Origin: Thermodesulfobacteriota bacterium
Lineage (GTDB): Bacteria > Desulfobacterota_D > UBA1144
Reading direction: 5' to 3'
Length of the DNA stretch: 59,136 nt
Assembly: GCA_030835345.1 (NCBI GenBank)
Contig: JAURPH010000002.1
Span: 1-59,136 of the forward strand
Within the stretch, counting starts at the first letter, position 1. Each line of letters begins with the position of its first letter. Shown here one piece after another: positions 1 through 59,136 of this stretch. A model generated the notes under the pieces. That model saw only the letters and a program-made list of their open reading frames with translations, was not told the DNA's origin and made no database searches. Made by a program: the position numbers and the translations under genes.

Positions 1-924
1 AACTCTGAGAAATCTGAGTATGAAAGTGTTAAGGAATATTATTCACAAGCACTAGTTTCTCCCCTGTTGTCAGCATCTGAAGAAAAAACCTTGGCTTCAA
101 AAATAAAGAACTGTAAAGAAAAAATTGATTCTTTATCTAAAGAAGTTGAGAAAAAAGGTGACAATGCAAAACTAAAATCATTCATTAAAGTTTTTGAACA
201 AAAAAGATCTCAGTTGGTTCAGTCCTTTACACAATCAAACTTAAGATTAGTTGTAAGTATAGCTAAGCGATATACTGGTAAAGGAATTCCTTTGTTAGAT
301 TTAATACAAGAGGGAAATGTAGGATTGATTCGTGCAGTAGAGAAATTCGATCACACTAAAGGGTTTAAATTTTCTACATATGGTGCATGGTGGATACATC
401 AAGCAATAACTAGAAGCATTATGGACCAATCTAGAACTATAAAAGTTCCAGTTTATATTCTTGAAAAATCATCAAAAGTATTTAGAAGTCATAAGGCTTT
501 AGAAGAAAAATTAAAAAGAAAACCTACATATTCAGAAATAGCTGAAGATGTTGATTTACCTGTAGAAGCTGTAAGTCAAATATTAGATTCAGGAACTGAT
601 ACTTTTTCATTAGATGCGCCAATTACCGGTGATGAAAATGCTACATTTGGAGATTTTCTTGAGGATACTCAAGATAAACCAGATGAATTAAGTGCGAAAA
701 TTTCACTTTATCAAAATATCAAATCTGCTTTAAGTATTCTAGACGATAGAGAGAAGGAAATTGTTGAAATGAGATTTGGTATAAATGGCTCATCTACTTT
801 CACCCTTGATGAAATTGGTTCTAAATACAACCTAACAAGAGAAAGAATCAGGCAAATTGAGAAGAATGCACTTAAGAAAATAAAAAAAGTAAATGGTCAA
901 ACATTAAAAGGATTTTTAAACTAG
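1..924 (+). CDS. rpoD: RNA polymerase sigma-70 family factor, primary (RpoD) type, 5'-truncated by the window edge
   Basis: Recruits core RNA polymerase to promoters. The frame is already open at base 1, and the residues before the first possible TTG (67) read as sigma region 1.2, so that TTG is not the start and the gene begins outside the window. About 307 residues are visible. Region 2 (about residues 75-150) has the core-binding and -10-melting blocks [30 protein letters not shown] and [13 protein letters not shown]. Region 3 follows. Region 4 (about 249-299) has [14 protein letters not shown] and the helix-turn-helix [10 protein letters not shown]. This is the region 2/3/4 architecture of group 1/2 sigma factors, not ECF. 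Without region 1.1 I cannot separate RpoD from an RpoS/RpoH-like paralogue. A small Lys-rich ORF follows 11 bases downstream. Confidence 0.9.
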
Positions 925-935
925 AGGAGTATTGC

Positions 936-1082
936 ATGACAATATTATTTAATAAAAAATTTAAAACAACCAAACTGCCTGTTAAGCAGAAGGGCTTACA
1001 AAAAAAGCTCTATACAAAAAAATCAAAGAATATAAAGACTAATACTATTAGTACTTCGGTTAGAACTTTGTTAATGTACTAA
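936..1082 (+). CDS. Small Lys-rich protein (48 aa), function unknown
   Basis: Not recognised as any family. An ATG at 936 follows a strong ribosome binding site (AGGAGT at 925-930, 5-base gap) that starts right after the sigma-factor stop codon. The 48 residues run from MTILFNKKFK to RTLLMY and include 12 Lys, one Arg and no Asp or Glu, so the product is highly basic. There is no hydrophobic segment long enough for a membrane helix. The strong site, the tight spacing and a reading frame in what would otherwise be a 165-base gap all support a real gene. A nucleic-acid or ribosome-associated role is only inferred from the charge. It does not look like ribosomal protein bS21, which is linked to rpoD in other bacteria. 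Confidence 0.5.
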   Translation: MTILFNKKFKTTKLPVKQKGLQKKLYTKKSKNIKTNTISTSVRTLLMY

Positions 1083-1089
1083 TAACTAT

Positions 1090-2490
1090 ATGTATGAATT
1101 TAAATATTCTTCAGTAATAAACAGCGGTATAAATAAAGTCTTTAATTGGCATAAAAATTCCATGGTTCTTGAAAGACTGACTCCTCCTTGGGAAGATATA
1201 TCAATAAAATCAGTTGATGTACCAGAAAACTCTTTTCTATTAAAGAGCGGTCAAGTTTCTATAAACCAGAGAATTGCACCATTTCTTAAAATCCCATGGA
1301 AAGTAAAACATATAAACTACAAAGGAAATCGGTCATTTGAAGATAAGATGATATATGGTCCTTTCAAATACTGGAGCCACAAACATATTTTTGAAAAGCT
1401 TCCAAATAACCGAACAATGATAACGGATTTGATTCATTACGAACCATTTATTAAAGTTAAAAAAATTGACTCGTATATTAAAGACAGATTAAAAATTGAT
1501 TTCAATTATAGACATAAAATTACAAAGCATGATTTAGAGAGTCCCTTTTATAATTCAAAACAGGAAACAATTATGGTAGCTGGTTCAACAGGTCTTATTG
1601 GATCACATCTGATACCAATTTTAAATTCTTTTGGATTCAAGATTATTAGGCTTAGATACAATAAGAGGAAAAATAAATTATCAAAAAGTAAAAAAGAAGG
1701 AATTATTGATATAGACTGGAATCCTTATGATAATAAAAAATTAATATTTAATGTGCTAAAGAATATAAAAATAAAGTATTTAATAAATTTAGCAGGTGAA
1801 AATATTTTAGGATATCCAACAAAAAAAAAGAAGAATGCTATTATTAATAGTAGAGTAGCTAGCACTCAATCTTTGCTTAATATAATTAAAGATAACAATA
1901 TTAACATTGATTGTGCACTTCATGCATCAGCCATAGGTATTTACGAGGAAAATAATGAATCTGCAATTACAGAAAATTCTGCTAAAGGGAGTGGATTTCT
2001 TGCAAGAACAACTATTGAATGGGAGAAAGAACAGAATAAATTTAATAATGTAGTAAATCGCAATATTAATATGAGAATTGGTGCAGTCTTATCCCCCAAA
2101 GGAGGTATGTTAAAAAATCTTATTACTCCTTATAAATTTAAAATTGGAAGCAAAATGGACTATGCATCCAACCATATAAGCACAATTTCCATAGAAGATT
2201 TATGCAGAGCAATAATTTTTATTATTAACAATAAAAGTATTAGTGGACCTGTAAATATGGTATCTCCAGAATCAACGAAATTGAAGATTATATTTGATTT
2301 GCTTAACCAAAAGCTAAATCCCATATTAAAAATATCTGTTCCAAAAAAATTATTAAGTTCTTTAGGTAAAGAAATAACTGATGAGATATTATTTGCAAAT
2401 CATAACATCATCCCCAGTGTACTGAATCAAAATTTATTTAAATTTAATAACGAAAATTTTAAAAGTTCAATTCAAGGCATGATACTCTAG
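1090..2490 (+). CDS. SRPBCC domain fused to TIGR01777-type NAD(P)-dependent epimerase/SDR
   Basis: 466 residues in two parts. Residues 1 to about 150 resemble an SRPBCC/START-like ligand-binding fold (a polyketide-cyclase-like block around VFNWHKNSMVLERLTPPWE). From about residue 158 an extended short-chain dehydrogenase starts with the nucleotide-binding loop VAGSTGLIGSH, then INLAGENILG and HASAIGIY, as in the TIGR01777/YfcH family. The C-terminal part matches the DUF1731 tail of that family. Fusions of these two domains are known in several phyla. The physiological substrate is unknown. The gene lies 4 bases before pdxH and probably shares its transcript. No strong ribosome binding site is visible before the ATG at 1090. 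Confidence 0.85.
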   Translation: MYEFKYSSVINSGINKVFNWHKNSMVLERLTPPWEDISIKSVDVPENSFLLKSGQVSINQRIAPFLKIPWKVKHINYKGNRSFEDKMIYGPFKYWSHKHIFEKLPNNRTMITDLIHYEPFIKVKKIDSYIKDRLKIDFNYRHKITKHDLESPFYNSKQETIMVAGSTGLIGSHLIPILNSFGFKIIRLRYNKRKNKLSKSKKEGIIDIDWNPYDNKKLIFNVLKNIKIKYLINLAGENILGYPTKKKKNAIINSRVASTQSLLNIIKDNNINIDCALHASAIGIYEENNESAITENSAKGSGFLARTTIEWEKEQNKFNNVVNRNINMRIGAVLSPKGGMLKNLITPYKFKIGSKMDYASNHISTISIEDLCRAIIFIINNKSISGPVNMVSPESTKLKIIFDLLNQKLNPILKISVPKKLLSSLGKEITDEILFANHNIIPSVLNQNLFKFNNENFKSSIQGMIL

Positions 2491-2494
2491 TGAT

Positions 2495-3118
2495 ATGAAT
2501 ATAGGTAGCACGAGAAAAGATTACAAGAACCAGAAACTTATTTTTGATGATATTAATGATCCGTTAATAAAGTTTCATCAATGGTACACAGATGCAAAGA
2601 AGAAAGTATCTGAGCCAAATGCTTTTGCTCTATCAACTTCAAATCAAAATACTCCATCATCAAGAATGATGCTACTTAAAGAGTATGGAGAAACATTTGT
2701 GTTTTATACAAATAACTCAAGTAAAAAAGCATCTGATATATCGCAAAATAAAAATGCTTCAATATTATTTTGGTGGAAAGAAATTCATAGACAAATTAGA
2801 ATTGATGGTAAATTAAAAAAAATTGATAAAAAAAGGGTCGAAAAGTATTTTTACTCAAGACCTATCGAAAGCCAGATAGGAGCATTAATTTCGGATCAAA
2901 GTAAACCCATAAAATCATATAATCTCTTAATAGATAAATATCTGGCTACAATCAAGAAATATAAAAATAAAAAAATTCCTTTTCCTAAAAATTGGATAGG
3001 AATTGAGCTCATGCCAAAAAAAATTGAATTTTGGCAAGGTGGAGAGTTTAGAGTTCATCAAAGATTAGAGTTCAACAAAAGAGGTAAACAATGGAATCAA
3101 AAAATACTCTCCCCTTAA
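2495..3118 (+). CDS. pdxH: Pyridoxamine 5'-phosphate oxidase
   Basis: FMN-dependent enzyme that oxidises pyridoxamine/pyridoxine 5'-phosphate to pyridoxal 5'-phosphate in the vitamin B6 salvage and DXP-dependent routes. At 207 residues it has the normal family length. Visible family blocks are SSRMMLLKEYGETFVFYTN (FMN and phosphate binding), ILFWWKEIHRQIRIDG, YFYSRPIESQIGA, and the C-terminal signature EFWQGGEFRVHQRLEF, which contains the conserved RxH substrate-binding pair. It begins 4 bases after the preceding SDR gene and its 3' end overlaps the next gene by 28 bases, suggesting a three-gene transcript. Confidence 0.93.
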   Translation: MNIGSTRKDYKNQKLIFDDINDPLIKFHQWYTDAKKKVSEPNAFALSTSNQNTPSSRMMLLKEYGETFVFYTNNSSKKASDISQNKNASILFWWKEIHRQIRIDGKLKKIDKKRVEKYFYSRPIESQIGALISDQSKPIKSYNLLIDKYLATIKKYKNKKIPFPKNWIGIELMPKKIEFWQGGEFRVHQRLEFNKRGKQWNQKILSP

Positions 3119-3540
3119 ATATAAAATATAGATTTTTTGTAGATAAATTTTGTAATTGGTTTCAAGATGGGAAGCCAATTACTCATAAAGGAATATATTC
3201 GTATAATTACAAATTTTTAAAAATCGACGAAGATAGAAATTTTTATGTTCAAGAGGGTAAGAGCAAGGCTTTTGTAAAATTCGAAGACAAACCTTTTCTT
3301 GTACAAAGTGTTGATATATCTAGAAAAAACATTATTTTAAGGCTTAATGACTCTTCGGCTGAAAATTTAGATTTAAAAACATTATATTTCTTAAACAATG
3401 TTCCTTATTGTACAGTTAAAAATAAAAAATTTGAAGCAAGATTCTCAAGACCAGCCTTATTCCAGATATCAGAGATTATTGAAGAGAGAAATGAAGGCTT
3501 CTTTATTATGAATGAACAAATTAAATTGTTAAATCATTAA
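3091..3540 (+). CDS. DUF1285-like protein
   Basis: 149 residues. The N-terminal block WFQDGKPITHKGIYSY, followed by a segment about a residue pattern of FVKFEDKPFLVQSVDIS, resembles the DUF1285 family, a small uncharacterised proteobacterial family; the match is from memory of the pattern and is moderate. There is no signal peptide or membrane segment, so the product is probably cytosolic. The start overlaps the end of pdxH by 28 bases, implying translational coupling. The 3' end overlaps the 3' end of hemW on the other strand by 20 bases. No reaction can be assigned. Confidence 0.6.
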   Translation: MESKNTLPLNIKYRFFVDKFCNWFQDGKPITHKGIYSYNYKFLKIDEDRNFYVQEGKSKAFVKFEDKPFLVQSVDISRKNIILRLNDSSAENLDLKTLYFLNNVPYCTVKNKKFEARFSRPALFQISEIIEERNEGFFIMNEQIKLLNH

Positions 3541-4690
3541 TATTATTGATTATTTTATCTAAAACTTTATTACTTAACTGCCTTCCTTTAAAAGTTAATC
3601 TAAGATAATTATTTTCGAATTTGATTAGATTTAAATTTAATAATTTTGAAATTTCTGATTTATCGAATTCAAAATCTTTAACTAATTTTAATTTTTGGAT
3701 GTTAACTCCAGCATTTAGCCTTAAGCCCATCATGATTGAATCTTTGATGTACATACTTACATCAAAGTTTTCTACTGATTTGAATCTATTTTGATTACTA
3801 TTAGCAAGACTAATATATTTTTTTACATCATGATAATTTTCCCATCTTTTGTAAATATTTTTATCATGATCAACGAAATGCGAATGGGCACCTGGACCAA
3901 TTCCTAAATAGGAAGAATTGTTCCAATACAATAGATTATGTTTTGATACATAAGTATCCTTTGCATAATTTGAAATTTCATATTGACTAAAATTATTAGT
4001 TTTTAAAACATCCTCAATTAATTCAATTTTATTAACAATTTCATCATCAGTATTTTCTTGAAATTTCTTTTTTCCAACTAAATCAAAGAATGCAGTGTCT
4101 TCTTCAATTGTTAATAAATAAGTTGAAATATGTTTGGGCTTTAATTCAATACTTTTATTTAAATCGTATTCCAACCCATCCAAAGTCTCTCCGGGAACTC
4201 CGAAAATTAAATCGTAATTAATATTTAAAATTTCAGACTTGTTTAGTTCTTCACAAATTTCAAGATTCTTTTTTTCATTAGATTGTCTGCCTAGTTTTTT
4301 TAATTTCTTATTATCAAAAGACTGAATTCCAACACTAACTCTATTGATTCCAATATTATGGTAATTTTTAAAATCCTCTAACTCAAATTTATAAGGATTT
4401 ATTTCTATGCAAATCTCAACAAAATTATTTGGCTTATAAACCTTATGTATTTTATTGATTATTTTTTCTAAGTTTTTGACCTTTAGGAGTGATGGTGTTC
4501 CTCCTCCTATATGAATAGATTTCAAAGTATGCTCTTTAAACATTGGAGCCATGTATGATATCTCATCAATCATAGAACCAATTAAAGGATTGTGGTCATT
4601 TTTATTATCAATATAGACATTAAAATTACAAAAAGGACATATTGATGAACAAAAAGGGATATGAATGTATATGCCAAATTCTTTCTTCAT
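3521..4690 (-). CDS. hemW: HemW-type radical SAM heme chaperone (coproporphyrinogen oxidase-like)
   Basis: Radical SAM protein of the HemN/HemW family. The cluster-binding motif CSSICPFC sits at residues 14-21 right after IYIHIPF, the HemW/HemN signature, and is followed by GGGTPS, the SAM-binding GGGTPS motif. Blocks such as RVSVGIQSF and LLYWNNSSYLGIGPGAHS are typical. HemW lacks the extra N-terminal region of true HemN, and this protein (389 aa) likewise begins almost at the iron-sulfur motif, which favours the heme-chaperone subgroup. I chose the ATG at 4690; an upstream TTG at 4732 would overlap the divergent tolC-like gene. Only 17 bases separate the two divergent starts. Confidence 0.88.
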   Translation of the reverse strand: MKKEFGIYIHIPFCSSICPFCNFNVYIDNKNDHNPLIGSMIDEISYMAPMFKEHTLKSIHIGGGTPSLLKVKNLEKIINKIHKVYKPNNFVEICIEINPYKFELEDFKNYHNIGINRVSVGIQSFDNKKLKKLGRQSNEKKNLEICEELNKSEILNINYDLIFGVPGETLDGLEYDLNKSIELKPKHISTYLLTIEEDTAFFDLVGKKKFQENTDDEIVNKIELIEDVLKTNNFSQYEISNYAKDTYVSKHNLLYWNNSSYLGIGPGAHSHFVDHDKNIYKRWENYHDVKKYISLANSNQNRFKSVENFDVSMYIKDSIMMGLRLNAGVNIQKLKLVKDFEFDKSEISKLLNLNLIKFENNYLRLTFKGRQLSNKVLDKIINNINDLTI

Positions 4691-4698
4691 GATATAAT
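4690..4698 (+). promoter_or_regulatory. Extended -10 element (TGATATAAT) of the tolC-hlyD-macB operon
   Basis: A perfect TGnTATAAT extended -10 box sits 9 bases before the tolC-like ATG and overlaps the hemW start codon on the opposite strand. No good -35 is seen 16-18 bases upstream, as expected for an extended -10 promoter. The predicted start at about 4705 would leave an almost leaderless mRNA. Confidence 0.45.
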
Positions 4699-4707
4699 TT
4701 TTTCCAG

Positions 4708-5964
4708 ATGTTACATAAAAAACTACTATCAATATTAGTTTTTTTTTCTTTTTTTGTCACTACTTCGGTGTACTCCTATGAAAATGAGCTAAATTTAAAT
4801 TTAGATAAGGCCATTGAAATTGCGGAGTCAAACAATTTAGAGTTAAAATATTATTTTAAAGAATTAGAATCTAAGTCATTTCTTAAAACTCAATATTCTT
4901 CCGCATATCTTCCACAAGTTGACATGACACTTGTATATCCATTTGTTGGTCGTTCCTCATCTGTAAATTTTACTCAAATATTATATGATTTTGGCAAATT
5001 AAATAAAAGGGTTGTAGCTGGTGGTTATGAAATAAAGGCTTTCGAATACAGTATAGCAACAAGAAAAAAGGAATTAGTTAATTCAATAACAGAAAACTAC
5101 TATGGAATTTTAAAAGTTAAAAATGAAATCTTAAAAGTAAACAAGGATATAGAAACAAGGAGAGATGTTCTTGCTAAAACAGAAGCTTTCCTACAAGCAG
5201 GAAGAGCATCAAGGATTGATGTTACAGAGAAGAACATTGACCTAAGCGAATCTGAGTTGGAAATTATTCAACTACAAGGTGACTTACTTAAATTAGAGGA
5301 AGACTTGTTCAACCTTTTAGGAATAGATAAGCCCTATTCTGTAAGTTATGAAAGCAGTCTTAATTACAAAAGAATTGATGTTGACGAATCACAAATACTA
5401 GAGAGTAAATCTTATAGTGATCCAGCTGTTAAAGAAATTGAAATGGCGATACTGTCTCAAAAGGCATTAATAAGTGCTTACAGAAGAGACTTCTTACCTA
5501 GCCTGATTGCAGGAGGTGCTTATAGGTTTGAAGGAAAAGGTGTAGCAGAAGAAGATAAGAAATATGATTTTATTATTGGACTTGGTATGAGATGGGAAAT
5601 ATTTTCAGGTGGAAAAACTATGGGACAGATGAGAGAAGCAGAATCTAGAATAAGTGCATTAGAAGCAAAATTAAAGTTTACAAAAAGACAAATGAAATCT
5701 ACTATAAAATATGGGATAATTGATTTAGATACTGCATTTTATAAGATAGATGTTTATAAAAAATCTCTTAAATCTGCACAAATAAATTATGATTTCAATA
5801 AAACAAAATATGAAACTGGAGAAGCATCTAGGGTTGATTTAGAAGAAGCTGAAAGGTTGTTGCAAGAGCAAAAAGTAAATTATGAAAACGCAATCTTCAG
5901 CTATTTGATAAAAACCGCAAGATTTGAAAAGTTATTAGGGTTAACATTGAATGAAAAAAATTAA
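4708..5964 (+). CDS. TolC-family outer membrane efflux protein
   Basis: 418 residues with an N-terminal signal peptide (hydrophobic LLSILVFFSFFVTTSVYS) and two OEP repeats rich in long amphipathic helices, for example the EKNIDLSESELEIIQLQGDLL helix region and a repeat near the C-terminus with TGEASRVDLEEAERLLQEQK. The two repeats carry the parallel phrases AGRASRIDVTEKNI and TGEASRVDLEEAER, the classic internal duplication of TolC. It forms the outer membrane channel of a tripartite pump with the adaptor and ABC genes that follow. Its 3' end overlaps the adaptor gene by 14 bases. The exported substrate is unknown. Confidence 0.88.
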   Translation: MLHKKLLSILVFFSFFVTTSVYSYENELNLNLDKAIEIAESNNLELKYYFKELESKSFLKTQYSSAYLPQVDMTLVYPFVGRSSSVNFTQILYDFGKLNKRVVAGGYEIKAFEYSIATRKKELVNSITENYYGILKVKNEILKVNKDIETRRDVLAKTEAFLQAGRASRIDVTEKNIDLSESELEIIQLQGDLLKLEEDLFNLLGIDKPYSVSYESSLNYKRIDVDESQILESKSYSDPAVKEIEMAILSQKALISAYRRDFLPSLIAGGAYRFEGKGVAEEDKKYDFIIGLGMRWEIFSGGKTMGQMREAESRISALEAKLKFTKRQMKSTIKYGIIDLDTAFYKIDVYKKSLKSAQINYDFNKTKYETGEASRVDLEEAERLLQEQKVNYENAIFSYLIKTARFEKLLGLTLNEKN

Positions 5965-7108
5965 GCCAAATATTTTAATCGCAATTATTTTATCAATTTT
6001 TTTAATTTTTAAGATTGCAACTAAAGAGTCTAAGCCTGATTTTAAATTTTCAACAACTAAAATTACATCAGGTGAAATAGTAGAATCAGTTGTAAGTTCA
6101 GGAAAAATAATACCTGGTGAAGAACTCAAAGTATTTTCAAGGTTGAGTGAGGATGTCTATAAAGCATATGCGGTATATGGAGATATTGTAAAAAAGGGTC
6201 AGATATTACTCGAACTTGACTCTACGAGGTTCCAAAAAGAACTTTCAACCAAATTAAAAAATTTAGAAATTTTAAAAATAGAGTTAGAACAAAAAAAGAA
6301 AAAAGCTGACAATGATAAAATTTTACTAGAAAAAGGGTATATTGCTTCTATTGAATTGGATGAAAGTGAAAATGAATATAAAATTAAGTCATTAGAAATT
6401 GAAGAACTTAAAACAGAAATACAAAAATTAGATCAAAATATTATTGATACTCAAATTACCTCTCCAATTGAAGGAAGAGTTGATTACATTAATGAAGAAG
6501 CAATAAAGGAAGGGAAAATATTTGCTAATGCTTGGCTTTACACAATATCTTCAGGCCACAAAGAGTTAAACCTCAGCCTAAGTATTGATGGAAGAGAAAT
6601 TACTAAAATTAATGTTGGTCAAGAAGTAACCTTCTCTGTTGAGACCGACTTGAACACTAAGTACTTAGGAAAAATTGTTAAGATAGTTGAACCAATTGGT
6701 TTAAAGCCAAATATAAATAAAAGTCCCGTTTTTTATGAAGTTATTGTTGAAATCCTTAATTCAAATGATTTATTAAAAACTGGATTAAGTGTTGATGCTG
6801 TAATAAATATACAAACAAAAAATAACATTTATAAAATAAAAAGATCTGCCTTAAGATTTGTACCTCCTGAAGGTATAAAAATAAGAAAAGCATCTAACAA
6901 TAGCTCTTCAGCTGGTGTGATATGGGTTCTAAATAAAGACAATAGCATTTCAGCATTTTCAATTACACCAGGGATTAAAGATTCAGAGTTTGTTGAAATT
7001 TCTAATTTTAAAGAAATTCCAGAAGATGCCAATATTATCACAAATGTAGAAATTGTTAATAAAGCAAAAAATAACGGATTCTCTCTGCCCCAACCAAAAA
7101 GGTATTAA
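5951..7108 (+). CDS. Periplasmic adaptor (HlyD/MacA-like membrane fusion protein)
   Basis: 385 residues. An N-terminal membrane anchor (about residues 5-20) is followed by a barrel-sandwich hybrid half (LSEDVYKAYAVYGDIVKKGQ), a coiled-coil hairpin rich in Lys and Glu (about residues 95-165), the second lipoyl half (TQITSPIEGRVDYINE) and a beta-barrel/membrane-proximal domain. It bridges the inner-membrane ABC transporter to the TolC-like channel. It sits between tolC (14-base overlap) and the ATPase gene (1-base gap), the usual order of MacAB-type operons. It could equally be called a generic RND/ABC adaptor; the MacB-type partners favour MacA. Confidence 0.87.
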   Translation: MKKIKPNILIAIILSIFLIFKIATKESKPDFKFSTTKITSGEIVESVVSSGKIIPGEELKVFSRLSEDVYKAYAVYGDIVKKGQILLELDSTRFQKELSTKLKNLEILKIELEQKKKKADNDKILLEKGYIASIELDESENEYKIKSLEIEELKTEIQKLDQNIIDTQITSPIEGRVDYINEEAIKEGKIFANAWLYTISSGHKELNLSLSIDGREITKINVGQEVTFSVETDLNTKYLGKIVKIVEPIGLKPNINKSPVFYEVIVEILNSNDLLKTGLSVDAVINIQTKNNIYKIKRSALRFVPPEGIKIRKASNNSSSAGVIWVLNKDNSISAFSITPGIKDSEFVEISNFKEIPEDANIITNVEIVNKAKNNGFSLPQPKRY

Positions 7109-7109
7109 T

Positions 7110-7787
7110 ATGTCATCATCTCCATCCCTAGAATTGTCCGGAATAAATAAAATTTATAAAATGGGTCAGATTGATTTACAAGTTTTATTTGATGTTAATT
7201 TACATATTTATCCAGGGGATTTTGTTTCTATAATTGGCCCCTCTGGTTCAGGGAAAACCACCCTGTTAAATATTTTAGCATGTTTAGATAGACCAACAAG
7301 TGGTGTATATAATTTTTTTGGTGAAGATGTATCATCAAAGACTAATGATCAGATGTCTGAAATAAGAAATTTACGAATTGGTTTTATTTTCCAAAGCTTT
7401 AATCTTATACCGAGACATACTGCTTTAGAAAATGTAATTATGCCTCTCCATTATTCAGATAGGCATAAAAACTCAAATTTTAAAAAGATGGGCCTTGAGG
7501 CATTAGATTTAGTGGGACTATCAGATAGGATTGGGCATTATCCTAATGAGTTATCTGGGGGGCAACAGCAAAGAGTAGCTATAGCTAGAGCATTGGTAAC
7601 AAACCCTGAAATCATTCTAGCTGATGAACCAACCGGTAACCTAGACTCAAAGACCAGTGACGATATTATGTCATTGTTAAAAAATTTAAATTCTGATGGT
7701 AAAACTGTAATAACAATAACCCATGACAATGAAATAGCTTCACAGGCAGCAGAAATTATAAAAATCAAAGACGGAAGGGTCTTATAG
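7110..7787 (+). CDS. MacB/LolD-type ABC transporter ATP-binding protein
   Basis: 226 residues. Walker [10 protein letters not shown] (43-51), Q-loop FQSFNLIPR, signature [15 protein letters not shown] (148-162), Walker [14 protein letters not shown] and the H-loop THD are all intact. The [11 protein letters not shown] sequence is characteristic of the MacB/LolD/FtsE group (mechanotransmission ABC transporters). I start it at ATG 7110, one base after the adaptor stop; upstream in-frame codons lie inside the adaptor gene. It energises the permease encoded next. Unlike E. coli MacB, ATPase and permease are separate polypeptides here. Confidence 0.92.
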
Positions 7788-7788
7788 A

Positions 7789-9009
7789 TTGATTCCGAAA
7801 TATATATTATCAAACTTAGTTGAAGCACGTATAAATTTATTTAGAAATAAAACAAGAACACTATTGACATCATTAGGCATTATAATTGGTATAACATCAG
7901 TAATTATCCTCATAGCAATTACAAATGGTGCAAAATCAGTAATTGAGACCCAACTTACTAGTCTCGGTGCTAAGACTATAATGTTGAAACCTTTTGTAAG
8001 AACAGGAAGCGGATTTAGCACTGCTAGGGGACAAGACTTTAATGAAAAAGAGCTAAATTTGATAAAAAGTTTAGACTCAGTTTCTTATCTTGCTCCAATT
8101 GTTAAAGATTCAAAAACTGTTAATTACAGGTCCGTATCACAAATTGTAGCACTTGTTGGTTCAAATTCAGATTTTGCTGATATCAACGATTGGAGGAATA
8201 CAAGTGGAAGCTTTATTACTCCAGAAGATGTTCAAGATGGAAGTAAAGTTTGTGTTCTTGGAGCAACAAATTCAAAAAGATTTTTTGGTGCGGAAAACCC
8301 CATTGGTAAAAGAATTAGGATAAATGGAATACCCCATGAAGTTATAGGTGTCTTAGAACCTAAAGGTTTAACACCAGGCGGTAGAGATCAGGATGATTTT
8401 ATTCTGTTACCTTATTCATCATTAAATAGATTACTTTTCAGACCTGATATGTCTTCAATAGTTACAGTTCTTATGGCTGCTAAGTCCTCTGATGAACTAG
8501 AATATGCAAAATTTTCAATCAAAAAGATTCTTAGAGAGACAAGAAATATAAATGGAAATAATGATAATTTCAGTATTTCGTCGTATGAGAATGTTACCAA
8601 GAAAATCCTTAATACCACAAAAATACTTAGAATACTTTTAACCTCGATTGCTTCCATATCACTTATTGTTGGAGGTATTGGTATTATGAATATTATGCTA
8701 GTTTCAGTTACAGAAAGAACCAAAGAAATTGGTATTAGAATTACAATTGGTGCGAAGAGCAGAGATATAGTATTTCAATTTCTTTGCGAATCAGCATTAT
8801 TATCTCTAACTGGCGGGATAGTTGGCGTCATTCTTGGATTTATTATTAGTCAAATAGCTTCTACCATTATTGGATGGCCAGCAGTAGTTTCTGCTACATC
8901 GGTACTAATTGCTTTTTTCTTCTCTGGTGGAATAGGTATTTTTTTCGGTATCTACCCTGCATTCAAGGCTTCAAAGCTGGATCCAATTAAGGCAATAAGG
9001 AATGAATAA
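7789..9009 (+). CDS. MacB-type ABC transporter permease
   Basis: 406 residues, TTG start one base after the ATPase stop. One N-terminal helix ([20 protein letters not shown]), a MacB-like periplasmic domain of roughly 220 residues (Gln/Asn-rich, containing [11 protein letters not shown] and [13 protein letters not shown]), then three C-terminal FtsX-type helices starting at [20 protein letters not shown], followed by the conserved cytoplasmic coupling motif [17 protein letters not shown]. This four-helix layout defines the type VII (MacB) fold. Together with the three preceding genes it should form a TolC-dependent pump that drives substrates from periplasm to outside. Confidence 0.92.
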
Positions 9010-9011
9010 AA

Positions 9012-9188
9012 ATGTTTAATGGATTTAATTTTTTGATTAATAATTTTATAAAGTTACCTATAATCAGGTCTATTCCATTGATATTATTAACAATTTTTAT
9101 ATATCCTTTAAGTGTAGTAATTTTGATACTATTAAAATTATTTACTATTATTACAGTTTTATTTAAAAAGGTTTTTAGAAATGCTTAA
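9012..9188 (+). CDS. Small hydrophobic protein (58 aa) upstream of uppS
   Basis: Not recognised. An ATG at 9012 lies 2 bases after the macB-permease stop. The frame encodes 58 residues from MFNGFNFLI to KKVFRNA, with a hydrophobic stretch from about residue 20 to 51 (IPLILLTIFIYPLSVVIL, then ILLKLFTIITVLF) that could form one or two membrane helices, ending in a short basic tail. Its stop lies 8 bases inside uppS, the arrangement expected for translational coupling, and it fills a gap of 171 bases that otherwise has no content. No ribosome binding site is obvious. Function unknown; it could be a lineage-specific envelope peptide. Confidence 0.4.
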   Translation: MFNGFNFLINNFIKLPIIRSIPLILLTIFIYPLSVVILILLKLFTIITVLFKKVFRNA

Positions 9189-9861
9189 CACATTAAATCA
9201 TATAGCAATAATAATGGACGGGAATAGAAGGTGGGCCAAGAAAAATAAATTAGATCAAATAGAAGGGCATAGGAAAGGAATCGAAACAGCTAAGTTTATT
9301 GCCAAACATTGTCATAATAAAAATATTAAAGAGTTAACACTTTATGCATTTTCTATGCAAAACTGGAAAAGGCCTAAGCTTGAGATAAAATCTTTACTGA
9401 AACTATTCTCTACTTTATTTGAAGATAAATCTCATTTCTTTATAAAAAATAATTTTAAATTTAATCCAATTGGTAGAATTGATCAGCTAAACGAAGCAGT
9501 GAAGATTAAAATAAACTCTTTGAAGGAGAAAACTAAAGCTAATAATGCAATGACTATAAATGTTGCAATAAATTATGGTGGTATTGAAGAAATAATTGAT
9601 ACTTATGAGAGAATTGCATTGAATAATGAAAAGAATATTAATCGAAAAATTTTAAAGAAATATTCCTACTTACCAGAAAGCAATGAAATTGACTTAATTA
9701 TAAGAACAGGCGGGTATAGTCGCTTATCAAATTTTTTAAATCTTCATAATTCATATTCAGAATTAGAAATAAGCAATATACTTTGGCCAGACTTTAATCA
9801 AGAGAACTTGGAGGAAATTCTCTCAAAATACAAAAAAATTGAAAGGAATTATGGTAAATAA
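9181..9861 (+). CDS. uppS: Isoprenyl transferase (undecaprenyl pyrophosphate synthase)
   Basis: cis-Prenyltransferase that extends farnesyl diphosphate with isopentenyl diphosphate to make the C55 lipid carrier for peptidoglycan and other envelope glycans. At 226 residues it is normal or slightly short. The N-terminal NHIAIIMDGNRRWA contains the catalytic Asp and diphosphate-binding GNxRW. Also seen are GHRKGIE, LTLYAFSMQNWKRP, the IIRTGGYSRLSNF block and LWPDF near the end. Its 3' end overlaps dxr by 11 bases. In most bacteria cdsA lies between uppS and dxr; it is absent here. Confidence 0.94.
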   Translation: MLNTLNHIAIIMDGNRRWAKKNKLDQIEGHRKGIETAKFIAKHCHNKNIKELTLYAFSMQNWKRPKLEIKSLLKLFSTLFEDKSHFFIKNNFKFNPIGRIDQLNEAVKIKINSLKEKTKANNAMTINVAINYGGIEEIIDTYERIALNNEKNINRKILKKYSYLPESNEIDLIIRTGGYSRLSNFLNLHNSYSELEISNILWPDFNQENLEEILSKYKKIERNYGK

Positions 9862-11008
9862 AAAAAAGGTTTCTATAATAGGTTCAACTGGTTTTATTGG
9901 GAAGCAGGTTCTCAATGTTATAGACAAGCAGCGATGTTTTAAAGTTGAATTGTTATCTTGTAATAAAAATATTAAAGAATTAAAGAAACAAATATTGAAA
10001 TATGAGCCAACAAAGATTTATATAGAATGTAAAAAAGCACGAGAAAAATTTAAGGGGTATAGGTTTAAATATAAGCTTAATATTATAGAAAAAAAATCAG
10101 AGTTAAATAATTTTATATCATCAAATAAGAATGATATTCTAGTTGCTTCATCATCTGGAATTAATTCTATTGATACAGTTATAGCAGCGATTAAAAAGCA
10201 AAAAAAAATTTGTGTAGCAAGTAAAGAAATTTTCCTCCTATACGGCGAGGAAATTATGAAAATTTCAAAAAAATTTAACAATAAAATAATCCCTATAGAC
10301 AGTGAACATTCTGGAATTTTTCAGCTTTTAGAAAGTAATAAGGCAGAAGATATTAAAAAGATTTATATTACTGCTTCAGGTGGCCCATTTTATGGGAAAA
10401 AAATAAAGGATTTTTCAAAGATTAAGAAAGAAGATGCCCTAAATCATCCAACATGGAAAATGGGAGATAAAATTACAATTGATTCAGCAACTCTTATGAA
10501 TAAAGGCATTGAGATAATTGAAGCGGCAACAATTTTTAATGTATCAAGCGATAAGATATACCCAATTATAGATAAACAAAGTAAAATCCATTCGATTGTT
10601 GAATTCATTGACGGAAACTACTTATTTTGTGCGAGTACAAATGACATGAGAATCCCGATTAGTTATGCATTAAACTACCCTAATAAAGTAAATTTTAAGA
10701 GTAAAACTACTGATAATTTCTTAGAAAATCTTTCACTAGCAAAAATTAACGAAAAAGATCATAAAGCTTTCAGGCTTATTAGGTATGCATTAAAGAAGGG
10801 AGGCTCTACTATAGCTGTTCTTAATGCTGCGAACAATATTGCTGTGAATGAATTTTTAGATGAAAGAATTAAGTTTATAGATATTCTTAAAGTCGTGGAA
10901 AAAGTAATTAAGCTTCATACTCCAATTTACAATTACAAACTAAATAAAATACTTAATATATATAAAAAAACAGAAAATCTTACTCGAAAAATTTGCAATA
11001 AGTTATAA
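9851..11008 (+). CDS. dxr: 1-Deoxy-D-xylulose 5-phosphate reductoisomerase
   Basis: NADPH-dependent second enzyme of the MEP isoprenoid pathway. The 385-residue product starts MVNKKKVSIIGSTGFIGKQ, with the NADPH loop GSTGFIG, and has the substrate/metal block IPIDSEHSGIFQLLES, the flexible loop ITASGGPFYG, and HPTWKMGDKITIDSATLMNKG, the family signature. I chose ATG 9851, preceded by GAAAGGAA; a TTG at 9839 is less likely. It overlaps uppS by 11 bases and is followed 6 bases later by rseP, so isoprenoid and envelope functions are transcriptionally linked. Confidence 0.94.
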   Translation: MVNKKKVSIIGSTGFIGKQVLNVIDKQRCFKVELLSCNKNIKELKKQILKYEPTKIYIECKKAREKFKGYRFKYKLNIIEKKSELNNFISSNKNDILVASSSGINSIDTVIAAIKKQKKICVASKEIFLLYGEEIMKISKKFNNKIIPIDSEHSGIFQLLESNKAEDIKKIYITASGGPFYGKKIKDFSKIKKEDALNHPTWKMGDKITIDSATLMNKGIEIIEAATIFNVSSDKIYPIIDKQSKIHSIVEFIDGNYLFCASTNDMRIPISYALNYPNKVNFKSKTTDNFLENLSLAKINEKDHKAFRLIRYALKKGGSTIAVLNAANNIAVNEFLDERIKFIDILKVVEKVIKLHTPIYNYKLNKILNIYKKTENLTRKICNKL

Positions 11009-11014
11009 TGTAGT

Positions 11015-12313
11015 ATGTCATTGTTATATTTCTTTCTCATAATTGCTTTTCTAATTTTTATTCATGAATTAGGTCATCTTTTAGCTGCAAAATGGGCAAA
11101 TGTAAAAGTTGAAAATTTTTCAATTGGGTTTGGTCCTAAAATTTTTAAATTTAATATAGGAGAAACTGAATATTCGCTATCACTCCTTCCTTTAGGTGGT
11201 TATGTAAAGATGCAAGGTGAGTCTCCCGAAATTACTCCAACTGGTAAAACAATTGATCCAAATAGAAGCTATCAAAATATTCCAAATTATAAAAAACAAA
11301 TTATTTTATTAGCTGGACCTTTAATGAATCTTTTATTGCCGTTTGTATTATTTCCTCTAATTTATATAAATGGTATAGAGGTGCCAAAATATTTAACCGA
11401 TAAGGTAATAGTTGAAGACAGATTAGTGTTGGATAGTAGAACAACTTTAATTAAAAATGATCTAATCATTTCAATTAATGATAGTAAAATTGATTCTTGG
11501 CAGGATTTTTATTCAATTAATGACAATAGTTTGAATGAAGAAATTTCACTAGAAATTATTAGAGGGAATGAAATAAAAAACCTAAAATTAAATTTAGAAA
11601 AATCTGATTTAAAAAACTTAATTAAACCGAATTTCAAGCCTGTAATAGGGAATATAATGCCAAGCTCGCTTGCCGAAAAAAATGGGATAATGATTAATGA
11701 TGAGATTTTAAAAATAAATAATTACAATATATCTTCATGGGCTAGTTTGGTCACTTACCTCAAGGACTCTAAAGAAACGACTATGAATTTCGTCATAAAT
11801 AGAAACAACACCCTATTATCAAAAGAGATAACTTTTAAGTCTTCCAACAATAAAGTCCTCGGTATATCACCCAAAATAGAAACTTTAAAAGAATCTTTGG
11901 GATTTACTGATAGTGTTAGTAGAGCATATGCAAAATCTGTAGAAACAATAAAGTTGATTTTTTTTGGCATAATGGATCTTTTAGGGAAATTGTTTAGTAC
12001 AGATTCTAGTGCAACAAATATAAAAGATTCTCTTGCTGGACCAATAGCAATTGCAAAATATTCTGGTGCTGCGGCAGAAAAAGGAATTAATGCAGTACTT
12101 CAATTTACAATAATTATTAGTATTAATTTAGGAATAATAAACTTATTGCCAATTCCCCTTTTAGATGGTGGTCATATTTTCCTAAATAGTATTGAAATGA
12201 TTACAAGAAGAAAAATTAATCCTAAAGTATTAAATTTCATAAATAAAATTGGATTTGCAATACTTATAAGTTTAATGATTTTTGCAATATATAACGATAT
12301 AATGAATCTTTAA
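11015..12313 (+). CDS. rseP: RIP metalloprotease RseP (site-2 protease)
   Basis: Inner-membrane zinc protease that cleaves substrates within the membrane, such as anti-sigma factors and leftover signal peptides. 432 residues. The zinc site HELGH is at residues 17-21 in the first helix; the third ligand lies in LLPIPLLDGGHIF near the C-terminus. A PDZ region occupies the middle (around IMPSSLAEKNGIMINDEILK), preceded by a second, more divergent PDZ-like part. It closes the uppS-dxr-rseP cluster. bamA, which often follows, is not here. The stop codon overlaps the 3' end of the convergent hemQ-like gene by 4 bases. Confidence 0.92.
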   Translation: MSLLYFFLIIAFLIFIHELGHLLAAKWANVKVENFSIGFGPKIFKFNIGETEYSLSLLPLGGYVKMQGESPEITPTGKTIDPNRSYQNIPNYKKQIILLAGPLMNLLLPFVLFPLIYINGIEVPKYLTDKVIVEDRLVLDSRTTLIKNDLIISINDSKIDSWQDFYSINDNSLNEEISLEIIRGNEIKNLKLNLEKSDLKNLIKPNFKPVIGNIMPSSLAEKNGIMINDEILKINNYNISSWASLVTYLKDSKETTMNFVINRNNTLLSKEITFKSSNNKVLGISPKIETLKESLGFTDSVSRAYAKSVETIKLIFFGIMDLLGKLFSTDSSATNIKDSLAGPIAIAKYSGAAAEKGINAVLQFTIIISINLGIINLLPIPLLDGGHIFLNSIEMITRRKINPKVLNFINKIGFAILISLMIFAIYNDIMNL

Positions 12314-13008
12314 TCAAAAAGCTTCTTCAAGCCTGATAAATCTTTATGAATACAAGTTATTATAGGAACATCTCTTTCTGTAAAAGCTCTTGCTTTTTGA
12401 GATCTCATTTCCTCAACTAAATCTAAAAAATCTTCTGGATAATCAGTCTCAAAAGAAACAACCTGTTCTTGATCATCTATTCCAAAAGAATATGATGTGT
12501 TGATACTTATTGATGGGTATCTATGGCCTGTTCCGATATGTTCGGTCATCATTTCTTGCCTCTTTGCTTTAGATAACAAATACCATTCAACTTTTTTTAC
12601 AAAAGGATAAATAATTAAATACTTCTTTTTTTTTGGCTTAATTTTAATCCTTGTTCCCTCTTGATCAATATTTTTATTCTTACTTACATATTGAGAGTGC
12701 TTAGTCATTGATAGAAAGGAATACGGCGTAGAGATATATGGGCCTAGTCCAGTTTTTAATATATCTAAGGACATTGCCTCGAAAAGCTCAAGTGAATCTC
12801 CTACTCTCCAAAACATAAAATCAGTTTCAGGTCTATAACCGAGTGTTGAATACATATTTAAAGTTAAAGATTTGTCATATTTTTTCAAAACCTTTTTAAG
12901 CTTTGACCATATATCTGACTTCTTTTTTTTTGTTAGCAAATACCAATCTGGTAAAAATTTAAAAAAAGAATAATTTATATATTGTCTACCACTAGGCTCT
13001 CTTGTCAT
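12310..13008 (-). CDS. hemQ: Chlorite dismutase-family protein, HemQ-like coproheme decarboxylase
   Basis: 232 residues of the chlorite dismutase/HemQ family. The strongest signal is the block EHIGTGHRYPSISINTSYSF, followed directly by GIDDQEQVVSFETDYPEDFL; these are among the most conserved stretches of the family. HemQ converts iron-coproporphyrin III to heme b by two oxidative decarboxylations. True chlorite dismutases are much rarer and need a distal Arg that I cannot place with certainty, so HemQ is the more likely role. It starts directly after the UPF0173 gene stop (13009) and shares its promoter. Its presence in a diderm is worth noting. Confidence 0.8.
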   Translation of the reverse strand: MTREPSGRQYINYSFFKFLPDWYLLTKKKKSDIWSKLKKVLKKYDKSLTLNMYSTLGYRPETDFMFWRVGDSLELFEAMSLDILKTGLGPYISTPYSFLSMTKHSQYVSKNKNIDQEGTRIKIKPKKKKYLIIYPFVKKVEWYLLSKAKRQEMMTEHIGTGHRYPSISINTSYSFGIDDQEQVVSFETDYPEDFLDLVEEMRSQKARAFTERDVPIITCIHKDLSGLKKLFD

Positions 13009-13728
13009 TTAAATCTTCTCACCTGGTTTCATTATAATAACTTCTGATTTACTTTGAGATTCAACTAATGTTTTAAATTCATCTGGAGAACCCGTTAATA
13101 CAGGAAATGTTCCATAATGCATAGGAATATATGAATCAGAATTAATAAGACTTGTTGCCATTGCAGCTTCCTTAGCTCCCATTGTGAAATGGTCGCCTAT
13201 TGGAATTATAGTTAAATCAGGTTGGTGTAAATCCCTAATGAGAGACATATCACCAAATATAGATGTATCCCCAGCATGATAAATTGAGTATTTCTCATCA
13301 AAGTTAAGGATCATGCCAGCTGCAAGACCTCCGTAAACTAAATTATCTTTAGAAGCATCTGAAATACCTGAACCATGTATAGCATTTACCATTGAAATGG
13401 AAAGATTATCAAATACCTGAGTCCCACCATGATTCATTGGTGAAACATTAGCAATATCTTTTGTGCCTAACCAATTACATATTTCAAAATTTGCAATACA
13501 TTTTGCATTAGTGTTAGCTTTTAATATTTCTATTGAGTCTCCAACATGGTCGAAATGTCCATGGGTTATTAGAACAAAATCAATTTTCCCAATAGATTCA
13601 ACGGTTTCATTGGTTGAAGGATTGTCGATTAGCCAAGGGTCTATAATTATCCTTTGACCACTATTGGTTTCAAATAAAAAAGATGAATGCCCAATATAAT
13701 GAATTGTTACATTTTTATTATTAATCAT
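13009..13728 (-). CDS. UPF0173 family metal-dependent hydrolase (metallo-beta-lactamase fold)
   Basis: 239 residues. The N-terminus IHYIGHSSFLFETNSGQRII and the metal site THGHFDHVGD (His56, His58, Asp60, His61) define the UPF0173/YtkL group of small MBL-fold hydrolases. Further metal ligands are likely in IHGSG, YHAGDTSIFG and PMHYGTFPVLTGSP. The natural substrate of this group is not established. A GGAG ribosome binding site precedes the ATG, and a good promoter lies upstream on the minus strand. The hemQ-like gene follows without a gap. Confidence 0.9.
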   Translation of the reverse strand: MINNKNVTIHYIGHSSFLFETNSGQRIIIDPWLIDNPSTNETVESIGKIDFVLITHGHFDHVGDSIEILKANTNAKCIANFEICNWLGTKDIANVSPMNHGGTQVFDNLSISMVNAIHGSGISDASKDNLVYGGLAAGMILNFDEKYSIYHAGDTSIFGDMSLIRDLHQPDLTIIPIGDHFTMGAKEAAMATSLINSDSYIPMHYGTFPVLTGSPDEFKTLVESQSKSEVIIMKPGEKI

Positions 13729-13761
13729 ATATGCTCCACGTCGGGTTAGAAAATCTATGTT

Positions 13762-13790
13762 ATGATATACGAAAAAAAAAGTGAGTTCAA
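13762..13790 (-). promoter_or_regulatory. Sigma-70-type promoter for the UPF0173-hemQ operon
   Basis: Read on the minus strand: TTGAAC (13790-13785), a 17-base spacer containing nine T, then TATCAT (13767-13762). Four of six and five of six bases match the consensus at ideal spacing. Transcription would start near 13755, about 27 bases before the start codon, which has a GGAG ribosome binding site. Confidence 0.5.
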
Positions 13791-13796
13791 ATTACA

Positions 13797-15053
13797 TTGC
13801 TAGATACAAATTTTATATTCAACAATATCAATGAGGTAAAAGAAAATCTTTTAAACCAAGGTTTTAAATTTGATAGTGACTCCTTCAACGTAGTTTATCA
13901 AAAAAGAAAAGAGTTAATCACACAAGTAGAAGCCTTAAAACAAGAACAAAATAAGTTTACAAAAGAAATATCCAAGCAAAAAAGAAAACCTAATGAAAAA
14001 GAATTATTAGGAATAAAAGAATTAATTGAGAAAATAAAAATCTTAGATTCTCAGAGAAAATTAGTCGAAGATGATCTTGCAACTATTACCTTAGGAATCC
14101 CTAATTTATGTGATTCAACAGTGCCAATAGGTAAAAATGAGGAATTTAATGTTGAAATAACAAAATATGGGAGAATACCGAAGTTTGATTATGAACCTCT
14201 TGATCATACAGAAATTGGTAAAAAGTTAAACTTATTTGACTTGGAAAGAGCCTCCAAAATAACAGGTTCTAGGTTTAATATATATCGTGGCGAAGGAGCA
14301 AAGCTTGAGAGGGCACTGATTAATTTCATGTTAGATTTCCACTCAAAAAATGGCTATGAGGAGATTTTTCCACCTTTTATTTGTAATGACAAGAGCTTTG
14401 TAGGTACAGGAAATTTACCTAAATTTGAAGAAGATTTGTTTAAACTTAGTAATAGCAACTACTATTTGATACCCACTGCTGAAGTACCTGTAACGAATAT
14501 GTATGCAGATGAAGTTATTGATAAAAAGAATCTCCCTTTAAATTTTGTTGCTTTTAGTGCTTGTTTTAGATCTGAAGCGGGATCTTATGGTAAAGATGTT
14601 AAAGGACTGATTAGACAGCATCAATTCAATAAAGTCGAATTGGTAAAAATTACTTCTGAAGAAAATTCCCAAGAAGAGCATGAAAAACTTACTAATGATG
14701 CCTGCTCAATACTAAATGAACTAGAGTTACCATACAGAAAAGTTTTACTCTGTACTGGTGATACAAGTTTTTCCTCTAATAAAACATATGACTTAGAGGT
14801 GTGGCTACCCTCAGAGAAAAAATACAGAGAAATTTCATCATGTTCAAATTTCAAGGATTTCCAAGCTCGAAGAGCCAATATCAAAATAAAATCCAACAAT
14901 AAAGTTGAATTTGCAAATACTATAAATGGATCTGGTCTAGCTATAGGTCGAACACTAGTTGCTATAATTGAAAATTTTCAACAAAAAGATGGTAGCATTA
15001 AGATTCCAAATAAATTACAACCTTATTTTAACAACAAAACGCATATCAAATAA
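13797..15053 (+). CDS. serS: Serine--tRNA ligase
   Basis: Class II aminoacyl-tRNA synthetase charging tRNA-Ser; its partner tRNA-Ser(UGA) is also in this window. 418 residues. The N-terminal coiled-coil arm (about residues 25-100, LKQEQNKFTKEISKQKRK) precedes the catalytic core: motif 2 FRSEAGSYGKDVKGLIRQHQ and motif 3 NGSGLAIGRTLVAIIEN. The TTE-type serine-binding loop reads IPTAEVPVTN. The start is a TTG at 13797, giving MLD at the N-terminus as in most SerRS. A TATGAT box lies at 13761 but without a matching -35. Confidence 0.95.
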   Translation: MLDTNFIFNNINEVKENLLNQGFKFDSDSFNVVYQKRKELITQVEALKQEQNKFTKEISKQKRKPNEKELLGIKELIEKIKILDSQRKLVEDDLATITLGIPNLCDSTVPIGKNEEFNVEITKYGRIPKFDYEPLDHTEIGKKLNLFDLERASKITGSRFNIYRGEGAKLERALINFMLDFHSKNGYEEIFPPFICNDKSFVGTGNLPKFEEDLFKLSNSNYYLIPTAEVPVTNMYADEVIDKKNLPLNFVAFSACFRSEAGSYGKDVKGLIRQHQFNKVELVKITSEENSQEEHEKLTNDACSILNELELPYRKVLLCTGDTSFSSNKTYDLEVWLPSEKKYREISSCSNFKDFQARRANIKIKSNNKVEFANTINGSGLAIGRTLVAIIENFQQKDGSIKIPNKLQPYFNNKTHIK

Positions 15054-15115
15054 ATTCAAATTGCATTAAATGTTTTATTAGTTAGATTACTTTCAAACGA
15101 ATCGGAGGTGAAGTA

Positions 15116-15325
15116 ATGAGAACTTTAGATGTAGTTGTTGCAATACTTCTAGTAGTTGGTGGTTTAAATTGGGGCTTAGTTGGTTTATTTAACTTTGATC
15201 TAGTTGAAACATTATTTGCTAGCATTCCTGCTGTCCAGCAAGCAGTCTATGTACTAGTTGGTTTATCAGCTGTATATCAGATTATTGGGTTAAAAGGAAT
15301 TCAAACTAGATGGAACGTTAAGTAG
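15116..15325 (+). CDS. DUF378 family small membrane protein
   Basis: 69 residues with two membrane helices (about 5-28 and 42-60). The sequence VVGGLNWGLVGLFNFDLVE is the DUF378 (YuzA-like) signature, and the C-terminal VYVLVGLSAVYQIIG is the second helix. Function of the family is unknown. A very strong ribosome binding site (GGAGGTG, 15105-15111) suggests high expression. A candidate promoter (TTGCAT at 15061 and TAGATT at 15083, 16-base spacer) is weaker. The stop codon directly abuts the end of frr on the opposite strand. Confidence 0.88.
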   Translation: MRTLDVVVAILLVVGGLNWGLVGLFNFDLVETLFASIPAVQQAVYVLVGLSAVYQIIGLKGIQTRWNVK

Positions 15326-15880
15326 CTAAATATTAGTTATTTCTTTTTCTTTAATTGATGTTTCATCACTAATTTTTTGTATAAATATATCAGTCTGGTC
15401 CTGAATTTTCTTTAGGCCAGACTTTTCTTGGTCTTCTGTTATTTCTTTATTCTTAAGACATTTCTTTATTTCATCATTTGCCTCTTTCCTAACATTTCTA
15501 ACTGAAACTTTGAATGCTTCTGATTGCTTATTAAGAAACTTGACCAACTCTTGCCTTCTTTCTTGAGTTAACGGTGGAACATTAATAATTATTACACCAT
15601 CGTCATTGTTTGGATTGAACCCTAAATCAGATTTTTGTATAGATTTTACAACTTCATCGGCAACTGATGCATCATAGGGGGTAAGAATAATAGTTGAAGC
15701 TTCATTAGTATTTATGTTACATAATTGATTAAGCGGAGTTTGAGCACCATAATAATCAACTTTAATATCATCAAATATTGATTTACTAACTGCTCCCCCT
15801 CTAATCTTGGATAATTCTTTTTGAAAAGAGCTATAAGCTCTATCCATTTTTGATTCACATTCTTTAATTATTGATTCCAT
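15326..15880 (-). CDS. frr: Ribosome recycling factor
   Basis: Splits post-termination ribosomes together with EF-G. 184 residues, normal length. Visible family features: the N-terminal helix ECESKMDRAYSSFQKELSKI, the segment RGGAVSKSIFDDIKVDYYG with the conserved Tyr-Tyr-Gly, TPLNQLCNI, and the C-terminal VSVRNVRKEANDEIKK helix, all matching RRF's three-helix bundle plus hinge domain. It is the last gene of the rpsB-tsf-pyrH-frr cluster, 8 bases after pyrH. Confidence 0.95.
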   Translation of the reverse strand: MESIIKECESKMDRAYSSFQKELSKIRGGAVSKSIFDDIKVDYYGAQTPLNQLCNINTNEASTIILTPYDASVADEVVKSIQKSDLGFNPNNDDGVIIINVPPLTQERRQELVKFLNKQSEAFKVSVRNVRKEANDEIKKCLKNKEITEDQEKSGLKKIQDQTDIFIQKISDETSIKEKEITNI

Positions 15881-15888
15881 ACTTTACC

Positions 15889-16608
15889 TCAACTAACTGT
15901 GGTACCAACTTTCTTTCCTTGTACGATCTTCTTTATATTGTTTCTTTCAAACAAATTAAAGACACAAATTGGTATATTGTTATCTTTGCATAATGATATC
16001 GCAGTTGAATCCATTATTTCAAGCTCTTTTTCCAGAACTTGCATATATTTAAGACTCTTAAACATTTTAGCATTTTTATACTTATGAGGATCTTTGTCAT
16101 AAACACCATTTACCTTAGTTGCTTTCAGAATAATTTCGGCATTAATCTCTAATGCCCTTAAGGAGGCTGCAGTATCAGTAGTAAAATATGGATTACCAGT
16201 ACCCGCTGCAAAAATTACTACTCTTCCCTTTTCTAAGTGTCGCATAGCCCTTCTTTGAATATATGGCTCTGCAACCCTATTCAGCTCCAATGCTGACTGA
16301 ACTCTTGTTGTTAGCCCTTCTTTCTCTAAAAAATGCTGGAGTGCTATAGAGTTAATCGCTGTTGCAAGCATTCCCATATAGTCTGCAGTAGTTCTGTCCA
16401 TGCCTTTAGCAGCTGCCGAAACTCCTCTATAAATATTGCCTGCACCAATAACAATTGAAACTTGAACACCGAGCTTGTGAACCTCTGCAATTTCTTTTGC
16501 TATCCTTTCTAATGTATCGTTGTCGATACCATAACCTTGTGACCCTTGAAGAGCCTCTCCGCTCAATTTTAAAAGAATTCTTGAATAATGTGGTGATTTA
16601 CTCGCCAT
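15889..16608 (-). CDS. pyrH: UMP kinase
   Basis: Hexameric bacterial UMP kinase (amino acid kinase fold) that makes UDP from UMP. 239 residues from ATG 16608: [20 protein letters not shown] is the standard N-terminus, with KLSGEAL in the phosphate-binding loop. [28 protein letters not shown] and the catalytic/ATP block [20 protein letters not shown] follow. A longer frame extends upstream but lies within tsf. The start overlaps the end of tsf by 11 bases, implying coupled translation in the conserved rpsB-tsf-pyrH-frr order. Confidence 0.96.
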
Positions 16609-17215
16609 CTTGACTAGTTTCACCCACCTGGAATCTGGTAAACCTGGAGATATGAATATTCTCACCAAGCTTGGCAATCAGTTGGTTCAGTAAATCTTTA
16701 ATTTTTAATTTTGAATCACGGATATATACCTGATCAAGCAAACATACTTCTTCAAGTATCTTATTTAGCTTCCCTTCTATCATTTTTTCTGCTACTTCGG
16801 GTTTTTTACCTTGCTCTTCTACTTGAGCAGAAATTATTCTTTTTTCATCTTCAACAAAAGTTCCAGGTATTTTATCAGATGATACAAATTGTGGAGCGGA
16901 TGCAGCAATTTGCATACAAATCTCTTTGGCAAAATCTTGAAATTCTTGATTTCTTGCAACGAAATCGGTTTCACAATTTATTTCAAGCATTACTCCAATC
17001 TTCCCACCAGCATGAATATAAGAAAACACTAATCCTTCCAAAGTATCTCTTCCACTTTTTTTATCTACCTTAGAAAGACCTTTTATCTTTAAAATCTCTA
17101 TAGCTTTTTCAATGTCGCCACTAGTTTCTTCTAATGCTTTTTTACAATCTAATAAAGGAGCGGAAGTTTTCCCTCTGAGCTCTTTTACCAATGCTGCTGA
17201 AATATTGTCTGACAT
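16598..17215 (-). CDS. tsf: Elongation factor Ts
   Basis: Nucleotide exchange factor for EF-Tu. 205 residues, clearly shorter than the 283 residues of E. coli, and close to the short Thermus-type form with a single core subdomain. The N-terminal UBA-like domain ([20 protein letters not shown]) is intact, and the key Asp-Phe block appears as [18 protein letters not shown], which includes the TDFVAR EF-Tu contact. A C-terminal dimerisation-like part around [18 protein letters not shown] is also typical. It lies 5 bases after rpsB. Confidence 0.95.
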
Positions 17216-17220
17216 AATTT

Positions 17221-18120
17221 TTATTCTTCAGAATCAGGCTTTTTATCGTCGCCATAGACTATAGATTCTTGATCATTTTCTTGAGTATTAGACTTAAATA
17301 CAAAAGCTTTTCTCTCAACTACATAAGATGACTCATTCTCATCTTTATCTTTTGTTATCTCGCCTGATTGAACCCTTTGCATAAAAGAATGCTTACCTTC
17401 TTCACAGGCATTGGCAATTTTTTCAACACAAAGCTTTACGGCTCTGATTGCATCATCATTACTAGGAATTACATAATCTGCATCTGCAGGATTAGAATTA
17501 GTATCTACAATTCCTACTATAGGAATGCCAATTTTTCTAGCCTCTTTTATTGCTATATCCTCTTTCCTTGTATCAACGACAAATAAAGCACCTGGCATTT
17601 TTTTCATATTAAGAATACCATTTAATAAATATTCCAATTTCTCCATTTCTCTTCCTAATGTGATTTGCTCTTTTTTTGGAAGATTATCCATTTCACCATC
17701 ATCTTTTAATTTTTTAAGTTGTATTAAATATTCAACTCTCGATCTTATGGTATTAAAATTTGTAAGGGTTCCGCCTAACCATCTTGAATTAACAAATGGC
17801 ATGTCGCATCTTAAAGCTTCTTCGCCAATTACGGCCTGAGCTTGTTTTTTAGTTCCAACAAACAATATCTCTTTTCCATTGGAGACAACATCTCTTATAA
17901 AATCATAGGCCTTAATAAAAGACTTCAATGTTTTTTGAAGATCAATTATATGTATTCCATTACGAGCCCCATAAATATATTCTTTCATGGCAGGATTCCA
18001 TTGACTTGATTGATGGCCAAAATGGACACCGGCTTCTAATAATTGCTTCATTGTAATGACACCTTCTTCGTTAGGTGTTTCGGAAGATTGTTGAATGTTT
18101 TGCTCTAGATTCTCGCTCAT
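17221..18120 (-). CDS. rpsB: 30S ribosomal protein uS2, with N- and C-terminal extensions
   Basis: 299 residues from ATG 18120. The conserved core starts at about residue 24 with [14 protein letters not shown] and contains [55 protein letters not shown] and [20 protein letters not shown]. Typical uS2 is about 240-260 residues. The extra length is a Gln/Ser/Glu-rich N-terminal tail and an acidic C-terminal tail of about 50 residues, both low in complexity. An upstream in-frame extension runs into the tRNA-Ser region and is not used. It heads the rpsB-tsf-pyrH-frr operon and is divergent from tRNA-Ser, with about 107 bases between them; I see no convincing promoter pair there. Confidence 0.95.
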
Positions 18121-18227
18121 AATATAAGCTGAAAAGTTAACACAAATAACATCAAAATCAAATACAAAAAATAATATTTCTATAGTAAAGTTTGATTTAT
18201 GATTTAAAATATAAAACTTAACATATT

Positions 18228-18310
18228 GGAGGGCTGGCAGAATTGGCAATGCACCGGTCTTGAAAACCGGCGTCCTCACGGACTTCAGGGTTCGAGTCCC
18301 TGGCCCTCCG
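18228..18310 (+). tRNA. tRNA-Ser (anticodon UGA)
   Basis: Class II tRNA of 83 bases. The acceptor strands GGAGGGC (18228) and GCCCTCC (18303-18309) pair fully, with discriminator G at 18310. The anticodon stem CCGGT/ACCGG encloses CTTGAAA, giving anticodon TGA (Ser, UCN). A long variable arm (GTCC-TCAC-GGAC) and a T arm with GGTTCGAGTCCC confirm tRNA-Ser. CCA is not encoded. rsmI starts 7 bases downstream. Confidence 0.96.
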
Positions 18311-18317
18311 TGTTTTT

Positions 18318-19154
18318 ATGAGTTTTTATATAGTATCAACACCAATTGGAAATTTAGGCGATTTATCCTCAAGAGCTAAAGAAGTGCTTAAAAATTCTAG
18401 CTTTATTCTTTGTGAGAAAAAAGAGAGAGCACTAAAGCTGGTTAGTCATCTTGAGCTAAAGAATTTAAAATTAGTTAGTTATCATGATGATAAAATTGAT
18501 TCAATTTTCCCAATAATATTAGAAAATAATAGAGCAGGAAAGAATATATCTTTAATATCAGATGCTGGAACACCTCTAATTTCTGATCCTGGAAATATTT
18601 TAATCAAAAGATTAATTCATGAAGGTATTGAACCAATAGCTATACCTGGTCCGACTTCAATTATTCCAGCATTGTTATTGTCTTCTTTTGATATAAGTAA
18701 ATTTATTTATTTAGGTTTTATGTCTAAATCAAAGAGAAAAATTCAAACTGAACTCGAACCTTATTTGGATACCAACATACCAGTAATAATATTAACTAGC
18801 ATGAATGATATAAAAAGAATTGTTGATATTCTCTCCACGAAAAATGAGATTTTTAATTTATCAATATCTAAAGAACTTACTAAAAAGAACGAAAAAACAT
18901 TTAGGTTCCAATCAAATCAGTTTGATGAAGCTAGGCTTGAAAATTTTATATCAAAAGGGGAATTTGTGACTATTATTCAAAAATTAGAAACATCTGAAAA
19001 CAATAAAATTCATTATAAGAAAATAGAAAAAAAGATTATGGAGTTAAGAAAGCTCAATTATTCTAAAAATGATATTGTAAAGATTCTTGTTAAAAATGAA
19101 CTAATAAAAAAGAATTTGGCTTATGACTTGGTTATTAAATACTGGCCTAATTAA
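18318..19154 (+). CDS. rsmI: 16S rRNA (cytidine-1402 2'-O)-methyltransferase RsmI
   Basis: SAM-dependent methyltransferase that modifies C1402 in the ribosomal decoding centre. 278 residues. The N-terminal STPIGNLGDLSSRAKEVL, the middle ISDAGTPLISDPG and IPGPTSIIPALLLSSFD are signature blocks of the tetrapyrrole-methylase fold in this family. It begins 7 bases after tRNA-Ser and is probably cotranscribed with it. Its 3' end stops 2 bases short of convergent gatA. Confidence 0.94.
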   Translation: MSFYIVSTPIGNLGDLSSRAKEVLKNSSFILCEKKERALKLVSHLELKNLKLVSYHDDKIDSIFPIILENNRAGKNISLISDAGTPLISDPGNILIKRLIHEGIEPIAIPGPTSIIPALLLSSFDISKFIYLGFMSKSKRKIQTELEPYLDTNIPVIILTSMNDIKRIVDILSTKNEIFNLSISKELTKKNEKTFRFQSNQFDEARLENFISKGEFVTIIQKLETSENNKIHYKKIEKKIMELRKLNYSKNDIVKILVKNELIKKNLAYDLVIKYWPN

Positions 19155-19156
19155 GA

Positions 19157-20629
19157 TTAACCCTTAGGTGTTGCAGAAAATCCTATCAAATTCTCAAGAC
19201 CATTTGCAACTTTTAATAAAGTATTTTCATCAAGTTTTTTTCCAGTAATTTGTAGCCCAATCGGTAAATTATTTTTACTTAATGATAGAGGTATAGATAT
19301 AGAGGGAAGTTGAGCTAAATTCGCTGGTATTGTCAAAATATCTGAAAGATACATCTTTAATGGGTCATTCTTTTTTTCGCCCAAGTTAAAAGGAAGTTCT
19401 GGACATGTTGGCGAAAGAATACAGTCAACATTATTAAAAGCACTATTAAAATCTGAAACTATCATCTCCTTAACCTTATTCGCTTTTAAATAATAGGCAT
19501 CGTAATAACCAGACGATAAAGCATAATTACCAAGCATAATTCTTCTTTTAACTTCATCACCGAAACCTTCTGATCGATTTTTTATATAGAACTCTTCTAA
19601 ATCTTTGACATTCTTGTAGTCAGTCGAATGACCATACCTAACACCGTCAAACCTTGATAAATTAGAGCTCGCTTCACAAGGTGCAATTATATAATAAGTG
19701 GCTACTGAATATTTAGCATTAGGAAGTTCAATATCTACAACTTTGACCCCATTTGAAATTAATTCTTTTATTAATGAATCGAAGTTAGTTTTTATCTCTC
19801 TATCTAAACCTATATCTAAAAGCTTGCTAGGAATTCCTATAGTAAAATCTTTAAGATTAAAATCGTTTTTACATAATTCTGTATAACAATTTGTAGGAGG
19901 TAAATTTAAGCATGTTGAATCTTTTGAGTCATAGCCAGAAATAGAATCTAATAGAATTGCCGAATCTTTTACTGTTCTGCAAAGTGGTCCTGCTTGGTCT
20001 AATGATGATGAAAAAGCAATCATACCGAATCTACTAACTCTCCCATAAGATGGCTTAAGTCCTACTATTCCACAGAATGAAGCAGGTTGTCTTATTGATC
20101 CACCTGTATCAGTTCCAATAGATGCGCATGCTAGACCTGCAGCAACTGCAGATGCAGATCCACCACTAGATCCTCCAGGCACTCTATTTAAGTCCCATGG
20201 ATTTAATGTCGGGCCATGATAAGAAGTTTCAGTGGAGGAACCCATTGCGAACTCATCCATATTATTTTTTCCAAGCAATAAGCAGCTAGTTATTTTTAAA
20301 CTTTCATATACTTTTGAATCATAATTTGATACATAATTCTCCAACATTTTTGAACCTGACGTACAGATTAAATCTTTAACAAGAAAAATATCTTTTAATG
20401 CGATAGGAATACCAAATAGAATATTAGAATCTAATATAGAATTATCCGAATCAATCTCTTTATCAAGATTTTGCGCATGTGAAAAGACCAAATCCTCAAA
20501 AACTTCTGTATAAGAGTTTAACTTTTGATCTTTTAATTTTATTTCAGAAAGATATTCAGAAACTAATTCTGATGGTTTAAAATCTTTTTTCTTATATCCT
20601 TTGTTAATATCTTCTATTGTTTTATACAT
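19157..20629 (-). CDS. gatA: Glutamyl-tRNA(Gln)/aspartyl-tRNA(Asn) amidotransferase subunit A
   Basis: Amidase subunit of GatCAB; it frees ammonia from glutamine to amidate misacylated Glu-tRNA(Gln) and/or Asp-tRNA(Asn). 490 residues. The Ser-cisSer-Lys triad regions are visible: [13 protein letters not shown] (Lys), [13 protein letters not shown] and [16 protein letters not shown] (the two Ser). The amidase signature [15 protein letters not shown] is also present. It lies 9 bases after gatC. gatB is encoded separately at 23843-25252 on the same strand. Confidence 0.96.
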
Positions 20630-20638
20630 TTTAAAAAA

Positions 20639-20929
20639 CTATTCCTCATCAATTACTTTTTTAACTGCAAAAAATTTTCCATCCTTATTTTTCGCATTCA
20701 TAAGAACTTCATCATTTGATAATTTTTCAATAATACTATCATCCCTTGTTGCATAATCAGAAATTAAATCTTCTTCATTTTGATTACTATTATCTGGTAC
20801 TTGCTCTAAGAGGTCTATATAATTTAAGATCTCTTCGAAATTTGAAACAAAATCATTAATTTTCGACTCATCAATATTCAATCTTGATAGCTTTGAGATT
20901 TTCTCAACTAATTTTTTATCAACCGGCAT
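20639..20929 (-). CDS. gatC: Glutamyl-tRNA(Gln)/aspartyl-tRNA(Asn) amidotransferase subunit C
   Basis: Small stabilising subunit of GatCAB that wraps around the GatA-GatB interface. 96 residues from ATG 20929 (MPVDKKLVEKISKLSRLNID, the usual N-terminus with KLARL-like motif); an upstream alternative start falls inside gshB. The FEEILNYIDLLEQVP helix and the Asp-rich C-terminal part are typical. The start overlaps the 3' end of gshB by 11 bases, implying coupled translation. Confidence 0.93.
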   Translation of the reverse strand: MPVDKKLVEKISKLSRLNIDESKINDFVSNFEEILNYIDLLEQVPDNSNQNEEDLISDYATRDDSIIEKLSNDEVLMNAKNKDGKFFAVKKVIDEE

Positions 20930-21998
20930 TAGAAAACTCCTCATCTAATTTGTGAACTATAAAATCTAACACATTTTCTTCTAATTTTACCTTATTCGCT
21001 CTATTTATTTCTTGAACACAAGTTGGGCTTGTTATATTTATTTCAGTTAGCTTATTCCCAATAATATCAATTCCAGCAAAAAAAATATTATTACTTATTA
21101 AAAAACTTTTTATTTCGTTACATATTCGAAGATCATTTGAAGTTATATCAGTTTTATGGGGAGTCCCACCAGAGTGAAAATTACAAATAAAATTTCCATC
21201 TTTAGCTTTTCTCAATATGGCTCCAATAGGTTCACCATTTAAAAGCAAAACCCTTTTATCTCCATCATATACCTCATTAATAAATTCTTGTACTATGTAA
21301 GGTTGTTCTTCAAGCACTAAGGAGGAATAATCATCAAAAGAGAACTTTTGGATGCCCTCTCCTCCACATAAATTTATTGGCTTTAAGACAGCACCATTTG
21401 AAAAACCTTGAACACAACTTCGGAGCTCGTCAACACTAGGTGAATCAAAAATGAATGTTTTAGGTATTATTTCTGGAAATGCCAATGTACAAAGTTTTTC
21501 ATTAAAATTTATTAATGAGGATGGATCATTAACTATTAACACTTCATCTTTTATAGATTCTAGAATTGTGCAAGCATCCAGATAAACATCATCAACCGGT
21601 GGATCGGACCTCATAAAAATCACTGCAGAATCTAGAAGCTTATAATCCAATACTGCATTATCTGATTCTCTATAAACATAATCTTTATTTATAATTTTGA
21701 CATTATCTTCCCAGTTAACATAGGTAAATACCTCGTAATTATCTGGGGAACTATTGCCATAAATGTTAATTTTTCCTATATCATTTCTCTCTAGAACTTG
21801 AACTGGGAATGCCTTTTTAAGAATTGGAATATTAATTTTTTTTTCTTTTCTATTGTATGTGTAATCAATATCTCCATGAAAACCAATAAAAATATCAAAG
21901 CCTCTCTTTTGTGCTTCCAACATAAACAAATAACTTGTATCCTTATCAGGATCTTGGGGAAATTCGCTGATTACGAATAAAGCTATTCGGTTCATCAC
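20919..21998 (-). CDS. gshB: Glutathione synthetase-like ATP-grasp ligase
   Basis: ATP-grasp enzyme of the GshB family, which adds glycine to gamma-glutamylcysteine. 359 residues. Family blocks: KDTSYLFMLEAQKRG at the N-terminus, FMRSDPPVDDVYLDACTILE, VLIVNDPSSLINFNEKL, GAVLKPINLCGGEGIQKF, and the late ATP-binding part IDIIGNKLTEINITSPTCVQ, matching the INVTSPTG motif of GshB. The start overlaps carA by 4 bases. No gshA is seen in the window, so glutathione production here is an inference from the family. Position between carA and gatC is unusual. Confidence 0.85.
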   Translation of the reverse strand: MMNRIALFVISEFPQDPDKDTSYLFMLEAQKRGFDIFIGFHGDIDYTYNRKEKKINIPILKKAFPVQVLERNDIGKINIYGNSSPDNYEVFTYVNWEDNVKIINKDYVYRESDNAVLDYKLLDSAVIFMRSDPPVDDVYLDACTILESIKDEVLIVNDPSSLINFNEKLCTLAFPEIIPKTFIFDSPSVDELRSCVQGFSNGAVLKPINLCGGEGIQKFSFDDYSSLVLEEQPYIVQEFINEVYDGDKRVLLLNGEPIGAILRKAKDGNFICNFHSGGTPHKTDITSNDLRICNEIKSFLISNNIFFAGIDIIGNKLTEINITSPTCVQEINRANKVKLEENVLDFIVHKLDEEFSNAG

Positions 21999-23068
21999 AA
22001 CATCCTAGCAAACTTTTCAAAATATTTATAAGAATCGTGCGGTCCAGGAGAAGCCTCTGGATGATACTGTACCGAAAAACAATTAAATTTTTTTGAAAAA
22101 ATTCCTTCAACTGTCTTATCATTTAGATTAATTTGAGTTATTTGAACATCATTGAGCTTCTTTTCTTTTACGGCAAAACCATGATTTTGACTAGTAATTT
22201 CGACTTTACCATCCTCTAAATTCATGACTGGATGATTTGCACCTCTATGACCAAATCTTAACTTAAATGTTTCAAAGCCCAGAGATAAAGATAGTAATTG
22301 GTGCCCAAGACAAATGCCAAATATTGGCTTATATCCAAGCAAGGACTTAATATTTTTAACGGCATATTTAGCAGCTGCAGGATCACCCGGACCATTGGAT
22401 AAAAGTATTCCATCGGGATTTATTTTTCTTACTTCATCTGGCGAAGTGTCGCAAGGACCAACTATCAAATTAATATTTAACTTTTTACTTAAAATTTCTA
22501 ATATATTTTTTTTACAACCAAAATCATATACAAAAACTAATTTCGATTTTTTATCAACATCTATACTATATTGCTCCTTACAGGTTACATTGTATGTTAA
22601 ATCGTTCCCCTCCATAACTGGAAAAGATTCAACTTGGGATTTTAGATAATCAATATTCTTAGACTTGTTGGATATAATGCATTTCTGTGATCCTTGATTT
22701 CGTATAATCTTTGTTAATTTTCTTGTGTCTATGTTAGATATTCCAACAATCTTATTCTGAATTAAGTATTCGGAAAGCTTTGCAGTAGATTCAAAATTCG
22801 ATGGATAATCACAAAACTCTCTTGCAATAATGCCTTTGGCTGAGCTTTTATTTGATTCGATATCTACTTCATTAGTACCATAATTTCCAATATGAGGATA
22901 AGTCATTAGAACAATTTGAGAATTATATGAAGGATCTGTAATTATCTCTTGATAGCCAGTCATTGAAGTGTTGAATACAATTTCACCAATCACCTCTCCA
23001 TCGTATCCAAATGAGCTACCAGTAAAGAAAATTCCGCTTTCTAGATAAAGTATTGAGTCTTTTTTCAT
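21995..23068 (-). CDS. carA: Carbamoyl-phosphate synthase small subunit
   Basis: Glutamine amidotransferase subunit supplying ammonia to CarB for carbamoyl phosphate (arginine and pyrimidine synthesis). 357 residues. The N-terminal CarA domain has SFGYDGEVIGEIVFNTSMTG and GIIAREFCDYPSNF; the class I GATase half has ILLSNGPGDPAAA, the nucleophile in FGICLGHQLLSLSLGF (Cys), and the His-Glu pair in SVQYHPEASPGPHDS. carB is not in the window. It heads the carA-gshB-gatC-gatA run and is divergent from plsC. Confidence 0.95.
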   Translation of the reverse strand: MKKDSILYLESGIFFTGSSFGYDGEVIGEIVFNTSMTGYQEIITDPSYNSQIVLMTYPHIGNYGTNEVDIESNKSSAKGIIAREFCDYPSNFESTAKLSEYLIQNKIVGISNIDTRKLTKIIRNQGSQKCIISNKSKNIDYLKSQVESFPVMEGNDLTYNVTCKEQYSIDVDKKSKLVFVYDFGCKKNILEILSKKLNINLIVGPCDTSPDEVRKINPDGILLSNGPGDPAAAKYAVKNIKSLLGYKPIFGICLGHQLLSLSLGFETFKLRFGHRGANHPVMNLEDGKVEITSQNHGFAVKEKKLNDVQITQINLNDKTVEGIFSKKFNCFSVQYHPEASPGPHDSYKYFEKFARML

Positions 23069-23133
23069 GAATCTTTTGCAAATAAATCCTTAAACAAACT
23101 TTGTGAAACAATTATAACAGATTAAAATAGAGT

Positions 23134-23856
23134 ATGGCTTTTAGAGAGTTTGGAAGATTATTAAAAAACATTGAAAGTGATCTTTTTAAAGTAAATCATT
23201 TCCCCTCCAGTGATATAAAATCATATCATCTAAAGTATTGGTTAACATTCATAGTCAACCTTTATTTGAAATTTTATCACAGAGTTGAAGTAATGAATTC
23301 TGCTTACTTGCCTAAAGAAGGTGGAGGAGTTATAGCTTCAAATCATCTTTCGCACCTTGACGGAATTATAATAAATGCTGTTACTGCTTACCATACAAGA
23401 AGAAAAATAAATTTCCTTGCTGCAGAAGATGTATATAATAAAAACTTCTTATTTAAATTTTTATGTGATTTAGCAAATTGCATACCAGTAAAAAGATCAA
23501 CTAGTGATAGAGTTGCTCTATTGAAGGTAATAAAATTATTGAAAGACGATAAACTTGTTGGGCTATTTCCAGAAGGGCAGCGATCAAGAGACGGCAATAT
23601 TGGTGAAGCCAAGATGGGTGTAGCAATAATGGCTATAAAATCAGGAACGCCCATTATCCCCTTAGGAATATCTGGTACATTTGAAGCTTTCCCTAGAAAA
23701 ACCAAGATGATCAAGCCAGTTAAAGTTAAATTGAAATTTGGCAAACCTTTAAAATTTGAAATCGAAAAAAAGCCAACTAAAGAAAGAATTCAAGAAGTGA
23801 AAAATGAAATTATGAATGAAATTGGAAACCTTTATGACGAAATCAGGACAAGTTAA
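23134..23856 (+). CDS. plsC: 1-Acyl-glycerol-3-phosphate acyltransferase family protein
   Basis: Membrane-associated acyltransferase of the PlsC/LPLAT family, making phosphatidic acid from lysophosphatidic acid. 240 residues. Catalytic motif I NHLSHLDG (His-x4-Asp), motif II-like CIPVKRSTSDR, motif III LFPEGQRSRDG and motif IV IIPLGISGTFEAFPR are all present. A weak promoter is possible just upstream (TATAAC at 23113, TAAAAT at 23123), which would give a very short or no leader. The 3' end overlaps gatB on the other strand by 14 bases. Confidence 0.88.
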   Translation: MAFREFGRLLKNIESDLFKVNHFPSSDIKSYHLKYWLTFIVNLYLKFYHRVEVMNSAYLPKEGGGVIASNHLSHLDGIIINAVTAYHTRRKINFLAAEDVYNKNFLFKFLCDLANCIPVKRSTSDRVALLKVIKLLKDDKLVGLFPEGQRSRDGNIGEAKMGVAIMAIKSGTPIIPLGISGTFEAFPRKTKMIKPVKVKLKFGKPLKFEIEKKPTKERIQEVKNEIMNEIGNLYDEIRTS

Positions 23857-25252
23857 ATTTTTCTTTTAAAATTTTATTAATAATTTGTGGATTTCCTTTA
23901 CCTTTAGTTAATTTCATTGTTTGACCTACAAAGAAAGCTAAAAGTTTTTCTTCTCCATTGTTAATTCTTTCATATTCAGATGGATTCGCCTCTATGACTT
24001 CGTCAATAATTGAAATTAGAAAGTCTTCTGAGCTTTCTTGTGTAAGACCCATATCTTTGACAATTTTCTCTGGACTCTCATTGCTTACAACTATTTTAGA
24101 CAATACTTCTTTAGCAGAATTATTATTTATAGATCCTGCTTTAACCATCTTTAATAACTCTACAAAATTATTAGCATCTAATTTTATATCGCTCTTGTAT
24201 TTAATTAATTCTGTAATTATCCAATTTGAAATTAATTTAGGTTCATTAATGAGTTCCAAGCTTTTATCAAAAAAACTAAACAGTATTGATTCGCTTAAAA
24301 GTATCTCTACGTCATCACTACTTAAGCCAAGGCTGATATATGATGAAAGTTTTTCCTCGTAGGATTGATTTAAATCTGAACTTATTCTCTCTAATTCCTC
24401 ATCCTCGATTATTAATGGTTTAAGATCAGGATCAGGGAAATATCTATAATCATGTGCATCCTCCTTGCTCCTCATTGAATATGTTTTATTTGTCCCGGCA
24501 TTAAAAAGTCTTGTCTCCTGAATAATCTTATCACCTTTATCTAGAACATTAGCTTGTCTTGTTATTTCATATTCTATAGCTTTCTGAACATACCTAAATG
24601 AATTAACATTTTTTATTTCTGTTTTTACACCTAATTCTTTTTGACCAACTGGTCTAATCGAAATATTTGCATCACATCTGAAATTACCTTTTTCCATGTC
24701 ACAGTCAGATACACCAGCAAAGACTAAAATTTTTCTTAATTTCTTTAAATACTCAACGGCTTCTTCAGAAGTACTGATGTCTGGCTCTGTTACAATTTCA
24801 ATTAATGGAACCCCTGCCCTATTAAGATCAACTAATGAATATTCATCTGATAAATCATGAATCAGCTTCCCTGCATCCTCTTCCATGTGAATTCTGTTTA
24901 TTCTGATTTTTTTCTCATTACCGTCTACATTAACAACCAATAATCCATTTGAAGCTATTGGTTCATCATATTGACTAATTTGATAACCCTTTGGTAAGTC
25001 TGGATAAAAATAATGCTTTCTTGCAAATGTGGATTTTTTATTAATTTTGCATTTGGTATTGAGACCCGCAATTATTGCCAATCTAACAGCCTCGGTATTT
25101 AAAACAGGAAGTACTCCAGGTAGACCAAGATCAACTACAGATACATTTGAATTAGGCTCATCACCAAATTCATTGTTTGATGTAGAAAAAAGTTTAGTAT
25201 TAGTTTTAAGTTGAGCATGAACTTCTAGCCCAATTACTGTCTCATATTTCAT
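23843..25252 (-). CDS. gatB: Glutamyl-tRNA(Gln)/aspartyl-tRNA(Asn) amidotransferase subunit B
   Basis: tRNA-binding and kinase-like subunit of GatCAB; it activates the misacylated Glu/Asp carboxyl group. 469 residues from ATG 25252, which has an AGG ribosome binding site 5 bases upstream; a GTG two codons earlier is less likely. MKYETVIGLEVHAQL, the block YFYPDLPKGYQISQYDEP and IHMEEDAGKLIHD are family signatures; the C-terminal GatB/YqeY tail is also present (NIINKILKEKF-like end). The gene is separated from gatC-gatA by plsC, carA and gshB. Confidence 0.96.
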   Translation of the reverse strand: MKYETVIGLEVHAQLKTNTKLFSTSNNEFGDEPNSNVSVVDLGLPGVLPVLNTEAVRLAIIAGLNTKCKINKKSTFARKHYFYPDLPKGYQISQYDEPIASNGLLVVNVDGNEKKIRINRIHMEEDAGKLIHDLSDEYSLVDLNRAGVPLIEIVTEPDISTSEEAVEYLKKLRKILVFAGVSDCDMEKGNFRCDANISIRPVGQKELGVKTEIKNVNSFRYVQKAIEYEITRQANVLDKGDKIIQETRLFNAGTNKTYSMRSKEDAHDYRYFPDPDLKPLIIEDEELERISSDLNQSYEEKLSSYISLGLSSDDVEILLSESILFSFFDKSLELINEPKLISNWIITELIKYKSDIKLDANNFVELLKMVKAGSINNNSAKEVLSKIVVSNESPEKIVKDMGLTQESSEDFLISIIDEVIEANPSEYERINNGEEKLLAFFVGQTMKLTKGKGNPQIINKILKEKFNLS

Positions 25253-25304
25253 ATACACCTAATATTAAAATGAATTCTTAAAATAAATAATTTAGTATTA
25301 CATA

Positions 25305-25964
25305 ATGATATCAAATATAAGAAATAAAAAAATAGTTTTAATTTCTCCACATCCTGACGATGTAGAAATTGGCATGGGTGGAACAGCTTTTTTATTAGCA
25401 AAAAAAAATAAAATTCATCACCTTATTGCTACAAATGGAGCAAATTCTGCAAATATATTCAAAGATAAAAAGAAATTAGTTGAAGCTAGGAAAGAAGAAG
25501 CAATAAATAGCAATAAATATATGGGCATAAAAAACATAAAATTTTTTGAATATGATGAAGTCAAGAGTAAATCTATTAAATTAGAATTTGAAGTTAAAAC
25601 CAAGGAATACTTGAAAAGGATAAATCCTGACTATATATTTCTTCCCCATCCAAGTCTTGATAATCATCCCACCCATCGTATAGTCTCCAAAGCTGTAATC
25701 AACAATCTTCATATGCTTGAAAAGAAACCTAAAATAATATGCTATGAAGTCTGGGGTGCTTTTAGAAAACATGATTATTTTGTTGATATTTCAAAAACAA
25801 TTAAAATTAAAAAAAAAATAATATCTTTTCATAAATCTCAATTAAAAGTTAAAGATTACTTAAATGGAATTTTAGGTATTAATAAATACCATGCTATTTT
25901 TGATGATTTCATTAAAGATAATGCTAAATATATAGAAGTTTTTTTAGAATATAAGTCTACTTAA
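25305..25964 (+). CDS. PIG-L/LmbE family N-deacetylase
   Basis: 219 residues. The zinc and catalytic motif SPHPDDVEIGMGG (PHPDD) near the N-terminus and a second His block FLPHPSLDNHPTHRIVSKAV are typical of the LmbE/PIG-L family, which deacetylates N-acetylglucosamine conjugates. BshB (bacillithiol synthesis) is one candidate role, especially since the length fits, but the presence of a gshB-like gene nearby makes low-molecular-weight thiol chemistry ambiguous and other sugar substrates are possible. The 3' end overlaps the convergent glycosylase gene by 8 bases. Confidence 0.82.
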   Translation: MISNIRNKKIVLISPHPDDVEIGMGGTAFLLAKKNKIHHLIATNGANSANIFKDKKKLVEARKEEAINSNKYMGIKNIKFFEYDEVKSKSIKLEFEVKTKEYLKRINPDYIFLPHPSLDNHPTHRIVSKAVINNLHMLEKKPKIICYEVWGAFRKHDYFVDISKTIKIKKKIISFHKSQLKVKDYLNGILGINKYHAIFDDFIKDNAKYIEVFLEYKST

Positions 25965-26613
25965 TAACTGTTCCTGTTTTTATATACCATAAAATAAGAT
26001 CTAATCTTGCTAAATCAATTTTAATTTCTTGAGAAAAGTCCTTAAGAGTTTTTTCAATACTTAAATACCTTTTCATGTTTAATGATTTTAAACTGAATCT
26101 GATTAATTTATACTCCCTCATGATATCTAAAATATGAAAATCCAGAATTGCTAGACTGTTATGACCAATATTCCTGAGAAAATGGCTTGATGCCTTCATT
26201 CCCAACCCTTTAAAGGATTTGTTTGTCGCAATATAATTTCTCAATGAAATTTTATTATCAAAAGAATTAAGTAATTTCTTAAAATTAAAACCATATTCCG
26301 AGACAATAAATTCCCTAGTTTGAACGATATATTTTCCTCTTACATTGTAGAACCTATAGCATTTCTTCAGTTTTGATACAACTTCTCTCTCATTAGCTTT
26401 AATAAAGAAATCATCTTCCTTTAAAATTTCACTAGCAGTTTCCGCAAGCTTTGCACTTGTCCCTGCAGCCAGTATGCAAAAAACCATCTCATGAAAAATT
26501 TCGCTAGAATCATTCCTTGCTATAATTTTTTCAAAATCAGATATTTTTTTGTTTATTAAGTCATATTGAGAGTCATAAGTAGAAATAATTAACTCTTTAA
26601 AATGTCTATTCAT
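25957..26613 (-). CDS. ogg: OGG2-type 8-oxoguanine DNA glycosylase/AP lyase
   Basis: 218 residues, helix-hairpin-helix glycosylase superfamily. The motif KGLGMKASSHFLRNIG followed by LAILDFHILDIM provides the catalytic Lys and Asp in the arrangement of the archaeal/Thermotoga-type OGG2 (N-glycosylase/DNA lyase) family rather than the iron-sulfur endonuclease III. The enzyme would remove 8-oxoguanine and cleave the abasic site. The N-terminal FHEMVFCILAAGTSAKLAE helix region fits that family as well. It overlaps the end of the mltD-like gene's stop by 8 bases (start side) and is its last cotranscribed gene. Confidence 0.8.
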   Translation of the reverse strand: MNRHFKELIISTYDSQYDLINKKISDFEKIIARNDSSEIFHEMVFCILAAGTSAKLAETASEILKEDDFFIKANEREVVSKLKKCYRFYNVRGKYIVQTREFIVSEYGFNFKKLLNSFDNKISLRNYIATNKSFKGLGMKASSHFLRNIGHNSLAILDFHILDIMREYKLIRFSLKSLNMKRYLSIEKTLKDFSQEIKIDLARLDLILWYIKTGTVIK

Positions 26614-27790
26614 TGGCTAATTGAACTCTTAACTTTTGACCTATAATAATCTTACTAGTTGACAAATTGTTCCATTCTTTTAAATCTTCGACTTTTATTT
26701 CATAATCTTTGGATATTTTATATAAAGATTCTCCTTTTTTCACAATATGTATAAAATATTTACCATCTTTTGAAGTGCTGTTTGAATTTAAATAAATCAA
26801 AAGTTTCTTACCAGCTATTATTTTTGAATCGCTTAAATTATTAAGTCTATAAATTTCTTCAATCGATATATTAAATTTAATTGCGATTTTTGAAATAGTA
26901 TCTCCTTTCTTAATTAGATAGTCTCCAACCACTCTTTTGTTATTTCTATTTAATTTCGTATATAAAACTTTTACTTTTGATGATGGAATGTTTACTGGAT
27001 ATTCAATGTCCGGTGGTGTTATTCCTTTTAAAAGTGAGGGATTTAATTTTTCCAATACTCTATAATCCAAATCAATTAATTTTGATAAATATTGCAAACT
27101 TGTGCTTTTATCGACTATCACTTTCTTTGTTTTTAATGGAGGTTTAAGTTTTAATTCTCCAAAACCATATTTAGATAAGTCTTGTGAAATTATCATTAAA
27201 GCAATTATTTGAGGAACATACTCTTTTGTTTGCTTAGGAAATGTCTTTTTAGATAAATACCAAAAGTCAGTGCTACTATATTTTTCAATAGCCCTTTTAA
27301 CAGTTAGATCACCAGAATTATATCCAGCGAAAGCTAATTCCCAAGAATTAAATTTTCTCATTAAACTTCTAAAATATTTAGCAGCAGCTTCTGTAGATTT
27401 AATTATATCTTTCCTTTCGTCTACCCAATCATCAACTCTTAATCCAAAAATCCGTGCAGATGTAGGCATAAATTGCCATAAGCCAAGGGCTCCCGCCTTT
27501 GATAAAGCGTTTTGATTAAAACCGCTTTCCAACATTGAAACATAAATTATTTCCTCAGGGATTTTATATTTTAAGAAAATATCCTTTATATTTTTTTCAT
27601 ATTTACCCATTCTTGGATATGTAGCCTTAAAGAAGGATTTCCCTTTTTTAGAATTAGTAAAATAATCTATATATTTTTGAACTTTCTTTTGCTTGAAAGA
27701 ACCATAAGGGATATTTTTTAAACTGTCGATAGTTTGTGCAAATGAGCAAATCGAAAAAAGGAGAAATATTATTATTGCTTTTTTTAACAA
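26606..27790 (-). CDS. mltD: Lytic murein transglycosylase (MltD-like) with two LysM domains
   Basis: 394 residues. TTG start at 27790, then a signal peptide (AIIIFLLFSICSFAQ). The SLT domain carries the catalytic Glu in MLESGFNQNALSKAGALG followed by LWQFMPTSAR, and AGYNSGDLTVKRAI. Two LysM peptidoglycan-binding modules near residues 290-335 and 345-390 have DTISKIAIKFNISIEEIYRL and ESLYKISKDYEIKVEDLKEW. It cleaves glycan strands in the periplasm to form 1,6-anhydromuropeptides. No lipobox Cys is clear, so it may be periplasmic and not lipid-anchored. It lies 8 bases after the aminotransferase gene. Confidence 0.92.
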   Translation of the reverse strand: MLKKAIIIFLLFSICSFAQTIDSLKNIPYGSFKQKKVQKYIDYFTNSKKGKSFFKATYPRMGKYEKNIKDIFLKYKIPEEIIYVSMLESGFNQNALSKAGALGLWQFMPTSARIFGLRVDDWVDERKDIIKSTEAAAKYFRSLMRKFNSWELAFAGYNSGDLTVKRAIEKYSSTDFWYLSKKTFPKQTKEYVPQIIALMIISQDLSKYGFGELKLKPPLKTKKVIVDKSTSLQYLSKLIDLDYRVLEKLNPSLLKGITPPDIEYPVNIPSSKVKVLYTKLNRNNKRVVGDYLIKKGDTISKIAIKFNISIEEIYRLNNLSDSKIIAGKKLLIYLNSNSTSKDGKYFIHIVKKGESLYKISKDYEIKVEDLKEWNNLSTSKIIIGQKLRVQLANE

Positions 27791-27798
27791 GTTTAAGC

Positions 27799-28977
27799 CT
27801 ACAATTCTAATTTTTTAAGTGACCTTGCTGCTTGAAGTATTCTTTGCTCATTTTCAATCAAAGCAAATCTAACATATCCTTCGCCATTCTTTCCAAAACC
27901 GATTCCAGGAGAGGCTGCGATTTTACAATCTGTTATGAGTTTTTTTGAAAATTCAAGAGATCCCATTTCTCGATATTTTTCAGGGATTTTTGCCCAAATG
28001 AACATAGTCGCATCAGGTTTATCAATTTCCCAACCTGAATTTCCAAAACTTTCTATCAGCCTATTCCTTCTCGACTCATATGTATTACTTATTTCATTTA
28101 CACAATCCTTAGTTTCATTCAATGCAGTAATTGCTGAAATTTGTATTGGCTGAAATATTCCATAATCTAGATAACTTTTAACTCTTCTAAGGGCCGAGAT
28201 AACTTCTTCATTCCCAGACATAAAACCTACTCTCCATCCAGCCATATTATAGCTCTTGGACAATGAAAACGACTCTACTCCTACATCTTTTGCCCCAGCA
28301 GCTTGAAGAAAACTTGGTGCCTTATAAGAACCAAAGCAAATATCAGCATATGCAAAATCATGAATGACAACAATTTTATGTTTTTTTGCGAGAGCAACAA
28401 TTCTTTCGAAAAAACTTAAATCAACAGTTTGGGTTGTTGGATTACTAGGGAAAGATATAATCAATGCTTTTGGCTTGGGGCTCTTGGACAAACCATCTTC
28501 AATGCTTTTTATCATAAGATTTTCGGAGAATGAATCATAAGACCTGATGTCACCTCTTGCTATTAAAACTGAGAAGCTATGAATCGGGTAACATGGATCA
28601 GGAACCATAACCACTTCACCAGGTGACAACATCGCAATCATTAAATGAGATAGCCCTTCTTTAGAACCTATAGTAACAATGGTCTCTTTTTCTGAATCTA
28701 TATCAACATCATAATTTCTTCTGTACCAATCTGAAATTGCTAGTTTTAATTTTGGTAATCCAGCAGATAATGAATACCTATGATTCTTTCCTTGAGCAGA
28801 GGATTCTAAAAGCTTCTCAACTATATGTTTTGGAGTAGATTGGTCAGGATTTCCCATTCCAAAATCAATTATATCTTCACCATTTCTTCTTGCCTTATAT
28901 TTAAGGTCATTCACCACCGAAAATACATAGGGTGGCAGTTTTGATAAAAGAGAGAAATAGTTACTATTAATAGACAT
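27799..28977 (-). CDS. alaC: Class I/II PLP-dependent aminotransferase, AlaC/alanine aminotransferase-like
   Basis: 392 residues. The N-terminus LPPYVFSVVNDLKYKARRNG and IIDFGMGNPDQSTPKHI are characteristic of the AlaC and LL-diaminopimelate aminotransferase-like subfamily. The PLP Lys lies in SLSKSYNMAGWRVGFMSGN; SFPSNPTTQ holds the PLP-binding Asn; the C-terminal FVRFALIEN-like Arg (GYVRFALIEN) binds the substrate carboxylate. AlaC makes alanine from pyruvate and glutamate. Substrate preference cannot be read from sequence alone. It heads an alaC-mltD-ogg run and is divergent from panB. Confidence 0.88.
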   Translation of the reverse strand: MSINSNYFSLLSKLPPYVFSVVNDLKYKARRNGEDIIDFGMGNPDQSTPKHIVEKLLESSAQGKNHRYSLSAGLPKLKLAISDWYRRNYDVDIDSEKETIVTIGSKEGLSHLMIAMLSPGEVVMVPDPCYPIHSFSVLIARGDIRSYDSFSENLMIKSIEDGLSKSPKPKALIISFPSNPTTQTVDLSFFERIVALAKKHKIVVIHDFAYADICFGSYKAPSFLQAAGAKDVGVESFSLSKSYNMAGWRVGFMSGNEEVISALRRVKSYLDYGIFQPIQISAITALNETKDCVNEISNTYESRRNRLIESFGNSGWEIDKPDATMFIWAKIPEKYREMGSLEFSKKLITDCKIAASPGIGFGKNGEGYVRFALIENEQRILQAARSLKKLEL

Positions 28978-29032
28978 ATTTTTAAATATAATAAAAGCTA
29001 TAAGTAAATTGTAAAATGAGGTTTAAAATATT

Positions 29033-29806
29033 TTGAAAAAAACACTCCAAGAATTAGTCGCGATGAAGCAAAGAAAGGAAAAGATAGTGGCACTTACTTC
29101 CTATGATTTTCAGACTGCACAGATACTAGATGAACATTGTGATTTTATTTTAGTTGGCGATTCATTAGGCAATGTGTTCCAAGGAAATGAAACAACTTTA
29201 AGTGTCGAATTGGATGATATGATATATCATGGTCAAATAGTACGAAAGGCCTTAAAGAATGCTCATTTATGTGTTGACATGCCTTTTATGAGTTATCAAG
29301 CATCTGAAGATACCGCACTCCTTAATATGGGCAATGTTATAAAAAAAACTGGTGCTCAATCAGTAAAAATTGAGATGAATTTTTCATTACTTAATCTTGT
29401 TGGATTAGCTAGCCAATCTGGTATTCCTATCGTAGCCCATGTAGGTCTTTGTCCTCAATCCTATAACACTTATGGTGGTTACAAGAAACAAGGGAAAAAT
29501 AAAGATGAAAGAGACTTTATATATGAATTAGCAGTTGAATCCTATAAGAATGGAGCTGCTTTAATAGTGATTGAAGGTGTGCCTGAAGATCTTGCTAAAA
29601 AGATTACTGAAGATGTTAATGTGCCTACTATTGGTATAGGAGCAGGCAAATATACAGATGGTCAAATCCTAGTTGCTGAAGATATGTTAGGGATTACCCC
29701 TTCTCCTAGGCCCTCATTTGTCAAAGCATATGCAAATTTAAGAGAATCGATAAAAAAAGCAGCGGTGGAATTTAAAAAAGATGTCAAAAAAAGTAAATTC
29801 CCTTAA
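29033..29806 (+). CDS. panB: 3-Methyl-2-oxobutanoate hydroxymethyltransferase
   Basis: First committed step of pantothenate synthesis: ketoisovalerate plus methylene-THF gives ketopantoate. 257 residues. TTG start at 29033, downstream of a GAGG site; the N-terminus reads MKKTLQELVAMKQRKEKI, matching normal PanB. LTSYDFQTAQILDEHCDFILVGDSLGNV, split here, contains the Mg-binding Asp; AHVGLCPQS and GIGAGKYTDGQILVAEDMLG are other signature blocks. The gene overlaps panC by 26 bases. Confidence 0.95.
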   Translation: MKKTLQELVAMKQRKEKIVALTSYDFQTAQILDEHCDFILVGDSLGNVFQGNETTLSVELDDMIYHGQIVRKALKNAHLCVDMPFMSYQASEDTALLNMGNVIKKTGAQSVKIEMNFSLLNLVGLASQSGIPIVAHVGLCPQSYNTYGGYKKQGKNKDERDFIYELAVESYKNGAALIVIEGVPEDLAKKITEDVNVPTIGIGAGKYTDGQILVAEDMLGITPSPRPSFVKAYANLRESIKKAAVEFKKDVKKSKFP

Positions 29807-30635
29807 AATTCTGAAAAGTATCAACTCCACAAAAAAGTACTTAAAAAAATTAGACAAACCAATTGTATTCATACCTACTATGGGAGCATTGCATAATGGT
29901 CACTTGTCGTTAATAGAGATTGGGAAGAAGTTAGATGTACACACCATAGTAAGTATTTTTATTAATCCAATCCAATTTAATGATAAAAAAGATTTAGAAA
30001 AATATCCAAGAACATTAATACGGGATATAGAAAAGCTCAAAGCCTTAAAAGTTGATACATTATTTGCCCCAAATATTAAAAATATTTTTGATAAAAATTT
30101 CCAAACTAATGTTTCTGTCAAAAATCTTCAAAAGAATCTTTGTGGGCTGAACAGGCCAGGGCACTTTGATGGTATGGCTACAATTGTTTTAAAACTATTT
30201 AATATTCTCAAGCCAGATTATGCAATCTTTGGTAAGAAAGACTTTCAACAATTAGAGATTATAAAAAGAATGTGCCTAGACTTAAATTTAAATATTAAAA
30301 TTATCGAAGGTAAAATTATTAGAGAAAAAAATGGTCTTGCTATGAGTTCAAGAAATAGTTTATTAACAAAAAATAATTTACTTCTTGCTCCCAAAATTTA
30401 TGAAGGATTAAAATTAGTTAAAAGAGATTTTACAGATTGTAACCAAGTAAATTCACAATTAGTGATAAAAAAATTGAATGATTTTTATATAAATAATGGA
30501 TTAAAAAGAATTGATTATATAGAAATTGTTGACAAAAAAACATTAGAAAAAGTAAGAAAAATAAAGAAAGGAGATACAATCGCAGTCGCAGTGAAATTAG
30601 GCAAAATAAGACTAATAGACAATTTACAATTTTAA
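29781..30635 (+). CDS. panC: Pantothenate synthetase
   Basis: ATP-dependent ligation of pantoate to beta-alanine. 284 residues. The HIGH-type motif is PTMGALHNGHLSLI; other blocks are SIFINPIQFNDKKDLEKYPR, LNRPGHFDGMATIVLKLFNI, FGKKDFQQLEIIKRM and the KMSKS-like AMSSRNSLLT. The start (ATG 29781) lies inside panB, and panD follows 14 bases after the stop. panB-panC-panD make a complete pantothenate branch apart from ketopantoate reductase (panE/ilvC), which is not in the window. Confidence 0.96.
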   Translation: MSKKVNSLKILKSINSTKKYLKKLDKPIVFIPTMGALHNGHLSLIEIGKKLDVHTIVSIFINPIQFNDKKDLEKYPRTLIRDIEKLKALKVDTLFAPNIKNIFDKNFQTNVSVKNLQKNLCGLNRPGHFDGMATIVLKLFNILKPDYAIFGKKDFQQLEIIKRMCLDLNLNIKIIEGKIIREKNGLAMSSRNSLLTKNNLLLAPKIYEGLKLVKRDFTDCNQVNSQLVIKKLNDFYINNGLKRIDYIEIVDKKTLEKVRKIKKGDTIAVAVKLGKIRLIDNLQF

Positions 30636-30649
30636 TTTAGACTACTGAA

Positions 30650-31039
30650 ATGAATTTAACATTATTAAAATCAAAAATTCATCGAGCTACAGTAACCGAG
30701 GCAAATCTTTATTATGAGGGCAGCATTACTATTGACAGAGACCTTATGGATGCAGCCGATTTGCTTCCTTATGAGCAAGTTCATATCTTTAATCTTACAA
30801 ATGGAGAAAGATTTATTACCTATGTTATTGAAGGTGATCGTGGGTCTGGTGTTATCTGTACTAATGGTGCAGCTGCTCACTGTGCCAGGAAAGGTGATTG
30901 CTTAATAATTGTAGCTTTTCTTAGTATCGAAAATGATAAAGCTAATACTTATAAACCCAAATTAGTTTATGTTGATTCAGATAATAAAAGAGTTGATGCC
31001 GAATTGATTGATAAAAAATTAGTTAAAATCTTAGGTTAA
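30650..31039 (+). CDS. panD: Aspartate 1-decarboxylase
   Basis: Pyruvoyl enzyme making beta-alanine from aspartate. 129 residues. The self-cleavage site Gly-Ser lies in [19 protein letters not shown]; the Ser becomes the pyruvoyl group. [20 protein letters not shown] and [16 protein letters not shown] complete the double-psi barrel signature. It depends on maturation in some bacteria (PanZ/PanM), for which nothing is seen here. It ends the panBCD operon; a weak AT-rich inverted repeat lies about 35 bases downstream. Confidence 0.96.
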
Positions 31040-31072
31040 AAATTAACTAAAATACTTAATAAAAGAATCTAA

Positions 31073-31101
31073 ATTAGTAAATAAATTGAGAAATTACTAA
31101 T
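31073..31101 (+). repeat. AT-rich inverted repeat after panD, weak terminator candidate
   Basis: ATTAGTAA (31073-31080) and its perfect reverse complement TTACTAAT (31094-31101) are separated by 13 bases and followed by TTTC. All but two pairs are A-T, so the stem is weak. It is the only stem-loop I can see in this 133-base spacer and might contribute to termination of the panBCD transcript. Confidence 0.3.
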
Positions 31102-31127
31102 TTTCTTACCATTATTGTTTTTTTTTA

Positions 31128-31156
31128 TTGACTTAAAAACAATTGAAGTTTATAAA
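31128..31156 (+). promoter_or_regulatory. Sigma-70 promoter for the cytidylyltransferase-phosphatidyltransferase pair
   Basis: TTGACT (31128-31133), exactly 17 bases, then TATAAA (31151-31156): five of six matches at each box. The predicted start near 31163 gives a leader of about ten bases before ATG 31173, which has no ribosome binding site. Confidence 0.65.
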
Positions 31157-31172
31157 TAAAAAACATTAGATT

Positions 31173-31925
31173 ATGAAAGCTATTATTCTTGCAGCAGGAA
31201 AAGGTGAAAGACTTCAGCCTTTCACTAAAGAAATTCCAAAGTCACTTTTAAAAATTGGAGACCAAACTATTCTCGAAAACCAGATAAATCATCTAAAAGC
31301 TTGTGATATTGATGAAGTTAATGTTATTGTAGGTTTTGCTTATGAGAGAGTTGAAGAATTTCTAAGCAATTTACAAATCTTAGGTATGAAAATCAACACT
31401 ATCTATAACCCTTTCTGGAATACAACTAATAGTCTTTTTTCATTATGGTCAGCTAGATCAGTGTTAAATTCTGATACCATACTTTTAAATGGTGATGATG
31501 TTTTTGAATTAAAAGTACTGAGGAAGATCTTGTCAACTAAAGAAGAAATATGTGTTCCCTATAAAGTAAAAGACTCCTATGCTGCTGAAGACATGAAAGT
31601 AAAGATAGAGAATGGTTTAGTGGTATCAATAGGAAAGGATCTGAAAAACATTTCTGGTGAGTCTGTTGGTGTGAGAGTTTTTAGAAATGAAGGGGTAGAT
31701 ATTTTAAAAAGATCTTTAGAGAAAGAAATCAGAACTGAAAAATTTAACAAAAAATGGTATGCGTCAGCTATTTCTAGAATTTTAAAAAGAGGACATAAAA
31801 TTAGTTCAATAGATATTGGAGACCTTTATTGGCATGATGTTGACTACCCTAATGATTTGAATAATGCCAAAATGAATATTGATCGTATATCATCAAATAA
31901 AAAAACCAATCTAAGAGTAGTGTAA
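31173..31925 (+). CDS. Nucleotidyltransferase, sugar/polyol-phosphate cytidylyltransferase-like
   Basis: 250 residues. The NTP-transferase signature LAAGKGERLQPFTKEIPKSL gives the nucleotide-binding GxGxR and catalytic Lys; LLNGDDVF supplies the metal-binding Asp, and YWHDVDYPNDLNNAK near the end is the second metal Asp region as in phosphocholine and inositol-phosphate cytidylyltransferases. The NTTNSLFSLWSAR stretch resembles LicC-type enzymes. The next gene, 4 bases on, is a CDP-alcohol phosphatidyltransferase, so this enzyme probably makes the CDP-alcohol it consumes. The alcohol (inositol-P, choline-P or another polyol-P) is unknown. Confidence 0.75.
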   Translation: MKAIILAAGKGERLQPFTKEIPKSLLKIGDQTILENQINHLKACDIDEVNVIVGFAYERVEEFLSNLQILGMKINTIYNPFWNTTNSLFSLWSARSVLNSDTILLNGDDVFELKVLRKILSTKEEICVPYKVKDSYAAEDMKVKIENGLVVSIGKDLKNISGESVGVRVFRNEGVDILKRSLEKEIRTEKFNKKWYASAISRILKRGHKISSIDIGDLYWHDVDYPNDLNNAKMNIDRISSNKKTNLRVV

Positions 31926-31929
31926 CGAA

Positions 31930-33150
31930 ATGGTTCCAGCAATAATATGTGTTGGGGACGGTGTTCGTTCAGAAGACCTGGATAAATTCAACAAAGAAAA
32001 AATAGGAAGAATTCCACTATATGAAAGGATTTTAATCAATCTTATTAATGAGGGTTTCAATAAAGTCTATATTGTTGTAGAAAAGGATGTTTCTTTAAAG
32101 TTAAATAATATCCTTGGCCCAGTAAATATAGAATACATTGAACTTTCAGACCTAGTAAAAATCAATGAAGACATTTTAATTTTTCAAAATAATGTAGTTA
32201 TTAACAAAAAGCAGCTTGTAAAAATTATTCAAGAAATATCTAAAACTGAAAATTCATTTATTTGTAAAAATGGCGAAGAGGATTTCACAGGAATATCATT
32301 TATAAAAGAAAATGATTTATGTTTGGTTACATCGGCAAAGTCTATCAAGACATTTAAACAATTAACTATATCTGAACCACCATTATTATTAGAAGAACAT
32401 AACTTAGGTTCAAATGTAGGTAGAGATTTTTTATTTTCCCATATTAGTAAAAATGTAAGCGGATGGGTTTCCAAGAATATTAATAGCAGGATATCAATTC
32501 CTATAAGTAAAATACTCATGGAATTTAGGATACATCCCAACACAATTACTTTTTTTGTAGGGTGCTTAGGAATTTCATGCGGTTTTTTTTATGCAAGCAA
32601 CAATCCTTTGATTGGAGCATTGGTTCTTCAAATGGCTACGATATTAGATAGATGTGATGGTGAAGTAGCAAGGATAACATTAAAAGAATCAAAATTTGGG
32701 CAATGGTTTGATACGGCTTTAGATCAACTTTCATACTTTTCAATGTTTATAGGAATAGCAACATGTTTAAACAATCCCAGTTTTTTTCCTCTAACGAATA
32801 TAAATATACTTATAAAGCAATTTTCCATTATAAATATAATTCTTTACATAATATTTATAACTACAGTTCTTTTTTTCATGATTAGGAGAACAAGTAACGG
32901 AAGTTTGGCATATTATCCTGGTGAAGTAGATAAAAGAGTCCCAATTCAAGAAAGGTCTTTATTTTACAGATTAATTTCAAAGTACAGGTTCCTTTTAAAA
33001 AGAGAGTTCTTCTCTCCAGCTATGATTTTTGGAAGTTTTTTGGGGTATAAATTCCTAGCAATTACATCTTTAATTTTATTTGTATTTGGACTTTATCATC
33101 AAGTTTCTGATTACCTGGCATTAAAGGAAAAAACCGACATTACTTATTAA
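31930..33150 (+). CDS. CDP-alcohol phosphatidyltransferase with degenerate nucleotidyltransferase-like N-terminal domain
   Basis: 406 residues. The N-terminal ~185 residues look like a nucleotidyltransferase Rossmann domain (IGRIPLYERILINLINEGFN, then ILIFQNNVVINKKQLVKII) but lack a proper GxGxR...K signature. The C-terminal half is a membrane enzyme with the complete CDP-AP motif DRCDGEVARITLKESKFG and QWFDTALD (D-x2-DG-x2-AR-x8-G-x3-D-x3-D) and several helices. The layout resembles bifunctional inositol-phosphate cytidylyltransferase/di-inositol-phosphate-phosphate synthases, but with the active cytidylyltransferase in the separate gene before it. Product unknown: phosphoinositide-like lipid or a compatible solute. 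Confidence 0.78.
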   Translation: MVPAIICVGDGVRSEDLDKFNKEKIGRIPLYERILINLINEGFNKVYIVVEKDVSLKLNNILGPVNIEYIELSDLVKINEDILIFQNNVVINKKQLVKIIQEISKTENSFICKNGEEDFTGISFIKENDLCLVTSAKSIKTFKQLTISEPPLLLEEHNLGSNVGRDFLFSHISKNVSGWVSKNINSRISIPISKILMEFRIHPNTITFFVGCLGISCGFFYASNNPLIGALVLQMATILDRCDGEVARITLKESKFGQWFDTALDQLSYFSMFIGIATCLNNPSFFPLTNINILIKQFSIINIILYIIFITTVLFFMIRRTSNGSLAYYPGEVDKRVPIQERSLFYRLISKYRFLLKREFFSPAMIFGSFLGYKFLAITSLILFVFGLYHQVSDYLALKEKTDITY

Positions 33151-33229
33151 ACTTTTTTATACAGAAAAATAATAATATAAAGAGGCAAGTCCATGTTGAT
33201 GAAAGCATTAAGAATGATGACAAGTTCAT
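33140..33229 (-). CDS. 29-aa membrane peptide coupled to the NSS symporter, MetS-like
   Basis: The symporter stop and this start overlap as ATGA (ATG 33229-33227). The frame encodes MNLSSFLMLSSTWT, a hydrophobic CLFILLFFCI core, then KKFNK. That is one membrane helix with a basic cytoplasmic end. Bacterial NSS-family importers such as the methionine/alanine importer MetP are known to be encoded with a small single-helix subunit, MetS, with a similar Ser-rich start and length; here the resemblance is in size, topology and position, not in firm sequence identity. It overlaps the 3' end of the convergent phosphatidyltransferase gene by 11 bases. Far too short for standard gene calling. Confidence 0.5.
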   Translation of the reverse strand: MNLSSFLMLSSTWTCLFILLFFCIKKFNK

Positions 33230-34743
33230 TGATTACTCCTTCTAATAATTTTTATTAAACCTAAAAATACAATTATCAATGATATTCTCGATAAAATAGT
33301 CCACATATCATTTTGTAAAATTAATGAATCACTAGAGTTTAAATCTGATATAACCCATGAACCTAATAGTAAAACCAATAAAAATGGCAGTAAGTATTTG
33401 AAAATAAAATTAAAAAAACTGGGAATATTGATTAAGCTATCTCGATTAATTTCTTTTATAGGTTTACCTGGGGATATATAAATGTTGTATAAACAAATTT
33501 CCAAAATAGCCAATACAACTAACATTATAGTGCCAGCCCAAAAATCAAACTCATTTAAAAATTTTGGAAAAAAAATAATCAAATGGGAAAATATAAATAT
33601 TATTAAAATTACAAAGTTAACTGATCGTTTTCTTGACCAATTAAGTTCCTCTTTAAAAAAAGTTATCGCTGGCTGAATTATTCCAATTGATGAAGTAAGA
33701 CCTGCAATAAAAAGGAGAAAAAACCATGTAAATGATAAGAACGCTCCATAATCCAACCCATCGAAAATTGCTGGCATTGCAATAAAGCCTATACTAAATG
33801 CCCCCGAATTTGCGACAATAATTGCACCTGATATACCTAAAAAAGCAACGGCGGCCGGTATCACAATCGAACCCCCAAAAATAACTTCAATTATTTCATT
33901 TAATGTAGCTGATGTTAGTCCACTTAATGCAATATCCTTATCATGGCTTATAAATGAAGCATAAGTTACTATTGCCCCAAAGCCTAAACTTAGAGTGAAG
34001 AAAACTTGTCCAGCTGCAGCAATCCAAACCTTAGGAAGCAGAAGGTACGAAGTATCTGGTTTCCATAAAAAATTTAGACCTTCTATTGCACTGGAGTTTT
34101 CTGTTTCTATTGTTAGAACATAAATTATTAAAAAAACACTCATTACCAATAGCATTGGCATTGCTATTTTGACAAACTTCTCAATTCCTGATGATATACC
34201 TCTCCTGAGAATTAAATAATTGATTACAACAGTAATCAACAAACATGAATATGCAAATAAGGATGGAATCTGAATCCCATATCTATTCTTCGATTCAAAC
34301 CCAGTATAATCATTAAGAAACTCTTTATAAAATGTCATTTTACTATTTGAATCAATAGCTCCTGATTGTAATTCAGAACTTAATGAACTTAGCGAGTATC
34401 CAAGTGTCCAAGACTCAATGTAAATATAATAAATCGAAACAATCAACGGTACCCAAACACCAAGTAGACATGATATTTTAAGAAAACTCGGGGCTCTTAA
34501 CTTTTTTGCAATGCCATAAGTAGTTCCTTTACCTAATTGTCCACCCTTTCTTCCAATACCCCATTCAATCCACATTAACGGGATTCCAATTAAGAAAAAA
34601 CAAATCAGATATGGGATTATAAATGTTCCACCTCCGTTTCCAGCAGCTTGAACAGGAAATCTTAAAAAATTCCCTAAACCAATAGCATTTCCGGCCATAG
34701 CTAAAATTAGACCATATCTAGTTGCCCAGTTTTCTCGATTCAT
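33226..34743 (-). CDS. Sodium:neurotransmitter symporter (NSS/SLC6) family transporter
   Basis: 505 residues, about 12 predicted helices. The first helix carries the NSS signature GLILAMAGNAIGLGNFLRFP; the unwound GNAIGLGN region binds sodium and substrate. Further conserved blocks: GGGTFIIPYLICFFLIGIP and GQVFFTLSLGFGAIVTYASF (helix 6). It most likely imports a neutral amino acid with sodium, typical for marine bacteria. The C-terminus ends RRSNQ, and a 29-residue membrane peptide begins within the stop codon. Divergent from the dksA-like gene, with 77 bases between starts. Confidence 0.9.
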   Translation of the reverse strand: MNRENWATRYGLILAMAGNAIGLGNFLRFPVQAAGNGGGTFIIPYLICFFLIGIPLMWIEWGIGRKGGQLGKGTTYGIAKKLRAPSFLKISCLLGVWVPLIVSIYYIYIESWTLGYSLSSLSSELQSGAIDSNSKMTFYKEFLNDYTGFESKNRYGIQIPSLFAYSCLLITVVINYLILRRGISSGIEKFVKIAMPMLLVMSVFLIIYVLTIETENSSAIEGLNFLWKPDTSYLLLPKVWIAAAGQVFFTLSLGFGAIVTYASFISHDKDIALSGLTSATLNEIIEVIFGGSIVIPAAVAFLGISGAIIVANSGAFSIGFIAMPAIFDGLDYGAFLSFTWFFLLFIAGLTSSIGIIQPAITFFKEELNWSRKRSVNFVILIIFIFSHLIIFFPKFLNEFDFWAGTIMLVVLAILEICLYNIYISPGKPIKEINRDSLINIPSFFNFIFKYLLPFLLVLLLGSWVISDLNSSDSLILQNDMWTILSRISLIIVFLGLIKIIRRSNQ

Positions 34744-34773
34744 TATTAATAAATTAACCTTTAATTCTATATC

Positions 34774-34801
34774 TTGACAAATATTTTAATGAGCTTATCT
34801 T
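34774..34801 (+). promoter_or_regulatory. Promoter of the dksA-like gene
   Basis: A perfect -35 box TTGACA (34774-34779), a 16-base spacer and a -10-like TATCTT (34796-34801, four of six). Transcription would start near 34808, about 13 bases before ATG 34821. Confidence 0.5.
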
Positions 34802-34820
34802 AATAAACTTGAGTTTAGAT

Positions 34821-35306
34821 ATGCCTACAGCTAAATTAAAGAAAAAAACAGTCAAAAAACCTAGTATAAAAGCTTCAAATAAAAAGCTAAATACTAAATC
34901 AACAGAAACAAAATCTTCAAAGTTTGAAGCTGTTTCAATTAAAAAGCCTAGTGCTAAGTTTAAAAGAGATATGGAAAAGATTCTGGTTAACATGAGAAAA
35001 GATCTTTTAGAGGATATCAATAATGTTATGAAATCTGAATCAGACCACCTAAAATTTGATGTTGGTGATTTCTATGATAGTGCAAGCAGTGATAGAGAAA
35101 GAGAGTTATCATTATCTTTGAGTCAAAGAGATAGGCAGAAACTAACTATGATTGAAGATGCTCTAAATAGGCTTAAAGGCAAAACATATGGGCAATGTCA
35201 AATGTGTGGCGATTTCATACCAGAGGAAAGATTAAGAGTAATGCCGTTTACTGTGTATTGTGTTTTATGTCTTGAAGAAGAAGAAACAAGTGTCTCGCCT
35301 ACTTAA
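34821..35306 (+). CDS. dksA: DksA/TraR family zinc finger transcription regulator with basic N-terminal extension
   Basis: 161 residues from ATG 34821 (a TTG at 34809 would add four). The C-terminal four-Cys finger CQMCGDFIPEERL...CVLC (C-x2-C-x17-C-x2-C) and the preceding helices with LKGKTYGQCQMCGD match the DksA/TraR family, which binds RNA polymerase's secondary channel in the stringent response. The coiled-coil tip residues can lie in DFYDSASSDRERE. The first ~50 residues are Lys/Ser/Thr-rich and low in complexity, an unusual extension. The 3' end overlaps convergent mtnA by 8 bases. Confidence 0.85.
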   Translation: MPTAKLKKKTVKKPSIKASNKKLNTKSTETKSSKFEAVSIKKPSAKFKRDMEKILVNMRKDLLEDINNVMKSESDHLKFDVGDFYDSASSDRERELSLSLSQRDRQKLTMIEDALNRLKGKTYGQCQMCGDFIPEERLRVMPFTVYCVLCLEEEETSVSPT

Positions 35307-36327
35307 AAAACTTTTTAATTTTTCTCAAGTTTGGCTTAACGATTATTCCTTTTTCAGTAACAATTCCAGAAATTAAACTATTAGGTGTAACATCAAAAGC
35401 AGGATTCTTGACTTTAGTAGCTTTGGAGAGTCTTATATTATTTAATTTTAAAATTTCATCCTTACTTCTTTCTTCAATTACAATATCTCTACCGGATACA
35501 ATATTCATATCAAAAGTTGATATTGGAGCAGCAATATAAAAAGGAATTTTATGATAGTTTGCAGTAATTGCGAGCTGGTAAGTTCCAATTTTATTAGCAG
35601 TATCACCATTCATAGCTATCCTGTCAGCTCCAACAATAACAATATCAACACACTCAGAATTGACAATATGACTTGCCATTGAATCACATATTAGAGTGCA
35701 ATCAATGCCTTTCATCAAAGATTCCCAAACTGTTAACCTAGATCCTTGATTAAGTGGTCTAGTCTCTGTTGCATAAAGAGAAATATTTTTAAATTTTTTA
35801 TTAGCTTTATCAATAATACCAAGTGCAGTCCCTGGACCCGTTGTAGCCAAAGCACCTGTATTACAATGAGTTAATATTTTAAAATGATTTTTTATAAGTT
35901 TTAATCCATTAATAGAAATTCTTTCAGAAACTTTTCTTTCTTCATTATAGATTTTATTAGCTTCTTTATAAAATAACTCTAAACAATCTAAATAAGATAG
36001 ATTTTTATAATCTGAGATAATTATTTTAAATCTCTTAACTGACCATGATAAATTGACAGCAGTAGGTCTAGCTTTTTCAATTTGATTAAGATATTTTCTG
36101 ATTGAACTTTTATAATTTTTTTTATTTTTCAAATCCTTTAATGCAAAATAGCATCCAAATGCACCAGCAACACCAATTGCTGGTGCACCCCTAATAGCCA
36201 AAGATTTAATCAGTTTGATAACTTCCTTGTAATCAGATGTAGTGACATATTTATGTTGAAATGGCAATAATCGTTGATCAAGGATATTAACACTTCTATT
36301 TTTATTAACTGAAATTGATTTATACAT
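35299..36327 (-). CDS. mtnA: S-methyl-5-thioribose-1-phosphate isomerase
   Basis: Aldose-ketose isomerase of the methionine salvage pathway (MTR-1-P to MTRu-1-P), in the eIF2B-like fold. 342 residues. IKSLAIRGAPAIGVAGAFG, THCNTGALATTGPGTALG (catalytic Cys), ETRPLNQGSRLTVWE and VGADRIAMNGDTANKIGTYQ (catalytic Asp) are diagnostic. Overlaps prmA by 8 bases. No other mtn gene is in the window; alternatively it may serve a 5-deoxyribose disposal shunt as proposed for some MtnA homologues. Confidence 0.94.
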   Translation of the reverse strand: MYKSISVNKNRSVNILDQRLLPFQHKYVTTSDYKEVIKLIKSLAIRGAPAIGVAGAFGCYFALKDLKNKKNYKSSIRKYLNQIEKARPTAVNLSWSVKRFKIIISDYKNLSYLDCLELFYKEANKIYNEERKVSERISINGLKLIKNHFKILTHCNTGALATTGPGTALGIIDKANKKFKNISLYATETRPLNQGSRLTVWESLMKGIDCTLICDSMASHIVNSECVDIVIVGADRIAMNGDTANKIGTYQLAITANYHKIPFYIAAPISTFDMNIVSGRDIVIEERSKDEILKLNNIRLSKATKVKNPAFDVTPNSLISGIVTEKGIIVKPNLRKIKKFFK

Positions 36328-37192
36328 TTTTTACTAGACCTAGTGTAATCCAATTTTCTAAATAATAAACTTTATCAAGAGATATATTAAATTTATCTAA
36401 AATCTTCTTTAAACTCCTAAAATCTTTAAAAAGCATTCCAGATAAAATGAAATAGCAACCATTCCTTGAGTTGTTTAGGATAAACTCTAAATGTTCTTTT
36501 ATATAATCAATTGAAATGTTAACGATAACCAAATCATTTTTTCTATTGATTATAGGCTTATTGCTTTGAATAAAAATGCTACTACCATTTAGATGTTTAT
36601 TTAATTTTTTATTGCTATATCCCTGATTAAGTGCTTCATTGTCATTATCTATTCCTAACGAACAACAACTAAATACTAACTGAGCAAAAAGTGATAAAAT
36701 TCCACTGCCTGATCCAATGTCAACCATAGATTCAACATAAAATTCTTCATTCCTTAATTTATTCATAATTCTTAGACATGACAGTGTAGTTTCATGATGG
36801 CCCGTTCCAAAGGCTAAGGATGGATTTATAATTATGAATTTTTTAGATGTACAGTTTGACCATGGCATTATAATTTTAAAATCATTGGAAACATCAATAT
36901 CTTGTAAAAATAACTTCCAATTATCTTTTTCAGTCAAATTGAAATTTTTTATTGGGTGTTTAACAAGTCTATCTACAACTTCATTTATTTCGTAATTATT
37001 ATCAAAACCTAACTTTGTTATTAATTTAAAAAAATTCTCAAACTCTTCAATTGTATTCGCAATAAATGATATTTTATAAGATTCTTCGTCTTCAAATTGA
37101 GTAATTAAAAAGGGAGATACCTCAGTTAACAAATCTACTACTTCTTCACTTATTGGTTTAGATGAATTATATTCAATTACCTTCATTAACAT
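36320..37192 (-). CDS. prmA: Ribosomal protein L11 methyltransferase-like (PrmA)
   Basis: 290 residues. The signature AFGTGHHETTLSCLRIM and the SAM-binding loop DIGSGSGILSLFA match PrmA, which trimethylates ribosomal protein uL11. The N-terminal ~115 residues form the divergent substrate-binding domain. The post-motif II region VIVNISIDYIKEHL resembles the NxxI-type block. ATG 37192 and an in-frame ATG at 37186 are both possible. It overlaps bamD upstream by 20 bases and mtnA downstream by 8, so all three are cotranscribed. Confidence 0.88.
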   Translation of the reverse strand: MLMKVIEYNSSKPISEEVVDLLTEVSPFLITQFEDEESYKISFIANTIEEFENFFKLITKLGFDNNYEINEVVDRLVKHPIKNFNLTEKDNWKLFLQDIDVSNDFKIIMPWSNCTSKKFIIINPSLAFGTGHHETTLSCLRIMNKLRNEEFYVESMVDIGSGSGILSLFAQLVFSCCSLGIDNDNEALNQGYSNKKLNKHLNGSSIFIQSNKPIINRKNDLVIVNISIDYIKEHLEFILNNSRNGCYFILSGMLFKDFRSLKKILDKFNISLDKVYYLENWITLGLVKNV

Positions 37193-37964
37193 CCAAGATA
37201 GACTTTAGGCTCTTAATATAATCTTCTTCGCTTGGGAAAGAAGAGGCAAAGTTGTTTAAGAGCAAAATTTTGTCAGCTTTTGAATCAATCATAAATAATG
37301 AATATAGCTTTATATATTGAGCCTCCGCACTTAACTCTATCAAATCTTGAATTAATTCAGAGGATTCAATAATCCTCTTATAAGCGGATTCGAAAGAATA
37401 CTTACCTAAGTTTTTATCCATGTAAAAATTCGCAATATAAATAGTCCTTTTTAGTAGTAAAATCCTAGCATCTTCATAAATACTTTTAATCTCATTAATA
37501 TATTTTGATTCAATCAAACTTGTATCTGAATTATTATAAATCTTTATTATTTCAATTGTAGGCCCTATATCTTTATCCTCTGATGACATTAGTTCCTTAT
37601 AGGATTTTATTATTTTATATTTTGCATAATTAATTTTTGGGTGGTTCTGTTGCTCATCAATAAAAAGCTTATAATTGTCTATCGCATCAGCAAATTTTTT
37701 AGTTTTAAATGAAATATCACCCTGAATCAGACTAACCTCTCTAGTATACACTGAGTATGGATACCTAATTTGCAATGTAAGAATATAATCTTTCAAAACT
37801 GTAAACCTTGGTCCACCAAAAATATAAAGTGTCTTCTTTCGTGCCAGTTCCGCTTGAATTGTGTCGTACAATTCTTTATCAGATCCACTTAGAATTTTTG
37901 ATGTATTGGAGCATGAAACTGCTAGAAATCCAAATAGAAATATTAATAAAATTCTTTTAAACAT
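37173..37964 (-). CDS. bamD: Outer membrane assembly lipoprotein BamD-like
   Basis: 263 residues from ATG 37964. A lipoprotein signal MFKRILLIFLFGFLAVSC places the lipid-modified Cys at residue 18. The mature part is TPR-like: RFTVLKDYILTLQIRYPYS and KTKKFADAIDNYKLFIDEQQ match the first BamD repeats (xYPxSxY and F.Y...HP patterns). It should act in the BAM complex inserting outer membrane beta-barrels, direct evidence of a diderm cell. A longer upstream frame lies inside obgE and is not used. The partner bamA is not in the window. Confidence 0.85.
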   Translation of the reverse strand: MFKRILLIFLFGFLAVSCSNTSKILSGSDKELYDTIQAELARKKTLYIFGGPRFTVLKDYILTLQIRYPYSVYTREVSLIQGDISFKTKKFADAIDNYKLFIDEQQNHPKINYAKYKIIKSYKELMSSEDKDIGPTIEIIKIYNNSDTSLIESKYINEIKSIYEDARILLLKRTIYIANFYMDKNLGKYSFESAYKRIIESSELIQDLIELSAEAQYIKLYSLFMIDSKADKILLLNNFASSFPSEEDYIKSLKSILDVNEGN

Positions 37965-37967
37965 AAA

Positions 37968-37976
37968 TGCTATAAT
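37968..37976 (+). promoter_or_regulatory. Extended -10 element (TGCTATAAT) upstream of obgE
   Basis: A perfect TGnTATAAT at 37968-37976 just upstream of the bamD start codon on the other strand. Start expected near 37983, giving a leader of about 23 bases before obgE at 38006. No -35 is evident at 17-18 bases. Confidence 0.45.
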
Positions 37977-38005
37977 ATTTGCGCTGGGGTTAAAGTCAAG
38001 ACAAT

Positions 38006-38986
38006 ATGAGTGACTATATAGATGAAATAAGAATAAAAGTCTCATCAGGTAATGGTGGAGATGGTGCAACATCATTCAGAAGAGAGAAATTTGTCCAATA
38101 TGGTGGGCCAGATGGCGGAAATGGTGGCAGTGGAGGGAATATTTATTTTCTTGGAAATAATAACCTATCATCATTTAAAGACATATCTCAAAAAAGGTAT
38201 TTTAAAGCCAGAAAAGGTGGTAATGGTAAGGGCTCAAAGAAAAACGGTAAAAATGGTGAAGATATAACCATAGAGGTGCCACTTGGTACTGAAATCATTA
38301 ATTTGGAAAACAAAGAACTAATTTGTGAAGTGTTGAATCATAATGAAAAGCATTTAATCGCTGAAGGAGGAAAAGGAGGCCTTGGAAATGCCATATTCAA
38401 ATCATCAAGGAATCAAGCGCCAAGAAAATCAACACCTGGTAAAAATGGGATAAGTTTTAATTTATATTTAAATTTGAAATCTCTATCCGACATTGGTCTA
38501 TTGGGATTTCCAAATGTGGGTAAATCATCATTAATTAATATTTTAACGAACTCCAAAGCAGAGATAGGGAATTATGCATTTACCACTTTATCGCCAAACC
38601 TTGGGGTAATTAAAACATTTGAAAAAGACTTTCTTATAGCTGATATTCCTGGGATTATTGAAGGGGCATCAAAAGGAAAAGGGTTAGGTTTAAAATTCTT
38701 GAAGCATATTGAAAGATCAAATAGCTTGATTGAGGTTTTAGATTCATCATGTAGTTCTTTTGATGCATTGATAAATCAACATGATAATTTAATTTCTGAA
38801 ATTAAATCTTACTCATTTGATTTAGAAAAAAAAATAAAATTTCTAATTATTAATAAATACGATTTATGCAAATTTAAAGATGACATTGATGAATCTAAAT
38901 TTGGAGGAATCAATCCAATTTACTTTAGTTGTACTGACTGTACTGAAGAAGAAATCAACTCTTTGATAAAAAATTTAAGCATTTAA
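38006..38986 (+). CDS. obgE: GTPase Obg
   Basis: Ribosome-assembly and stress GTPase. 326 residues. The Gly-rich Obg fold (residues 1 to ~155) has GNGGDGATSFRREKFVQYGG, GGPDGGNGGSGGNIYF and GGKGGLGNAIFKSSRNQAP. The G domain has G1 GFPNVGKSS, G3 ADIPGIIEGASKGKGLG and G4 NKYDL. The optional C-terminal OCT domain is missing, as in many short Obg proteins. The 3' end overlaps convergent trpC by 12 bases. Confidence 0.96.
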   Translation: MSDYIDEIRIKVSSGNGGDGATSFRREKFVQYGGPDGGNGGSGGNIYFLGNNNLSSFKDISQKRYFKARKGGNGKGSKKNGKNGEDITIEVPLGTEIINLENKELICEVLNHNEKHLIAEGGKGGLGNAIFKSSRNQAPRKSTPGKNGISFNLYLNLKSLSDIGLLGFPNVGKSSLINILTNSKAEIGNYAFTTLSPNLGVIKTFEKDFLIADIPGIIEGASKGKGLGLKFLKHIERSNSLIEVLDSSCSSFDALINQHDNLISEIKSYSFDLEKKIKFLIINKYDLCKFKDDIDESKFGGINPIYFSCTDCTEEEINSLIKNLSI

Positions 38987-39754
38987 AAGAACTTTAAGTA
39001 GCCCTACTCTATCCTCTGACTTCATTAAATATTCACCAATAAGAAAATTTGTAACACCTCTTAAAACTATATTATCTAAATCTTCTTTTGATAAAATTCC
39101 ACTTTCACTTACCAAAATTGAACCTTCTGGTATCAATTTAGAAAATTTTACTACATTATTATTATCGACATCAAAAGTGTTAAGATTTCTGTTGTTTACT
39201 CCATAAATCATGAATCCTAGCTCAATTCCTTTTTCAAGATCATCCTCATCATGTACTTCATACAAAATATCCAAACCTTCTTCATTAGCTATAGAAGCTA
39301 AATCTTTCAATTCAGTAAAGCTTAGTGCTTTACCTATCAATAGGATTGCATCAGCCCCATAAAATTTTGATTGATAAACTTGATACTCATCTATAATGAA
39401 ATCTTTTCTAAGAAGAGGTAAGCTAACAACAGATTTAATTGCAGTTAAATAATCTATTTTTCCTTGAAAGAATTTTTCATCTGTTAAAATGGATATAGCA
39501 CTAGCCCCTCCTACTTCATAATCAATTGCAATTTTTAACGGGTGAAAATCATTTAAGATAATACCTTTCGAGGGAGAAGCTTTTTTGATCTCCGCAATAA
39601 TATTAACTTTATTTTTCGATAACGAATCTAAAAAACTGATGGTGGAATAATTTTTCTGAACTATTCCTTCTTTAATCTGATTTATAGGGAAAGAATTTTT
39701 TAATAGTGCAACCTCTTCTTTTTTGTTATCTAAAATTTTTTTTAAAATATCCAT
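38975..39754 (-). CDS. trpC: Indole-3-glycerol phosphate synthase
   Basis: Fourth step of tryptophan synthesis. 259 residues, a beta-alpha barrel. NIIAEIKKASPSKGII holds the catalytic Lys and Ser, EKFFQGKIDYLTAIK the next conserved Lys, PLLRKDFIIDEYQV the second Lys, and YGVNNRNLNTFDVD and LVSESGI the phosphate-binding residues. It is the last gene of a tight run ribBA-ribH-nusB-trpD-trpC; it starts one base before trpD's stop ends. No other trp gene is in the window. Confidence 0.95.
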   Translation of the reverse strand: MDILKKILDNKKEEVALLKNSFPINQIKEGIVQKNYSTISFLDSLSKNKVNIIAEIKKASPSKGIILNDFHPLKIAIDYEVGGASAISILTDEKFFQGKIDYLTAIKSVVSLPLLRKDFIIDEYQVYQSKFYGADAILLIGKALSFTELKDLASIANEEGLDILYEVHDEDDLEKGIELGFMIYGVNNRNLNTFDVDNNNVVKFSKLIPEGSILVSESGILSKEDLDNIVLRGVTNFLIGEYLMKSEDRVGLLKVLLNA

Positions 39755-40759
39755 TTATAAACTCAAATTTTTCTTAAGACTATTGTATACATACCCTGAA
39801 TCTATCTTGTCTTGGATAGTTTTAAAGCAATCAGATAAATTTAAGTTATTATTTGTTAAATACAGACCTGCACCAGAATTAATTATACAAATATCTCTCC
39901 TTTCATCTCTTACTTCACCTTTAATTATCCCTAAAAAAATATTTTTTGATTCTTCAACATCTTTAATAACTAATTTGTCACTATTGCCAAGTGTAAAACC
40001 ATAATCTATTGGATTAAAAACATATTTATTTATTTTATTTTTTTTTAGTTCAATAATATGAGTCTTATCTGAGATGGAAATTTCATCCATTCCGTCAAAG
40101 CTATGGACAACCATCGCAGAATTTAATCCTTGGAGCATTAAGGTTTCAGCTATTGGCTCCAAAAGTTCAGAATCATATACACCTAGCAGTTGATGAGATG
40201 GTCTTAAGGGATTAATTAAGGGACCCAAAACATTAAAGATTGTCCTAGTTGCAATATCTTTTCTAATTTTTGCAACATTTTTCATTGATGAATGAAAGTT
40301 TGGCGCAAATAAAAAAGTTAAATTTTTATTCTCGATATTGTCTAATGCATCTTTACAATCTTTATCAAAGCTAACATTTAAAGCTTCAAATAAATCTGCG
40401 CTTCCAACATTGCTAGAAACAGATCTGTTTCCATGTTTTGCAACTTTAACATCAAGGCTAGAAAGAATTAAAGAAGAGATGGTAGAAACATTAATCGAAG
40501 ATTTTCCATCACCCCCTGTCCCACATAAATCAATATAATTATTATTTCTGGATAAATTTAAATCTAATGAATTTAATAGATAATTTGAAGCATAAAAAAT
40601 TTCTTCTTTACTTGGCTTTTTAATCTTTAGTGCAATCAATATCGCAGCTGAAATACTTTCTGACAAATTCCCTGCCATTAATTCAGAAAAAAAATAATTA
40701 ATTTCCTTTTCACTTAGATCATTATAATTGCATAATTTATCTAAAATTTCTTTTGTCAT
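39755..40759 (-). CDS. trpD: Anthranilate phosphoribosyltransferase
   Basis: Transfers phosphoribose from PRPP to anthranilate. 334 residues. The PRPP site is LCGTGGDGKSSINVSTISS, followed by VAKHGNRSVSSNVGSADLFE and FLFAPNFHSSMKNVAKIRK, RTIFNVLGPLINP; all are family signatures. Its start overlaps nusB's stop by one base (TAATG). Position downstream of nusB and riboflavin genes rather than trpE/G is less common. Confidence 0.95.
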   Translation of the reverse strand: MTKEILDKLCNYNDLSEKEINYFFSELMAGNLSESISAAILIALKIKKPSKEEIFYASNYLLNSLDLNLSRNNNYIDLCGTGGDGKSSINVSTISSLILSSLDVKVAKHGNRSVSSNVGSADLFEALNVSFDKDCKDALDNIENKNLTFLFAPNFHSSMKNVAKIRKDIATRTIFNVLGPLINPLRPSHQLLGVYDSELLEPIAETLMLQGLNSAMVVHSFDGMDEISISDKTHIIELKKNKINKYVFNPIDYGFTLGNSDKLVIKDVEESKNIFLGIIKGEVRDERRDICIINSGAGLYLTNNNLNLSDCFKTIQDKIDSGYVYNSLKKNLSL

Positions 40760-41457
40760 TATTGAAGTTCTCTTTTAGAAATTGTATCAAGAATCCCATT
40801 GATAAAGCTACATGACTCATCTGAGCTATATTTTAATGCTAAAACTATTGCTTCCTTTATGCTGACAGGAACTGGAATACCTTTAGAGAAAAGTATCTCA
40901 TAAACAGCAATTCTCAATATATTTAAATCAATAGCATTTATTCTAGAAAATTTCCAATTTGTTATGCTTTGATCTATTTGATCATCAATTGGCTTAATAT
41001 GTTCAATACATCCATTGATTATCTCTGTAGCTTTATCCTTGATAATATTCTTGGTAACAATTTTTTTTGAATTATCAAAAAGATCTCTAAGCAATTCATA
41101 GAAGTTAGAATCATCAGTTTTTATTTTTTCATTAGCATTATATATTTTGAGAAAATTTTTAAAATTCTTAACATTGTTAGACTTTTCAATTATGTCATTA
41201 TATTTATTGAGATTTACAACTCGTAAAAATACTTTACCGGATTTTAGCAAAGAGCAACCAATAACTATCATAGATTGATTTGAAATTAACATTCTTTTAA
41301 GCATGTAATAATTAGTTACAGGATTAGAATCCCAAAAATTATTTATGTCTAACTTTACATCTTGAATGTTTACCTTTGGCTCTATATCGTCAACTTCTAA
41401 ACTATACATAAATCTCAAAGACAACTCCCTTGCCCTTCTGTTAATCCAATATTTCAT
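40759..41457 (-). CDS. nusB: Transcription antitermination factor NusB, enlarged
   Basis: 232 residues; typical NusB is about 140-160. The N-terminus RRARELSLRFMYSLEVDD and the C-terminal half DDQIDQSITNWKFSRINAID, LNILRIAVYEILFSKG and PVSIKEAIVLALKYSSDES are clear NusB. Between them, about residues 45-135 is an extra ~85-residue segment with YYMLKRMLISNQSMIVIGCS and a Lys/Asn-rich stretch that I cannot match to any domain. NusB binds boxA RNA with S10 and supports rRNA antitermination. Placement beside ribH is the classic ribH-nusB linkage. One-base overlaps link it to ribH and trpD. Confidence 0.85.
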   Translation of the reverse strand: MKYWINRRARELSLRFMYSLEVDDIEPKVNIQDVKLDINNFWDSNPVTNYYMLKRMLISNQSMIVIGCSLLKSGKVFLRVVNLNKYNDIIEKSNNVKNFKNFLKIYNANEKIKTDDSNFYELLRDLFDNSKKIVTKNIIKDKATEIINGCIEHIKPIDDQIDQSITNWKFSRINAIDLNILRIAVYEILFSKGIPVPVSIKEAIVLALKYSSDESCSFINGILDTISKRELQ

Positions 41458-41903
41458 TAAACCTTCTCCATTGAACTTATTAATTGATATAAAGCATTTG
41501 ATGCTTCTATTGCTCTATCTTTCTTACCACCATTTGTCCTTTCTCTTATATCAGTTGGCTTATTAACTGCAACTACTGCTGAAGTTATTGGTTTTTTATA
41601 CTTGATACTCAATTCAACTAACTTTTCACTTATTATCTTTGCAATGTTTTCAAAATGATTAGTCTTACCTCTAACCAAGCATCCTAAAGTAATAATCCCA
41701 TCTACATTTTTCTTTTTTGATAAAACATAATCAACAAAAAAAGGTAGTTCCAATGACCCATCAATATTATGAATAATTATATTTAAAAAATTCTTACCAA
41801 AAAGTTCATTTAACTTTTTAGTTGCAAATTCTATTTGCTTAAGTGATATATTTTTATAGTAGTTGCTTGATACTATATATATATTATATTTTTTCTTTTT
41901 CAT
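41457..41903 (-). CDS. ribH: 6,7-Dimethyl-8-ribityllumazine synthase
   Basis: Penultimate step of riboflavin synthesis. 148 residues. Core blocks: IDGSLELPFFVDYVLSKKKN, IITLGCLVRGKTNHFENIA with the catalytic His in NHFENIA, and the C-terminal ERTNGGKKDRAIEASNAL (in place of the usual RxGxKxGNKG block). It starts directly after ribBA and ends sharing a base with nusB. ribE and ribD are not in the window. Confidence 0.93.
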   Translation of the reverse strand: MKKKKYNIYIVSSNYYKNISLKQIEFATKKLNELFGKNFLNIIIHNIDGSLELPFFVDYVLSKKKNVDGIITLGCLVRGKTNHFENIAKIISEKLVELSIKYKKPITSAVVAVNKPTDIRERTNGGKKDRAIEASNALYQLISSMEKV

Positions 41904-43112
41904 TTACTCGACCAAGCTTAATTTATGTGCAAGTTTTTTCTTTTTAGTTCTAAGGTATCTAAGATTATGCTCACCTGGCTTAATTTCAATTGGCAATGAC
42001 TTTTCAATTTTTATTCCATACCCCTTAATTCCTGCAATCTTTCTTGGATTATTGGTTAAAAGATTTATTTTTGTTACACCTAAATCACGTAAAATTTGGG
42101 CTCCTGTTCCATATTCTCTTAAATCTTCCTTGAACCCCAGTGCCTCATTTGCCTCAACAGTATCCAATCCTTTTTCTTGAAGTGAGTAGGCCTGTATTTT
42201 ATGAGCTATACCAATTCCTCGTCCTTCTTGAGCCAGATACAACAGAACTCCAGAGCCTGCATCTGTAATCATCTCTAGGGCAGCATCAAGTTGGGAGCCA
42301 CAATCACATCTTTGAGAGCCGAACAAGTCTCCTGTCAAACATTCAGAATGAACCCTAACTAAGGTTGGTTTAGATTTACTTACTTTACCTTTGACCAATG
42401 CAATATGAGTTTTCCCATCGATTAAACTGTTGTAAGCGAAACACTTGAAAGTTGCCATGTGTGTCGGAAGTTGGCACTCCCCTACTCTTTCAACTAAAGA
42501 ATCCTTTTTTAATCTATAACTTATCAAGTCAGCAATAGTAGCGATTTTAATTTTATGTTTCTTAGCAAATTTCTCGCAATCTTTCAGCCTAGCCATAGTT
42601 CCATCATCATTCATGATTTCACAAATCACTGCACAAGACTTTAAACCTGCAAGTTTTGAAATATCAACTGAAGCTTCAGTGTGACCTGCACGAACCAAAG
42701 TTCCACCATCTCTTGCAACTAACGGAAACATATGACCAGGTCTATCAAAATCCTCAGGCTTTGAATTAGTATCAGCTACTAATTTTGCAGTAGTAGATCT
42801 GTCCATGGCAGAAATTCCTGTTGTGGTTCCTTTGTTTGCATCTATTGAAACAGTAAATGCAGTTGTATCTAAATTTTCTTTGGGGCTATTTTTAATAGGA
42901 GTTAAATCTAATCTGTCAGCTATTGCGGTATCTAGAGATAAGCAAATTAATCCTCTACCGTATGTTGCCATAAAATTTATTACTTCAGGTGTAGCAAATT
43001 CAGCAGCTACTATCAAATCACCTTCGTTCTCTCTATCAGCATCATCAACTAAGATGACCATTTTTCCTTTTTTTATATCTTTTATTGCATCTTCTATGCT
43101 TGATATTGGCAA
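41904..43112 (-). CDS. ribBA: Bifunctional 3,4-dihydroxy-2-butanone 4-phosphate synthase / GTP cyclohydrolase II
   Basis: Supplies both precursors for lumazine formation. 402 residues. RibB half (1 to ~205): VILVDDADRENEGDLIVAAE, MATYGRGLICLSL, VARDGGTLVRAGHTEASVD. RibA half: HSECLTGDLFGSQRCDCGSQ with the zinc Cys, LYLAQEGRGIGIAHKIQAY, LLTNNPRKIAGIKGYGI. It heads the riboflavin-nusB-trp run. The 135-base upstream region has no FMN riboswitch that I can recognise. Confidence 0.97.
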   Translation of the reverse strand: MPISSIEDAIKDIKKGKMVILVDDADRENEGDLIVAAEFATPEVINFMATYGRGLICLSLDTAIADRLDLTPIKNSPKENLDTTAFTVSIDANKGTTTGISAMDRSTTAKLVADTNSKPEDFDRPGHMFPLVARDGGTLVRAGHTEASVDISKLAGLKSCAVICEIMNDDGTMARLKDCEKFAKKHKIKIATIADLISYRLKKDSLVERVGECQLPTHMATFKCFAYNSLIDGKTHIALVKGKVSKSKPTLVRVHSECLTGDLFGSQRCDCGSQLDAALEMITDAGSGVLLYLAQEGRGIGIAHKIQAYSLQEKGLDTVEANEALGFKEDLREYGTGAQILRDLGVTKINLLTNNPRKIAGIKGYGIKIEKSLPIEIKPGEHNLRYLRTKKKKLAHKLSLVE

Positions 43113-43192
43113 TTTTAACCCCCAAAAATTAAATAATAATAATTATAAATATATACTCAATTAGATATATTCCAAAAGGTATTTCAAATCTA

Positions 43193-43220
43193 TTGACTTT
43201 TTTTTAACTGTATATATTTT
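43193..43220 (+). promoter_or_regulatory. Promoter of the acidic-protein gene
   Basis: TTGACT (43193-43198, five of six), 16-base spacer, TATTTT (43215-43220, four of six). A strong ribosome binding site GGAGG (43237-43241) follows about 17 bases later, giving a short leader. Confidence 0.45.
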
Positions 43221-43248
43221 AAATGTAAATACAATCGGAGGTTTGCAA

Positions 43249-43566
43249 TTGCTTTTGGTAAACACAACTAACAATACAGATAACCATATAAAACTCATAT
43301 TAGGTGGTGGAGAAGAATTTAGAGAGTTTGAAGAAGAGATATTAGATGACCTTGAAGAAGAGATTGATTATGATGATGATATTTGGGAAGAAAATGAAGA
43401 TGAAAACATTGATGAGATTGAAGAAGACTTTAATGAAGACGATGATGACGAAGAAGGGGAATTTGACGATCTAGAAGAAATAGATGATTTTGAAGAATTG
43501 GAAGACATAGATGATATGGATGATTTTGATGAAGATTCTAGTGACGAAGATTTGGAAGAAGATTAA
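43249..43566 (+). CDS. Extremely acidic protein (105 aa), function unknown
   Basis: Not recognised. From TTG 43249, seven bases after GGAGG (43237-43241); an in-frame TTG at 43243 abuts the site and is too close. The first 20 residues (LLLVNTTNNTDNHIKLILGGG) are ordinary, after which more than half of all residues are Asp or Glu, e.g. EEIDYDDDIWEENEDENIDE and FDDLEEIDDFEELEDIDDMD. There is almost no Lys or Arg. A promoter-like element and an excellent ribosome binding site suggest high expression. Possible parallels are RNA polymerase delta-type acidic tails, DNA-mimic proteins, or a cation/Ca binder; none is demonstrated. The gene stands alone between ribBA (divergent) and tRNA-Leu (convergent). 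Confidence 0.7.
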   Translation: MLLVNTTNNTDNHIKLILGGGEEFREFEEEILDDLEEEIDYDDDIWEENEDENIDEIEEDFNEDDDDEEGEFDDLEEIDDFEELEDIDDMDDFDEDSSDEDLEED

Positions 43567-43645
43567 TTATCCCTCTAATACTTAATAAGTTTTATTTTAA
43601 ATGAATTGTGATTTTGTTGGCTTAAGTAAAATCTCTAAACTTGAT

Positions 43646-43729
43646 TGCCCGGAGCCGGACTTGAACCGGCACGATGTTGCCATCGAGGGATTTTAAGTCC
43701 CTTGCGTCTACCAATTTCGCCACCCGGGC
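43646..43729 (-). tRNA. tRNA-Leu (anticodon UAA)
   Basis: Class II tRNA of 84 bases on the minus strand. 5' acceptor GCCCGGG pairs with CCGGGC at the 3' side; discriminator A at 43646. Anticodon stem AGGGA/TCCCT encloses CTTAAAA, anticodon TAA. A long variable arm (GATGGCAACATC) and a GGTTCAAGTCC T arm are present. CCA is not encoded. The remaining spacer up to 43842 shows nothing recognisable. Confidence 0.96.
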
Positions 43730-43842
43730 TAACCAAAATATTTATGAATATTACATGATTAAAGGATTTTAGGAAATAATTTAAGAATAAATTTATTTTT
43801 TTAAATACTGCTAAATTTTGTTAAATCTTATTGTTGAGGTAT

Positions 43843-43980
43843 TTATTGAACAGATACCTTAACATCTAATACTTCATCACTTGAACCAATTGCAACACCT
43901 TTAATTGGTGCTGCCGAAATTGAATCAAATCCAGAACATATTCTTAGATATCTTTCATTGGTAGAACTATTGATATTCAG
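43843..43980 (-). pseudogene. C-terminal remnant of a transglutaminase-like protein gene
   Basis: Minus-strand frame ending in TAA at 43843-43845. The last ~40 codons read NERYLRICSGFDSISAAPIK then GVAIGSSDEVLDVKVSVQ. This matches the conserved C-terminal end of transglutaminase-like (TGc) proteins, which reads roughly Y-IR-A-GRDYxD-xPI-KGV-x-G-xxxL-V-V-V. The rest of the gene is gone: the frame runs upstream into the divergent dehydrogenase start. There is no start codon or ribosome binding site, so it cannot be a functional gene. It explains part of an otherwise empty 260-base spacer. Confidence 0.5.
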
Positions 43981-43993
43981 ATATATTAGAGTT

Positions 43994-45313
43994 ATGAACT
44001 TTCTTGAAAGTTTTGAAGAGTTTTACGAATCAGCTGTCAAACACCTTGATATCCCAAAAGGTTTAGCAGATCAAATTAAATCTTGTGATTCTGTATATCA
44101 TCTTAGATTCCCCATAACTCTTGATAATGGTGAGATTGAAGTAATTGATGCCTGGCATGGAGAGCACAGCCATCATAGAAGTCCATTAAAGGGCGGAATA
44201 AGGTTTAGTGGCCTAGTTAATGAAGACGAAGTGAAAGTTTTGGCATCTCTTATGACATTTAAATGTGCTTTAGTAAATGTTCCATTTGGTGGCGGAAAAG
44301 GTGGAATTAAAATCGATTCTAAAAACTACTCAAAAAACGAGCTAGAGAAAATAACAAGAAGATATACATTTGAACTTTACTCAAGAAATTCTTTGGGCCC
44401 AAACACATATGTTCCAGCAACAGACTATGGTACTACTTCACGTGAAATGAATTGGATTTACAGCACTTTTAAAACTCTCTCAAATTCAAATATAGATGCT
44501 GCCGCATCTGTGACTTCAAAAAGTGTTACACAAGAAGGTGTAAGTGGAAGAAGTGAAGCAACTGGGAGGGGTGTATATATTGGAATCCGAGAACTTCTTA
44601 ATGATGAGAGAGAAATTAGCAGGGTTGGATTAAAAAAGGGAATTAAAGATAAAGAGATTATTATTCAAGGATTTGGAAATGTAGGATATCATGCGGCTTT
44701 ATTCCTACATCAAGCTGGAGCAAAAATTGTAGGTGTCTGTGAATTCAATGGTTCAATATATCGAAAAGAAGGAATTGATCCAATAAAATTAAAAGAGTGG
44801 CTAAACTCTGGAAACATGATATTTGATTATAAAGATTGCGAAACATCTAAGGATCCTTGGGATAGTTTCTACAAAGAATGTGATATTTTAATTCCTGCCG
44901 CACTAGAAGAAGTAATAAATGCAACAAATAAATATAAAATTAAAGCCAAAATAATAGCTGAAGGAGCAAACGGTCCTATTACATTTGAAGCTGATAAATA
45001 TTTAGAAAATAATAATGTAATTATTTTGCCTGATTTATATTTAAATTCTGGCGGAGTAATAGTTTCTTATTTTGAATGGCTTAAAAATTTAAATCATGTT
45101 AGGTGGGGAAGAATTGAGAATCAGGGCAATAACCAATTAAAAGAAATCGACCTTATAAACAATGCTCTTAATGAAACTATGTGCAAAGCATTTGAGGAAT
45201 TATCTGAGAAAAGAAACTCTACTGGAAAATATATATCTTATCGAAAAGCTGCATACAGGTTAGGAATTGAAAAAATTGCTAACACTTATATTGAGATGGG
45301 GCTCTTTCCATAG
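43994..45313 (+). CDS. gdhA: Glu/Leu/Phe/Val dehydrogenase (glutamate dehydrogenase-like)
   Basis: 439 residues from ATG 43994 (the frame extends upstream over the transglutaminase remnant but without support). Substrate-binding domain: SPLKGGIRFSGLVNEDEVK, LMTFKCALVNVPFGGGKGGI with the catalytic Lys, VPATDYGTTSREMNWI with the catalytic Asp. Rossmann domain: IIQGFGNVGYHAALFLHQAG; then ILIPAALEEVINATN and AEGANGPITFEADKYL. Most likely an NAD(P)-dependent glutamate dehydrogenase; Leu/Val specificity cannot be excluded. The next feature, tRNA-Cys on the other strand, ends 5 bases away. Confidence 0.9.
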   Translation: MNFLESFEEFYESAVKHLDIPKGLADQIKSCDSVYHLRFPITLDNGEIEVIDAWHGEHSHHRSPLKGGIRFSGLVNEDEVKVLASLMTFKCALVNVPFGGGKGGIKIDSKNYSKNELEKITRRYTFELYSRNSLGPNTYVPATDYGTTSREMNWIYSTFKTLSNSNIDAAASVTSKSVTQEGVSGRSEATGRGVYIGIRELLNDEREISRVGLKKGIKDKEIIIQGFGNVGYHAALFLHQAGAKIVGVCEFNGSIYRKEGIDPIKLKEWLNSGNMIFDYKDCETSKDPWDSFYKECDILIPAALEEVINATNKYKIKAKIIAEGANGPITFEADKYLENNNVIILPDLYLNSGGVIVSYFEWLKNLNHVRWGRIENQGNNQLKEIDLINNALNETMCKAFEELSEKRNSTGKYISYRKAAYRLGIEKIANTYIEMGLFP

Positions 45314-45318
45314 CATGG

Positions 45319-45390
45319 AGGCGGTGCCCGGATTCGAACCGGGGTATAACGGTTTTGCAGACCGTCGCCTTACCGCTTGGCTACACCGCC
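45319..45390 (-). tRNA. tRNA-Cys (anticodon GCA)
   Basis: 72 bases on the minus strand. Acceptor GGCGGTG pairs with CACCGCC; discriminator T (45319), the U73 identity element of tRNA-Cys. Anticodon stem ACGGT/ACCGT encloses CTGCAAA, anticodon GCA. T arm GGTTCGAATCC. CCA is not encoded. Confidence 0.97.
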
Positions 45391-45425
45391 ATTAAGAAAG
45401 AATATTTATACATTATAAATGAAAT

Positions 45426-46234
45426 CTAGTCTATGGTTATGTTTTGAGTATAAATATGAGAACTTTCAGTACTAATTTTTAAAATATCAAAATCTGCATA
45501 GATCAGATTAGAGAAACCTCCCCTGTTTGATAATTGAACAAATTCAATCTCATTATTTATATCTATTGAATCAAAATAAAAGGGATAAATTGTGCTTAAA
45601 GCACTTCCTGTTGCAGGATCTTCTAAAAACCCTAACTTTGGACAAAAATATCTATAATAAATTTTATTATTTTTTTTAAATGTAGCAATAAGGCCTCTAA
45701 CATCAAGATTCAGAAGAAAATCTTCATTAACTTTAATATCTATTAAATCATTAATGTTGCTAAATTCTAAGATTAGATCAAGTTGTGAATTTGCAATCCT
45801 TAAAGTTTCGCCAGATAATTTACTGTGAAATAAATTATCAAAAGAATTTAAATGAAATTTTAAACTATATACGGGAAGATCGATATTGGCTGTATTTTTT
45901 GATACTGTCTCAACATTTAATAAAAAATTATCACTCTTGAAACAGAAAGAATTCATATCTTTATATTTATCATTTTGCTTTAAAACAAATGCTGATGCTA
46001 ATGTACCATGACCACAGAATCCAACTTTTTGTAAAGGGGAAAACCATTTGATTTTAAATTGATTTTCTTCGCACAAAACAAAACTAGTCTCAGAAAGGTT
46101 AATTTTTGCAGAAATCTTCTTAAGCAATATCTCGTTATCGAATGTTTTCTTGTCCAATAAAATAACTGCGGCTGGGTTTCCTGCTAAAAGATTATCGCTA
46201 AAGATGGACAAAAAAAAACATCAAATTTATTCAT
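45426..46234 (-). CDS. phzF: PhzF family protein with apparent N-terminal frameshift at a T9 tract
   Basis: PhzF-fold protein (phenazine biosynthesis-like, isomerase/epimerase relatives of diaminopimelate epimerase). The long frame starts LSIFSDNLLAGNPAAVILL; LSETSFVLC contains the catalytic Glu, GFCGHGTLASAFVL and FLEDPATGSALS are family signatures. The family's N-terminal strand is encoded one frame off: ATG 46234, overlapping mqnE's stop (TTATGAATAA), gives MNKFDVFF and then reaches nine T (46218-46210). Adding one T, or removing two, would join the frames perfectly. Alternatively translation uses the TTG at 46211 (261 aa). Substrate unknown; role in menaquinone synthesis not implied. Confidence 0.75.
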
Positions 46235-47333
46235 AAATCTTTAACTCATTATAAAGAGCATCTCTTTCAACAGGAGTATATCCTGCATCTTTAATCATTT
46301 TTACAAAGAAATCTCTAGTGTGGCCAATTTCTGACTTTGCACCAGCATCATGAATAATCTTTTCGGAAACAATTGTCCCGTCTGCATCAGAAATACCATA
46401 GTGAAGTGCAACTTGTGCTGCTTTCTCTCCTAGAGTAATCCAGTAAGCTTTAATGTAAGGGAAATTATCTAAAAATAATCTTGCTAAAGAATGAACTTTT
46501 AAATCATAGGTAAAAGGAAATGGTTTTATATTCTTTAATCTTGTATTAAGAGGTTGGAATAAGACAGGAATAAAGGCAAAAAAACCACTTGTATCATCTT
46601 GTAAGTTCCTAAGCTTGTTCAAGTGATCAACCACATCATGTTCAGATTCTACATGTCCATATAATATCGTTGCATTTGACGGCATTCCAAGCTTATGTGC
46701 TTCTCTATGTACCTCAAGCCATGAATCACCAGTAGTTTTAGGTGAACATATCTTTTTTCTAACTTCGGGCGCGAAAATCTCTGCTCCACCACCAGGAAGT
46801 GCATCCACACCTGCATCCATCAAGTTTGCTACCACTTCAGTCACTGGCTTACCTGATATTTGTGAAAACCAATCAATCTCAACAGCAGTAAAAGCTTTAA
46901 TATGAGAATTGGGAGCTGCTTTTGAAACCTCTCTAACAATATTTAAATATTTTTCAAATTCCCAATCTGGGTGCAAACCACCTACAATGTGTATTTCTTT
47001 TAATTCATCATTAACAAGGGAAAGAATTTTATCCATGGACATTTCATATGCATCTTTTGAGCCCTTCGGTTTTCCAAATGCACAAAATTTGCAAGAAATT
47101 GCACAAACATTTGTTGGATTAATATGTCTATTTACTACGAAATATACTTTCTTCCCATGAAGTTGATTTTTTTTGTAAGCAGCTAGTTGACCAAGAGAAT
47201 TAATATCATTAGTTGACATGATATTCAAAGCATCATTGACATCAATCCTTTTGTTATCCAAGATTTTATCTCTTATATCAAAAAGATTTTTATCAAAACA
47301 AAGTCTGTCAAAATTCTTTAATAACTCTTCCAA
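46227..47333 (-). CDS. mqnE: Aminofutalosine synthase MqnE
   Basis: Radical SAM enzyme joining 3-(1-carboxyvinyloxy)benzoate with SAM to form aminodeoxyfutalosine in the futalosine menaquinone pathway. 368 residues. Cluster motif CAISCKFCAFG, then the MqnE-type LMDAGVDALPGGGAEIFAPE and ILYGHVESEHDVVDHL. The ALPGGGAE block separates it from CofG/CofH and MqnC, although MqnC is the nearest alternative. Its 5' end overlaps the ubiD-like gene by 16 bases. mqnA, B, C and D are not here. Confidence 0.9.
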   Translation of the reverse strand: MEELLKNFDRLCFDKNLFDIRDKILDNKRIDVNDALNIMSTNDINSLGQLAAYKKNQLHGKKVYFVVNRHINPTNVCAISCKFCAFGKPKGSKDAYEMSMDKILSLVNDELKEIHIVGGLHPDWEFEKYLNIVREVSKAAPNSHIKAFTAVEIDWFSQISGKPVTEVVANLMDAGVDALPGGGAEIFAPEVRKKICSPKTTGDSWLEVHREAHKLGMPSNATILYGHVESEHDVVDHLNKLRNLQDDTSGFFAFIPVLFQPLNTRLKNIKPFPFTYDLKVHSLARLFLDNFPYIKAYWITLGEKAAQVALHYGISDADGTIVSEKIIHDAGAKSEIGHTRDFFVKMIKDAGYTPVERDALYNELKIYE

Positions 47334-49087
47334 TTTTCATTAACCATATCCTTTACATCTTCCGACATTTCAATCACTTTAGGGTACCAAGGTTTAAAAG
47401 TTGAGTCTATGATTACCTGGCCCTCAAAACTCACTGATGATTTTACTACATCTACTTTCTTAAAATACATATCAATTGACGGATCAAATCTTGTAAAAAT
47501 TCCCCAGAGTAAATCTACATTTTCCTTTATATCAATATCATCACTAACAATAAATATAAATTTAAACTCATCAAGTAAATTATTTTTCTTTATTTCACTT
47601 ATAGCATTTTCGACATCAATATTAATCTTAACAATCATTATATTTTTATTTATCGCCCTATAATCTGAAATAAATGGAATTTTATTCCTAGGGTCATCAG
47701 GTTTAATTTCCAGGAAATGATCTGGAGGTAGTGGTTTTCCGGACCCAATACAATTAAAACCAACCTTACTTCCTACATTCAACTTGCCACTTGTAAAATC
47801 AAGTGTGTCAAGAGGTGAAGTCTGCAATAATGTTAAATCTTTTCTAGGATCAAAATTTTCACCCAAATAACCAAATACTTGAATTATATCTTTTGTATCT
47901 ACAAATCTAGGTACCGTTAATATGCATTTGGTTAATGAAAGTTGTCCTGTTCCCCATATAGACAACATGGCTTTAACAGCATTTTTTGGATATCTCTCAT
48001 CAACAGATACAACAAGAAGATTGTGAAATCCAGCTTCATAATAAGCCCATAAGTCTTCTACTTCAGGGTTTACAAGCTTAATTAACCCTCCAAATATCTC
48101 TGTTGCAGCAATACCTAAAAACATGTCTTCTTTTGGTGGTCTTCCAACAACAGTTGCAGGAAATACTGGATTAAGTTTTCTAGTTATAGTATCAATATTT
48201 AAATATGGAAACTGACCTTCCATTGAGTAATATCCAAAATGATCACCAAAGGGTCCTTCTAGTTTAGTTTTACCGATTGGAACTCTACCCTCTATTATGA
48301 ATTCAGCGTTTGCAGGAACCAACATGTTAGATCTTTTAGCTTTGGTCATTTCAATACTTTTATTTTTTAAAAATCCAGAAAAAAGAACTTCATCTATGTT
48401 TTCTGGCAATGGAGCTATAGAGCAAAATATCAACGAGGGATCACCACCCAAAACTACTGAGACTGGAAAATCTACTCCTAACTGGGAAGCTTCGTGATAA
48501 TGTGCAGCTCCGCCCTTATGAGGGTGCCAGTGCATACCAAGAGTTTCAGGGTCATGCATTTGAAGGCGGTACATTCCCATATTTCTCTTACTAGTTAGTG
48601 GGCTCTGAGTAATTGTCAGCCCCATAGTTATAAATCTTCCCCCATCCTCAGGCCAACACTTTAATATTGGTAAAGATGATAAATTATCATTTCCATCTAC
48701 TTGTTGAGAGCTTGCATTAAAATGAACTCTTTTAGACCTGAAATTTAGCCCTCTCTTAATAAATGGTAATGATTCAAAAATATTTGATAATTTAGGAGGT
48801 AATGATTTCTGAGCAAAATTGAGTATTTGTTCACCTAATTCTTTTGGGTTACATCCTAAAGAGAGATTCATTCTATCTTTGGTTCCGAATAAATTAGTAA
48901 CAACTGGATATTTAGACCCTTTAACGTTTTTGAATAATAATGCTGGGCCATCTTGTTCAATGGTTTTACATGAAATTTCAGTAATCTCTAATTCAGGGTC
49001 AACCTCAGTTTCAATGGTCTTAAGATCGCCAATTCGGTCTAAAAAATCTATATAAGACTGAAGATCATTAAAGTTATGATCCTTCAT
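47318..49087 (-). CDS. ubiD: UbiD-family prenylated-FMN decarboxylase (MqnL-like)
   Basis: 589 residues, the length of the UbiD/MenA-linked group. The conserved block FIIEGRVPIGKTKLEGPFGD followed by HFGYYSMEGQFP contains the catalytic Glu-rich site binding prenylated FMN; MGMYRLQMHDPETLGMHW and HKGGAAHYHEA are typical N-terminal blocks. Together with UbiX (next, overlapping 14 bases) and a UbiA prenyltransferase it likely performs the carboxylic acid removal step on the 1,4-dihydroxy-6-naphthoate intermediate, as proposed for MqnL. It precedes mqnE in the operon. Confidence 0.9.
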   Translation of the reverse strand: MKDHNFNDLQSYIDFLDRIGDLKTIETEVDPELEITEISCKTIEQDGPALLFKNVKGSKYPVVTNLFGTKDRMNLSLGCNPKELGEQILNFAQKSLPPKLSNIFESLPFIKRGLNFRSKRVHFNASSQQVDGNDNLSSLPILKCWPEDGGRFITMGLTITQSPLTSKRNMGMYRLQMHDPETLGMHWHPHKGGAAHYHEASQLGVDFPVSVVLGGDPSLIFCSIAPLPENIDEVLFSGFLKNKSIEMTKAKRSNMLVPANAEFIIEGRVPIGKTKLEGPFGDHFGYYSMEGQFPYLNIDTITRKLNPVFPATVVGRPPKEDMFLGIAATEIFGGLIKLVNPEVEDLWAYYEAGFHNLLVVSVDERYPKNAVKAMLSIWGTGQLSLTKCILTVPRFVDTKDIIQVFGYLGENFDPRKDLTLLQTSPLDTLDFTSGKLNVGSKVGFNCIGSGKPLPPDHFLEIKPDDPRNKIPFISDYRAINKNIMIVKINIDVENAISEIKKNNLLDEFKFIFIVSDDIDIKENVDLLWGIFTRFDPSIDMYFKKVDVVKSSVSFEGQVIIDSTFKPWYPKVIEMSEDVKDMVNENWKSY

Positions 49088-49637
49088 TTTTTATACTCTC
49101 AGCTCTCCAGCCTCTCTCGGATCTTATTCCAACAAGGTCTAATAATTTTTCAGAGAAGGAATCAGCCAAGTCTCCTAATGTCGATTCTTCCATATATAAT
49201 CCAGGGGAGATAGGTGCTATGATAGCACCAGCTTTTGTGAGTTTTAAGGCATTTTCCAGGGTGACTGCATCAAGAGGAGTTTCCCTTAAGGCTATTATTA
49301 ATCTTCTTCTTTCTTTTAAAGCTACTTGAGCCATTCTTGTTATAAGAGTATCAGATATACCAGAAGCGATTTTATTTAAAGTTGAAATTGAACAAGGGAC
49401 TATAACAAGGGAATCAAAATAATTACTACCCGATGCAAAAGGAGATGCTAGGTCATGATCAGCAAATGTATTATCAACCATAGAGGATATTTCCTCAAAT
49501 TTTAAACCCAACTCTTCCATCATAACTCTTTTGCCCCACTTTGTGGCAACCAAAAATTTTTCAGATGGACACTTTTGAATAAAGTTAACAGCAAAGTTGG
49601 ATCCTGAAGCTCCAGTTATTCCAATAATTGTTCTCAC
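49074..49637 (-). CDS. ubiX: Flavin prenyltransferase UbiX
   Basis: Makes the prenylated FMN cofactor needed by UbiD. 187 residues. N-terminal GITGASGSNFAVNF (FMN/phosphate loop), IVPCSISTLNKIASGISDTL, and RRLIIALRETPLDAVTLENAL with the catalytic Arg-Glu-Thr-Pro-Leu stretch, then AGAIIAPISPGLY, are diagnostic. It shares a base with the ubiA-like stop and overlaps ubiD by 14 bases. Confidence 0.95.
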   Translation of the reverse strand: MRTIIGITGASGSNFAVNFIQKCPSEKFLVATKWGKRVMMEELGLKFEEISSMVDNTFADHDLASPFASGSNYFDSLVIVPCSISTLNKIASGISDTLITRMAQVALKERRRLIIALRETPLDAVTLENALKLTKAGAIIAPISPGLYMEESTLGDLADSFSEKLLDLVGIRSERGWRAESIKNEGS

Positions 49638-50485
49638 TATGTAAATATATCTGAAATTGCTAAGAATAAAATCAGAAATCCAACATAAGAGTTATACTTA
49701 AAGAAATCATAATTATCTCTAGAAACATATATTATTTGGACCATAAAATTGATCAAAACAATTAAGATTAAAAAATATCCAAATAAAGAACCATTAAGCT
49801 GAATTAAATTGAAATATATAAGAGATAATACTGCTAAAAAAAAGGAAAGTGATGAAATAATAACAGCTATTTTTTTTCCAAAAATAGATGGTACGGAATA
49901 AACATCATTTGCAATATCAGATTCAATATCTTGTAATGCATAAAGTATGTCAAAGCCCCCTATCCAAAAAATTGTAAAAATTGAAATAGGAATTGCTATA
50001 AAAAAATCCTCATATGAACAGTTTGATACGAAAAAACCTGCCAAAGGTGCTAGCGCAAGACTAAATCCAAGAAAGTAATGACATAAAAAAGTATATCTTT
50101 TTAAAAACGGATAAATAAAAAAAAGAACTATTGGAATTGGTGCTAGAAAGATAGCTTTTTTACAAAGAAACCATGTTGATAAGAAAAAAATAATGATTGA
50201 TATAAGAAAAAAAATAACTAAGAATTTTTTTCCAACTTTACCAGATGGAATCTCTCTTTTGCTAGTTCTAGGGTTTTTTGAATCTATTTTCCGATCAATC
50301 CATCTGTTAAAAATAAAACCAATATTCCTAGCTCCAAGAGTTGCTAGAATGATTAAAAAAATGTTTAAAATGTCTACTTCTTTTATACCAACAAAAAATC
50401 CCGAGAATACAAGTGGTAAAACAAATAGAGTATGGGATATGCTTACAAGATCAAAAGCTAACCTAGTATTTTTAATGACAAACAT
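49637..50485 (-). CDS. mqnP: UbiA-family prenyltransferase (MqnP-like)
   Basis: 282 residues, about eight helices. The first Asp motif reads GFIFNRWIDRKIDSKNPRTS (N/DxxxD), and the second is DILYALQDIESDIAND. The NRxxDRxID-KNPRT sequence is typical of the MqnP subgroup found beside mqn genes, which prenylates the naphthoate ring to demethylmenaquinone precursors. It starts the ubiA-ubiX-ubiD-mqnE-phzF operon and is divergent from mgtE (33-base gap). Confidence 0.88.
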   Translation of the reverse strand: MFVIKNTRLAFDLVSISHTLFVLPLVFSGFFVGIKEVDILNIFLIILATLGARNIGFIFNRWIDRKIDSKNPRTSKREIPSGKVGKKFLVIFFLISIIIFFLSTWFLCKKAIFLAPIPIVLFFIYPFLKRYTFLCHYFLGFSLALAPLAGFFVSNCSYEDFFIAIPISIFTIFWIGGFDILYALQDIESDIANDVYSVPSIFGKKIAVIISSLSFFLAVLSLIYFNLIQLNGSLFGYFLILIVLINFMVQIIYVSRDNYDFFKYNSYVGFLILFLAISDIFT

Positions 50486-50518
50486 TAAAATATATTAACT
50501 CATATTTTATGGTGTTTT

Positions 50519-51868
50519 ATGCATATTGAAATAGTAAACATATTAAAGGATGCTCTTAAGAGGAATAACAGCTATATAATAAGTGATACCTTGGGTGATA
50601 GAAATTCCGCTGAGGTGTCTAATATAATAATAAGCTTCCCTGAAGATGATATTTGCACACTCTTAAAAGCTTTAGACTCTGAGAAAACAGCTGAAATTAT
50701 TTTAGAACTCCCTGAAGACATAAGGTCAAATGTTCTTGAAATGCTTGATAATAAGTCAATTTTAAGTGCTATAGAAAATCTAGATTCTGATGATGCGGCT
50801 GATTTAATTTCAGATCTTGAGGATGAAAAAAGTAAAGAAATTTTAGAGGATATGAATCCTCAAGACTCAAGCGAAGTTCAATCGCTTTTACAATATGATG
50901 AGGAATCTGCCGGCGGAATTATGCAGACTGAACTTGTTGAAGTTAAAGATAGCTCCATAATCAAAGATGCAATAAATTGGATAAGGCTGATTGCTGAAGA
51001 TGTTCCTGATTTTTATCAAATCTATGTAACCAATGAAAATGATAAACTTGTTGGAACTGTTTCTCTTAAGTCCCTTATCCTAGCCGATCCAGAATCAACT
51101 ATAAAATCAATAATGGAGCCCATTGAGATTAGTGTAGAACCCAATCTAGACCAACAAGAAGTTAGTAATATTTTTTCTAATTATGATTTAGTATCTTTAC
51201 CCGTGGTAGATTCTAACAGCAGACTATTGGGAAGAATCACATCAGATGACATATTGGACGTTGTTAATGAAGAGGCGGAAGAAGACTTGTTTGCCCTTGC
51301 TGGGATTAAAGAATATAACCATCCAATTTACTCTGGACTTATTTCTAAAACCAAATCTAGGCTCCCTTGGTTGTTAGTAACTCTTATTGGGGAACTCCTA
51401 ATAGCTTTCATCATTGCATCATATTTCCAACCAACCTTAGAAAAATTCATTTTACTAGCAGCTTTTATGCCTGCAGTTATGGCAACTGGTGGGAGTGTTG
51501 GAATTCAAACATCTGCGATAATAATTAGAGCACTTGGAACAGGTTCTATAAGTATAAGTCAAGCATTTAGAGTAATAGTATCAGAATTGCAACTTTCTTT
51601 AATTCTTGGTGTAATATGTGGCCTTGTGGCTGGTGTAATGGGATTTTTTCTAACTGGAGATAAATCTTTGGGCTTAAATTTCTTTTATGTAATTTTTGTT
51701 TCACTTTCATTAGCATCATTAATGTCAGCTTTCTTTGGTGCATCCTTCCCTTTGCTTTTGGATAAAATCAAATCAGATCCTGCAAATGGTTCAGGGCCTT
51801 TTGTAACAATGGCGAATGACTTGTTTTCTGCTGTTGCATATTTATTGATCGCTTTACTGATAATGTAA
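50519..51868 (+). CDS. mgtE: Magnesium transporter MgtE
   Basis: 449 residues. N-terminal MgtE-N superhelix (about 30-125; LESLDSDDAADLISDLEDEK-like AIENLDSDDAADLISDLEDE), two CBS domains (about 130-255; SLPVVDSNSRLLGRITSDDI), then five helices: FMPAVMATGGSVGIQTSAII carries the Asn/Gly-rich pore region, and the C-terminus has ANGSGPFVTMANDLFSAVAY. It conducts Mg2+ into the cell, gated by cytosolic Mg2+ through the N and CBS domains. Followed 2 bases later by recO. Confidence 0.95.
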   Translation: MHIEIVNILKDALKRNNSYIISDTLGDRNSAEVSNIIISFPEDDICTLLKALDSEKTAEIILELPEDIRSNVLEMLDNKSILSAIENLDSDDAADLISDLEDEKSKEILEDMNPQDSSEVQSLLQYDEESAGGIMQTELVEVKDSSIIKDAINWIRLIAEDVPDFYQIYVTNENDKLVGTVSLKSLILADPESTIKSIMEPIEISVEPNLDQQEVSNIFSNYDLVSLPVVDSNSRLLGRITSDDILDVVNEEAEEDLFALAGIKEYNHPIYSGLISKTKSRLPWLLVTLIGELLIAFIIASYFQPTLEKFILLAAFMPAVMATGGSVGIQTSAIIIRALGTGSISISQAFRVIVSELQLSLILGVICGLVAGVMGFFLTGDKSLGLNFFYVIFVSLSLASLMSAFFGASFPLLLDKIKSDPANGSGPFVTMANDLFSAVAYLLIALLIM

Positions 51869-51870
51869 TT

Positions 51871-52566
51871 ATGGGGTTTAATTCAAAAGCATTTATTCTA
51901 TCAAAAAGAGAGATTGGGGAAAATAATCTTGCAGTAACTTTTTTTACAGAAAGTCACGGGAAGATTGATTTGCTTGCCAAAGGGGCTAGAAAAAGTAAGA
52001 AGCGATTTCAAGGAAAACTAGAGACCGACAATATATATTATATAGAATTTTCAAAAAAGAGTGAGGATCAGATTGGTTCACTTATTAAGATAGAAATATC
52101 ATCTGATAAATATATTGAATTTGATGGGACAAATTTAATATTAAAAGCTTTCATATTTGAACTAATTAATAATTTTGAAATCAATGAGTATCCGAATACA
52201 AAAGTATTTAAAATGATGGAGGCCTATATTAATGAAAAGTATAGCAAGGAGACATTAAAGCTAACTATAAAGATTGCACTTAAGTACTTAAAAGAATTGG
52301 GGATACTCCCATCAATCGAAAATTGCTATAAATGTAAAATAAAACTTAAAGAAATATCATACTTTGATATTTCTAATGGAGGAAACACCTGTGCTGATTG
52401 TAGTAAAAATTTAAAGAAATTAATAAAATTGAAAAAAAAATCAATAATTATTAGTGAAATTAAAAATAAAGTTGCTATACAGAAACAATTTTTACTACTA
52501 TTAATAAGATTTTCTGAATTTCATTCTGGAAAAAAATTTAATTCTGCACAATACTTACAAATATAA
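51871..52566 (+). CDS. recO: DNA repair protein RecO
   Basis: Loads RecA with RecR in gap repair. 231 residues. N-terminal OB-fold: KAFILSKREIGENNLAVTFF and HGKIDLLAKGARKSKKRFQG are the RecO signature. A zinc finger in the C-terminal part has CYKCKIK...CADC. The IKLKEI... and FHSGKKFNSAQYLQ tail fits. It overlaps argJ by one base (TAATG) and follows mgtE by 2, so the three are cotranscribed. Confidence 0.9.
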   Translation: MGFNSKAFILSKREIGENNLAVTFFTESHGKIDLLAKGARKSKKRFQGKLETDNIYYIEFSKKSEDQIGSLIKIEISSDKYIEFDGTNLILKAFIFELINNFEINEYPNTKVFKMMEAYINEKYSKETLKLTIKIALKYLKELGILPSIENCYKCKIKLKEISYFDISNGGNTCADCSKNLKKLIKLKKKSIIISEIKNKVAIQKQFLLLLIRFSEFHSGKKFNSAQYLQI

Positions 52567-53747
52567 TGATTAATGTAAAAGGGTTTAAATTTTCAGGAAT
52601 AAGCTGTGGATTGAAAAAATCTAAGAAAAAGGATTTGGGGCTAATTATTTCCTCAAATGAATGTATATCACATGCAGTATTTACAAAAAATAAAGTTATC
52701 GCTGCACCACTCATTGTTTCTAAAGAAATAATTAAAAAAAATCAAATACAAGGAATAATTGTTAATAGTGGGAATGCAAATGCTTGCACTGGAAATGAAG
52801 GAATAAAAAATGTTAAATCAGTAATCAATCAAGCTGTAAAAGTTACAGGTCTATCAAAAAATAACTTTTTTATATCATCAACTGGATTAATTGGCGAACA
52901 ATTAGATGTCAAGAAAATCAATACTAAATTATCAAAACTTTTTAAGGGTGCAAAACCAAATAAATCAGTAGATTTTGCTGAAGCAATAAGAACGACTGAT
53001 AAATATATTAAAATTGAATCAACAGAAATTAAAATTGGTAATAAAACTGGCACTTTACTGGGAATTGCAAAAGGTGCAGGCATGATTCATCCAAACATGG
53101 CAACTATGCTTTGTTATTTAATTACAGATATCAAAATTAATAAATCAACTTTTAAAAAATTTATTGATGATGCAATAAAAAATTCATTCAATTCAATAAG
53201 TGTAGATGGAGATACTTCAACCAATGATACAGTTTTAGGAGTATCAAACGGACTTGCTGGTAATCAGGAAATAAATCAGAAGAGCAAGAATGCAAAAAAA
53301 ATATATAAAGAAATAGAAAAGATTTTTTATAACTTAGCAAAGAAAATAGTTGCAGATGGAGAGGGCTCAACCAAAATTTGTAAAATAATTGTTAAAGGAA
53401 CAAAAACTGAGAAAGATTCAAAGAAAATAGCTAATAGGATATCCACTTCTTTGCTTTTTAAGACAGCATTATTTGGCTCTGATCCGAATTGGGGAAGAAT
53501 AATAGCTGCTGTTGGCTCTAGCGGAGTTAACTATGTTGATCAAACTAAGATTGATATATATATAAACAAAAAAATTCTAGTAAAAAATGGCTTAGGAAAA
53601 AAAATCAGTTCTTTTTTTAATAAGGCTATGAAAAAGAAAGAAATTGAAATTATTGTTGATATAAAAGCTGGTAAGGCTTCATCTTTTGTTTTAACAAATG
53701 ATCTTGGTCATGAGTATGTTGACATCAATTCTTTATACAGAACTTAA
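52566..53747 (+). CDS. argJ: Bifunctional glutamate N-acetyltransferase/amino-acid N-acetyltransferase
   Basis: Arginine synthesis: transfers acetyl from N-acetylornithine to glutamate (and possibly from acetyl-CoA). 393 residues. The self-cleavage site is the Ala-Thr in IHPNMATMLCYLITD, giving alpha and beta subunits with the Thr nucleophile; INSGNANACTGNEG-like VNSGNANACTGNEG, LLGIAKGAGMIHPN, FNSISVDGDTSTNDTV and FGSDPNWGRIIAAVGSSGV are family blocks. It is the last gene of mgtE-recO-argJ. Confidence 0.95.
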   Translation: MINVKGFKFSGISCGLKKSKKKDLGLIISSNECISHAVFTKNKVIAAPLIVSKEIIKKNQIQGIIVNSGNANACTGNEGIKNVKSVINQAVKVTGLSKNNFFISSTGLIGEQLDVKKINTKLSKLFKGAKPNKSVDFAEAIRTTDKYIKIESTEIKIGNKTGTLLGIAKGAGMIHPNMATMLCYLITDIKINKSTFKKFIDDAIKNSFNSISVDGDTSTNDTVLGVSNGLAGNQEINQKSKNAKKIYKEIEKIFYNLAKKIVADGEGSTKICKIIVKGTKTEKDSKKIANRISTSLLFKTALFGSDPNWGRIIAAVGSSGVNYVDQTKIDIYINKKILVKNGLGKKISSFFNKAMKKKEIEIIVDIKAGKASSFVLTNDLGHEYVDINSLYRT

Positions 53748-53856
53748 AGTTTATCCAATATTACTGATAAATTTTCAAAATATTTATAAAGGAAATTTAA
53801 AAAAAATAAACCTAATATTATCAAAAAAATTAATCTTAAATTCATACTTATATCTG

Positions 53857-53929
53857 GGTGGATGACGGGATTTGAACCCGCGACCCTCGGAACCACAAAC
53901 CGATGCTCTCCCCCTGAGCTACACCCACC
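53857..53929 (-). tRNA. tRNA-His (anticodon GUG)
   Basis: Minus strand. Acceptor GTGGGTG pairs with CATCCAC, and an additional encoded G at -1 (53929) faces C73 (53857), the tRNA-His hallmark. Anticodon stem TCGGT/TCCGA (loop TTGTGGT) gives anticodon GTG. T arm GGTTCAAATCC. CCA is not encoded. Confidence 0.95.
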
Positions 53930-53936
53930 ATTTAAA

Positions 53937-54010
<74 letters not shown>

Positions 54011-54014
54011 TTCA

Positions 54015-54040
54015 ATTATTCGAATGAAAAAACGAATAAT
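54015..54040 (-). repeat. Inverted repeat between the membrane-protein gene and tRNA-Arg
   Basis: ATTATTCG (54015-54022) and CGAATAAT (54033-54040) are perfect reverse complements around a 10-base A-rich loop. In the minus direction it lies 40 bases beyond the membrane-protein stop, but no T run follows, so it is at best a weak terminator or a processing site ahead of the tRNA pair. Confidence 0.35.
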
Positions 54041-54079
54041 CAAAGTAAATTACACTAGGTTTTGGTATTTGCAAACTTT

Positions 54080-54541
54080 TTACTTTTCATAGATTGCTGG
54101 TTTTCCATCACTCATAAATACAGATTTTATAATTATAAAAATTAATGCTACCAGCGATATCTGCTCAAAAACCATTGAGGAGAGCTTTAAATAGGCAAAA
54201 TCGGCAGAAACAAATCTAACTAGCCAACTAGATAGAATATCTAACAAGCATGCTGAGAACGAAACTACGATTAACATTATTTTAAATCTCATAGATAAAT
54301 CGCTAAACAACATTAAATGATTTAATGTCATCAGAATTATGCCCATCGCAAATAAATGAAAGTGTGTTTCCTCTACAATATATCCATAACTCTTTGGCTG
54401 TCTAAAAGTTTCCGGGTTACCTAAATAATAATTAATAACTTCTTGAACTGTAAATCCAATCTTCGTTATGAAAAGAAAATTGGTTACAATTAGGCCGACG
54501 AAAAAAATTAGTGAAAAAAGAATAATTAATTTTAAAAATAT
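54080..54541 (-). CDS. Small multi-helix membrane protein, start lost to an in-frame stop
   Basis: The frame is open from 54541 down to the stop at 54080, about 153 codons with four likely helices. Conserved-looking features include FTVQEVINYYLGNPETF, KSYGYIVEETHFHLFAMGII and SWLVRFVSADFAYLKL, which resemble a family of ~150-180-residue membrane proteins with an ETHFHLF motif that I recall from deltaproteobacterial-type genomes; function unknown. There is no ATG, GTG or TTG at the 5' end. Directly upstream the sequence reads ATG ATT TAA ATA (54550-54539) in the same frame: one AAA-to-TAA change would give the natural start MIKIFLKLII. Either a nonsense mutation has silenced it or an internal/rare start is used. 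The first internal ATG is 54346. Confidence 0.5.
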   Translation of the reverse strand: MFLKLIILFSLIFFVGLIVTNFLFITKIGFTVQEVINYYLGNPETFRQPKSYGYIVEETHFHLFAMGIILMTLNHLMLFSDLSMRFKIMLIVVSFSACLLDILSSWLVRFVSADFAYLKLSSMVFEQISLVALIFIIIKSVFMSDGKPAIYEK

Positions 54542-54911
54542 TTAAATCATATGAGATCAAAAATGTATTAATAAACTTTGGTGGAAATATATCAACATTG
54601 TCAACAACAAAAGATTGGTTTATTGAAGTTGAAGATTTAAGTCAACAAAAAAAATTCTTCTTAACAACAAATCTATTTCAAGTTCCACCAAAAAATCAAA
54701 GAAAATAAAAATTGGTAAAAAAGATGTAAGTCATATTTATAATTTCAAAGAAAAGATATTTGCAGAATATGAAGATATTACATTATCTGTGGTTTCTAAA
54801 GATCCTATATTCTGTGATGCTTTGTCTACATCTCTAATCGCAATGCCGATTAATGAAAGAAATATTTTCATAAAGAACAAAGAGATAGAAATTTTTATTT
54901 CGGGTAATTAA
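54526..54911 (+). pseudogene. Degenerate apbE (FAD:protein FMN transferase) remnant
   Basis: The plus strand carries the C-terminal ~120 codons of an ApbE-like gene in two frames. Part one (to about 54645) reads FKSYEIKNVLINFGGNISTL, matching ApbE's conserved I-xN-ALIN-GG-DI block. Part two, shifted by one frame, begins near LLNNKSISSS and continues KKDVSHIYNFKEK (ApbE: S-HIIDPRTG) and ITLSVVSKDPIFCDALSTSL (ApbE: VTVVAP-ALLADALATAL), ending FISGN-stop at 54911. The frameshift falls in an A8 tract near 54645. The N-terminal ~60% of the gene, including any signal peptide, is missing and no start is present. It fills the 560-base stretch up to tRNA-Pro. Confidence 0.7.
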
Positions 54912-54914
54912 ATA

Positions 54915-54987
54915 TCGGGGTGAGAGGGCTCGAACCTCCGACCCCCTGTTCCCAAAACAGGTGCGCTACCAGCTGCGCTACACCCCG
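54915..54987 (-). tRNA. tRNA-Pro (anticodon UGG)
   Basis: 73 bases on the minus strand. Acceptor CGGGGTG/CACCCCG with discriminator A (54915). Anticodon stem CCTGT/ACAGG encloses TTTGGGA, anticodon TGG. The C1-G72 start is typical of bacterial tRNA-Pro. T arm GGTTCGAGCC. CCA is not encoded. Confidence 0.96.
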
Positions 54988-55030
54988 ATAAACAATGGAT
55001 TATACATTGTTAAAAGAAAACAACAAGATT

Positions 55031-56671
55031 CTAACCTAGGTAAAATTGTTTATTAAATGCGAAAATTTTAGAATATTCGTTCATATTATTAATCAGTTCA
55101 CTATGGGTACCTGACTCAATTAATTTTCCATTTTTTAATACTATAATTCTATCCTTATCTCTGATAAGATTGAGCCTATGCGCAATAACTAAAGAAGTTT
55201 TTGCTTTAATGTTATTTAAATAAGTCTTAACATTTTTCTCTAAATCTAAATCTAAATTTGATGTTGCCTCATCTAAAATTATTACATGAAATGGCTTTTC
55301 TAGCATGTATTCAATATTCTTGATTTGTTTTTCACCCACAGATTTAACTTGGAAATTATTATTAGAATTTTGCTCATCAGGTGTAATATTAAAAAGTGGT
55401 GTATCTTGCATGACAACAGAAAAATTATCTCTAATTGAGTCAATATCAAACTCATTTAAATTAACACCATCAATCAGAATCTCTCCCCTCTGTGGCTTAT
55501 AAAATCCTAGCAATAAATTTAAAATTGTAGTTTTTCCAGAGCCAGTTGACCCAAGTAATAATATCGAATCGCCATTATCAATCTCTAAGTTAAAATCACT
55601 TAAAACCCAATCCTCATCTTTATATGCAAAAAAAATATTTTTGAATACAATTTTCTTAAAGTCAGGATTAAACTTTTTATCTCCGAACTTATCCTTTTCA
55701 GTTGATATTATTTTATAAATATTTTCACTAGCTGCTAAGGCAGATTGCAATATATTGTATTTATCAGCTAAATCTAGAATTGGTCTAAATATCATTCGTA
55801 AAAAAAATAAAACAGCTAGCAACTCTCCTAGAGATAGTGTTCCTAATAAAACTTCCCTACCCCCAAACCAAACAATTACAGCTGTTGAGAATACAGACAT
55901 AAATTCAATAAAGGGCCTAAATATTGCGAAAGTATACATTTGATCAAGATTTGCCTGATAATTTTCATTACTTAATTTTTCAAATCTTGAGAAATTATGA
56001 CCTGACTTATTGTAAAGCTTAATTAAGGCTATACCCCTTACTGACTCACTTATAAATGAATTAAGTTGGGAAATGGTTAATCTTAATTTTGTGTATACAC
56101 GTCTCAATCTTTTTCTATAAAGAAAGGCGAAGAATGTAATAGCGAAGGTGATACAAATTATTATGAGAGATAGATCATAATTAAATGTAAACATGACATA
56201 CATAACACCTACGATTACAAAAAAATCTTTCAAAAATTGAACTAAAACGTTTGTGTAAAACTCATTTAGCGCATTTACATCATTTGTAACCCTAGTTGTA
56301 ATTCTTCCTACACTTTGCTGATCAAAGAAAGACTGTGGTAGCTTCAATACATGATTGAAAATTTCATCTCTTATTTCTTTCATTATTTTCTGCCCAGAAA
56401 TGTTTAATATATAGCTAAAAAGCGAGCTAAATAAAAAAACTCCAAGTATATAAAAAAATACTTTTATCGAGGTTTCTTTTATTTGTGCTTTAGTTGCTAC
56501 TCCAGAAATTATGCTATCCACTATTTCCTTCAACTTTAAAGGTATCAAAAGTTCAAAATAAGCGACTATAGCCATAGCAACAAAAGAAATCAAGAGCCAA
56601 GAAATATATGGCTTAGCGAATTTAACTAGCCATTTCAAAATATTTGAATCGTTTATTTTATTATTTTGCAT
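55031..56671 (-). CDS. ABC exporter subunit with shortened ATPase domain and degenerate signature
   Basis: 546 residues: six-helix transmembrane domain (to about 310) then an ATPase domain. Walker A LGSTGSGKTT, Walker B VIILDEATSNLD with catalytic Glu, and H-loop VIAHRLN are intact. The signature reads KSVGEKQ instead of LSGGQ, and the stretch between Walker A and the signature is about 30 residues shorter than in the partner: after Q-loop VMQDTPLFN only a short Asn-rich linker (EQNSNNNFQ) remains where the helical subdomain should be. It overlaps the partner gene by 11 bases. The pair should form a heterodimer with a single competent ATP site. Substrate (lipid or drug) unknown. Confidence 0.88.
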   Translation of the reverse strand: MQNNKINDSNILKWLVKFAKPYISWLLISFVAMAIVAYFELLIPLKLKEIVDSIISGVATKAQIKETSIKVFFYILGVFLFSSLFSYILNISGQKIMKEIRDEIFNHVLKLPQSFFDQQSVGRITTRVTNDVNALNEFYTNVLVQFLKDFFVIVGVMYVMFTFNYDLSLIIICITFAITFFAFLYRKRLRRVYTKLRLTISQLNSFISESVRGIALIKLYNKSGHNFSRFEKLSNENYQANLDQMYTFAIFRPFIEFMSVFSTAVIVWFGGREVLLGTLSLGELLAVLFFLRMIFRPILDLADKYNILQSALAASENIYKIISTEKDKFGDKKFNPDFKKIVFKNIFFAYKDEDWVLSDFNLEIDNGDSILLLGSTGSGKTTILNLLLGFYKPQRGEILIDGVNLNEFDIDSIRDNFSVVMQDTPLFNITPDEQNSNNNFQVKSVGEKQIKNIEYMLEKPFHVIILDEATSNLDLDLEKNVKTYLNNIKAKTSLVIAHRLNLIRDKDRIIVLKNGKLIESGTHSELINNMNEYSKIFAFNKQFYLG

Positions 56672-58397
56672 CTAAAGCACCTGGCAATATTCTTTGAATA
56701 GCAAGCAAATCTTTAAATAAACCATCTTGTTTCTCCAGTGATTTTGATGATCCTCTTTGTACAATTTCACCTGAATCCAATACAATAATTTCATCAAATA
56801 AAAAAATAGTTGATACTCTTGAAGAAATGACAATTAAGAATTTCTCTTTAAATGCATCTTTTATGTTTCTAAGAATCTGAAGTTCTGTATCCACATCTAA
56901 TGATGACAATGTATCGTCTAATACAATCATTTCAGGGTTTTGGTAAATAGCCCTTGCTATTGAGACCCTTTGTCGTTGACCTCCAGATAAACTTACCCCT
57001 CTTTCCCCAACTATTTCATTGAGGCCACTCTTCATTTTTTCTAAATCGTTAATAAAACCAGAAATTCTAAGACACTCAATAATTTTATTCTTATCTGGAT
57101 TTTCCTCAAAAAAAGAAACATTTTCTGCTAAAGTTCCAGAAAAAATTACAGGATTTTGGGGCACATATACGATCTTCTTTCTTATTGAATTTTTATCAAT
57201 GTTGTTAATAGGAATATCATTAATATTGATATTGTCAGATTGGGAATATTTAAGTAATAAATTAATTAAGGTTGTTTTTCCTGCCCCTGTTCTTCCGGTA
57301 ATGCCAAGAGACGAGCCTCTCTTTATATTAAAATTAATATTTGAAAGAATATTATTACTTGCCTGAGCAAAACTTACATTATCAAAAGAAATTTTATCAA
57401 TCTCCTCAATTTTAACTAGTCCTGTCTCATCAGATTCAGTCTCTTGAGTCATAATTTTATCAACTCTTGAAAGACAAGCATTTCCTCTTTTTAGCCAATC
57501 AACAGCTAATCCCATTGCGACAACTGGCCAACTTAACATTGTTAAATAAACCATTAAGGCTGAAAAATCACCAATTGATAATTGGCCCTCTAAAACCATA
57601 TTGCTTCCAAAAAATATAAATACAAAAATAGATAATCCAGATAGAAAAGTTATTAATGGCTGATATCCAGCCCATATTTTTATTAAATTAATATTCATAC
57701 TTTCATAATGAATACTTTTCTTCTTAAAAAGATTTGACTGCTCATCTTGATTGTTTAAAGATTTTATAACTCTAATTGAGTAGATTATTCTCCTAGCTTC
57801 TTCAGTTAAATTAGAAAATGAATTTTGTACATTAGTAAAAAGTCTCTCGATAATATCACCATATTTAAGTATTAACAGACTCATAATAATAAAAGGTCCT
57901 GAGGCATATAATGTAAAAATTGGCGATATCAAAAACATTGATATAAAAATAAATGTTAACAAGACTATTCCATCATAAGCTACCACAATACCAAAGCCAC
58001 AAGCCATTTTAATTGTTTCAATATCATTAACACCCCTCGCCATAAGATCACCAGGGGAGTGATTTTGAAAAGAGTTTACATTCAGATTCTGAACCCTTGA
58101 AAAATAATTATCTCTAAGATTTTTTTCTATTTTTCGAGATGTACCAAGAAGAAAAAATCTCCAAACAAATCTAAAAATAGCCATAATGATTCCACAGATA
58201 ATTAAATAGAAAGCATATTTGTTTAAATCGCTTAAGACATAACTATCGCTTTGAGAGGATGCCAAAATATCAATTACTTTCCCTACTAGAATTGGCACAA
58301 GCAATTGCATCATGTCAACCATAGTTAAACCAACAATACCAAAAAAAATATTTTTTTTATGCGATGTAAGTAATGAATACAATGTTTTTCTTTTCAT
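56661..58397 (-). CDS. ABC exporter subunit with degenerate Walker B and H-loop
   Basis: 578 residues from ATG 58397 (an upstream alternative start would overlap the divergent gene's promoter). Six-helix domain (to about 310), then an ATPase domain with Walker A GRTGAGKTT (about 366) and a canonical signature SLSGGQRQRVSIARAIYQNP (about 468). The Walker B end reads MIVLDDTLSSLD, so the catalytic Glu is Asp, and the H-loop His is Ser (VISSRVST). This is the degenerate-site half of a heterodimeric exporter of the TM287/288 or BmrCD kind; its intact signature would serve the partner's ATP site. Confidence 0.9.
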   Translation of the reverse strand: MKRKTLYSLLTSHKKNIFFGIVGLTMVDMMQLLVPILVGKVIDILASSQSDSYVLSDLNKYAFYLIICGIIMAIFRFVWRFFLLGTSRKIEKNLRDNYFSRVQNLNVNSFQNHSPGDLMARGVNDIETIKMACGFGIVVAYDGIVLLTFIFISMFLISPIFTLYASGPFIIMSLLILKYGDIIERLFTNVQNSFSNLTEEARRIIYSIRVIKSLNNQDEQSNLFKKKSIHYESMNINLIKIWAGYQPLITFLSGLSIFVFIFFGSNMVLEGQLSIGDFSALMVYLTMLSWPVVAMGLAVDWLKRGNACLSRVDKIMTQETESDETGLVKIEEIDKISFDNVSFAQASNNILSNINFNIKRGSSLGITGRTGAGKTTLINLLLKYSQSDNININDIPINNIDKNSIRKKIVYVPQNPVIFSGTLAENVSFFEENPDKNKIIECLRISGFINDLEKMKSGLNEIVGERGVSLSGGQRQRVSIARAIYQNPEMIVLDDTLSSLDVDTELQILRNIKDAFKEKFLIVISSRVSTIFLFDEIIVLDSGEIVQRGSSKSLEKQDGLFKDLLAIQRILPGALDAK

Positions 58398-58482
58398 AAT
58401 ATTTATAATTAAAAAATGTGTAGTCACTTTCATTATAAATGAAATTATTGACAAAAAAGAAAATTAGGGTTTAACTACGACA

Positions 58483-59136
58483 ATGGATTTAGGACTTGCA
58501 CTTCCAATTATTGCAAACATTGAAGTTAAAGACCAATTAAAAATTGCTATTAAGGCAGAAGAATTAGGTTTTAGTTCTGTATGGGCTAGTGACCATATAA
58601 TAATTCCTTCAGAATGGAAGGGCAGATTTTCTGATATTTTTCCAGATCCATTTGTAATGCTAACCGCAATTTCTCAGAATACGTCTAAGATAACTATTGG
58701 AACAAGTGCCATCATCCTTCCATATCGTAATCCAATCATAGTAGCTAAAATGCTTTCAACACTTGACCATTTTTGTAATGGGAGATTGATATGCACCATT
58801 GCACCTGGCTGGATGAAAGAAGAATTTAATATTTTAGGCGTTAATTATGAGAAAAGAATGGAAAAGACAAAAGAGTTTGCTCAAGTAATAAAATCATTAT
58901 GGGAAAATGATCCATCATCCTTTAAAGGGGAATACTATAACTTTGAAAATGTATCATTCCATCCCAAACCATATCAAAAAAAATTAGAAATATGGATGGG
59001 TGGTAATGCTGATGCTGCTATTGAAAGAGCTATAGATTATGCTGATGGCTGGCAACCTATTTGGTTCAGTCCTGATGAATTATCAAAAAAAATTCAATAT
59101 CTAGAGTCTTATTCTCAATCTAAAGGTACTAATATT
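58483..59136 (+). CDS. LLM-class flavin-dependent oxidoreductase, 3'-truncated by the window edge
   Basis: The first 218 codons of a luciferase-like monooxygenase/F420-dependent oxidoreductase (TIGR03619-like). MDLGLALPIIANIEVKDQLK, LGFSSVWASDHIIIPSEW, IGTSAIILPYRNPIIVAKML, LDHFCNGRLICTIAPGWMKE and LEIWMGGNADAAIERA are all characteristic. Cofactor may be FMN or F420; no F420 genes are visible here. ATG 58483 has no clear ribosome binding site; a perfect -35 TTGACA lies at 58448-58453, but the -10 17 bases on is poor. Confidence 0.88.
   Translation, partial: MDLGLALPIIANIEVKDQLKIAIKAEELGFSSVWASDHIIIPSEWKGRFSDIFPDPFVMLTAISQNTSKITIGTSAIILPYRNPIIVAKMLSTLDHFCNGRLICTIAPGWMKEEFNILGVNYEKRMEKTKEFAQVIKSLWENDPSSFKGEYYNFENVSFHPKPYQKKLEIWMGGNADAAIERAIDYADGWQPIWFSPDELSKKIQYLESYSQSKGTNI

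Follow-up and report, generated by a model that had tools for sequence, protein, structure and literature searches.

A conserved 29-residue peptide encoded at the stop codon of a LeuT-type symporter gene, a proposed small subunit

LeuT is the prototype of the neurotransmitter:sodium symporter (NSS) fold, and the mechanistic picture of NSS/SLC6 transporters as a whole rests on it. The LeuT family also provides the structural model of neurotransmitter transporters. Work on LeuT has dealt with one polypeptide chain, which was purified and crystallised without a small partner and which works in vitro without a peptide. In the related MetPS system, on the other hand, the small subunit is reportedly needed for transport. 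Here we describe a small gene that starts at the stop codon of a LeuT-type symporter gene. It was found in a 59,136-nucleotide stretch of DNA (hereafter the window) from a Thermodesulfobacteriota bacterium.

The peptide gene and its symporter

The peptide of 29 aa (MNLSSFLMLSSTWTCLFILLFFCIKKFNK) is translated from the minus strand, and its ATG is shared with the TGA of the symporter gene in an ATGA overlap (Table 1). From the sequence, it is predicted to form one hydrophobic helix with a basic end. The layout described in the first-pass annotation, namely the ATGA start, the single hydrophobic helix, the basic end and the 11-base overlap with the convergent gene, was right, and the translation was checked; the strand had not been given there. 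The convergent gene encodes a CDP-alcohol phosphotransferase domain. On the other side, in the region 34743-36327 of the window, the symporter gene is divergent from a DksA/TraR-like gene, and mtnA, a methionine salvage gene, is located beyond that gene.

Table 1. Features at the peptide locus (window positions)
Feature	Position	Strand	Evidence or remark
Proposed small subunit of the LeuT-type symporter, 29-aa single-helix peptide	33140..33229, stop codon included (ATG 33229-33227, stop 33142-33140)	minus	translation, ATGA overlap, conservation, linkage
LeuT-type neurotransmitter:sodium symporter (NSS), 505 aa	33226..34743	minus	PF00209 E=4e-49; PDB 2a65 E=1.6e-156 (phmmer)
Shine-Dalgarno AAGGAG	33241-33236	minus	6 nt upstream of the peptide ATG, within the symporter's last codons
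Overlap of the peptide 3' end with the convergent gene	33140..33150		11 bases; convergent gene 31930-33150, plus

The first-pass annotation had placed the peptide in the context of MetP-type importers. This is to be corrected, since the match to PDB 2a65 identifies the transporter as LeuT-type and not MetP-type. The window symporter aligns with LeuT of Aquifex aeolicus along its whole length (residues 2-497), and the unwound segments of TM1 and TM6 are conserved in the alignment (GNAIGLGNFLRFP and FFTLSLGFGAI). Judging from what is known of LeuT, the symporter is likely to take up a small hydrophobic amino acid together with sodium. The NSS gene is single in this genome of 0.97 Mb, the search giving one match.

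Conservation of the frame and its linkage to symporter genes

A short hydrophobic frame at the end of a gene in AT-rich DNA could arise by chance. In random DNA with the GC content of the window (0.30), a coupled hydrophobic frame of 25-60 aa follows 0.7% of stops. Of the 58 ORFs of 120 aa or more in the window, two have a coupled hydrophobic frame. The second one, a hydrophobic frame of 58 aa (MFNGFNFLINNFIKLPIIRSIPLILLTIFIYPLSVVILILLKLFTIITVLFKKVFRNA), is located at the stop of a MacB/FtsX-type permease gene (7789-9009, plus strand). Because of this chance rate and this second case, a single coupled frame alone is weak evidence.

The reality of the peptide was settled by its conservation. 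The orthologous symporter was found in all 14 genomes of the family, the other 13 being 60-92% identical to that of the window, and the 29-aa frame occurs at the symporter stop in 14 of 14. Residues M1, L9, W13, L19, C23, K26, N28 and K29 are invariant among 12 aligned peptides of the family, although the invariance of N28 and K29 may stem partly from the overlap with the convergent gene. The mean pairwise differences among the family peptides were 0.48, 0.20 and 0.57 at the three codon positions. In 89 of 91 pairs pN was lower than pS, calculated for codons 2-25 so as to leave out the overlap. The 29-aa frame is a real gene under purifying selection. Against a chance frame speaks that relatives keep the reading frame and its length as well as W13, C23 and the basic end; related frames also occur in GC-rich genomes, and all 42 significant profile matches described below are tied to NSS genes or their remnants. 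The chance reading is already refuted by conservation, and we attach practically no weight to it.

The linkage was analyzed with a profile of 42 peptides (A2), which was searched alone, in six frames, against 58 whole genomes of the phylum. It gave 42 matches at E<=1e-3. In 40 of them, the peptide gene comes immediately after an NSS gene in the same orientation. In one remaining case (G021), the NSS gene is cut by the contig end, and its continuation opens the next contig together with the peptide. In the other (G016), a decayed NSS frame runs into the peptide frame. The linkage of the peptide is exclusive to LeuT-type NSS genes. Among the 58 genomes, only G027 has a LeuT-type NSS with a readable end but without the peptide; its NSS shares 65% identity with that of the window. 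Two genomes without the peptide (G017 and G018) carry a different NSS, which is 31% identical.

At the decayed locus of G016 (L172; G016:C130:27500-30500), the small-subunit frame is still recognisable, so that the peptide has outlasted its partner. A DksA-like frame also adjoins this decayed symporter.

The frame is not confined to the phylum. In public genome contigs from other phyla, 66 LeuT-type loci had a readable end and 53 of them carry the frame; the phyla that bear it include Myxococcota, Ignavibacteriota, Omnitrophota, Acidobacteriota and Gemmatimonadota. In 30 further LeuT-type loci of many families, all from genomes outside the phylum and none used in profile building, the frame scored at least 20 bits in 25 and 16.9 bits in one more. 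One family (f18) had the frame in all 17 readable loci. The start is at -1 (ATGA) in 34 of 78 loci and at +2 (TAATG) in 23. An SD-like core precedes the frame in 50 of 66 relatives, compared with 7 of 132 control windows. The original proposal would have failed if relatives had shown no conserved frame or hydrophobicity after the symporter stop; the frame is kept after LeuT-type symporters in many phyla.

The frame is missing at about 17 LeuT-type loci, mostly of Ignavibacteria, plus that of G027, and it is therefore not indispensable in every host. On the tree, the presence/absence label needs 7 changes, against 27 in shuffles, and the absences cluster in Ignavibacteria. No such frame was found after the genes of NSS proteins of about 450 aa carried on plasmids. 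The idea of the first-pass annotation that small subunits may be general in this transporter family is thus borne out in the LeuT-type branch, whereas the branch of about 450 aa does not follow it. The presence of relatives of the peptide after most of the LeuT-type genes sampled across bacteria suggests that the LeuT-type family normally has an overlooked small second subunit.

Natural fusions of NSS and peptide were looked for and none was found. Four candidates, all from GC-rich genomes, were rejected because they proved to be long stop-free frames overlapping the NSS gene in a different reading frame. On a plasmid of Natribaculum luteum, a haloarchaeal NSS gene is followed by a gene for a hypothetical protein of 105 aa, which starts with a single W-containing helix (MALEPITWTVMFAVTALLWGVTSVALYRSL...). 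This protein is possibly a longer small subunit.

Proposed role of the peptide

We consider it likely that this real, coupled gene encodes a stoichiometric subunit of the symporter with a MetS-like role; the topology, the binding and the role in transport are inferred. Translation of the peptide would be coupled to that of the LeuT-type symporter, at the end of the symporter mRNA, so that the two would be made in matched amounts. The peptide would then insert into the membrane as a single pass. The C-side is more basic than the N-side in 62 of 66 peptides and the N-side is neutral; an orientation with the N-terminus outside and the basic C-terminus in the cytoplasm is inferred to be likely for this reason. 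The inserted peptide is inferred to pack against the symporter as a small subunit in equal number, and might support its assembly, stability or transport as MetS serves MetP. In the absence of expression or binding data, it is inferred by analogy with MetPS that the peptide most probably attaches to the transporter and aids its assembly or activity. Since some lineages do not have it and LeuT is active in vitro on its own, the peptide is more likely to modulate or stabilise the transporter than to be strictly required.

The same two observations, that some LeuT-type transporters have no peptide and that LeuT is generally known to function alone in vitro, would also be compatible with a real membrane peptide that is not a structural subunit. 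Such a peptide might regulate the symporter, or act on the membrane generally and be merely co-transcribed. However, no significant profile match lies away from an NSS gene, and peptide and symporter stay paired in many bacterial families. A direct partner accounts for this better than a peptide acting on membranes at large. We therefore regard a role other than that of a subunit as unlikely, though it cannot be dismissed.

The resemblance to MetS raises a further possibility, namely that the peptide is a true but very divergent member of MetS serving a methionine or alanine importer. In hhalign the probability of relationship to MetS was 95% with the wide alignment and 42% with the window family alone, the sequences being short. 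One relative in the class (G022) appears as a bridging member, reaching 27.5 bits against the NF033493 cut-off of 25, and the methionine salvage gene mtnA is near by. However, G022 is the only member to pass, and the window peptide and nearly all of its relatives stay below the cut-offs. The tryptophan is at position 13 and is not part of a W17-G-G motif, and the window transporter aligns with LeuT over its whole length. Furthermore, several genomes that have the peptide also have a classical MetS, which adjoins another NSS paralog with about 28% identity to LeuT. Membership in MetS itself is thus very improbable, and a subunit dedicated to the LeuT-type symporter remains our preferred reading.

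Comparison with LeuT and MetS

In the trees, LeuT of Aquifex is placed inside the peptide-bearing group, adjoining other families of the window's class. The window's own family and f18 lie further out from LeuT. All of these groups bear the peptide, with the exception of G027. The members of f18 are the best matches to the lumazine synthase of A. aeolicus, by a small margin, on which basis f18 may represent Aquificaceae. A grouping of LeuT with f18 was rejected by the tree. No LeuT closer than 67% was found in 387 domain-wide genomes and 24 genomes from the order with the nearest lumazine synthase, and a search for LeuT in viral contigs gave no matches.

Since LeuT stands among peptide-bearing relatives, it, too, is likely to have a partner of this kind or to have had one. 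This is a prediction from the trees, and the leuT locus of A. aeolicus itself was not in our data. The stronger proposal, that LeuT is natively a two-subunit protein whose partner is encoded just after leuT and has been missing from structural and kinetic work, is tentative, and we find it slightly harder to accept than to doubt. As LeuT was purified and crystallised without a partner, a strict requirement for folding is unlikely. Literature searches brought up no report of a small subunit of LeuT, and the PDB has no relative of either peptide profile. If the proposal is true, the partner could bear on the disputed dimer formation, stoichiometry or slow turnover of LeuT, and the question of whether this model transporter behaves differently with its natural partner becomes directly testable.

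The description of the peptide as MetS-like was confirmed in size, in the order of the genes and in a distant similarity of profiles, but not for membership in the known models: the window peptide gave no match to the MetS models of Pfam and NCBIfam (NF033493 / PF16951), and the 42 relatives gave only one match to the curated MetS model, at E=0.062. In the phylum, NF033493 (30 positions) detected only three loci, one of them above the cut-off, and all three are this peptide after an NSS gene. Across 50 other genomes, it detected mostly classical MetS beside a second NSS. Loci L179-L193 show several genomes with two NSS genes, the LeuT-type peptide being located beside one and classical MetS beside the other. 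The profile similarity to MetS scored 38.4. None of 60 column-shuffled controls exceeded 24.1, and the reversed control gave 13.9. With the reservation that the sequences are short, the peptide family and MetS, whose genes are arranged alike, are probably related at a distance; by the profile results, the window peptide falls outside the curated MetS families.

If our reading is true, most LeuT-type transporters are heteromers with a partner of 29-60 residues that is unrecognised by the Pfam and NCBIfam libraries searched. The small-subunit rule of NSS transporters would then extend beyond MetPS, and an overlapping short hydrophobic frame would offer an easy criterion for finding other small subunits. 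Like MetS (NF033493, NF033494; Pfam PF16951, MaAIMP_sms), the peptides have 30-60 aa, one hydrophobic helix and a basic tail, and their genes directly follow an NSS gene with an overlapping or near-touching start; MetS genes annotated by PGAP occupy the same place after their NSS genes. Unlike MetS, in which W17-G18-G19 was present in 15 of 15 sequences, the peptide family has W (or M) at position 13 and C or S near 23, and the window family has the invariant W13 without GG. Its genes adjoin LeuT-type and not MetP-type NSS genes. With association and function still inferred, the peptide is best read as a distinct, uncatalogued small-subunit family for LeuT-type transporters.
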